Positions 1 to 35,333 of a DNA stretch of 35,333 nucleotides are shown piece by piece. The stretch spans positions 1 to 35,333 of the forward strand of contig JAQCBR010000033.1 of the NCBI GenBank assembly GCA_027621295.1. The letters are read 5' to 3'. Source of the stretch: Planctomycetota bacterium. Its GTDB lineage: Bacteria; Planctomycetota; UBA1135; UBA2386. Under the pieces are notes generated by a model. The model had not been told where the DNA came from. It worked only from the letters and a program-made list of their open reading frames with translations, and searched no databases. Position 1 is the stretch's first letter, and each line of letters opens with the position of its first letter. Position numbers and translations under genes: made by a program.

Positions 1-808
1 CGGGGACCCGACGTCCGCTCCGCGCGGCGGCCCGCCGCCGCTCCTCGGCCCGCCGCGCGTCGAGCAACGCCGCCCAGTCGAGGAGCTGCAGCTCGCCGGC
101 GTCGTTCTCGACGAGCGCAGTGCACGACTCGACCCAGTCGCCGTCGTTGCAGTAGAGGACCCCGTCGATCTCCCGCATCTCCGGCTTGTGGATGTGCCCA
201 CACACGACGCCGTCGAAACCCTGGTGCCGCGCGTAGTCGGTCACCACGCGCTCGAAGTTGCCGATGACCTTCGTCGCCTGCTTGGCCTTGAGCTTCAGGT
301 ACTGGGACAGCGACCAGTAGCCGAGGCCGATCCGCCGCCGGACCCAGTTGAGGGCCGTGTTGACCGTCACCGTCCAGTCGTAGAGATGCCCCCCGACGAT
401 CGCGAGCCACTTGTGCTCGCAGACGAACGCGTCGAACTCGTCGCCGTGGATCACCAGCAGACGCCGCCCGTCCGCCGTCTCGTGCGCCACGCGGTCGAGG
501 ATCTCGACTCCCGCCCAGTTCATCCCGAGGAAGTCACGGAAGTACTCGTCGTGGTTCCCCGGCACGAAGACGACGCGCGTGCCCTCCGCCGCGAGTTCCA
601 GCACCCGTCTCAGGACCTTGTTCTGCGACGCGTTCCAGTAGAGGCCGCTCTTGGCCTTCCACAGGTCGATGATGTCGCCGACGAGGTAGAGGGTGTCGGT
701 GCGGACCTCCTCGAGGAAGGCCAGGAGCAGGTCGGCTTTGCACGAGCGAGTACCGAGGTGGACGTCGCTGATCCAGACGGTTCGCATCGGGGAAAGGGTT
801 CGCGCCAT
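1..808 (-). CDS. LpxH-like calcineurin-type metallophosphoesterase (3' end beyond window)
   Basis: Probable UDP-2,3-diacylglucosamine diphosphatase-family enzyme, a two-metal phosphoesterase acting at the cytoplasmic face of the inner membrane in lipid A-type synthesis. The frame read leftward from ATG 806-808 stays open for 269 codons to the window edge and shows every family signature in order: SDVHLG (D15, H17), GDIIDLW (44-50), GNHD (84-87), HGDEFD (121-126) and GHIHKPE (204-210). A second ATG at 785-787 (MRTVW) would begin just before the first beta strand and may be the true start. The basic, Ala/Arg-rich tail suggests that few residues are missing. It starts 8 nt after the radical SAM stop, so it is the last visible gene of a three-gene operon. 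The fold and metal site are clear from sequence; the exact substrate is inferred, since related phosphoesterases (the YbbF/LpxH group) have varied substrates. Confidence 0.88.
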   Translation of the reverse strand, partial: MARTLSPMRTVWISDVHLGTRSCKADLLLAFLEEVRTDTLYLVGDIIDLWKAKSGLYWNASQNKVLRRVLELAAEGTRVVFVPGNHDEYFRDFLGMNWAGVEILDRVAHETADGRRLLVIHGDEFDAFVCEHKWLAIVGGHLYDWTVTVNTALNWVRRRIGLGYWSLSQYLKLKAKQATKVIGNFERVVTDYARHQGFDGVVCGHIHKPEMREIDGVLYCNDGDWVESCTALVENDAGELQLLDWAALLDARRAEERRRAAARSGRRVP

Positions 809-816
809 GGGAGGAC

Positions 817-1917
817 TCAAAGGGCTGCAGAACGGGACGAGCGACGCGCGGGGCCGAGCGACCTCGCGACGTCTCCGGTGTAGATCGCGCTGGGAACGAC
901 CTCGCACTCGGCCCAGCAGCCGACGCAGTCGTTGACCCAGCTGCGCTGGCGGTGGGCCAGGTCGCCCTCCCAGACCTCGGCGAAGGTCTGTCGACGGAGG
1001 TTGCCGACGACGCGGCTGTTGAACTGGCAGGTGGGGACATCCCCGTTCGGGAAGATCCGCAGGTGGGCACTCAGCGCGACGCAGGGCGGGTTCGGGGAGG
1101 CCTGCCGCTCCAGCAAGCGACGCCGCAGCCCGCGCAGGTAGTAGCGCTTCGCGAGCCGGGCGGACGGCGGCAGCGACGCTGCGTCCGCATCGAGCTCGTC
1201 CAGGAGGGCGCGGATCTCCGCATCCTCGAAGACACCGAGCGTCGGGTAGGCGGCCGCGTCGCGGGGAGCGACGTCGACGTCGTCCTCGACGCTGTAGGTC
1301 GCGCTCGCCTCGTACGCGAGCACCGCCTGGTGCGCGAGGCCGAGCGGAGCCAGCACGCTCCGCAGACGCCGGTAGGCGTCGAGCGCGCCCGGCCCGAGAA
1401 GCGTCTGGTTGACCGCGATCCTGAGCCCGAGCTCGCGCTGACGAGGCGTCAGCGCCTGGATCGTGCGCATCGCGTCCGAGAACGCCCCACGCCGCCCCCG
1501 GATCTGGTCGTGTCCCTCTCCCGTGTCATCGATCGAGACGAGGAGATACAGCGGGACGTCGCGCGGCCTCTCCTCTGCGAACCGCACGATCCGCTCGGTG
1601 AGGAAACCGTTCGTCGTCACGTGCAGCTGGAGCGGACGCAGGTGCGCACGCGCCGCGCGCGCGATCTCGACCATGTCCTTGCGGACGAAGGGTTCCCCCC
1701 CGGTCAGCCGGACGGCGTCGAGAGTCGGGAGCTGGCGGAAGATCGAGTCGATCTCGCCCAGCTCCAGGTCACCAGGACTCGGCTTCTGCCAGCTGTCGCA
1801 CATCGAACAGCGCGCGTTGCAGCCGAACGTCACCGTGTAGGTGAGGAAGCGGGGCAGCGTGCGCAGGCGACGACGGCTCCGGAGCACGACCCGCGGCAAC
1901 TCGACCCATCGCTTCAT
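817..1917 (-). CDS. Radical SAM protein with SPASM-like C-terminal cysteines
   Basis: 366-residue radical S-adenosylmethionine enzyme, reaction unknown. The CxxxCxxC cluster motif CNARCSMC is at 33-40 and GGEP at 73-76, both typical of the SAM-binding barrel. The C-terminal third carries further cysteines (PPCVAL, PTCQF, NDCVGCWAEC) next to an FPNGDVPTC segment, the pattern of a SPASM-type auxiliary cluster region as in peptide or lipid-modifying radical SAM proteins. ATG 1915-1917 is chosen because it overlaps the stop of the glycosyltransferase (ATGA) and begins exactly with conserved-looking sequence; the same frame is open much further upstream, but only as a shadow of the glycosyltransferase. 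Cotranscription with a glycosyltransferase and an LpxH-like enzyme suggests a role in building or modifying an envelope glycolipid, which is inference. Confidence 0.85.
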   Translation of the reverse strand: MKRWVELPRVVLRSRRRLRTLPRFLTYTVTFGCNARCSMCDSWQKPSPGDLELGEIDSIFRQLPTLDAVRLTGGEPFVRKDMVEIARAARAHLRPLQLHVTTNGFLTERIVRFAEERPRDVPLYLLVSIDDTGEGHDQIRGRRGAFSDAMRTIQALTPRQRELGLRIAVNQTLLGPGALDAYRRLRSVLAPLGLAHQAVLAYEASATYSVEDDVDVAPRDAAAYPTLGVFEDAEIRALLDELDADAASLPPSARLAKRYYLRGLRRRLLERQASPNPPCVALSAHLRIFPNGDVPTCQFNSRVVGNLRRQTFAEVWEGDLAHRQRSWVNDCVGCWAECEVVPSAIYTGDVARSLGPARRSSRSAAL

Positions 1918-3023
1918 GACGCGACCCTCCCACTCCCGGAGCCGATCCGCTCCGTTGGCCCGACCCAGTCCCGGACCGCAGCGAGCACCACCTCGTTGCC
2001 GCGCACGCTGTTGCGGTCGATCCGCCCGCGGAGCGAGTCGGCGCGGTCGAGGAACCCGCGCAGCCGCGGCGCGTCCACTCGGCACGCCTCGAGCGCCTCT
2101 CCCGCACCCGTGTCGCGGAGCAGGTGAGCGTTGATCCGCTGCTCGGCGTTTCCCGGCTCGGGGATCGCGAGGACCGGCTTGTCCAACCAGAGCGCTTCGC
2201 CGACCAGCTGGTTGCCGGCCGTGCACACGAGCGCGCGACACGTGGCCAGGTCCTCGACGAAGCGTCGCTCGTCGATGGCCGCGAACTCGACCTGTCCCCG
2301 GCGCGGCCAGCAGCCGAGTCCGTACACCCGGACCGGACAGCCGAGCCCCTCGAGAGCGGGCAGGAGGGAGGGCGGCGCGCTGCGTCGGACGTAGGCACAC
2401 ACGTGGGGCCGTCGGTCCGGCTGCGCCTGGAGGATCTCCGGGCGGAGCAGGACGCCAGCCCGCACGATCGGCAGGTCCCGCGCACGGTCCTGCGGCGGCG
2501 GGAACGCGAACGAGGACACGATGCCGAGCGCCTGCCGCGAGTAGAAGCGCCGCACGAGGAACGCCATCGCCGCCGCGTGCACCCGGAGGCTCCTCGGGTA
2601 GCCGGAGAAATCGCTGACGACCAGGAAGTGCTGGTGGTCGACGCTGATGTAAGGGACCCCGCACGCTTCTGCGGCCCGCGGCAGGGCCGGCTCGAAGTCG
2701 GTGATGCAGAGAGCCGGCCTCTCGTCCCGGATGCGTGCGGTCAGGTGCCGGGTCAGCGCCGGCAGGCGACGCAGGTAGGACGCCGCTTCGGCCGCAGTCG
2801 CCCCGAGACTGAGCCGGCCACTCCGTCCGTAGCAGAACCGGAGCCCGCCGATCGGCTCGACCTGCGCGCGACCGTCGCGGTAGCGCTCGGCGAGCAGCCC
2901 GTGCGCGAGGCCCGGGGCGAAGATCGTCACTTCGTGCGCGATCGCCAGCGCATCGACGATCGTCGATGCGCGTGTGGCGTGGCCACGGCCTTCTCCCGAG
3001 AGCGCGTAGAAGATCCTTGCCAT
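1914..3023 (-). CDS. GT-B type glycosyltransferase (MurG/GT28-like family)
   Basis: 369-residue cytoplasmic glycosyltransferase. The N-terminal nucleotide-fold motif is GEGRGHATR (10-18), characteristic of the family that has a Gly-rich loop followed by GHATR. The C-terminal half holds a nucleotide-sugar-binding segment reading GNQLVGEALWLDKPVLAIP followed by PEPGNAEQRINA, as in MurG-like and glycosyltransferase family 28 proteins. No membrane segments are evident. It is the first gene of the minus-strand trio, overlapping the radical SAM gene by 4 nt, so the two are probably translationally coupled. Donor and acceptor cannot be read from sequence; a lipid acceptor is suggested by the LpxH-like partner. 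A 6-bp inverted repeat (CCGGGG at 3039-3044, CCCCGG at 3060-3065) lies just upstream of the start. Confidence 0.82.
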   Translation of the reverse strand: MARIFYALSGEGRGHATRASTIVDALAIAHEVTIFAPGLAHGLLAERYRDGRAQVEPIGGLRFCYGRSGRLSLGATAAEAASYLRRLPALTRHLTARIRDERPALCITDFEPALPRAAEACGVPYISVDHQHFLVVSDFSGYPRSLRVHAAAMAFLVRRFYSRQALGIVSSFAFPPPQDRARDLPIVRAGVLLRPEILQAQPDRRPHVCAYVRRSAPPSLLPALEGLGCPVRVYGLGCWPRRGQVEFAAIDERRFVEDLATCRALVCTAGNQLVGEALWLDKPVLAIPEPGNAEQRINAHLLRDTGAGEALEACRVDAPRLRGFLDRADSLRGRIDRNSVRGNEVVLAAVRDWVGPTERIGSGSGRVAS

Positions 3024-3133
3024 GCGATCCGCACCCTCCCGGGGCGCACGGCAGAGACTCCCCGGTCAGGAGAAGACCACGTCAGGAAGACAGCAAGGCT
3101 CGGCGAATGTCAGGTTCCGCGCCGGATCGGGCG

Positions 3134-4318
3134 TCAGCGGGACATTGCGCGCAGCCGCTCGCAGGCCTCGTCGAGGACGGCGTCCTCGACCGCGAAGTGG
3201 AAGCGCATCGAACGAACATCGCGTGGGTCGGCGTAGAAGAGGTCGCCCGGCACCGCGTTGATCCGCGCGGACTCGATCAGCTTCATCACCGCGGCGAAGG
3301 GTTCGAGATCCCCGAGCACCGAGCTGTAGTCGGCGAGGACGTAGTAGGCACCGTGCGGCTTCTCGAACCGGAAGCCGGCGTCGGCGAGCGCTGCGCAGAA
3401 CCGGTCCCTACGCTCCTCGTAGCCCGCGCGGAGATCCTCGTAGAACGACGCGGGCAGCTCGCGGAGCGCGCGTTCGACGCCGCGCTGCATCGGGCGCGGC
3501 GCGCAGACGTGGACCTGGTCACAGACTCGCCCCACCGTCTCGACGAAGTCCGCAGGTCCGACGAAGCACCCGACGCGCCAGCCGGTGATCGAGTAGGTCT
3601 TGCTCAGGCTGAACAGGCTGAGGCAGCGTGACGCCAGGCCATCGACGGTCGCCGGCGACACGTGCCGCCGACCGTCGAAGACCATGTACTCGTAGACCTC
3701 GTCGGTGATGACGAGGACGTCGGTGCCGTCGAGCAGCGCCGCGACCGCTGCCAGCTCCTCAGCCGAGAACACCTTGCCGGACGGATTCGCCGGCGTGTTG
3801 ATGACGACGGCGCGCGTCTTCGGGCCGATCGCGCGACGGAGCGCCTCGACGTCGAGGTCGAGCGCCGGACCCGCGAGCCTGACGCAGACCGGCACCGCGC
3901 CGAGCAGGCGCACCGCGGTGTGGTGGTACGAATAGAACGGTTCGAAGAGCACCACCTCGTCGCCCGGCTCGAACAGCGCGAGACCAGCGGCGAAGAAGGC
4001 TCCGGACGAACCGAGCGCGACGCCGACGTTCTCCGGCCCGACGTCCAGCCCGTTGAACTTGCGCAGCTTGTCGGCGAGCGCCTCGCGCAAGCCCGGCAAC
4101 CCGGCGTACGGCGTGTAGACCTGCCGCTCTCCTCCCGCGCCCCGGATCGCGTCGACCGCGCCCCCGACGAGCGGGGTCGGCGCCGCGAGGTCGCAAACCC
4201 CCTGGCCGAGGTTGATCCCACCGGCGACCCGACCGATCACCTCGGTCAGCGAGCGGAGCGGGTTGTCCCGGTCGAGGTGCTGGCGTCGGGCTGCGAGACG
4301 GGCGAAGGGCGGAGTCAT
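3134..4318 (-). CDS. Class I/II PLP-dependent aminotransferase
   Basis: 394-residue fold-type I aminotransferase, cytoplasmic, transferring an amino group between an amino acid and a 2-oxo acid. It carries the Asn of NTPANPSGK (174-182), the Asp and Tyr of TDEVYEYM (205-212), and the Schiff-base lysine K240 in SLSKTYSITGWRVG. A C-terminal Arg (SMRFHF) is placed to bind the substrate carboxylate. The overall pattern (INLGQGVCD near 35-43, YAGLPGLREAL near 71-81) resembles the aspartate, kynurenine and methionine aminotransferase subgroup, but substrate choice cannot be fixed. It is followed 110 nt later by the glycosyltransferase cassette, so it may be in the same transcript, though the gap is large compared with the overlaps inside the cassette. 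It is divergent from the surface lipoprotein. Confidence 0.9.
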   Translation of the reverse strand: MTPPFARLAARRQHLDRDNPLRSLTEVIGRVAGGINLGQGVCDLAAPTPLVGGAVDAIRGAGGERQVYTPYAGLPGLREALADKLRKFNGLDVGPENVGVALGSSGAFFAAGLALFEPGDEVVLFEPFYSYHHTAVRLLGAVPVCVRLAGPALDLDVEALRRAIGPKTRAVVINTPANPSGKVFSAEELAAVAALLDGTDVLVITDEVYEYMVFDGRRHVSPATVDGLASRCLSLFSLSKTYSITGWRVGCFVGPADFVETVGRVCDQVHVCAPRPMQRGVERALRELPASFYEDLRAGYEERRDRFCAALADAGFRFEKPHGAYYVLADYSSVLGDLEPFAAVMKLIESARINAVPGDLFYADPRDVRSMRFHFAVEDAVLDEACERLRAMSR

Positions 4319-4657
4319 CGCGCAGCAACCTACGCGGGGACGCGGTCGGTTCCTCGGCCTCGGACCCGACGGGCGATCGGCACCGCCGATCCGGGGCGCA
4401 GAACCCAGCCGGGAACCCGACGATTTATCCGGGCGAATCCGGTGCCGTCGGATGCAACGTCGGAGGAGCTCGGAAGCACCGCCGGAGGAGGCTCAAACCC
4501 CTTCTCGGCATGACTTTACGCAATCCTGGATCCTCGCGGGGGACGCCGCGCCCCCGACCCGGGCCCGCCGAGCCGTGACCGGCCCATGGGTCGGGGACTA
4601 CGCGTTCCAGACCTTCCTCCCGGCTCGGTCTTGGCTTCCGGCCCCGTCCCCTTTTTC
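4319..4657. other. Divergent intergenic region (339 nt)
   Basis: This stretch separates the aminotransferase (minus) from the surface lipoprotein (plus) and must hold both promoters. I see one perfect 7-bp inverted repeat (4375-4391), Shine-Dalgarno-like AGGAGG words around 4460 and 4495, and a locally less GC-rich patch near 4510-4530. The lipoprotein's frame is open upstream to about 4586, but residues coded there look non-native. I could not identify convincing -35/-10 boxes, RNA genes or a small ORF. Confidence 0.6.
4375..4391. repeat. Perfect 7-bp inverted repeat, possible operator or hairpin
   Basis: GATCGGC-ACC-GCCGATC, perfectly symmetric with a 3-nt centre, 57 nt upstream of the aminotransferase start codon in the divergent region. 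It could be a repressor-binding site or an RNA hairpin in the aminotransferase leader; no U-tract follows on either strand. Confidence 0.45.
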
Positions 4658-7600
4658 ATGGCCCGACTCATGCGTCCCCCTCGATCCGCCAAGATCCTCC
4701 CCCTGCTGCTCGCGGTCGTCGCGGGCTGCGGCGGGGGCTCCTCCGGAGACCCCGACAACCGCGGGCCCTTCAAGCTCAACCTGATCTCGACCGGTCAGGG
4801 CCAGGTGTTCCCCTACCGGATCCTGGCGGTCGACGGCTTCGGCAATCCGACCAGCAACGTCATCAACATCGAGTCTGAAGAGACGCTGCGGGCCAACGTC
4901 AATGCCAACAACCCGGTGCTCCCGGTCGCGGCCCTGCCCGACCTGCCGGAGCTCCCGAACGGCAACCCCGGCAACCAGTTCCTGCACTTCCGGTTCTCGC
5001 ACAAGCTGATGATCGACTCGATCCTCAGCCCGAACATCGCGAACGCGCAGACGAACTCGGGGCTGACGACCGCGCTGAGCGTGATCGCCTACGACCCGAC
5101 GACGGAGAACACCACCGTCCTCAAGGGACGCGGCTTCATCGGCGGTTCGACCTACTTCAACGACGGTGGTCGCCTCGACCTCGTCGAAGCGGTCACCGCG
5201 ACCGAGGATGCGGTGACCGTCGAGGACCCGCGCGCCGAGGGCTTCCCGCGCGGCTTCACGGGTGACATCGAACTCGTGTCGCCGAAGTCGTTCGTGTTCG
5301 TGGCCGACACCGACGACGACCTCTCGACGATCGAGACGTTCGACGTGCTCGGCTCGAACGTGCTGATCCGCATCCAGGTCTCCAACTCGGTGCTCGACTC
5401 CGAGGGCAAGATCCTGGAGCAGGAAGTGTGCACGGCGACCACGGTCGGCAACGACCCGAACCCTGCGGACGTGCTCGGCTGGGCGCCGAACAAGCCGGTG
5501 CAGATCACGCCGGGCAACAGCGCCACGAACGTCGATCCGTTCACCGACATCGTCATCAGCTTCAACAAGCCGGTGCAGCCGACGGACGTCGGGACCTTCT
5601 TCAGCACGACGAACCTGACCCCTTCGTCGGGCGGCGTGTCGCTGGCGGTCAACGTCGCCGCCTCGAGCTACACGATCATCTACTACGCGGATCCGGTGTC
5701 CTACGCGGACCTCTGCAACTACCGCATCCGCCCGGCGTACGCGCTGCCCGGCGAGGAGACGGTCAACGTCCTCGTCCAGGGAGCGAGCGTCCGGTCCCTG
5801 AAGGACCTGACCCCGCTCGGCAACGACGCGCAGACCTCGTTCCAGACCGGCGTCGGCGCAGGCGTCGTCAACGCCCCGGTCTGCCCCGACGCGATCTACG
5901 TCGGCATCGGCGGCGCGGAGCCCGGCATCTCGATCATCGACCTCAACGGCTACGGCCAGGGGACGAACGGCCTCGAGCCCGATGCGAACGGCAACCCGAC
6001 GAAGGATCCGCTCGACACCTACTTCGCGCAGAACAACCCGAACATCGGGCTGCCCGGCATGACGCCGTCGCTGGCGCCGGGAACGTCGACGCTGGACGCG
6101 GGCAGCAACGGCCCGCTGACCCTCGTCGAGGACACCCGCGGCAACACCAAGCTGCTGCGCTCGCCGACGATCGGTCAGATCGGCGACATGCACGTCGGTG
6201 CACCGCTCGACCTCGTCTACAACAACTCGAACGTCAACGTAAACGTCAACGGCGCGAACCAGGTCAACCCGGGCACGGGCTTCCCGCAGCCGGGCAACTG
6301 CGTCGCGGTCAGCACGCACCCGAACCCGCCGCGCCTCGTCTTCCCGCCGCCGAACGTCTCCCGCGCGATCTTCGCCGAGGAACCGACCCGCGGTGGCTCG
6401 AACCTCCTGAACTCCGGCACGCGCCCCGACTACCGGGATCGCGCGTTCAGCGGCTTCTTCGGCCCAGCGGCGCCCCCGCCGTCGCCGCCGCCCCCGCCCC
6501 AGTTCCTGCCCTACCAGTCGCGGCAGCAGATCGGGCACTTCCTCTACGTGCTCGACCGTGAGAACCGCCAGGTCCTCGTGCTGAACAGCAACCGGATGAC
6601 GATCCTCGATCGCATCCGTCTGTCGGACCCGTACCGCATCGCGTTCTCGCCGTCGCTCGGCGTGATGGCCGTCTCGAACCTGTCGTCCGGCACGGTCGAG
6701 ATCGTCAACACCGACCCGCGCAGCCCGAGCTTCCACCAGATCGTCGCGCAGACCCGCGTGCCGGCCGGACCGACGGAGATCGTCTGGCAGCCGGACGGCG
6801 AAGCGATCCTGACGATCTGCTCGGTCGACAGCTCGCTCGCGGTCATCAACGCCTCGGACTTCTCGCTGCAGAAGGTCGTCAGCGGCAACATCGTCGACCC
6901 GGTCGGCCTCGTCGTCACCGAGCGCTACGTCGCAACGGGGAACACGAGCAACGTGTTCTACGGCTACATCCTGAACGGCAACGGCAGCGTCGCCGTCTAC
7001 GAGTCGGGCCCGGACGGCACGAACGGCATCGGGTTCAACGACATGGTCGGCCTCGTGCAGCCGTCGTTCACGCGGGCACGCGCGATCAAGATGGACTGGA
7101 CGTCGGGCTTCGGCGGCTTCTGGGTCAGCCACGTCGACGAGTCGGGCGTCGCGGTCGTCTCGCGCTGCGAGCTGACGACGTCGCCCGCCGGCCCGCAGCC
7201 GACGCAGCAGCAGACCGGCACCGGCTTCCTGCTGCCGCCGACGTTCCGTCAGAAGGAGTGGACCGTCACCGAGAAGTACGGCGGCGCGTCGCCGAGCCAG
7301 CCGCTGAACCAGCGCTTCACCGGCAACTCGGTCGCGGACTTCGCGTTCGACGAGATGTTCAACCAGGGCGCCGGCACGAACCAGCTGTCCCAGTTCAACG
7401 GCGCGCTCGGCACCTCGATCCTCGGCCACTCGGCCAAGGGCGCGGTCATGAACGGCATCCGCCCCTTCCGTTCGTCCTACCTGTTCGTCGCGCTCGGCGA
7501 CGTCGGCAAGATCGACGTCATCGACGTGGTCGCCCGCATCCGCGTGACGACCCTCGACGTCCCGGGCGTCGCGCTGCTGTCGACCTACTGGCGGCAGTGA
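4658..7600 (+). CDS. Large surface lipoprotein with Big_5 domain and YVTN-like beta-propeller
   Basis: 980-residue predicted outer-surface lipoprotein. Start ATG 4658 gives a basic N-terminus, a short hydrophobic stretch (LPLLLAVVA) and a lipobox ending at C24 followed by a Gly/Ser spacer; ATG 4670 would also work. Residues about 275-395 (opening with ITPGNSATNV and ISFNKPV, closing near NDAQTSFQTG) match the Big_5/SbsA Ig-like pattern. A Pro-rich linker (about 603-616, APPPSPPPPPQF) leads to a C-terminal region from about 622 with repeated blades (FLYVLDRENRQVLVLN, RIAFSPSLGVMAVSN, EIVWQPDGEAILTIC), typical of YVTN/40-residue beta-propellers. It is Asn-rich and Lys-poor, as in secreted adhesive or scaffold proteins. 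No catalytic motif is seen. It is monocistronic: the stop is followed by several strong hairpins. The function is unknown; surface binding is inference. Confidence 0.82.
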   Translation: MARLMRPPRSAKILPLLLAVVAGCGGGSSGDPDNRGPFKLNLISTGQGQVFPYRILAVDGFGNPTSNVINIESEETLRANVNANNPVLPVAALPDLPELPNGNPGNQFLHFRFSHKLMIDSILSPNIANAQTNSGLTTALSVIAYDPTTENTTVLKGRGFIGGSTYFNDGGRLDLVEAVTATEDAVTVEDPRAEGFPRGFTGDIELVSPKSFVFVADTDDDLSTIETFDVLGSNVLIRIQVSNSVLDSEGKILEQEVCTATTVGNDPNPADVLGWAPNKPVQITPGNSATNVDPFTDIVISFNKPVQPTDVGTFFSTTNLTPSSGGVSLAVNVAASSYTIIYYADPVSYADLCNYRIRPAYALPGEETVNVLVQGASVRSLKDLTPLGNDAQTSFQTGVGAGVVNAPVCPDAIYVGIGGAEPGISIIDLNGYGQGTNGLEPDANGNPTKDPLDTYFAQNNPNIGLPGMTPSLAPGTSTLDAGSNGPLTLVEDTRGNTKLLRSPTIGQIGDMHVGAPLDLVYNNSNVNVNVNGANQVNPGTGFPQPGNCVAVSTHPNPPRLVFPPPNVSRAIFAEEPTRGGSNLLNSGTRPDYRDRAFSGFFGPAAPPPSPPPPPQFLPYQSRQQIGHFLYVLDRENRQVLVLNSNRMTILDRIRLSDPYRIAFSPSLGVMAVSNLSSGTVEIVNTDPRSPSFHQIVAQTRVPAGPTEIVWQPDGEAILTICSVDSSLAVINASDFSLQKVVSGNIVDPVGLVVTERYVATGNTSNVFYGYILNGNGSVAVYESGPDGTNGIGFNDMVGLVQPSFTRARAIKMDWTSGFGGFWVSHVDESGVAVVSRCELTTSPAGPQPTQQQTGTGFLLPPTFRQKEWTVTEKYGGASPSQPLNQRFTGNSVADFAFDEMFNQGAGTNQLSQFNGALGTSILGHSAKGAVMNGIRPFRSSYLFVALGDVGKIDVIDVVARIRVTTLDVPGVALLSTYWRQ

Positions 7601-7629
7601 CCTCGATCGCCCGCCCCGTTCGGGCCGCC

Positions 7630-7667
7630 CTGACGGGCTGTGACGAGATCAGTCCACAGCCTGTCAG
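7630..7667 (+). terminator. Strong hairpin after the surface lipoprotein gene
   Basis: A 13-bp stem (one G-U pair) pairs 7630-7642 (CTGACGGGCTGTG) with 7655-7667 (CACAGCCTGTCAG) around a 12-nt loop, 29 nt after the lipoprotein stop. A smaller stem (GCCCG 7609-7613 with CGGGC 7621-7625) precedes it. No T-run follows, so this may be a terminator of the U-poor kind found in GC-rich bacteria, or an mRNA 3'-end stabiliser. Confidence 0.5.
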
Positions 7668-7682
7668 TTGAGCCCGGCGGTC

Positions 7683-7733
7683 GCGAACGCCGCTCCACGG
7701 CGGCCCTCCGGAGACCGGTGGGCCGCCGTTCGC
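7683..7733 (+). promoter_or_regulatory. Long GC-rich hairpin directly upstream of recQ
   Basis: The core stem pairs GGCGGCCC (7699-7706) with GGGCCGCC (7720-7727). After a T-T mismatch it continues with CCGG (7708-7711) and CCGG (7715-7718) closed by an AGA triloop, giving 12 bp. An outer stem GCGAAC (7683-7688) with GTTCGC (7728-7733) adds 6 bp across a 10-nt left bulge. It ends 15 nt before the recQ start codon. It may be the lipoprotein terminator, a recQ leader structure, or a copy of a dispersed palindromic repeat. Confidence 0.5.
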
Positions 7734-7748
7734 ATCTCTGGACCGCGC

Positions 7749-9851
7749 ATGACGACCCCCGCCACCCCGAACGCCCACGAGCTGCTCGCCGCGTGCTTCG
7801 GACACACCGAGTTCCGCGAGGGGCAGCAACAGGCTGTCGAGGCGGCACTCGGCGGCCGGGACGTGCTGGTGGTGATGCCGACCGGCGCCGGCAAGTCGCT
7901 GTGCTACCAGCTCCCTGCCGCAGCCTCTCCCGGCTACGCACTCGTCATCAGCCCGCTGATCGCGCTGATGAAGGACCAGGTCGACAGCCTGCGCGAACAC
8001 GGCATTGCCGCGGCGACCGTCCACTCGGGTCTCGGCCCGGAAGAGCGCCGGCTCGTCGCCCAACAGCTCGCCGCGAACGAACTGCGCATCCTGCTGGTCG
8101 CGCCCGAGCGGCTCCGCAACGCCCGCTTCGTCGACTACCTGCGGGCACACCCGCCGACGCGCCTCGTCGTCGACGAAGCGCACTGCATCAGCCAGTGGGG
8201 CCACGACTTCCGACCCGACTACCGACGCATCGGGGAAGTTCTCGAGCCGCTCGGGAATCCTCCGGTGACCGCGCTGACCGCGACCGCCACGCCGGAGGTC
8301 CGCGACGACATCCGCCACCAGCTCGCGATGCGCGAGCCTACCGAGGTGCTGACCGGCTTCGACCGCCCCAACCTGCGATTCGAGGTCGCGCCAGCCCCGG
8401 CCCGCGCCGACAAGCTGGCCGTGATCGAAGACCTGGTCCGCTCGACGGAAGGCACTCGGATCGTCTACGGCGCGAGCAGGCGCTCGGTGGAAGAGATCGG
8501 CAGCCACTTCCAGGCGTGCGGGCTGCGCGCAGGCGTCTACCACGCCGGCCTGGACGACGGCGCACGCACCTCGATCCAGGATCGGTTCATGGCCGGAGAG
8601 ATCGAGGTCCTCGCCGCGACGAACGCTTTCGGCATGGGCGTGGACAAGGCGGACGTGCGCCTCGTCGCCCACTACGACATGCCGGGCTCGCTCGAGGCCT
8701 ACTACCAGGAAGCCGGGCGCGCCGGACGTGACGGCCAGCCCGCACGATGCGTGCTGCTCCGTCACGGCGGGGACTGGGCACTGCAGCGCTTCTTCCTCGA
8801 CCAGGCGAATCCATCACCCGAGCTCGTGACGCGGCTCTGGAAGCTGATCCGCGCGTCCCGCGGGGAGTCGCTGACGATGGAAGCGATCTTCAACACGCTG
8901 TCGGACGAGCCGAACGGCGCGGTCGAGACCGCGCTGCGGATGTTCCAACGGGCCGACATCGTCGAGCGGCTCCAGGACGAAGTCTCCGTCGCCGGGGTTC
9001 TGCCCGACGAACTGCCGATCGACACCGCTGCACTCCGTGAGAAGCGCCGCCGCGACGAGGCGCGGCTCGCGCAGATGCTCGAGTACACGCGCACTTCCGC
9101 CGGGTGCCGCTTCGACAGACTTCGCGCGTACTTCCTCGGCCGGAAGGACGAGCCGTGCGGCACGTGCGACCTCTGCACGGACGGAGCCGCGCTGCTCCGC
9201 TCCGCGGACGAGAGAGAGGCGAAGGCTGTGTGGAGCGCGCTCCACGCCATCTCGGGCTCGCTCGACTTCCGCTTCGGAGCCCAGAGAGTCGTGCAGGTCC
9301 TGGCGGGCAGCGAGAACTCCGAGGTCCTGAGCCGGGGCCTCGACGAGCTGCCTGCCTACGGCGTCTTCGGCGGAGCCTCGGAGGCGTCGGTCCGCGAGCT
9401 GGTCAGCTTCCTCGAGGACCACGAGCTGCTGGCACGCCGACCGTTCCAGCTCCGCGACGGCAGCCAGGGCGGCATGCTCCTCGGCGTCAGCCAGCTCGGA
9501 CGGCGCGCGCTGGAGCTCGGAGCGCTCCCCGATCTGCCGCCGATCCCGGTGCCGGGTGGTCGGACGCAGGCTCGCGCACAGAAGCAGCGTGGCGCGGCGC
9601 GGGTCTCGGCCGAACTGCCGCCCGACGCTGCGCGACGCGCCGAGCGGCTGCGTTCGCTTCGCTCCAAGCTCGCCCAGGGCAAGCCCAGCTACACCGTGTT
9701 CTCGAACGAGACCCTCGAGCTCCTCGCCCTCGACCCGCCGCGCACGCGCGAGCAGTTCCTCGCGATCAAGGGCCTCGGTCCCGGCAAGTGGGACCGCTTC
9801 GGCGAGGACATCCTCGCTGCGCTGATCGCCGACGCCCAGTCGGCCTCCTGA
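7749..9851 (+). CDS. recQ: ATP-dependent DNA helicase RecQ
   Basis: 700-residue 3'-5' superfamily 2 DNA helicase for recombination and replication-fork repair. Walker A is MPTGAGKS (43-50), the DEAH box lies at 142-145 within [20 protein letters not shown], motif III appears as TATATP, and motif VI as [12 protein letters not shown] RecQ-type zinc-binding region follows ([10 protein letters not shown], then CGTCDLC), then a winged-helix section and a C-terminal HRDC domain (about 618-695, with SNETLELLA and [17 protein letters not shown]). ATG 7749 is chosen because it places the helicase core at the usual distance from the N-terminus; a TTG at 7668 in the same frame would translate through the hairpin and is unlikely. 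Length is normal for three-domain bacterial RecQ. It is followed 47 nt later by an unrelated exported hydrolase. Confidence 0.96.
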
Positions 9852-9898
9852 GGGAGGGCCGCAGGCGCGGATCGCGCCCCATCGGATAGCCTGCGCCG

Positions 9899-11188
9899 AT
9901 GCGCGCCGCCGCCTTCGCCCTGCTCCTCGCCGTCCCGCTCGCAGCCCAGGCCCCGGCCGACACCGACCGCTGGATGGACGAGCGGATCGGCTCGCTCACC
10001 GAGCTCTACCAGCACCTGCACCGGAACCCCGAGCTCTCGTTCCGGGAGGTGAAGACCGCGGCGCGCATCGCCGATGAACTCGCCGCTGCCGGCCTCACGG
10101 TGACGCGCAACGTCGGCGGCCTCGGCGTCGTCGGCGTGCTGGAGAACGGCGACGGCCCGACAGTTCTGCTGCGCGCCGACCTCGACGGACTGCCGGTCGG
10201 CGAACAGACCGGGCTCCCCTACCAGTCGTCGATCCGCACCGAGTCCGACGACGGGCGGGTCGCGGGCATCATGCACGCGTGCGGTCACGACGTGCACATG
10301 ACGCACCTCGTCGCCGTCGCGCAGTGGCTCGCCGACCACCGCGACGCGTGGCGCGGGACCGTCGTCTGCATCGGTCAGCCCGCCGAGGAGCGCAGCGGCG
10401 GAGCCAAGCAGATGCTCGACGATGGGCTGTTCACGCGCTTCCCGAAGCCGGACTTCGCGCTGGCCCTCCACGTCAGCGGAAACCTCGAGGCCGGAACCGT
10501 CGGCTACCGAGCTGGTCCCTCGATGGCGAACGTCGAGTCCGTCGACATCACGATCCGCGGGCGCGGCGGGCACGGCGCGGCACCACACACGGCGATCGAC
10601 CCGGTCGTCATCGCCGCCCGCCTGATCCTCGACCTGCAGACGATCCCGTCGCGGGAGCTGAACCCGATCGACCCGGCCGTGATCACCGTTGGCTCGATCC
10701 ACGGCGGGTCCAAGCACAACATCATCGACGGCGAGTGCCGCCTACAGCTGACGATCCGCAGCTACTCCCAGCAGGTGCACGAGACGATCCGCGCCGGCAT
10801 CCGCCGCAAGGCCGAGGCCGCCGCCGCGTCCGCCGGAGCAGGAGCCCCGACGATCGAGTTCACCGAGTTCACGCCAGCGCTGGTCAACGACACGGCGCTC
10901 GCCGACCGGTGCGCGGACGCCTTCCGCACGGCGCTCGGCGCGGAACGCGTCGTCGAGGTCCCGGCAGAGATGATCGCCGAGGACTTCGGACGCTTCGGCG
11001 AGGCGGGTGTGCCGATCCTCATGTATCGCCTCGGAACCGTCTCCGCCGAACGGCTCGCCGCCGCAGCCGCGGCGGGGCTGCCTCCGCCAGGGCTCCACTC
11101 GGCCCATTACTACCCGGACTTCGAGCCGTCGATCCGGACCGCCGTCGTCGCGACCACCGCGGCGCTGGCGCGCCTCATGCCGCGCTGA
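9899..11188 (+). CDS. Exported M20D-family amidohydrolase
   Basis: 429-residue metal-dependent amidohydrolase of the hippuricase/IAA-amino-acid hydrolase group (peptidase M20D), which removes N-acyl groups from amino acids or similar amides. Residues 1-18 form a signal peptide (hydrophobic AAAFALLLAVPL ending AAQA), so the enzyme is probably periplasmic, unlike most cytoplasmic relatives. Metal-binding signatures are ADLDGLP (93-99), HACGHD (126-131, with the family's Cys ligand C128) and QPAEE (160-164). The dimerisation region includes GRGGHGAAPH, and the C-terminal GLHSAHYYPDF supplies the last His. The stop lies 7 nt before the start of the DNA methyltransferase, which could make them cotranscribed although they share no obvious function. 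The substrate is unknown. Confidence 0.92.
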   Translation: MRAAAFALLLAVPLAAQAPADTDRWMDERIGSLTELYQHLHRNPELSFREVKTAARIADELAAAGLTVTRNVGGLGVVGVLENGDGPTVLLRADLDGLPVGEQTGLPYQSSIRTESDDGRVAGIMHACGHDVHMTHLVAVAQWLADHRDAWRGTVVCIGQPAEERSGGAKQMLDDGLFTRFPKPDFALALHVSGNLEAGTVGYRAGPSMANVESVDITIRGRGGHGAAPHTAIDPVVIAARLILDLQTIPSRELNPIDPAVITVGSIHGGSKHNIIDGECRLQLTIRSYSQQVHETIRAGIRRKAEAAAASAGAGAPTIEFTEFTPALVNDTALADRCADAFRTALGAERVVEVPAEMIAEDFGRFGEAGVPILMYRLGTVSAERLAAAAAAGLPPPGLHSAHYYPDFEPSIRTAVVATTAALARLMPR

Positions 11189-11195
11189 GGCCGGC

Positions 11196-13442
11196 GTGGC
11201 GAGACTCCTGGACCCCGTCCGCGCGTGGGCCGCGATCGACGCGTGCCCGACCGCGGTGCTCGCGGCAGCGAGCCGGGAGCTGGCTCGGGCGCGAGGCCTC
11301 CCCGTGGAGCGGGTCGGCCGCTTCGCATCGGCGCCGGAGACCGAGCGAACCAGCGGTCTGCCCCCGCTCCGCGACCCGCTGGACCTGGGCCGCCTCCACG
11401 AGGCGCAGATGGTCGACGCACGGGGTCGCAAGTCTGCGGGCGCCTTCTACACGCCGGAGGATCTGGCCGGGGAGCTGGCACGAGTCACGCTGTTCCCACT
11501 CCTCGAACGCACGCGCGGCGAGGCACTGCCTCGCATCGCTGACCCGTCCTGCGGCGCCGGCAGTTTCCTGGTGCAGGCCGTCCGCTTGCTTCGGTCCGCG
11601 ATGCCTGCGGCCGATGCGGCGCAGATCGTCGCCTGCGTGCACGGAGCCGACCTCGACCCCGTCGCCGTCGCCCTGTGTGCGGACTCGGTCTGGATCGAAC
11701 TCGGCAACCCGGACCTCGATCCGGACCGCGTGCTCGCGCAGCTGCGCTGTGGGGACGCGCTGGTCGACACCGCGCTGCCGGGGGCTCCCGACGGGTGGCG
11801 GCCGGTCGACTGGGCCGAGATCGCGCCCGATGGATTCGACGCAATCCTGGGCAACCCCCCCTGGGACCGAGACGAGCCCGATCCCAGGGCGTTCTTCAGC
11901 TCGTTCGATCCCGGTTATCCGAAGCTCGTCGGCGCCGAGGCGGCACGAGCTCGGACGCGCATCCTCGATGCGCATCCGGGAGCTGCCGCCCAGTGGGGCG
12001 AGACGCTTCGGTTCCTCGACGCGCGCCAGGCGGCGCTGCGCGAGCGCTTCCCCGGCAGCGCGTCCGCGACCAAGACCAACGCATACCAGCGCTTCCTCGC
12101 GCTCGGGCTCGAACGGCTCGCGGAGCGTGGGCGGATCGGCTTCCTGGTCCCGGCCGGCTTCTACGCCGATCGAGGGTCCGCGGGCCTGCGCGACGAGTTG
12201 TTCGGCGAGCACCACGTCGAGCGGCTCGTGGGCTTCGACAACCGAGGCCGACTGTTCCCGGGCGTCGACCGGAGGTTCAAGTTCGCGGCGCTGGTCGCCG
12301 ACCGCGGCCGGAGGGATGCCCCCACGCAGTTCGGCTTCCTACGGACTCGGGCTGCAGACATGGCGACAGGCACGCTCCTCGATACCGATCGCGTCCGGCG
12401 CCTGAGTCCGTCCAGCGGCGCCGTGCTCGAGATCGACGATCCGCGGGACCTGGACCTCCTCACCCGACTGACCGAGCGCGCCAGGCTCGGCGGTACAGAC
12501 TGGGCGATCCGCTTCCGACGCGAGATCGACCTGACCCTCGACCGAAGCCTGTTCGTGCCCGCGGAGGCCCGGCGCGCGGACGACCTCCCGGTCTGGGAGG
12601 GTCGGATGATCGACGCTTTCTGCGCGACCGCGAAGCGCTGGGTCTCCGGCACCGGCCGCCGGGCCCGGTGGACTACGCCCAGCGATCTGCGTGCCATGCC
12701 TGGACCCCAGTTCCATGTGCGGGCCGACGCTCTCGACGCGATCGATCCGGATCACGCGGCGCCGAAGATCGGCTTCATGGCGGTCGGCTCGGCGACGAAC
12801 GCGCGCACGATGGCCGCGACGCTGCTCTGGCGCGCTCCGTGCGGCAACTCGGTCCCCACGCTGCGCTGCCGGTCGAAGGACGACGGCACTCCAGGGGAGT
12901 CCGCGCTCTGCGCGATCCTGAACTCCTCGGTCTTCGACTGGGCGCTGCGGCTCCGGATGGCCGGCAACAACCTCAACCGCTTCGTGCTGATCGACGTCGC
13001 GGTTCCCCCGCCCGGGAGCGTGTTCGGGATCGAGGGACTCGACGCGGCGGTCGAAGCCCTCGCGCTGACGTCCGCGTGGTTCGACCCGCTCCGGGCACGC
13101 TCCGCGCAAGGCAGTCCGATCCCGTCCCCTCTCCTCGACGGCGATGCACGTCGACGCGTCCGCGCGGCGCTCGACGCGGTCATCGCCCAGGCCTACGGCC
13201 TCGGCATCGACGAATACGCGCACGTGCTCGCCGGAACCGACCTGCCGAGCGCGCGCCTGACCCCTGCAGCGGTCGCCAGGCATCCGCTCCCCGCCAAGGG
13301 TTTCTGGCGCATCGATCGCGAACTCCCGCCGACCGAACGACTGCCCGCACTGGCGCTCGCGGCGTTCCGACGTCTCGATGCGGGAGTGCCCCCGGCGGAG
13401 CTGTTGGCTGCCACTTCGCAGCGGACGACCGTTCGCGGATGA
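11196..13442 (+). CDS. Eco57I-like adenine-N6 DNA methyltransferase (no endonuclease seen)
   Basis: 748-residue SAM-dependent DNA methyltransferase of the gamma class (Eco57I/type IIG-like). Motif X is GAFYTP (82-87), motif I DPSCGAGSF (116-124), motif II around GADLDP (150-155) and catalytic motif IV NPPW (220-223), the signature for N6-adenine. The C-terminal half (about 430-680) probably includes the target-recognition domain; NSSVFDWALRLRMAGNNLNRF resembles the conserved end of such proteins. I see no PD-(D/E)XK nuclease motif in the 80-residue N-terminus, and the length is less than that of bifunctional type IIG enzymes. GTG 11196 is preceded by GAGG; the frame opens upstream, but only inside the M20 gene. 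No restriction endonuclease, helicase or BREX/DISARM gene is nearby. The stop overlaps the start of the UGA-containing gene (ATGA). Confidence 0.87.
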   Translation: MARLLDPVRAWAAIDACPTAVLAAASRELARARGLPVERVGRFASAPETERTSGLPPLRDPLDLGRLHEAQMVDARGRKSAGAFYTPEDLAGELARVTLFPLLERTRGEALPRIADPSCGAGSFLVQAVRLLRSAMPAADAAQIVACVHGADLDPVAVALCADSVWIELGNPDLDPDRVLAQLRCGDALVDTALPGAPDGWRPVDWAEIAPDGFDAILGNPPWDRDEPDPRAFFSSFDPGYPKLVGAEAARARTRILDAHPGAAAQWGETLRFLDARQAALRERFPGSASATKTNAYQRFLALGLERLAERGRIGFLVPAGFYADRGSAGLRDELFGEHHVERLVGFDNRGRLFPGVDRRFKFAALVADRGRRDAPTQFGFLRTRAADMATGTLLDTDRVRRLSPSSGAVLEIDDPRDLDLLTRLTERARLGGTDWAIRFRREIDLTLDRSLFVPAEARRADDLPVWEGRMIDAFCATAKRWVSGTGRRARWTTPSDLRAMPGPQFHVRADALDAIDPDHAAPKIGFMAVGSATNARTMAATLLWRAPCGNSVPTLRCRSKDDGTPGESALCAILNSSVFDWALRLRMAGNNLNRFVLIDVAVPPPGSVFGIEGLDAAVEALALTSAWFDPLRARSAQGSPIPSPLLDGDARRRVRAALDAVIAQAYGLGIDEYAHVLAGTDLPSARLTPAAVARHPLPAKGFWRIDRELPPTERLPALALAAFRRLDAGVPPAELLAATSQRTTVRG

Positions 13443-13810
13443 TGCCTCCGATGGATGACCAGGTGACCAGCGGCGATCCGATCGTCATCGCCGAGGGCGG
13501 TGTCCGCGCGATGCAGGAGCTCTGCGATGCGCTCCGCGCCAGGGGCGTCGAAGCAGCGCTGACCCGGCCGCCGGGCGGCTGCGTGACCGGCTGAGGCACG
13601 AAGGCGAGGCTCGCGGTCGCGCGCCACCAGCTGCCCGAGGCCCTCGCAGGCTTGAAGCAACACCAGGAGCTCGGCCTGACGGCCACCGAGCTTGCGGCCG
13701 CACATGCCGTCGTCGACTTCGATGCGGCGGAGACCGACTGCCCGGCTTGCGGCACGCGCTTCGCGACCACGGCGACGCGCTGTCCGGACTGCGGCCTGAA
13801 CTTCGGCTGA
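13439..13810 (+). CDS. Candidate selenoprotein: small alpha/beta domain plus zinc ribbon, in-frame UGA
   Basis: Read through the TGA at 13592-13594, this gene gives 123 residues with Sec at 52. Before the TGA it shows a beta-alpha-beta pattern (DPIVIAE, a helix AMQELCDALRARG, EAALTRPP) and then GGCVTG-U-GTKARLAVA, making a Cys-x-x-x-Sec motif. After it come a beta-alpha unit (ARLAVARHQLPEALAGL), a helix, and a zinc ribbon with CPAC and CPDC pairs ending GLNFG. The topology is loosely like DUF2007; I do not recognise the family. The 71 codons after the TGA have about 89 percent G or C at third positions, and their first 19 codons contain no ATG or GTG, so one gene is more likely than two. ATG 13439 overlaps the methyltransferase stop (ATGA); ATG 13442 or 13451 are alternatives. 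A SECIS-like hairpin follows the TGA. The alternatives are a nonsense mutation, a base error (TGC or TGT would give Cys), or a pseudogene. Confidence 0.7.
13595..13635 (+). promoter_or_regulatory. Candidate bacterial SECIS element
   Basis: Directly after the in-frame UGA, GGCA (13595-13598) can pair with TGCC (13632-13635). Inside, GGC (13608-13610) pairs with GCC (13623-13625), a U-C mismatch follows (13611/13622), then CGC (13612-13614) pairs with GCG (13619-13621) around the apical loop GGUC (13615-13618). The loop starts 20 nt after the UGA. Known bacterial SECIS elements place a G-initiated apical loop about 16-37 nt after UGA; E. coli fdhF has a GGUC-containing loop at about the same distance. 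In this GC-rich DNA short stems are common, so the loop sequence and spacing carry most of the weight. Confidence 0.55.
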
Positions 13811-13855
13811 CGCGGGTGGCCGGCACCGCCGGGCGCGGGGACACTGCCCGACGTG

Positions 13856-15286
13856 ATGAACGCAGGACCCCGACTCCCGATCCGCCGCTCGCTCATCGGA
13901 GCCTGCGCGGCTCTCGCGCTCACCGCCGCGCTCGAGGCTGCCGCCCCCCAGGACGCCGGCGCAGCGAGCAAGCCGCCGAACATCGTCGTGATCCTGGCGG
14001 ACGATCTCGGCTACGCAGATCTCGGCTGCTACGCGTCACCGAAGGTGCCGACGCCTCGACTCGACCAGATGGCCGCCGAGGGCATGCGCTTCACGCAGTT
14101 CTACGCGGGGTCGACCGTGTGCGCGCCGTCGCGGTGCGTGCTGATGACCGGCCGGCACACGGGTCGCGCGCGCGTCCGTGGGAACCTCCGCATCCCGCTC
14201 GAGCCCGGTGACGTCACCGTCGCGGAGGTCCTCCACGACGCGGGCTACGCGACGGCCCTCGTCGGCAAGTGGGGCCTCGGCAACGAGGACACGACCGGGG
14301 TCCCGAACCACCAGGGCTTCGACGAGTTCTTCGGCTACCTCGACCAGGCACACGCGCACAACGACTTCCCGACCTATCTGATCCGCCAGGAAGAGCGGGT
14401 GTCGCTCCCGAACGTCGTGCCGGACGAAGGCAAGTTCGGAACCGGCCTCGCGACCGAACAGAAGGTCTGGTGCGAGGACCTGTTCCTCGAAGAGGCGCTC
14501 GGATTCGTCGAGCGGAACCGGGAGCGGCCGTTCTTCCTCTACTTCGCACCGACGATCCCCCACGCGAACAACGAGGCCGGCAAACGCGGTATGGACCTGC
14601 CGGACGTCGGAGAGTTCGCGAAGAGGACCGACTGGCCCGCCGCGGAACGTGGTTTCGCCGCGCGCATCCACCGTCTCGATGCCGACGTCGGCCGGCTGGT
14701 CGACCGCATCGACGAACTGGGGCTCGGCGAGCGAACGCTGATCCTGTTCACGTCCGACAACGGACCGCATCGCGAGGGAGGTCACGACCCCGAGTTCCAG
14801 GACAGCAACGGCCCATTGCGCGGCATCAAGCGCTCGCTGCACGACGGCGGCATCCGCGTGCCGACGATCGCGCGGTGGCAAGGTCACGTCGCCGCGGGCT
14901 CGGTGAGCCACCACGTCGCAGGCTTCCAGGACCTGCTCGCGACCTGCGTCGAGCTCGCCCGCATCGAGGATCTGGAGCTCGAGCACGACGGGATCTCGTT
15001 CGCACCGGAGCTCGCGGGAGAGTCAGACCGCCAGGCGAGCCACGAATGGCTCTACTGGGAGTTCTACGAGGGCGCGTCCGCGCAGGCGCTGCGGCTCGGA
15101 TCGTTCAAGGCGATCCGCTCGCCGATGTTCGACGGCCCGATCCAGCTGTTCGACCTCGACGCCGACATCGGCGAGGAGACCGACGTGGCGGCGGATCACC
15201 CGGACCTGATCGCCGAGGCGGTGCGCCTGTTCGATGAGGCGCACCGGCCCGACCCGCAGTGGAAGGTCCGGAAGAGGAATCGCTGA
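13856..15286 (+). CDS. Exported type I sulfatase (formylglycine-dependent)
   Basis: 476-residue arylsulfatase-family hydrolase that cleaves sulfate esters, exported by an N-terminal signal with twin arginines (IRRSLIGACAALALTAAL), compatible with Tat or Sec. Metal-ligand Asp49-Asp50 lie in ILADDLGYADLG, the formylglycine-generating motif is C89-A-P-S-R (89-93) followed by CVLMTGRHTG, K138 lies in GKWGLG, and the second metal site is in FTSDNGPHREG. Cys at the CxPSR position implies maturation by the formylglycine-generating enzyme. GTG 13853 is an equally placed alternative start. It is 45 nt downstream of the UGA-containing gene and convergent with msrB. The natural substrate (polysaccharide sulfate or small aryl sulfate) is unknown; planctomycetes and marine Bacteroidetes often use such enzymes on algal sulfated polysaccharides. 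Confidence 0.94.
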   Translation: MNAGPRLPIRRSLIGACAALALTAALEAAAPQDAGAASKPPNIVVILADDLGYADLGCYASPKVPTPRLDQMAAEGMRFTQFYAGSTVCAPSRCVLMTGRHTGRARVRGNLRIPLEPGDVTVAEVLHDAGYATALVGKWGLGNEDTTGVPNHQGFDEFFGYLDQAHAHNDFPTYLIRQEERVSLPNVVPDEGKFGTGLATEQKVWCEDLFLEEALGFVERNRERPFFLYFAPTIPHANNEAGKRGMDLPDVGEFAKRTDWPAAERGFAARIHRLDADVGRLVDRIDELGLGERTLILFTSDNGPHREGGHDPEFQDSNGPLRGIKRSLHDGGIRVPTIARWQGHVAAGSVSHHVAGFQDLLATCVELARIEDLELEHDGISFAPELAGESDRQASHEWLYWEFYEGASAQALRLGSFKAIRSPMFDGPIQLFDLDADIGEETDVAADHPDLIAEAVRLFDEAHRPDPQWKVRKRNR

Positions 15287-15290
15287 CCGC

Positions 15291-15305
15291 ACCGGCAGAG
15301 CCGGT
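15291..15305. terminator. Small hairpin between convergent sulfatase and msrB
   Basis: ACCGGC-AGA-GCCGGT is a perfect 6-bp stem with a 3-nt loop, 5 nt after the sulfatase stop. It sits inside a wider inverted repeat CTGACCG (15283-15289) and CGGTCAG (15335-15341) that includes both stop codons. It may terminate transcription in both directions; there is no T-run. Confidence 0.45.
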
Positions 15306-15337
15306 CCCGGACCCCCGCGGCCCGGCGCTGCTCACGG

Positions 15338-15913
15338 TCAGTTCTTGGCGCCTTCGTCCGGCACGAAGCGCAGCGCCACGGAGTTCATGCAGTAGCGCTG
15401 GCCGGTGAACTCCTGCGGCCCGTCGTCGAACACGTGGCCGAGGTGCGCATCGCAGCGCGAGCAGCGGACCTCGGTCCGGATCATCCCGTGGCTGACGTCC
15501 TCGATGTAGCGGACCCGATCGCCGGCCGCCGTCTTGTAGAAGCTCGGCCAGCCGCAGTGGGAGTCGTACTTGGTGTCGGACCGGAACAGCTCCAGGTCAC
15601 AGCACACGCAGCGGTAGCTGCCCTTGGCCTTGTTGTGGAGGTACTCGCCCGTGCCCGGACGCTCGGTTCCGGCCTGCCGGGTGATGTAGTACTGCTCGGG
15701 CGTGAGCTGTGCGCGCCACTCCGCGTCGGACTTCACGATGCGTTCCATCGCGGGATCGGGGGTCGATTCGTCCTGCATCACTTCCTCTGCGGGGTCTCCG
15801 TCCTGGGTGGCGGCCGGCTCGCTCGCAGCGATCGGCGCCGGAGACTCGCCAGGCTCCGGGGTGCAGCACGCGACGAGAAGGGACGCGAGGATCCAGACGG
15901 AGAATCGCTTCAT
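15338..15913 (-). CDS. msrB: Peptide-methionine (R)-S-oxide reductase, lipoprotein form
   Basis: 191-residue methionine sulfoxide reductase B that reduces methionine-R-sulfoxide in proteins. It has a lipoprotein signal (MKRFSVWILASLLVAC, lipidated C16), so it acts in the periplasm or at an outer leaflet, after an Ala/Glu/Pro-rich spacer of about 40 residues. The MsrB domain (about 62-187) contains the two zinc CxxC pairs C102/C105 and C151/C154, the core SHCGWPSF (118-125), HLGHVFDDGP (157-166) and catalytic C175 in RYCMNS. The catalytic residue is a normal Cys, not Sec. ATG 15911-15913 is preferred to longer frames because it starts the signal peptide. It is divergent from the endonuclease/phosphatase-fold lipoprotein across 119 nt. 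It needs an electron donor (thioredoxin-like) not found in the window. Confidence 0.95.
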   Translation of the reverse strand: MKRFSVWILASLLVACCTPEPGESPAPIAASEPAATQDGDPAEEVMQDESTPDPAMERIVKSDAEWRAQLTPEQYYITRQAGTERPGTGEYLHNKAKGSYRCVCCDLELFRSDTKYDSHCGWPSFYKTAAGDRVRYIEDVSHGMIRTEVRCSRCDAHLGHVFDDGPQEFTGQRYCMNSVALRFVPDEGAKN

Positions 15914-16032
15914 GGGGATCGGTCCGGTCGGTCGGGGTGTGGCCGGCGCAAGGGATAGGACATGATGCCGCCCGGCGCCAGCGCGCCCCTGCCGTGGGGC
16001 GGGGACCGACGAATCCCGGGACGGAATCCTCC

Positions 16033-17166
16033 ATGCGCACTTCGATTCTCGCGCTGACCTCGGCAGCCTTCCTGGGCTGCGCGGGGCCGGCATCGACCGT
16101 CCGGGTCGCGACCTACAACGTCGCGCTGAACCGGAACGCCCAGGGAGCGCTCGTCGCCGAGCTCGAGGCCGGCAGCTCGGCCGCCACGGCGATCGCCGCG
16201 GTGGTGCGTGCCGTCGACGCCGACGTCATCCTGCTCCAGGAGGTCGACCGCGATCCCGACGGTCGGGCACCGGAGCTGCTCCGCGACCGCTACCTGGAAC
16301 CGTCGCCGGGCCGCGCGCCCTACGCGTTCCTCTTCGCTGGCGCGTCGAACACCGGCGAGCCCTCCGGGCAGGACCTGGACGGCAACGGCGAGATCGGGGG
16401 GCCAGGGGATGCCTACGGCTACGGCGCGCACCCGGGCCAGTACGGGATGGCGCTCCTGTCCCGGTTCCCGATCCTCGAGGCGGACATTCGCACGTTCCGG
16501 CGACTGCCTTGGCAGGCGATGCCGGGCAACCGAATGCCCGAGGGCTTCTTCGACGCGGACGCCGCGGCAGCGATGCGACTCTCGTCCAAGTCGCACTGGG
16601 ATGTCCCCGTCCAGCTCCCCGACGGACGCGTGCTGCACATCCTCGCCAGCCACCCGACGCCTCCGGTCTTCGATGGCCCCGAGGACCGCAACGGTCGGCG
16701 CAACCACGACGAGATCCGCTTCTGGGCCGATTACCTGAGCCCGGAGCGCTCCGACTGGATCGTCGACGACCGGGGCCGACGAGGTGGACTCGAGGCAGGC
16801 GCGCTCTTCGCCGTGCTGGGCGACCTCAACTGCGATCCGCACGACGGCGACGGGCTCGACGCGCCGATCGGACTGCTGCTCGCACACCCGCGCATCGATG
16901 GTTCGATCGTTCCCGTCAGCGACGGGGGAGCCGACGCGAGCGCGGGTCAGGGCGGCGTGAACGCGAGCCACCGTGGACCGCCGGAGGCGGACACATCCGA
17001 CTTCGACGACGCGCGGGGGCCCGGCAATCTGCGACTGGACTACGTGCTGCCCGCGCGCGGCCTCGAAGTCCTGGGCGCGGCCGTCCTCTGGCCACTGCCC
17101 GGAAGCCCGCTGGCGGAGGCTGCGTCGGCCTCGGACCACAGGCTGGTCTACGTGGACATCCGTTAG
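16033..17166 (+). CDS. Endonuclease/exonuclease/phosphatase-fold lipoprotein
   Basis: 377-residue protein with a lipobox near its start (LTSAAFLGC, C16) and an endonuclease/exonuclease/phosphatase (DNase I-like) fold. Family signatures: VRVATYNVALN (about 23-33), the metal-binding Glu in VILLQEVDRD, LFAVLGDLNCDPHDGD (Asp-x-Asn), and C-terminal LRLDYVLPA with ASDHRLVYVDI (the catalytic SDH). It contains the acidic insert GQDLDGNGEIGG, which looks like an EF-hand-like or calcium-binding loop. Relatives hydrolyse phosphodiester bonds in nucleic acids, sugar or inositol phosphates; many exported versions in Planctomycetota and Myxococcota are uncharacterised, so substrate is unknown. Its stop is 14 nt from the stop of the convergent M1 peptidase. 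Confidence 0.85.
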   Translation: MRTSILALTSAAFLGCAGPASTVRVATYNVALNRNAQGALVAELEAGSSAATAIAAVVRAVDADVILLQEVDRDPDGRAPELLRDRYLEPSPGRAPYAFLFAGASNTGEPSGQDLDGNGEIGGPGDAYGYGAHPGQYGMALLSRFPILEADIRTFRRLPWQAMPGNRMPEGFFDADAAAAMRLSSKSHWDVPVQLPDGRVLHILASHPTPPVFDGPEDRNGRRNHDEIRFWADYLSPERSDWIVDDRGRRGGLEAGALFAVLGDLNCDPHDGDGLDAPIGLLLAHPRIDGSIVPVSDGGADASAGQGGVNASHRGPPEADTSDFDDARGPGNLRLDYVLPARGLEVLGAAVLWPLPGSPLAEAASASDHRLVYVDIR

Positions 17167-17180
17167 TCCTCGGCGCGCTG

Positions 17181-19061
17181 TCAGGACCCCTTGGCCTGCC
17201 AGACGTTGTTGTCGGACTCGATGTCGAGCGTGTCGCGGTCGGGGTCGACGAGGATCGACTGCGCTCCGTCCGGGAACCGGAGCACGTGTCGCGTCGCGCC
17301 ACGGAGCCAGACGTCCACGCCGATCACCTGGCGCTCGGTGCGTCCCTCCGCGTAGCGCGCCTCGACCGTGCACGGGTGCGGAGCGAACCCGCGGTCCTCG
17401 ATGGTGACGACCAGCTCGTCCCCGTCCTTCTCGACGGACGCGATCGCGTGGTCGAGCTTGCGGACTTCGAAGTACCAGGGCTGCCAGTACCAGTCGAGGT
17501 CCCGACCCGCGAACCGCTCCATCGTCCGGAACAGATCGTACGGGGTCGGGTGTTTGTACGCCCACTCGCGCACGTAGGTCCGCATCGCGGTCATGAAGAC
17601 GTCGTCCTCTCCGTCCCGCATCAGCTCGCGGAGCTGGTGGAGCAGCGCAGCTGGCTTGGTGTAGGAGGCGAAGCCGTATCCGACCGGGTAGTAGTCGGCG
17701 TGCGTCATCAGCGGAGCTTCGCTGCTGCGGCGCGCGGTGCGCACGTAGCCGAGCATCGACGCGCGCGCCGTCTGGGGCGCGTCGCGCATCGCGGCTTCGA
17801 CGAGGTCGGTGAAGAAGCTCGTCGTCCCTTCGTCCTGCCACGAGTGCCGCTTCTCGTTGGAGCCGACGATCATCGGGAACCACATGTGGATCAGCTCGTG
17901 GGCGACGATCCCCTCGAGCCCGCGGACGCTGCGAGAGTCACCGATGAGCGTCATCATCGGGAACTCCATGCCCCCGCCGATGATCCCCTCGCAGGCCGTC
18001 ATGTGCGGCCACGGGTAGGGGAACACCTCGCGCGACATCCACTCGATCGTGAAGCGCGCGGCTCGCGCGGCTTCTGGCCACGTCGTCGACGTCGGCTCGT
18101 AGACCGCGTGGATCTCGACCGGCTCGTCACGGCCCGGGACCACGGCGTGGGTCGCGTCCCACACGTAGTTGTTCGACGCGCTCACCGCGACGTCGCGGAC
18201 GTTCTCGGCGACGAAGCGCCACGCGACCGTACCATCCTTGGCCTTGGTCACGCGACCGGCCGCCAGGTCCTCCTTCGAGATCACGGGCTGCACGTCGCGG
18301 GACGTCTTCGCGGCGGCGAGTCGGTCGAGGGCTTCGGGATACAGCACCTCGTCGCCGTTCTGCAGGACGCCGGTCGAACGCACGACGAACCCAGCGGGGG
18401 CCCGGAACGTCACGTCGTAGTTCCCGTACGGCATGTAGAACTCGCCGTTGCCCTTGTACTCCTCGCAGACCCAGCCCTCGACGTCGTCGCGGACCGCGAA
18501 CTGCGGGTACCAGTAGCCGAGGTAGAACACGCGGTTGTTCTCGTGCCCGTTGCGCGGCGCTGTCCCGGCGACAGGGACCGGATACGAGTACTCGACGCGG
18601 ACCGTCGCCGACTTGCCCGGCTCCAGTCCGCCGCGGAGCCGCAGCGCCATCCGCGTGCCCATCGCACGCGCGTTGATCTCCTGCCCGTCCAGCGCCACGT
18701 CACCGAGCGTGATGCCGTCGGTCACGGCGACGACCCGGGTCCGCATCTGACCGACCTTGTGCAGGTTCTGGCGCAGATGCATCCAGAGGACCGTGACCGC
18801 GTCCGGCCCACGGTTCGTGTAGGTGGCCTCGACCACGCCGGTCACGACCGCTGCCGCCGGATCGAGCTCGGCGTCGATCTTGTAGGAGACCGCGTCGGTC
18901 CAGTAGGACGCGCCCGGGGCGCCGTCCGCCGAGCGGGTCCCGGCTGCGATCGCAGCTGCGTAGGCGTCCGGCTCGGTGACCGGATAGGGAAGGACACGAT
19001 CCTGCGCCTGCAGGACCGAAAGACTCAGGACCAGGGAAGCGGTCGCGAAGGCTCGCTGCAT
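17181..19061 (-). CDS. Exported M1-family zinc metallopeptidase
   Basis: 626-residue gluzincin of peptidase family M1 (aminopeptidase N / LTA4 hydrolase type). The signal peptide occupies about residues 1-19 (ATASLVLSLSVLQA), so it is periplasmic or secreted. The N-terminal beta domain spans about 50-300. The catalytic site is H388-E-L-I-H392 with zinc ligand E411, exactly 18 residues between, as in the M1 consensus; GGGMEFP just upstream corresponds to the exopeptidase GxMEN-type motif, with Phe in place of Asn. The C-terminal beta-sandwich is short and lacks the long ERAP-type helical domain. It probably releases N-terminal residues from peptides. It shares a 14-nt gap with the convergent upstream gene, and no other peptidase gene is cotranscribed. 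Confidence 0.93.
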   Translation of the reverse strand: MQRAFATASLVLSLSVLQAQDRVLPYPVTEPDAYAAAIAAGTRSADGAPGASYWTDAVSYKIDAELDPAAAVVTGVVEATYTNRGPDAVTVLWMHLRQNLHKVGQMRTRVVAVTDGITLGDVALDGQEINARAMGTRMALRLRGGLEPGKSATVRVEYSYPVPVAGTAPRNGHENNRVFYLGYWYPQFAVRDDVEGWVCEEYKGNGEFYMPYGNYDVTFRAPAGFVVRSTGVLQNGDEVLYPEALDRLAAAKTSRDVQPVISKEDLAAGRVTKAKDGTVAWRFVAENVRDVAVSASNNYVWDATHAVVPGRDEPVEIHAVYEPTSTTWPEAARAARFTIEWMSREVFPYPWPHMTACEGIIGGGMEFPMMTLIGDSRSVRGLEGIVAHELIHMWFPMIVGSNEKRHSWQDEGTTSFFTDLVEAAMRDAPQTARASMLGYVRTARRSSEAPLMTHADYYPVGYGFASYTKPAALLHQLRELMRDGEDDVFMTAMRTYVREWAYKHPTPYDLFRTMERFAGRDLDWYWQPWYFEVRKLDHAIASVEKDGDELVVTIEDRGFAPHPCTVEARYAEGRTERQVIGVDVWLRGATRHVLRFPDGAQSILVDPDRDTLDIESDNNVWQAKGS

Positions 19062-19167
19062 GGCCCTGGTCTACGCAATGCGCGACGCCGGCGCGAGGTG
19101 GAGCCTCGGTCTTGCGCACCCGGGAGCGGGCGACTGGCAGGCTGGTGGCCGCCCTCGACCCGTTCCG

Positions 19168-19596
19168 TCAGAACCCTTCCCCGCGACCGGGTGGAACGAG
19201 CAGGTGCCACGGCCCGTCGTCCCGCGGGACGACTTCGACGTGACGCAGGAGCGCGAACAGCACCCCTCGCGCCGCCGCGGACGCGCCGAGCGCGTCCCGA
19301 GCGAGGGTCCGGGCCTCGTCCGAGGCCTCATCGATCGCTGCGAGCCGCACGGCGAGGGACGACAGCTGCGCGCACTCCTCCACCATCTCGAGCGCCATCC
19401 CGCGGATCTCGTCGGCGATCGCCTCGCGCCTCGCCGACGGAGGCTTGGGCTCCGAGCGATCCTGCGGCTCGGGGAGCGCCGCATCCGGACCGGGCGGCGG
19501 GTCGCGATCCTCGACCCATCCCCCGGCACGGTCCAGGCCGATCACGAAGTCGCGACGCCGGGCGGCATCGTCACGGTGCTTGTCCTTCTTGCTCAC
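19168..19596 (-). CDS. Conserved-looking small hypothetical protein, helical
   Basis: 142-residue protein I do not recognise. GTG 19594-19596 is chosen because a perfect GGAGG lies 5 nt upstream; the frame extends further, but with Arg/Pro-rich sequence. The N-terminus is very basic (SKKDKHRDDAARRRDF), then a Pro/Asp-rich linker (about 30-55), a long amphipathic helical stretch (about 55-120, with RREAIADEIRGMALEMVEECAQLSSL and EARTLARDAL) and a short hydrophobic tail. No signal peptide, membrane span or Cys motif is present. It lies 106 nt upstream of the M1 peptidase on the same strand and is divergent from the M14 peptidase. It may be a small DNA-associated or chaperone-like protein; this is a guess from composition only. 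Confidence 0.6.
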   Translation of the reverse strand: MSKKDKHRDDAARRRDFVIGLDRAGGWVEDRDPPPGPDAALPEPQDRSEPKPPSARREAIADEIRGMALEMVEECAQLSSLAVRLAAIDEASDEARTLARDALGASAAARGVLFALLRHVEVVPRDDGPWHLLVPPGRGEGF

Positions 19597-19790
19597 GGGG
19601 ACCTCCTGGCGAGTGATCGGGGGCCTTGGCAGACCCGATGCTTTTGATACGGCCGACAGTCTAATCCGACGCAGTGGCCCGAGCGCCGGGGTTTCTGCGG
19701 GACCGCGTCGTGTTCCGGTCGCGCTGCAGGCCGATCCTCGCTCCGACCGGGAATGGCGTGATGCGGGCTCGACGCCCATCATCCCCGCCC

Positions 19791-21404
19791 ATGCGACCCC
19801 TGTTCCTCGCCACGGCCGCCGTCCTCGCCGCTCCGCTCGTTCCGCAGCGGGCCACCGAGATCATCACGACCGCAGCCGAGTCCAGCGGCTTCACCCGGAC
19901 ATCGACGCTCGCCGACGTCCGCTCCTTCCTCGACCGGATCGTCGCGCGCAGCGGCGCAGCGAAGATCGAGGTCGGCACGTTCGGCCAGAGCCAGGAAGGT
20001 CGAGACCTGCTCCACGTCCGGGTGATCCCGCCCGAGGGGACCACTCGCCCTGCGGACGGCCCACTCCGGGTGCTGATCGTCGCGGACATCCACGGCGGTG
20101 AGGTCTGCGGGAAAGAGGCCGTGCAGATGCTCCTCCGGGAGATCGCCGATGGTGAGCACCGCGACCTCGTCGCCGCCTGCGACCTGCACTTCGTGCCGAT
20201 CTACAACGTGGACGGCAACGAGAAGATCGACACCGCCAACCGTCCGAACGTCAACGGACCCGTAGGCGGCCTCGGCGCGCGCGAGAACGCGCAGGGACTC
20301 GACCTCAACCGGGACTGCGTGAAGACCGAGTCGCCCGAGTTCCGTGCGCTGCTCGGGCTGATGGACGAGCTCGATCCGCACGTGCTGATGGACCTGCACA
20401 CGACCAACGGATCACCGCACGGCTACCACCTGACCTACGCGCCGCCGCTGTCGACCAACGTCGACGAGCGCCTCGACGACTACCTGCGCTCGGAGCTCCT
20501 GCCTTCCGTCCGCAACGCGATGGCAGACCGCCACGGCTACCGGGTCTTCGACTACGGGAACTTCAGCCGCAGCGAGCCGCGTGCCTACGCGACGTTCGAC
20601 CACCGCCCACGGTTCCTCACCAACTACTACGGGCTCCGCAACCGCTTCGCGGTGCTGTCCGAGGCCTACGCGTACGAGCCGTTCGAGACCCGGGTCCGCG
20701 TGACCCGGGCGTTCGTGCTCGAGACCGTCCGCGGCTTCGCCGCGGACCTGCCGCGCGTCGTCGAGCTGTGTGCGGCCGCGGACGAGCTGTGCGTCGAAGA
20801 TCCGGAGCAGATCCGTTTCGGCTGGGACACGACGCTGGTCGACGGGGACGAGACCGAGATCGTGGTCGGCGTCTGGGACCAGGTCCCGGTCGGCGAGCGC
20901 AGCCAGCGGACGCTGCGCCGCTCGGAGCTGGCGCGGGAGAAGATGCGCCTGCAGAACGCGTTCGTGTCCCGCGCCGGTCACGCGCTGCCCCGCGGCGGCT
21001 GGACGATCCGGAGCCCGGAGCCCGGGACGCTGACCATCCTCCGCGCACACGGGATCCAGGTCCACGAGACCACCGTGGCGTTCGCCGGCGACGTCGAGCT
21101 CTTCGTGCCGGAGTCCGGCGACAAGGCTCCGCGCGCTCCTTGGGGCGCGAAGACCCGCACGATCGAGTTGCGCGGCCGCTTCGTGCCGGAAGAGGACTTC
21201 CTGCAGCCGGGCACCGCGTTCGTGCCCTCGCACCAGCGGCTCGCACGCGTCGCCGCCCAACTGCTCGAGCCGCTGAGCGAGGACGGTCTGACGACCTGGG
21301 GTGTGTTCGAGTCGGCCACGACTTTCGCGAAGGACGCGCCGCCGTACGGCCGCCATCCTGTGCGCCGCATGCCGAGCGCGGATGGCATGGTGTTCGTGCG
21401 CTGA
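19791..21404 (+). CDS. Exported M14-family zinc carboxypeptidase
   Basis: 537-residue metallocarboxypeptidase. A hydrophobic N-terminus (MRPLFLATAAVLAAPLVPQ) serves as signal. The family residues are visible: zinc ligands H101 and E104 in DIHGGEVCGKE, LDLNRDC (substrate Asn/Arg, 170-176), third ligand H203 in MDLHTTNG and catalytic E291 in VLSEAYAYEPF. The core domain ends near 330, and the rest (about 370-537) is an extra beta-rich domain lacking motifs known to me. ATG 19791 is preferred over longer frames because it begins at the signal peptide. The 194-nt gap upstream is shared with the divergent small hypothetical gene. It ends 6 nt from the convergent MFS gene. The substrate (peptide or peptidoglycan stem) is unknown. 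Confidence 0.93.
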   Translation: MRPLFLATAAVLAAPLVPQRATEIITTAAESSGFTRTSTLADVRSFLDRIVARSGAAKIEVGTFGQSQEGRDLLHVRVIPPEGTTRPADGPLRVLIVADIHGGEVCGKEAVQMLLREIADGEHRDLVAACDLHFVPIYNVDGNEKIDTANRPNVNGPVGGLGARENAQGLDLNRDCVKTESPEFRALLGLMDELDPHVLMDLHTTNGSPHGYHLTYAPPLSTNVDERLDDYLRSELLPSVRNAMADRHGYRVFDYGNFSRSEPRAYATFDHRPRFLTNYYGLRNRFAVLSEAYAYEPFETRVRVTRAFVLETVRGFAADLPRVVELCAAADELCVEDPEQIRFGWDTTLVDGDETEIVVGVWDQVPVGERSQRTLRRSELAREKMRLQNAFVSRAGHALPRGGWTIRSPEPGTLTILRAHGIQVHETTVAFAGDVELFVPESGDKAPRAPWGAKTRTIELRGRFVPEEDFLQPGTAFVPSHQRLARVAAQLLEPLSEDGLTTWGVFESATTFAKDAPPYGRHPVRRMPSADGMVFVR

Positions 21405-21410
21405 GCTGGA

Positions 21411-22664
21411 TCAGGTCGTCCTACCCGACGCCCGGAGGCGCGCCAGCAGCGCCCAGGTCGCCAACACGCAGACGATCTCGGCGAGACCCGCCGTGGTGAA
21501 GGCCAGCCGGTAGCCACCGGCCCAGGCTTCGCGGGTGCCGCCGCCCGCTTCCGCCACGCCCGAGCTCACCGCTCCACCGACGAGGGGGCCGAGCACGAAG
21601 CCGAGCGATCCGGCCGCATTGAAGCCCCCGAGCGCCGTGGACCGGACCGAAGCCGGCACGAGCTCCGCCGTCAGCACGAGCGACGGCACGAACATCACCG
21701 CCGAGACGACGCCGAGTCCGACCATCGCGGCCGGCAGCATCGACAGCGGTACGTGGCCGAGGCCCAGGAGGCCGATGCCGTAGGCGAGGCTGCCCACCGC
21801 CAGCATCCGAGTCCGCGAAAGGCGTTCGGAAAGCTTGCCGAACGGGTAGCTCAGCAGACTGAACGGCCCGAGGAAGAGCCCGAGCAGCAGGCCGATCCGA
21901 TCCGGCGGCAGGTCGTGGACCCGCTTCATCCACAGCGTGAACGTGGTCGTGAAGAAGCCGACGGTGAAGCGGTCGACGAACGCGTAGGCCCACGGCACGA
22001 ACAGCATCCGCTGCGCGCGGACCGCGGAGAGGATCGCGCGATACCCGGGTCGCTCCCCGCTGCGCCCGAGGCTCGGCACCAGCAACCAGGTCGCGAGCGC
22101 CAGCGTGACCGAGATCCCTGCAGCAAGACGGATCGGCAGCAGCGTGTCGATGCGCCCGAGCACGCCGCCGATCGGTGCGCCGAGCGCCACGCCCAGCGTC
22201 AGCCCCCCACCGACCATGCCGAGGATCGCGCCGTTCTTGCCACCACTCCGCCGTGCGGTTTCCGCGGCGATCGAGAGCAGCAGCGAGAGCGCCGTGATAT
22301 GCGTCGCGCCTTCGAAGAACCGCAGCGTCAGGAACACGCCGAACGGCAGCTCAGCGGTCATCGCTGCGAACAGCAGTCCGTCCAGGACCAACGCCGCGGT
22401 CAGGAGCCGACGCTGCCGCCCGAACCGATCCGCGAGGACACCTGCCCACGGCGCCGCACAGAGCGCGGCCACCATGTTGATCGACATGAATACCGAGGTC
22501 GCGAACTCGGACACGTCGAAGCGGTCGTGGACGAAGCCGCGTAGCACCGTCACCGGGAGCGTCGCCGGCATCAGCACGAAGACCGCGAGCGCGCCGAGAA
22601 GAAGTCCTGACGGGAGTTTCCCGGGCGGCGATGCGGGCTCGATCTGCGGTTTCGGACGGGCCAA
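21411..22664 (-). CDS. Major facilitator superfamily transporter
   Basis: 417-residue inner-membrane secondary transporter with about 12 predicted hydrophobic segments (for example 20-38, 55-75, 90-110, 140-165, 170-195 and six more beyond residue 220). The MFS motif A is present as AGVLADRFGRQRR in the loop between helices 2 and 3, and a weaker copy FGKLSERLSRTRM between helices 8 and 9. The first 18 residues are Pro-rich and cytoplasmic. The substrate cannot be inferred; general similarity is to the multidrug/sugar MFS type. It is divergent from the TIGR01777 epimerase gene with only 23 nt between start codons, so the promoters must overlap or lie within coding sequence, and it converges with the M14 gene. 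Confidence 0.9.
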   Translation of the reverse strand: MARPKPQIEPASPPGKLPSGLLLGALAVFVLMPATLPVTVLRGFVHDRFDVSEFATSVFMSINMVAALCAAPWAGVLADRFGRQRRLLTAALVLDGLLFAAMTAELPFGVFLTLRFFEGATHITALSLLLSIAAETARRSGGKNGAILGMVGGGLTLGVALGAPIGGVLGRIDTLLPIRLAAGISVTLALATWLLVPSLGRSGERPGYRAILSAVRAQRMLFVPWAYAFVDRFTVGFFTTTFTLWMKRVHDLPPDRIGLLLGLFLGPFSLLSYPFGKLSERLSRTRMLAVGSLAYGIGLLGLGHVPLSMLPAAMVGLGVVSAVMFVPSLVLTAELVPASVRSTALGGFNAAGSLGFVLGPLVGGAVSSGVAEAGGGTREAWAGGYRLAFTTAGLAEIVCVLATWALLARLRASGRTT

Positions 22665-22687
22665 GGGCGACCTAACTTACCTCTGCG

Positions 22688-23593
22688 ATGAAGATCCTCG
22701 TCACCGGTGCGACCGGCCTCGTCGGCTCGGCCCTGCTGCCTCGCCTGCGCCGCCAAGGCCATGAGGTCCTGAGCCTCACCCGCCGCAGCGATGCGGGACC
22801 GGGAACGGTGATCTGGGACCCGGAGCGCGGCAGCTTCGACGCGAGCGCATGCGCCGGATGCGACGCCGTGGTCCACCTCGCCGGTGAGAACGTGGCCGGA
22901 GGCCGCTGGACCGACGCGCGGATGGAGCGCATCCGCAGTTCCAGGGTCGACGGCACACGGCTCCTCATCGAGGGCCTCGACCGCGCGGGCATCCGTCCGC
23001 GGATCTGGGTCGGTGCTTCTGCGATCGGCGCCTACGGAGACCGAGGCGACGAGGTCCTCGACGAGGACAGCGCCCGCGGCACCGGCTACCTGGCCGACGT
23101 CTGCCGCGCGTGGGAGGCGGCGAGCGACCCTGTGCTCGCCTGGGGAGCCCGGCGCGTGCTGCTGCGGATCGGGGTCGTGCTGGATCGCCGCGAAGGCGCG
23201 CTCGCGAAGATGCTGCTGCCGTTCCGCCTCGGGCTGGGCGGCCGGATCGGCGACGGGCGCCAGTTCTGGGCGTGGATCACGACGCGTGACCTCGTCCGGA
23301 TCATCGAACGTGCGCTGACCGACGACGGCCTGTCGGGAGTCGTGAACGCCGTCGGGCCCAACCCGGCCGACAATCGCACGTTCACGAAGGCCCTGGGCAG
23401 CGCGCTCGGACGACCGACGCTCTTCCCTCTCCCCGCGTTCGTCGCCCGGGCGGCGCTGGGCCGCATGGCAGAACCGCTGCTGCTGTCGAGCACGCGCGTC
23501 GTGCCCAAGCGCCTGCTCGAGGCCGGCTTCGCGTTCGAGGACCCGGACCTCGTCGCAGCGCTCACGCGCCTCGTGCGCGGCGAAGACGGCTAG
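22688..23593 (+). CDS. TIGR01777-family NAD(P)-binding epimerase
   Basis: 301-residue extended short-chain dehydrogenase of the YfcH/SDR39U1 (TIGR01777) family. It carries the dinucleotide-binding GATGLVG (7-13), the family-typical VHLAGENVAGGRW segment, and the SSRVDGTRLL and IWVGASAIGAYGDRGDE region. The C-terminus holds the conserved VVNAVGPNP and PLPAFVARAALGRMAE patterns. The in vivo substrate of this family is generally undefined; links to cell division inhibition (SulA-like) are based on old nomenclature only. Its stop codon TAG (23591-23593) shares the CTAG with the stop codon of the convergent nadE gene. The start is 23 nt from the divergent MFS start. Confidence 0.92.
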   Translation: MKILVTGATGLVGSALLPRLRRQGHEVLSLTRRSDAGPGTVIWDPERGSFDASACAGCDAVVHLAGENVAGGRWTDARMERIRSSRVDGTRLLIEGLDRAGIRPRIWVGASAIGAYGDRGDEVLDEDSARGTGYLADVCRAWEAASDPVLAWGARRVLLRIGVVLDRREGALAKMLLPFRLGLGGRIGDGRQFWAWITTRDLVRIIERALTDDGLSGVVNAVGPNPADNRTFTKALGSALGRPTLFPLPAFVARAALGRMAEPLLLSSTRVVPKRLLEAGFAFEDPDLVAALTRLVRGEDG

Positions 23594-25275
23594 ATCGACC
23601 CGCGCTCGTCGACGAAGCGGTGGCTGACCGGCATCCGGCGTCCACCCCAGCAGCGCGGGCTGATGCGGACGGTCGGCGCGTACTGGAACCGCTTGAACTC
23701 CGTCGCCATGACCTTGCGGAACAGCTCCGCCACCGTTTCCTCGGCCATCCCGGTGCGCTCGGCGACCGCGGTCACCGGCAGGTCCTCCTCGACGAGCAGC
23801 CGCAGCACCGGGTCGAGCTGTTCGTAGGGCGGCAGTGAGTCGGTATCGAGTTGGTCGGGCCGCAGCTCGGCGGACGGAGGCTTCTCGATCGACGAGACGG
23901 GAATGCGGATTCCCTCGCGGTTGATCCACCGCGCCATGTCCCAGACCTCGGTCTTCCAAAGGTCCGCGATCGGCGCGAGCGCCCCGTTCATGTCCCCGTA
24001 GAGCGTGCAATACCCGACCGCGGCCTCGCTCTTGTTGCCCGTCGTCAGCAGCATGCCGCCGAACTTGTTGCTGACCGCCATCAGCAGCGTGCCGCGGGCG
24101 CGCGCCTGCAGGTTCTCCTCGGCGAGCCCGGGTTCGGTGCCCGCGAAGATCTCGGCGAGCGCATCACCGAAGGCCTGCTGGAGCCCGGCGATCGGAACGA
24201 CGTGGAGGCGGATGCCGAGGTTGCGGGCCAGCGCCTCGGCATCTCCGAGCGAGTGGCTGCTGCTGTAGGTGGACGGCATCGCGACGCCGGTCACGTTCGC
24301 AGGGCCGAGCGCATCGACAGCCAGAGCCGCCGTCAGCGCCGAGTCGATGCCCCCCGACAGCCCGAGCACGCAGCGGTCCATGCCGAACTTGCGCCCGTAG
24401 TCGGCGATCCCCTGGACGAGCGCACGACGCTGCATCTCGACCAACGGCAGCCAGCGAGGCTCGACACCCCAGCTCGCCCCGAGATCGACGACGTGGACTG
24501 CCTCCTCGTAGAAGCAGGGCTGGAACGCCATCCGCCCATCGGGCCCGATCGCCATCGAGCCACCGTCGAACTGGATGCCGACGTTGCCGCCGACCTGGTT
24601 GACGAACAGGAACGGCAGCCCGTGCCGCGCGCTCGCTGCCGACAGCATCCGGTGCCGGAACACCTCCTTGCCCTCGCCATCGCCCGCGCGGCGGTTCCAG
24701 GGACTCGCCGACAGGTTCACGAGGACCTCGGCCCCCGCCGTGGCGACGCACTCCACGGGGTCGACCGGATACTGACGCGCTCCGAAGAACACCGGATCGT
24801 TCCACGCATCCTCGCAGATCGTGATGCCGATCCTCCGGCCGCCGATCGTGACGACGTTCTCCTCGGGCCGCGGCCACGGCTCGAAGTAACGCAGCTCGTC
24901 GAAGATGTCGTAGGTCGGCAGCAGCGCCTTCCGTGCCACCACACGCGCGAGGCCGTCCTCACAGAGCGCAGCGGCGTTGTAGAGGGCGCGTGCGCCGCGA
25001 GCCTTCGCGTCGGGATTCCGCTCGATGCAGCCGACGAGACACGGCAGATCCGGCGGCAGGCTGCCCGCGAGCTCGGCGAGCGCCCGGTCGTGGGCGTCGA
25101 GGAAACCCTCGCGGAGCAGCAGGTCCTCGGGCGGGTAGCCCGACAGCGCCAGCTCCGAGAACAGCGCCCAGTCGGCCCCGAGCCGCCTCGCCTCGGCCGC
25201 AGCCTCGAGGATGCGGCGCCGGTTGCCGTCGAAGTCGCCGACGGTCGGATTGAGCTGACAGAGCGCGATCTTCAT
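23590..25275 (-). CDS. nadE: Glutamine-dependent NAD+ synthetase
   Basis: 561-residue final enzyme of NAD synthesis: it amidates deamido-NAD to NAD using ammonia from glutamine. The N-terminal nitrilase-type glutaminase domain (1-about 265) contains the catalytic triad E41 (FSELALSGYPP), K116 (RKALLPTYD) and C154 (ICEDAWND). The C-terminal synthetase domain has the ATP-pyrophosphatase P-loop SGGIDSA (307-313), STYSSSHS, and TTGNKSEAAVGYCTLYGDMNG. ATG 25275 is chosen because it begins the nitrilase strand MKIALCQLNP; the open frame further upstream covers ispH on the same strand. It follows ispH by 35 nt and is probably cotranscribed. The length equals the usual two-domain form. Confidence 0.96.
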   Translation of the reverse strand: MKIALCQLNPTVGDFDGNRRRILEAAAEARRLGADWALFSELALSGYPPEDLLLREGFLDAHDRALAELAGSLPPDLPCLVGCIERNPDAKARGARALYNAAALCEDGLARVVARKALLPTYDIFDELRYFEPWPRPEENVVTIGGRRIGITICEDAWNDPVFFGARQYPVDPVECVATAGAEVLVNLSASPWNRRAGDGEGKEVFRHRMLSAASARHGLPFLFVNQVGGNVGIQFDGGSMAIGPDGRMAFQPCFYEEAVHVVDLGASWGVEPRWLPLVEMQRRALVQGIADYGRKFGMDRCVLGLSGGIDSALTAALAVDALGPANVTGVAMPSTYSSSHSLGDAEALARNLGIRLHVVPIAGLQQAFGDALAEIFAGTEPGLAEENLQARARGTLLMAVSNKFGGMLLTTGNKSEAAVGYCTLYGDMNGALAPIADLWKTEVWDMARWINREGIRIPVSSIEKPPSAELRPDQLDTDSLPPYEQLDPVLRLLVEEDLPVTAVAERTGMAEETVAELFRKVMATEFKRFQYAPTVRISPRCWGGRRMPVSHRFVDERGSI

Positions 25276-25310
25276 CGTCGTCGGACCCAGCGACGCCCGG
25301 GCCTCGATCC

Positions 25311-26231
25311 TCAGCGCACCTCGAGCGGCAGCGTGAACTCGACGGTCTCGATCGCGCCGTCGACTTCCTCGACGGAGGTCGCACCGAGCTCGCACAGCCG
25401 CGCGACCACCGCGGCCACGCTGACCTCGGGGGTCGACGCGCCCGACGTGACCCCGACGGTGCCGCGGCCCTCGACCCATGCCGGATCGAGCTGGGTCGCA
25501 TCGAGGAGCAGGTGGGCGGGGACGCCCTGGGATTCACCCAGCTCGCGCAGCCGGTTGCTGTTCGACGAGGTCGGGTCACCGATGACGAGCCAGACGTCGA
25601 CCCTTCCGGCGAGGTCCTTCACCGCCATCTGCCGGTTGGTCGTCGCGTAGCAGATGTCTTCCTTGCGCGGCGTCTTCAGCGCCGGGAAGCGCCGACGCAG
25701 CACCGTCATCACCGCGTTCATCTCGTCGACGGACAGCGTCGTCTGCGTCAGCACGCCGATCTTCTCGGGATCGGGGACTTCGACCGTCTCGGCCTCCTCG
25801 GGCGTCGCGACGACGATCGTCCGGTCGGGCGCCTCGCCGACCACGCCGACGACCTCGACGTGTTCGCGGTGCCCGATCAGCAGGATCGTGTCGTCCGCTC
25901 GTGCGAACCGCTTGGCCTCGGCATGGACCTTGGTGACCAGCGGGCAGGTCGCGTCGATCCGGTGCAGCTGCAGCGTGTCCGCCTCGTCGAAGACCTGCGG
26001 CGCGACGCCGTGGGCCGAGAAGATCACGTGGGCGCCCTGCGGCACGTCCGTGAGCTCGTCGACGAAGACCGCGCCCTTCGCGCGGAGGTCTTCGACCACG
26101 ACCTTGTTGTGCACGATCTCGTGGCGGACGTAGATCGGGGGACCGAACTTCTGCAGCGCGCGCTCGACAGCCTCGATCGCGCGCTCGACGCCGGCGCAGA
26201 AGCCGCGGGGACGACAGAGCAGGACTCGCAT
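25311..26231 (-). CDS. ispH: 4-hydroxy-3-methylbut-2-enyl diphosphate reductase
   Basis: 306-residue last enzyme of the methylerythritol phosphate isoprenoid pathway: it converts HMBPP to isopentenyl and dimethylallyl diphosphate with a [4Fe-4S] cluster. The three cluster cysteines are C12 (GFCAGV), C96 (DATCPLV) and C194 (DICYATTN). The catalytic Glu corresponds to E126 in HREHVEVVG. The substrate-binding SSNSNRL and SGASTPE motifs are present. ATG 26229-26231 starts the typical MRVLLCRPRG strand. It precedes nadE by 35 nt. It is divergent from the bolA and glutaredoxin genes across 218 nt, a neighbourhood of Fe-S-dependent enzymes and Fe-S carriers. Confidence 0.96.
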   Translation of the reverse strand: MRVLLCRPRGFCAGVERAIEAVERALQKFGPPIYVRHEIVHNKVVVEDLRAKGAVFVDELTDVPQGAHVIFSAHGVAPQVFDEADTLQLHRIDATCPLVTKVHAEAKRFARADDTILLIGHREHVEVVGVVGEAPDRTIVVATPEEAETVEVPDPEKIGVLTQTTLSVDEMNAVMTVLRRRFPALKTPRKEDICYATTNRQMAVKDLAGRVDVWLVIGDPTSSNSNRLRELGESQGVPAHLLLDATQLDPAWVEGRGTVGVTSGASTPEVSVAAVVARLCELGATSVEEVDGAIETVEFTLPLEVR

Positions 26232-26449
26232 GGTGGGCGCGAGAGTGTCGGCCGGGGGGAGCGCCGCGGCAAGTGTCACGCGATGGACGCCTCGCACCGG
26301 AGGCTCGGCCGCCTTGATTCCCAGCGGGCGGGGAACTACGAGCGAGGCATCTGGTCGGGCGATGTACGGTCCCGGCAACGCTCACCTGCACGCGAACGCG
26401 CCGAGATTCCGGTCCCCCACCGCCCCACCATCGGGCACGCTAGTTGCCG

Positions 26450-26689
26450 ATGCTCAGCACCGAAGACGTCCGCCAGCTCGTAGCCAAGGCCATCGCCGAC
26501 GCCGAGGTCACCGTCACCGACCTGACCGGCACCTCCGACCATTTCGGGATCCGCGTGGTCTCGGCCTCGTTCGAGGGCAAGTCGCTGATCGAACGGCACA
26601 AGCTCGTCCACGCCGCGCTCGGCCAACACCTGACCCGAGAGATCCACGCGATCGACCTCAAGACCCTCACGCCGGCACAGGCCGGCTGA
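26450..26689 (+). CDS. BolA-family protein
   Basis: 79-residue BolA/IbaG-type protein. The domain covers the whole length: a helix (EDVRQLVAKAIAD), beta strands around EVTVTDLTG and FGIRVVSASF, and the diagnostic helix ERHKLVHAALGQHL followed by REIHAIDLKTLTP, including the conserved His of RHKLVHAAL. BolA proteins bind CGFS monothiol glutaredoxins and with them bridge a [2Fe-2S] cluster, acting in cluster delivery and iron sensing. Here the CGFS glutaredoxin is the next gene, 50 nt downstream, which supports a functional pair. No Shine-Dalgarno is obvious before ATG 26450. Confidence 0.93.
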   Translation: MLSTEDVRQLVAKAIADAEVTVTDLTGTSDHFGIRVVSASFEGKSLIERHKLVHAALGQHLTREIHAIDLKTLTPAQAG

Positions 26690-26739
26690 ACAGCCCTTCC
26701 TCGAACTACAACCTCGCCACTCCCCCCGACTCGACCCCC

Positions 26740-27060
26740 ATGTGGAACACTGACGACATCCGGACCAAGGTCGCCGAGAACAAGATCCTGATCTTCGCGA
26801 AGGGCTCGAAGGAGCAGCCGATGTGCGGCTTCAGCCACCGCGCGATCGCGATCGTCAGCCAGCTGGGTCAGCCGTTCGAGGTCGTCAACATCTTCGACGA
26901 CGCGAGCATCCGACCGGCCCTGGTCGAGGCCTACGGCTGGCCGACCACGCCGCAGGTCTTCGTCGCCGGCGAGCTGCTCGGCGGCTCGGACATCGTGATG
27001 GAGATGTTCGAGTCGGGCGAGCTCAAGCAGAAGGTCGACGCGGCGTTCGCCGCAGAGTGA
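26740..27060 (+). CDS. grxD: Monothiol CGFS glutaredoxin (Grx4/GrxD type)
   Basis: 106-residue monothiol glutaredoxin. The active-site CGFS is at 29-32 (PMCGFSHRA), followed by the conserved WPTTPQVFVAGELLGGSDI segment that binds glutathione, and the terminal helix ELKQKVD. Such proteins coordinate a [2Fe-2S] cluster with glutathione, alone or with BolA, and hand it to Fe-S enzymes. The gene is preceded by bolA and is presumably cotranscribed. Its last 38 nt overlap the 3' end of the antisense DUF1080-like gene. ATG 26740 gives the usual family length. Confidence 0.95.
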   Translation: MWNTDDIRTKVAENKILIFAKGSKEQPMCGFSHRAIAIVSQLGQPFEVVNIFDDASIRPALVEAYGWPTTPQVFVAGELLGGSDIVMEMFESGELKQKVDAAFAAE

Positions 27061-27667
27061 TCGGACCGATCGCGGCCCGGGTCCCGAAGCTCGCGATCCC
27101 GAGCGGCCGCGACCGGTCGACCTCGGGCCGGATGTCCAGCTCCTTCCCGGCCAGCTCCACGTCGGCGAGCGCCTCACCGTCGACGTGCACCGTGAGCCTC
27201 TCGGCGGTGACTACGACGCGCACGTCGAAGGCCTTGCCCGTCTCCAGATAGACGAAGCGCGTCGTCTCGTTCTCCGAAGCGTCCAGCCCGTCGAGGCTGG
27301 AGATTCCGCACACGGAGCCTCCCCACCCGCCGAGGATCAGCGACAGGGAGCGCTCCCCGACCGGGAACGTGAGCCCGCAGAAGAAGTCCGTGCCCGCGAG
27401 CCGAGCCGCGGTGAACCGGAGCTCGTAGTCGACGGTCGGCAGCGGCTCGCCCGACCACGTGACGCCGGTCAGGGGAGAACCCATCTCGAGGATCATCCGG
27501 CCGTCTTCGACGTGGACCTCTCCGTCGCCGCCGAAGGCCGAGGACCGGAAGGCGCCGAGCGACTTCCCGTCGAACAGGACGACCGCGTCTTCGTCCGCCG
27601 ACCCGGGCAGGGAGCCACAGCCGGCCAGGATCGTCGCGAGGGAGAGCAGGAGCGCGGACTTCGCCAT
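27023..27667 (-). CDS. DUF1080-like lipoprotein
   Basis: 214-residue predicted lipoprotein. The signal MAKSALLLSLATILAGC has a lipobox LAGC with C17. The remainder fits the DUF1080 (3-keto-disaccharide hydrolase/concanavalin-like) pattern: FDGKSLGAF (about 32-40), a strand GRMILEMGSPLTGVTW, YELRFTAAR and a closing run of beta strands including FDVRVVVTAERLTVHVDG. Such proteins are common in Planctomycetota, where some act on sugars; no catalytic residue can be assigned here. It is convergent with the glutaredoxin gene and overlaps its last 38 nt on the opposite strand. It is divergent from the 27857 membrane gene. Confidence 0.78.
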   Translation of the reverse strand: MAKSALLLSLATILAGCGSLPGSADEDAVVLFDGKSLGAFRSSAFGGDGEVHVEDGRMILEMGSPLTGVTWSGEPLPTVDYELRFTAARLAGTDFFCGLTFPVGERSLSLILGGWGGSVCGISSLDGLDASENETTRFVYLETGKAFDVRVVVTAERLTVHVDGEALADVELAGKELDIRPEVDRSRPLGIASFGTRAAIGPITLRRTPRRPSA

Positions 27668-27856
27668 CGGGCGCCATCAGAAACGGGGGCAACGTGCCGG
27701 GCAACGGTGCCGGTGATCGCAACGGTGGCGTCGGGCGATCGTCGCAGGAACCGACACCGGGTGCCTCGGTCCGGGACCGGGTGTTCAAGACCACAGCAGT
27801 CGGTCGTCGACAGTCCCAGTCGCGGACTCCCTCCCCGAAGCCACCCGAGGCCCCTG

Positions 27857-29257
27857 ATGAAGATCGAAGACATTGCTGCACCCCCTCCGCGCCTCGCGCC
27901 ACAGATGCGCTATGCGTCTCTTCATCGCTCGATCGAGAGCGGCCTCGCGACCGATCGGACCTGGGTCGAGCTGGTCGAGGCCTGCCTCGAACTCGGGCGC
28001 CACGGCGAGGCGGAACAGGGCTTCTGGCAGATCAAGGACGCGTCGGCACGGCGACGCATCCTCACTCCGCTCCAGAAGCACGGACTGCTGCTGGACGTAT
28101 CGCTGGGCGCGACCGCGGACCTCGAGAAGCCCGGCCGGCCTGCGGCCGAGCATCGCGCCGAGGAAGCGTTCGGGGAGCGCGTGGCCGACGCCGCCCGCTT
28201 CCTCTTCGTCGACCACATGCCGATGACGACGGTCGTCGCGACCATCACGTTCCCGCTCGTCATCGGGCTCGGCGGGCTTCTCCAGAACACGATCCAGGGC
28301 GGCCCCTGGCTCCTTCTCCTCGCGGCGATCCCGGCGCTGTCCGTGGTCGGGCTCGTCGCCGCTCTCTGCCGACGAATCCTGGTCGATGCGTCGCGCGGAC
28401 TGGACGACCCGCCGGAGGTCCCGGGCATCACGGAGCTCTGCCGCGACGCGACCCGACTCGGCATCGACTTCGCCGCGGTCTCGGCTGCGCTCGTGGGCCC
28501 GAGCGTCGCTGCGCTGCTGCTCGGCCTCGTCCCGGAGAACGCGACCACGGCTGCCGTGGCGTCCGTCGTGACGGGTGCCGTCCTGCTCCCGATCGCGTTC
28601 GGCCTCCGCCAGACGCGGGACGACTGGTCCTGTCTGCGGCCCGACATCCTGCTGCGGGCCGCGTTCGGGGGTGGCTGGCGCCACCTCGGCACGGTCCTGC
28701 TGGTCGCCATCCTCGCAGCTCCCGCCGGACTCGCGTTCTGGGCGACCCTGGGCGCGCCCCTCTATCTGTCGCTCGCGGTGACCGGTCCGCTCGCGGTCGC
28801 CCCTGCGTTCCTCGCGGCTCGTCTCCTCGGCCAGCTCCTCCACGACCGGCGCGGCTCCCTGCCCGGGTTCGCCGTGCCGATCGCGAGGACTCCGACGCAG
28901 CGCCGACGCCCCGCGCCCAAGCAGCGCCGCAAGACGGCCCGACCGAGCCCGAAGTCGGAGGGACAGAGCCGTCATCCCGAGGCCGAGCCCACGCGCCCCG
29001 CGAGCGCCGGACCGAACGGCGGCCTGCTCCGCGTCGATCCGGTGCCGCCCGAGCACGCCGGGCAGCGTCGGCGACGGCCGCAGCCGGCCGTGACCGAGCC
29101 CGCGGCGACCTTCGATGCGCCGGAGACCCGCCCGGTCTCCACTTCGCGGGACGTCGTCGGCGAGGCCCCGCTGGATCTGACGACCCTTCCCGGGTTCTCG
29201 GTCCTCAAGGGTGATGCGCGGGTTGCCGCCGGCGCCGCGTCGACGCGCCGGCGATGA
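27857..29257 (+). CDS. Multi-pass membrane protein of unknown function with disordered basic tail
   Basis: 466-residue integral membrane protein I do not recognise. A soluble, helical N-terminal part (about 1-120, with RTWVELVEACLELGRHGEAEQ and QKHGLLLD, suggestive of a helical repeat) precedes six hydrophobic segments near 124-145, 150-172, 205-225, 230-250, 276-298 and 301-323. From about 330 to the end it is low-complexity, rich in Arg, Pro, Lys and Ala, and probably cytoplasmic and disordered. Start ATG 27857 has GAGG about 7 nt upstream. No transporter or enzyme motif is seen. It lies between two unrelated operons, 109 nt before the AtuA gene, and could belong to either or neither. Confidence 0.7.
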   Translation: MKIEDIAAPPPRLAPQMRYASLHRSIESGLATDRTWVELVEACLELGRHGEAEQGFWQIKDASARRRILTPLQKHGLLLDVSLGATADLEKPGRPAAEHRAEEAFGERVADAARFLFVDHMPMTTVVATITFPLVIGLGGLLQNTIQGGPWLLLLAAIPALSVVGLVAALCRRILVDASRGLDDPPEVPGITELCRDATRLGIDFAAVSAALVGPSVAALLLGLVPENATTAAVASVVTGAVLLPIAFGLRQTRDDWSCLRPDILLRAAFGGGWRHLGTVLLVAILAAPAGLAFWATLGAPLYLSLAVTGPLAVAPAFLAARLLGQLLHDRRGSLPGFAVPIARTPTQRRRPAPKQRRKTARPSPKSEGQSRHPEAEPTRPASAGPNGGLLRVDPVPPEHAGQRRRRPQPAVTEPAATFDAPETRPVSTSRDVVGEAPLDLTTLPGFSVLKGDARVAAGAASTRRR

Positions 29258-29366
29258 ACACCCCCGTGACGACCGGGAACGAGAAAGACGAGGCGCTGGG
29301 GTTATCGTCGCGGGCCCGCGGAGGGACGCTCTGCCCTCCCCCCGCGATGACCTGCCTTCCAGAACG

Positions 29367-30731
29367 ATGCGCAACCAGCTCCTGATCGCCAACGGGCAGG
29401 GCTTCTGGGGAGATTCGATCCTCGGACCCGTCCGTCTCGTCCGTGAGGGCCCGCTCGACTACCTCGCCCTCGACTACCTGGCCGAGGTGACGATGAGCAT
29501 CATGCAGAAGCTCCGCTCGCGGGACCCTGAGGCGGGCTACGCGACGGACTTCGTGCGGATGCTCGACCGCGTCCTGCCGGAAGCCTTCGACAAGGGCATC
29601 AAGATCGTCGCCAACGCGGGAGGCGTGAACCCTCGCGCCTGCATGCGCGCCGTCGTCGAGCTGGCGCGCAAGAAGGGCTGCACCGGGCTCAAGGTCGGGA
29701 TCGTCGACGGTGACGACGTGCTCGGTCGGATCGACGAGCTGCTGGCGGACGGCGAGGCGATGGCCAACCTGGACACCGGGGAGCCGCTCAATGCGATCCG
29801 GGACCGCATCCTCAGCGCCAACGTCTACATCGGCGCCCAGTCGGTCGCCGACTGCCTCGCGGCTGGCGCGGACATCGTGATCGGCGGCCGCATCACGGAC
29901 CCCGCGCTGGTCGCCGGCCCGATGATGTACGAGTTCGGCTGGAGCGCGACCGACTACGACCTCCTCGCGGCCTCGACCGTCGCCGGCCACATCGTCGAGT
30001 GCGGTGCCCAGTGCACCGGAGGCAACTACACGCGCTGGAGGGAGATCGACGGCTGGGCGAACCTCGGCTACCCGATCGTCGACGCGCGGCCTGACGGCAC
30101 GTTCTGGATCACCAAGCACGAGGGCACCGGCGGTGTGGTCAGCCGCGACTCCGTCGTCCACCAGCTCCTCTACGAGATGGGCGATCCGACCCGCTACCTG
30201 GGCCCCGACTGCACGGCCGACTTCACGTCGGCGATCGTCGAACAGGACGGCCCGGACCGGGTCCGCGTCAGCGGAGTGCGCGGTGGCGCACCGACCGACA
30301 CCTACAAGGTCTCGATCTCCTACCAGAACGGCTACAAGGCCACCGGACAGCTCGTGGTCTCCGGGCCCGATGCCCGCGCGAAAGCCGAGCTCTGCGCGGA
30401 CATCGTGTTCGACCGCCTCCTGCTCGACGGCGTCTCGTTCGCGCCGGACCAGAAGACGGTCGAACTCCTCGGCACGGGCGTCTGCCACGCCGGGATCGTC
30501 GACCCCTGTGACCCCCCGGAGGTCGTGCTGCGGATCGGCGTCAAGGACACCGATCGCCGCAAGGTCGACCGCTTCGGCATGGAGATCGTGCCGCTGGTCA
30601 CGAGCGGCCCCCCCGGCGTCACCGGCTTCGCCGGCGGACGCCCGAAGGCCACCGACATCGTCGGTTACTGGCCCGCGCTGCTCGGCAAGGACAAGGTGAC
30701 CACGACGGTCGACGTGGAGGAGGTCCGATGA
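29367..30731 (+). CDS. AtuA-family large protein (DUF1446)
   Basis: 454-residue protein of the acyclic terpene utilisation AtuA family (DUF1446). The characteristic opening [47 protein letters not shown], and the region [18 protein letters not shown] identify it. ATG 29367 is used; the frame is open upstream, but with Arg/Pro-rich sequence. AtuA is needed for growth on citronellol and geraniol in Pseudomonas, and relatives lie beside acyl-CoA carboxylase and other acyl-CoA catabolic genes. The biochemical role is unclear. It forms an operon with the small AtuA-like gene (ATGA overlap) and the phosphate acyltransferase. The biotin carboxylase operon faces it at 33-35 kb. Confidence 0.88.
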
Positions 30732-31042
30732 GCCGCATCCGACTCGGAGACATCGCCCAGGCCCGCTCCGGCGACAAGGGCGACGGCAGCAACGTCGGCG
30801 TGTTCGTCTCCAACGAGGCCGACTACGAGCTGATCCGCCGGGTGCTCACCACCGACCGCGTGAAGGCGCACTTCCGCGGCATCTGCTTCGGGGACGTCGA
30901 GCGCTACGAGCTGCCCAACCTGTTCGCGCTGAACTTCATCCTCCACGACAGCCTCGGCGGCGGCGGCAGCGAGAGCCTGAAGTCCGACGCGCAGGGCAAG
31001 ACCCACGGGCTCGCGATCCTGGAGATGGAGATCGAGAGTTGA
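30728..31042 (+). CDS. AtuA-associated small subunit-like protein
   Basis: 104-residue small protein that in other AtuA-family proteins forms the C-terminal ferredoxin-fold extension or a separate partner. Recognisable features are [22 protein letters not shown] at the start and a region [29 protein letters not shown]. The Gly-rich loops and absence of catalytic residues suggest a binding partner. Its ATG 30728 overlaps the AtuA stop in ATGA, with a strong GGAGGAGG about 4-11 nt upstream, pointing to coupled, stoichiometric synthesis. Its stop overlaps the start of the phosphate acyltransferase. The assignment is from similarity in pattern and context. Confidence 0.83.
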
Positions 31043-31992
31043 GCGAAGTGCCGCCGCCGGTGATCGCGCGGCTGCACGAGGCCGCGCGCGCACGACCGCT
31101 GCGCGTGGCCCTCCCCGAGCTCGAGATGGACGGACGCGTCGCCGAAGCGGCCGCGCTCCTCGAGGACGACGGCCTCTGCCGGGTGGTCCGCATCGGCACG
31201 GACCCCGGATCGCACCCCCGCTTCGAGGACGCGTCGGCGCTGATCTTCGACCGACTCGGTGCGCGCGGAGTGACCGAGGAGGGCGCGCGGGCGCTCGCGG
31301 CGAAGCCGGTGTGGCTCGCGTCTGCGCTGGTCGCGCTCGGCGACGCCGACGCGGCCGTGGCCGGCGCTGCACATCCCACCGCAACGGTGATCCGCGCAGC
31401 TCTCCGCACGGTCGGCACCGACGTCGACGCGGGTGGGCTCGTGTCGTCGTGCTTCCTGATGGCCCGCGGCGACACCGCGCTGACCTTCGCCGACTGCGGG
31501 GTCGTCCCGGACCCGGATGCCGAACAGCTGGCCGCGATCGCTGCGAGCAGCGCGCGCACGCACGAAGCGCTGACCGGCGAGACGCCACGCGTCGCATTCC
31601 TGTCCTTCTCGACGAAGGGGAGCGCGGAGCATGCCCGCGTCGACAAGGTCCGTGCGGCGTTCGAACAGTTCCGGTCCCGCTGGCCCGACGTGCTCGCCGA
31701 CGGCGAGCTGCAGGCGGACGCGGCGCTCGTGCCCGGTATCGCCGCACGCAAGGCTCCCGACAGCCCTCTCGGTGGGGACGCGAACGTGCTGGTCTTCCCC
31801 GACCTGGACTCGGGCAACATCGCCTACAAGCTGACCGAGCGACTCGGCGGCTTCCGTGCGTACGGCCCGCTGCTCCAGGGCCTCGCGCGCCCGTGCATGG
31901 ACCTGTCGCGCGGCTGCTCCGCAGCGGACGTCGTCGACGTCGCCGTGATCGCGTCAGCCCTGGCTGCCGCCCAGGGCACGAGTCCGACGTAG
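31039..31992 (+). CDS. Phosphate acetyl/butyryltransferase-like enzyme
   Basis: 317-residue enzyme of the phosphate acetyltransferase/butyryltransferase family, exchanging acyl groups between CoA and phosphate. Typical stretches include [67 protein letters not shown] and [24 protein letters not shown]. The start is uncertain: TTG 31039 overlaps the upstream stop (TTGA) and fits coupling; GTG 31048 is an alternative. With the AtuA pair, it may convert an acyl-CoA to an acyl-phosphate for energy conservation with an acyl kinase, which is not in the window. The 3' end overlaps the convergent rlmN gene by 39 nt. Confidence 0.88.
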
Positions 31993-32967
31993 CTGCCCGC
32001 ACGCCGCCTCGGCCTCGACGCCCGCCGACCACCGAATCGTCGCGAACAGCCCCTGGTCGCGCAGCGCCTGCACGAACGCGATCGCGCGCTCTCGATGAGG
32101 CGTGGCGAACGGCAGCTCGGGCACGCGGTTCCAGGGGATCACGTTCACGTAGCCCCGTCGCCCTCGCAGCAGCGCGACCAGATCCTCGACGTCCTCGTCG
32201 CGGTCGTTGACCCCGTCCAGCAAGGCCCACGCGTACTGGATCTCACGACCCGTCGCGTCCGCGTAGGCATCCGCTGCGGCCACGAGGTCGGCGACGGGCT
32301 CGTGGCCGGCACGCGGCAGCAGGTCGCGCCTCAGCGCATCGTCGGCCGCGTGCAGGGACAGCGCGACGCTCGGGCGCACCGACGAGTCCGTGAGCCTTCG
32401 GAACGCGCGCGTCGATCCCACCGTCGAGAGCGTCTGGCTCCGTTCATGCACGCCGCCGTCGTCGGCAAGGACCTGCGCCGCGTCGAGGACCGCGTCGAGG
32501 TTGTGGGTCGGCTCGCCGATCCCCATGTAGACGACGCGCTTGATGGCTGGATCGATCGCACGCGCGTGCGCGACCTGCTCGAGGATCTCCGCCGCGCTGA
32601 GCTGGCGACGCAGACCGCCGATCCCGCTCGCGCAGAAACGACAGCCGACCGCGCAGCCGACCTGGCTGGACACGCAGACCCCCCCGTCGCCGAGGACGAC
32701 GGACTCGACCTGCTCACCGTCCGCGAGCCGCACGACGAGTCGCGATGCCTCCCCGCCGGCATCGACCCGCTCGACGACGGTGGTCGCCAGGTCGAACGCA
32801 TGCAGGCGCTCGCGCTCGTCCGCGGTCGGCTGTGCGCCCTTGGCGGCGAGCGCTTCGACCGTCAGCCGCTGACCGGACAGCACGATCCGGCGCGCGATCC
32901 CGAGCTTCCGCCCACTCAGAGCCCCAGGCAGGAGGGCGAGCCCCGAGCCGGTCGTCTCCTCGCTCAC
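31954..32967 (-). CDS. rlmN: RlmN-type 23S rRNA (adenine-C2) methyltransferase
   Basis: 337-residue radical SAM methyltransferase that modifies A2503 of 23S rRNA and often A37 of tRNA. The cluster motif CAVGCRFC (C105, C109, C112) follows VSSQVG, with the mechanistic first Cys C98 (E. coli C118 equivalent) in GVCVSSQVG. The second mechanistic Cys is C323 in [41 protein letters not shown] and INPWNR-like [10 protein letters not shown] complete the family pattern. The N-terminal extension is shorter than in E. coli RlmN (384 residues). GTG 32967 overlaps the biotin-carrier stop (GTGA), so it is the third gene of that operon. Cfr-type C8 methylation is possible but less likely given the broad pattern. 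Confidence 0.88.
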
Positions 32968-33479
32968 GCGACCTCGCCCGCAGGCTCGATCCGGACCACG
33001 ACGTGGCCCTGCTCGACGGTGTCGCCCGGAGCCGCGCCGACCTCGGCGACGGTTCCCGCGACGCCCGCAGCCAGCTTGTGCTCCATCTTCATCGCGGTGA
33101 CGACCGCGACCGTCTGGCCGACCTCGACCGTGTCGCCAGCCTTCACGTGCACCGCGAGGACGGTGCCGGTCATCGGCGCCTCGAGCACGCCGCTCCCACC
33201 GCCTCCCGCGGCGCCGCCACGTCGGCCGACGTGGGCCTTCAGTCGCCAGGTCCGCCCGTCGATCCGCACGTGGGTGTCACCCTTGCTGCCGATCGGCGCG
33301 ACGGCGGCGAGGAACGTCTTCCCGCCAATGGTGAACGCCAGCGCGCCGGTCGGCGTGCGGTGGGCCTCCACCTCGTGGACGCGATCCCCGACCCGCACGA
33401 CGTAGCCATCGCCACCCGCCGGATCGCAGGTGACGCGCACCGCCTCCCCACCCACCGAGTACTCCTTGCGGACCGTCAT
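32964..33479 (-). CDS. Biotin carboxyl carrier protein of an acyl-CoA carboxylase
   Basis: 171-residue biotin carrier. The biotinyl domain (about 95-171) has TAMKMEH with the biotinylated K131, and APMTGTVLAVHVKAGDTVEVGQ. Residues 1-85 (with YVVRVGDRVHEVEAH and HVRIDGRTWRLKAH) look like the beta-barrel linker domain found between the biotin carboxylase and carrier in alpha subunits of methylcrotonyl-, propionyl- and geranyl-CoA carboxylases. A Gly/Ala-rich hinge (about 88-97) lies between. The ATG 33479 overlaps the biotin carboxylase stop (ATGA) and its own stop overlaps the rlmN start. Together with the carboxylase it equals about one normal alpha subunit (682 residues). Confidence 0.92.
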   Translation of the reverse strand: MTVRKEYSVGGEAVRVTCDPAGGDGYVVRVGDRVHEVEAHRTPTGALAFTIGGKTFLAAVAPIGSKGDTHVRIDGRTWRLKAHVGRRGGAAGGGGSGVLEAPMTGTVLAVHVKAGDTVEVGQTVAVVTAMKMEHKLAAGVAGTVAEVGAAPGDTVEQGHVVVRIEPAGEVA

Positions 33480-35011
33480 CGAACACCTCCGAACAGCCGG
33501 AATCCGGTGAGCTGCTGCCAGAGCGCCGCACCGTCGTTCGTCGGCATGGACGCGGCGCCGGTCGCGGCGCCATGGACACCGCCGAGCGCCTGCGCGAGCA
33601 CCGCGGCAACCAGGACCTCGTCCGGGGTCTCCTCGTCGGGTGGCTTCGCGAGGTCGGGCTCCATGTCGAGCATGTCGGTGCGCAGGTCCCCGTCCCGGAA
33701 CCGGGAGTCCTCGACGACGCGCTTGAGGAAGTCGACGTTCGTCGGGATGCCCAGGTAGGCCGAGTCCGACAGCGCCTGCACCATCCGCCGGCACGCAGAC
33801 GCGCGGTCCGGACCCCAGACGATCAGCTTGGCGAGCATAGGGTCGTAGTGGACCGGCACCTCCGCGCCACCGTGTACGCCCGAGTCCACCCGGATGCCCG
33901 GGCCGGTCGGCTCGTCGACGCGCGTCAGCCGACCGGCCGCCGGCAGGTAGCCGTTGGCGGGGTCCTCGGCGTAGATCCGCGCCTCGATCGCGTGCCCCCG
34001 CGGCGTCAGGTCCACGCCGTCCAGCAGGTCCGCGAGCCGCGCGCCCGCGGCGACCTGCAGCTGCAGGTGGACGAGGTCGACGCCCGTCACGCACTCCGTG
34101 ACCGGATGCTCGACCTGGAGTCGGGTGTTCACCTCGAGGAAGTAGAACTCGCCGGCCCCGTCGACGAGGAACTCGCACGTGCCGGCGTTGCGGTAGCCGA
34201 CCGACTTCGCGAGCCGGATTGCCGCCTCGCCCATGCGCGTGCGGAGGGCGGCGTCGACGACCGGCGAGGGCGCCTCTTCGAGGACCTTCTGGTGGCGCCG
34301 CTGCACCGAGCACTCGCGCTCGTGGAAGGACACCACGTCACCGTGGTGGTCCCCCATCATCTGGATCTCGATGTGCCGCGCGGGATGGACGCGACGCTCG
34401 AGCAGCATGCGATCGTCCCCGAACGAGGCGAGCGCCTCGCGACGACCTGCATGGAGCGCATCGAGGAAGTCCTCGGACCGCGCGACCATCCGCATGCCCT
34501 TGCCGCCACCGCCCGCCGACGCCTTGACCATCAGCGGGTAGCCGATCTCGTCGGCCTTGGCCTGCCACGCCGCGTCGTCCGGCAGCGCACCGTCGAAGCC
34601 GGGCACGACCGGCACGTCCGCGGCGACGGCGACAGCGCGCGCCTCGGCCTTGCTGCCCAGCCGCTCCATCGACTCGGCCTTCGGCCCGATGAAGACGAGG
34701 CCGGCCTCGTCCACCGCCCGCGCGAACGCAGCGTTCTCCGAGAGGAAGCCGTAGCCCGGGTGGATGGCCTCGGCCCCGGTCTCCCGGGCCGCCGTCAGGA
34801 TGCGGTCGACGACGAGGTAGGACTCGGACGCGGCATGCCCACCGATCGGCACCGCGATGTCACCGGCGAACCGGTGGGCCGCATCCCGGTCCGCGTCGCT
34901 GTAGACGACGACCGACTCCACGCCGCACTCGCGGAGACCACGGCAGATGCGCACGGCGATCTCGCCGCGGTTCGCAACCAGCACGCGGCGGAACGGAGGG
35001 GTCGAGGCCAT
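33476..35011 (-). CDS. Biotin carboxylase subunit of an acyl-CoA carboxylase
   Basis: 511-residue ATP-grasp biotin carboxylase that carboxylates carrier-bound biotin with bicarbonate and ATP. Signatures: ANRGEIAVR (13-21), HPGYGFLSEN (84-93), KASAGGGGKGMR (163-174), and EVNTRLQVEHPVTE (293-306, with the catalytic Glu/Arg region). It extends about 60 residues beyond a normal AccC, ending in a region that runs into the separate carrier ORF. The subunit is nearest in pattern to the alpha subunits of methylcrotonyl/propionyl/geranyl-CoA carboxylases. ATG 35011 is preferred over a longer frame because MASTPPFRRVLVANRG begins the domain. A carboxyltransferase gene is not in the window. The 172-nt upstream gap is shared with the divergent gene at the right edge. 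Confidence 0.95.
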   Translation of the reverse strand: MASTPPFRRVLVANRGEIAVRICRGLRECGVESVVVYSDADRDAAHRFAGDIAVPIGGHAASESYLVVDRILTAARETGAEAIHPGYGFLSENAAFARAVDEAGLVFIGPKAESMERLGSKAEARAVAVAADVPVVPGFDGALPDDAAWQAKADEIGYPLMVKASAGGGGKGMRMVARSEDFLDALHAGRREALASFGDDRMLLERRVHPARHIEIQMMGDHHGDVVSFHERECSVQRRHQKVLEEAPSPVVDAALRTRMGEAAIRLAKSVGYRNAGTCEFLVDGAGEFYFLEVNTRLQVEHPVTECVTGVDLVHLQLQVAAGARLADLLDGVDLTPRGHAIEARIYAEDPANGYLPAAGRLTRVDEPTGPGIRVDSGVHGGAEVPVHYDPMLAKLIVWGPDRASACRRMVQALSDSAYLGIPTNVDFLKRVVEDSRFRDGDLRTDMLDMEPDLAKPPDEETPDEVLVAAVLAQALGGVHGAATGAASMPTNDGAALWQQLTGFRLFGGVR

Positions 35012-35081
35012 CGGAGAAGAGTAGGCCACGGAGAGTGACCTTCCAGCACCGGGAACCAGGCGCCCGGGCACGTCCCGGAAA

Positions 35082-35096
35082 GACACCGGTGGTGTC
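35082..35096. repeat. Inverted repeat in divergent promoter region
   Basis: GACACC-GGT-GGTGTC, a perfect 6-bp inverted repeat containing the palindrome CACCGGTG, midway between the biotin carboxylase start (35011) and the right-edge gene (35184). Placement suits an operator for one or both genes. Confidence 0.4.
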
Positions 35097-35169
35097 GAGG
35101 ATTCGACCAGCGCCCATCCCGGGTGTTCAAGGACTCGACGGTTCGCGACGAGGAGGAGGCCAACAACCC

Positions 35170-35175
35170 AGGAGG
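35170..35175 (+). promoter_or_regulatory. Perfect Shine-Dalgarno deciding a GTG start
   Basis: AGGAGG, 8 nt before GTG 35184. It is the clearest ribosome-binding site in the window and fixes the start of the truncated right-edge gene. Confidence 0.7.
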
Positions 35176-35183
35176 AACCTCGA

Positions 35184-35333
35184 GTGACCCACCGCCGCCG
35201 CCAGCAGATCTCCCGCGCCTACTCCCGCCAGGTCCACAAGTCCGCCGCCGCGCTCGCGATCGATGACGACCTGATCTTCGACGCCGAGATGGCGAGGGCC
35301 GCGTTCGGCGAGGACTCGATCGCCGCGCTGATG
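35184..35333 (+). CDS. Partial unknown gene (5' end only)
   Basis: The first 50 codons of a gene running off the right edge. GTG 35184 with AGGAGG at 35170-35175 is the start. The N-terminus is basic and polar (THRRRQQISRAYSRQVHK), followed by an Ala/Asp-rich segment (AAALAIDDDLIFDAEMARAAFGEDS). There is no signal peptide or known motif in the visible part; third positions are G/C-rich, supporting coding. The family cannot be named. It is divergent from the acyl-CoA carboxylase operon and might be its regulator. Confidence 0.6.
   Translation, partial: MTHRRRQQISRAYSRQVHKSAAALAIDDDLIFDAEMARAAFGEDSIAALM

Follow-up and report, generated by a model that had tools for sequence, protein, structure and literature searches.

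The closest described system is selenoprotein DG, which was found as 'hypothetical protein DG' by deep-Sep in Desulfosediminicola (Xiao and Zhang, 2025; PMC12013277). It is missing from the 2022 selenoprotein list (PMC9312934), was catalogued in a 2026 review with the motif GUxG (PMC13188914) and is represented in NCBIfam by NF049953, 'zinc ribbon-containing (seleno)protein DG'. A more remote relative is PF11823, Se_S_carrier (DUF3343), which has been proposed as a Se/S carrier (PMC5322559). The gene described here lies in a 35,333-nucleotide stretch of Planctomycetota DNA (the window). We consider, with a probability of roughly 0.9, that it encodes a selenoprotein of about 120 residues from a single-ribbon DG subfamily, in which an in-frame UGA would be decoded by SelB with the aid of a SECIS hairpin and a Sec-bearing domain would be followed by a zinc ribbon, carrier or relay chemistry being the likeliest. 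The features concerned are the following.

13439 to 13810, plus strand: selenoprotein DG-like gene, putative single-ribbon subfamily; start candidates ATG 13439, 13442 and 13451; overlaps the stop of the upstream methyltransferase gene
13592 to 13594, plus strand: UGA codon, putatively selenocysteine; the same column has UGA in 46 members, Cys in distant homologues and UGG in eight
13608 to 13625, plus strand: candidate bacterial SECIS hairpin GGCUCGC-GGUC-GCGCGCC; loop at 13615-13618, 20 nt past the UGA; one U-C mismatch
13478 to 13690, plus strand: N-terminal alpha/beta domain, ferredoxin/PII-like in the predicted model, and with a relation to PF11823; Sec in the loop between strands 2 and 3
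13739 to 13798, plus strand: C-terminal zinc ribbon CPACGTRFATTATRCPDCGL; its CPxC and CxxC cysteines are invariant in the family
11007 to 13442, plus strand: neighbouring Eco57I/N6 DNA methyltransferase gene; overlaps the start of the selenoprotein gene; not conserved next to most homologues

The reading frame and its relation to selenoprotein DG

Re-reading of the frame, which comprises 123 residues and terminates at TGA 13808-13810, bore out the initial annotation in that TGA 13592-13594 is its sole break. The read-through product is MMPPMDDQVTSGDPIVIAEGG...GGCVTG-U-GTKARLAVARHQ...CPACGTRFATTATRCPDCGLNFG. Third positions are G or C in 44 of the 51 codons before this TGA (86%) and in 63 of the 71 after it, which agrees with the 89% given earlier for the latter. 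The first alternative start after the TGA is TTG 13652, and the absence of ATG and GTG from the 19 codons that follow the TGA was likewise found as described. So was the zinc ribbon at the C-terminus (reported as CPxC/CPDC), which has the pattern CPAC-x10-CPDC and matches Pfam Zn_ribbon_3 with an E-value of 1e-4, under the Pfam gathering cut-off. As a check on chance, all TGA codons in the six frames of the window were counted; in 97 of the 548 the frame is open for at least 50 codons on the 5' side and 71 on the 3' side. Because open frames across a TGA are this common by chance in the GC-rich window, family evidence has to decide. The bare read-through is by itself little proof, and it is conservation that lifts the case beyond chance.

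All 29 aligned members of the family matched NF049953. The window protein scored 79.1 bits (E 3.4e-22), under the curated cut-off of 130 bits, and the Desulfobulbus homologue scored 222 bits, over it. The window protein resembles selenoprotein DG in the Sec/Cys site, the alpha/beta domain and the C-terminal CPxC..CPxCGL ribbon. However, it aligns to the model only from position 54, so that the N-terminal ribbon (model positions 1-50) is missing, and the sequence upstream of the gene is that of the methyltransferase. It also differs in that it sits in the Planctomycetota, the short form being usual in the order to which the window belongs. The motif GUxG reads T-G-U-G-T-K in the window: a glycine precedes Sec, and the second residue after Sec is threonine rather than glycine. 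Because of the score below the cut-off and the missing N-terminal ribbon, the window protein is called a divergent single-ribbon subfamily, which by sequence is related to NF049953 rather than a full member of it. The earlier proposal of a possible new selenoprotein thus stands as regards the selenoprotein but not as regards a new family, since the 29 members match one that had already been published; what is new is the subfamily.

Evidence for selenocysteine at the UGA codon

The genome of the window (4.6 Mb in 279 contigs) contains all four of the genes selA, selB, selC and selD, whose presence the initial annotation had proposed to check. SelA was found with 473 bits, SelD with 350 bits, its gene adjoining selA on one contig, SelB above the curated cut-off of its family, and tRNA-Sec with 80 bits and the anticodon UCA. 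The selD gene (G000:C134:5161-6090, L227) has an in-frame TGA in the context SSAAG-U-AAK and is a second selenoprotein gene in this genome. With selA, selB, selD and tRNA-Sec(UCA) present and selD itself containing an in-frame TGA, decoding of UGA as Sec appears to be in use here.

Homologues were found in 65 of 101 relatives, most of them with one TGA. In an order-wide search 109 of 154 genomes matched the family, 105 of them strongly (E below 1e-15). Exactly one in-frame TGA was present in 96 of these strong homologues; in the same column eight of the other nine have UGG and one (L011) has UGC. The column of the Sec site was read directly as UGA in 46 genomes of the order. In a scan of genome contigs from named records the window protein alone gave no match and the alignment of 29 rows was too varied, but one of six rows succeeded. 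The nearest homologues among these records are from Planctomycetota, and UGA at the site was also found in other families of this phylum and in Deltaproteobacteria or other Proteobacteria (L125, L127 and L138). Cys occupies the site in several Deltaproteobacteria, in Desulfobulbus rhabdoformis (L120), Candidatus Electrothrix (L133), Bdellovibrionales (L134) and Oligoflexia (L143), and in the Brocadia-like family f49 (APGCSTGKCGCRYLLL), which presumably has affinity with the Brocadiaceae. The f49 genomes (loci L088-L104) encode a two-ribbon form with its Cys in GCSTGKCGC. Exchange of Cys and Sec at one site across phyla is a standard mark of selenoproteins. The alignment with Cys or Sec at residue 52, which had been named as supporting evidence, was obtained, with UGA in 46 members and Cys in distant homologues.

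These data bear on the possibility of an ordinary stop at the UGA, with the ribbon downstream of it being a separate gene or a remnant. The frequency of chance open frames across a TGA in the window and the TTG at 13652, which could start a downstream piece, would agree with that. However, the UGA stands in the same column in 46 members of many genera with coding conserved on both sides, and the Cys homologues run uninterrupted through the site, which makes an ordinary stop highly improbable.

In the family the UGA is followed by five or six codons and then by CTC GCG GTC GCG (AGC), which would form the hairpin GCUCGC-GGUC-GCGAGC; the loop lies 20 nt past the UGA, or 23 nt in four members. Of the 52 UGA members examined, every one has the GGUC loop at 20-23 nt, and none of the six stem pairs is kept in fewer than 51. 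The fourth pair varies between U-A and U-G, and L027, with CTT GCG GTC GCA AGT, has a two-sided change that keeps the pairing. The codons CTC GCG GTC GCG are invariant in the family; codon entropy at the SECIS columns is 0-0.15 bits, whereas most of the remaining conserved degenerate columns in these genes have 0.8-1.7 bits. This hairpin was found in register in no Cys homologue examined. L130 encodes the identical residues LAVAS with different codons, and L011, the sole Cys variant within the family, has lost stem pairs. Two Cys homologues, L121 (Deltaproteobacteria) and L130 (uncultured bacterium), have another possible hairpin, TGGCTG-loop-TGGCCA, 18 nt past the Cys codon, which may be chance or a remnant SECIS.

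The window's own hairpin consists of 3+3 pairs around the U-C mismatch (-8.6 versus -12.9 kcal/mol) and lies within the published bSECIS limits for loop, spacing and energy (PMC13188914). The mismatch arises from a CGC in 13619-13625, in place of the AGC or GGC found in almost every relative. Single-sequence folding gave a local fold after the UGA no stronger than that of dinucleotide shuffles, and the loose bSECIS rule was also passed by 79% of codon-shuffled controls. As neither was convincing, codon-level conservation was used; the case for this putative SECIS stands on comparative, not energetic, evidence.

The UGA might also be read as tryptophan, through read-through or a variant code, with the eight UGG homologues showing the true residue. 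A Trp codon does occupy the site in these relatives, but UGA also terminates the window gene and most of the relatives' genes, distant homologues have Cys and not Trp, tRNA-Sec, selA, selB and selD are present and the SECIS is conserved. A tryptophan reading is therefore very hard to maintain. Insertion of Sec, as originally proposed, is strongly supported by the Sec genes, the Cys homologues and the conservation of synonymous sites in the putative SECIS, and UGA 13592-13594 almost certainly encodes Sec. It would be read by SelB with Sec-tRNASec(UCA), and the hairpin at 13608-13625, with its GGUC loop, would assist the reading.

Fold, neighbourhood and possible function

The AlphaFold model made from 29 sequences (mean pLDDT 84, pTM 0.58) shows a beta-alpha-beta-beta-alpha domain, with Sec in the loop between strands 2 and 3, followed by the ribbon. 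Foldseek against the PDB listed PII-like or ferredoxin-like folds, none of them significant (the best at E 0.05), and a PDB sequence search gave no convincing match. In the absence of a significant structural match the reading of the function leans on remote homology. The profile of the N-terminal domain matched PF11823 with an E-value of 2.5e-6 over 56 columns, and Sec falls on the Cys of its invariant Cys-Gly. With columns shuffled 60 times the best E-value was 0.0033, and the reversed profile gave 0.23. Single proteins reached 2e-4 at best and the window protein 11.6 bits, under the gathering score of 25 bits, so the apparent relation to PF11823 is remote and at the profile level only. Unlike the window protein, PF11823 has no zinc ribbon and has Cys rather than Sec. 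It is present in few Planctomycetota genomes and was not found in that of the window.

Since Sec sits at the invariant Cys of DUF3343, the likeliest chemistry would be that of a selenol carrying or relaying S/Se or thiol groups, a function that we put forward tentatively. The small ferredoxin/PII-like domain would then bear Sec (Cys in other lineages) in its loop, and the CPxC...CPxC ribbon may be a structural or docking module. The main rival is a thiol/selenol peroxidase or reductase, which is quite conceivable: most selenoproteins are redox enzymes, and a Cys lies within six residues before Sec in 14 of the 46 members. However, this nearby Cys is not conserved, and neither the fold nor the domain searches matched a thioredoxin or peroxiredoxin. 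The Cys-x-x-x-Sec of the window protein had been suggested to be a redox or metal pair. This spacing occurs in only eight of the 46 UGA members, hence it is no family feature, and a Cys-x3-Sec redox pair was rejected as a family trait. The Sec machinery, the conservation of the site, the SECIS and the homology are evident from sequence; we infer the actual insertion of Sec and, tentatively, the carrier or relay function.

The gene is preceded by those of an M20 peptidase and the Eco57I/N6 methyltransferase and followed by that of a sulfatase and, on the opposite strand, that of MsrB. The latter (SelR domain; 15338-16093, minus strand) is two genes downstream. The coupling to a DNA methyltransferase that had been remarked on earlier was not substantiated: in a comparison of neighbourhoods in which shadow frames of the GC-rich DNA obscured the clusters, one other homologue only (L070 in genome G014) was found to have the methyltransferase next to it. 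Functional coupling is thus unlikely and the adjacency is probably incidental.

Relatives with UGG at the site

What was most unexpected came not from the window but from the relatives with UGG at the Sec codon. These are the loci L035, L048, L053, L055, L058, L059, L065 and L144, from genomes G004, G024, G018, G001, G015, G029, G009 and G016, respectively. In E. coli with its native tRNASec(UCA), UGG followed by a SECIS is decoded as a mixture of Sec and Trp (Xu et al., 2013; PMC3834832), and natural recoding of other codons as Sec has so far been found with matching tRNASec anticodons (PMC10778597). No report of natural decoding of UGG as Sec was found within the literature searched.

All eight UGG relatives have the SECIS hairpin with six of six pairs kept, and all eight genomes contain selA and a selD interrupted by a single in-frame TGA. 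In each of the six from which tRNA-Sec was fetched (G001, G004, G009, G015, G018 and G024) its anticodon is UCA, and none with CCA was found among these six. The combination of UGG, SECIS and tRNASec(UCA) is thus like that in E. coli, but the E. coli case is one of engineered overexpression, whereas the UGG relatives are natural genes in which such decoding is conjectural. The eight genes share 32 conserved columns of four- or six-fold degeneracy; seven of these are codon-invariant, including all four SECIS codons (P about 0.001). The UGG genes are spread over several genera. On the SelA tree, SelA alone serving as the organism marker, their genomes do not form one clade and four changes between UGA and UGG are counted; forcing them together gave a p-AU of 0.0012. 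The short gene tree has three such changes, only one of which is forced.

It is possible, if rather doubtful, that in these eight relatives SelB and the ordinary tRNASec(UCA) wobble-read UGG as Sec, mixed with Trp, under the kept SECIS, UGA and UGG being interchangeable. A natural UGG Sec codon would account for the codon always being UGG and for the persistence of the SECIS. Somewhat likelier than Sec is that the eight proteins simply contain tryptophan, the hairpin having been kept by codon bias or because the change is recent: UGA to UGG is a single step, and CTC, GCG and similar codons occur often elsewhere among the conserved columns of the UGG genes. Plain tryptophan is, however, less easily reconciled with the invariance of the four SECIS codons relative to other conserved degenerate codons, with the scatter of the UGG genes over genera and the SelA tree, and with the loss of stem pairs in L011.

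Ordinary gene calling is expected to end selenoprotein DG-like genes at the UGA. Through the present gene the newly named family reaches a large branch of the Planctomycetota, where roughly two in three genomes of the order carry it, and the tie between the Sec site and DUF3343 provides a first testable idea on the function of selenoprotein DG, that of a Se/S carrier. The UGG relatives with their intact SECIS turn the natural use of the wobble decoding seen in engineered E. coli into a directly testable question; if true, UGG would serve naturally as a selenocysteine codon in organisms whose Sec codons include UGA.
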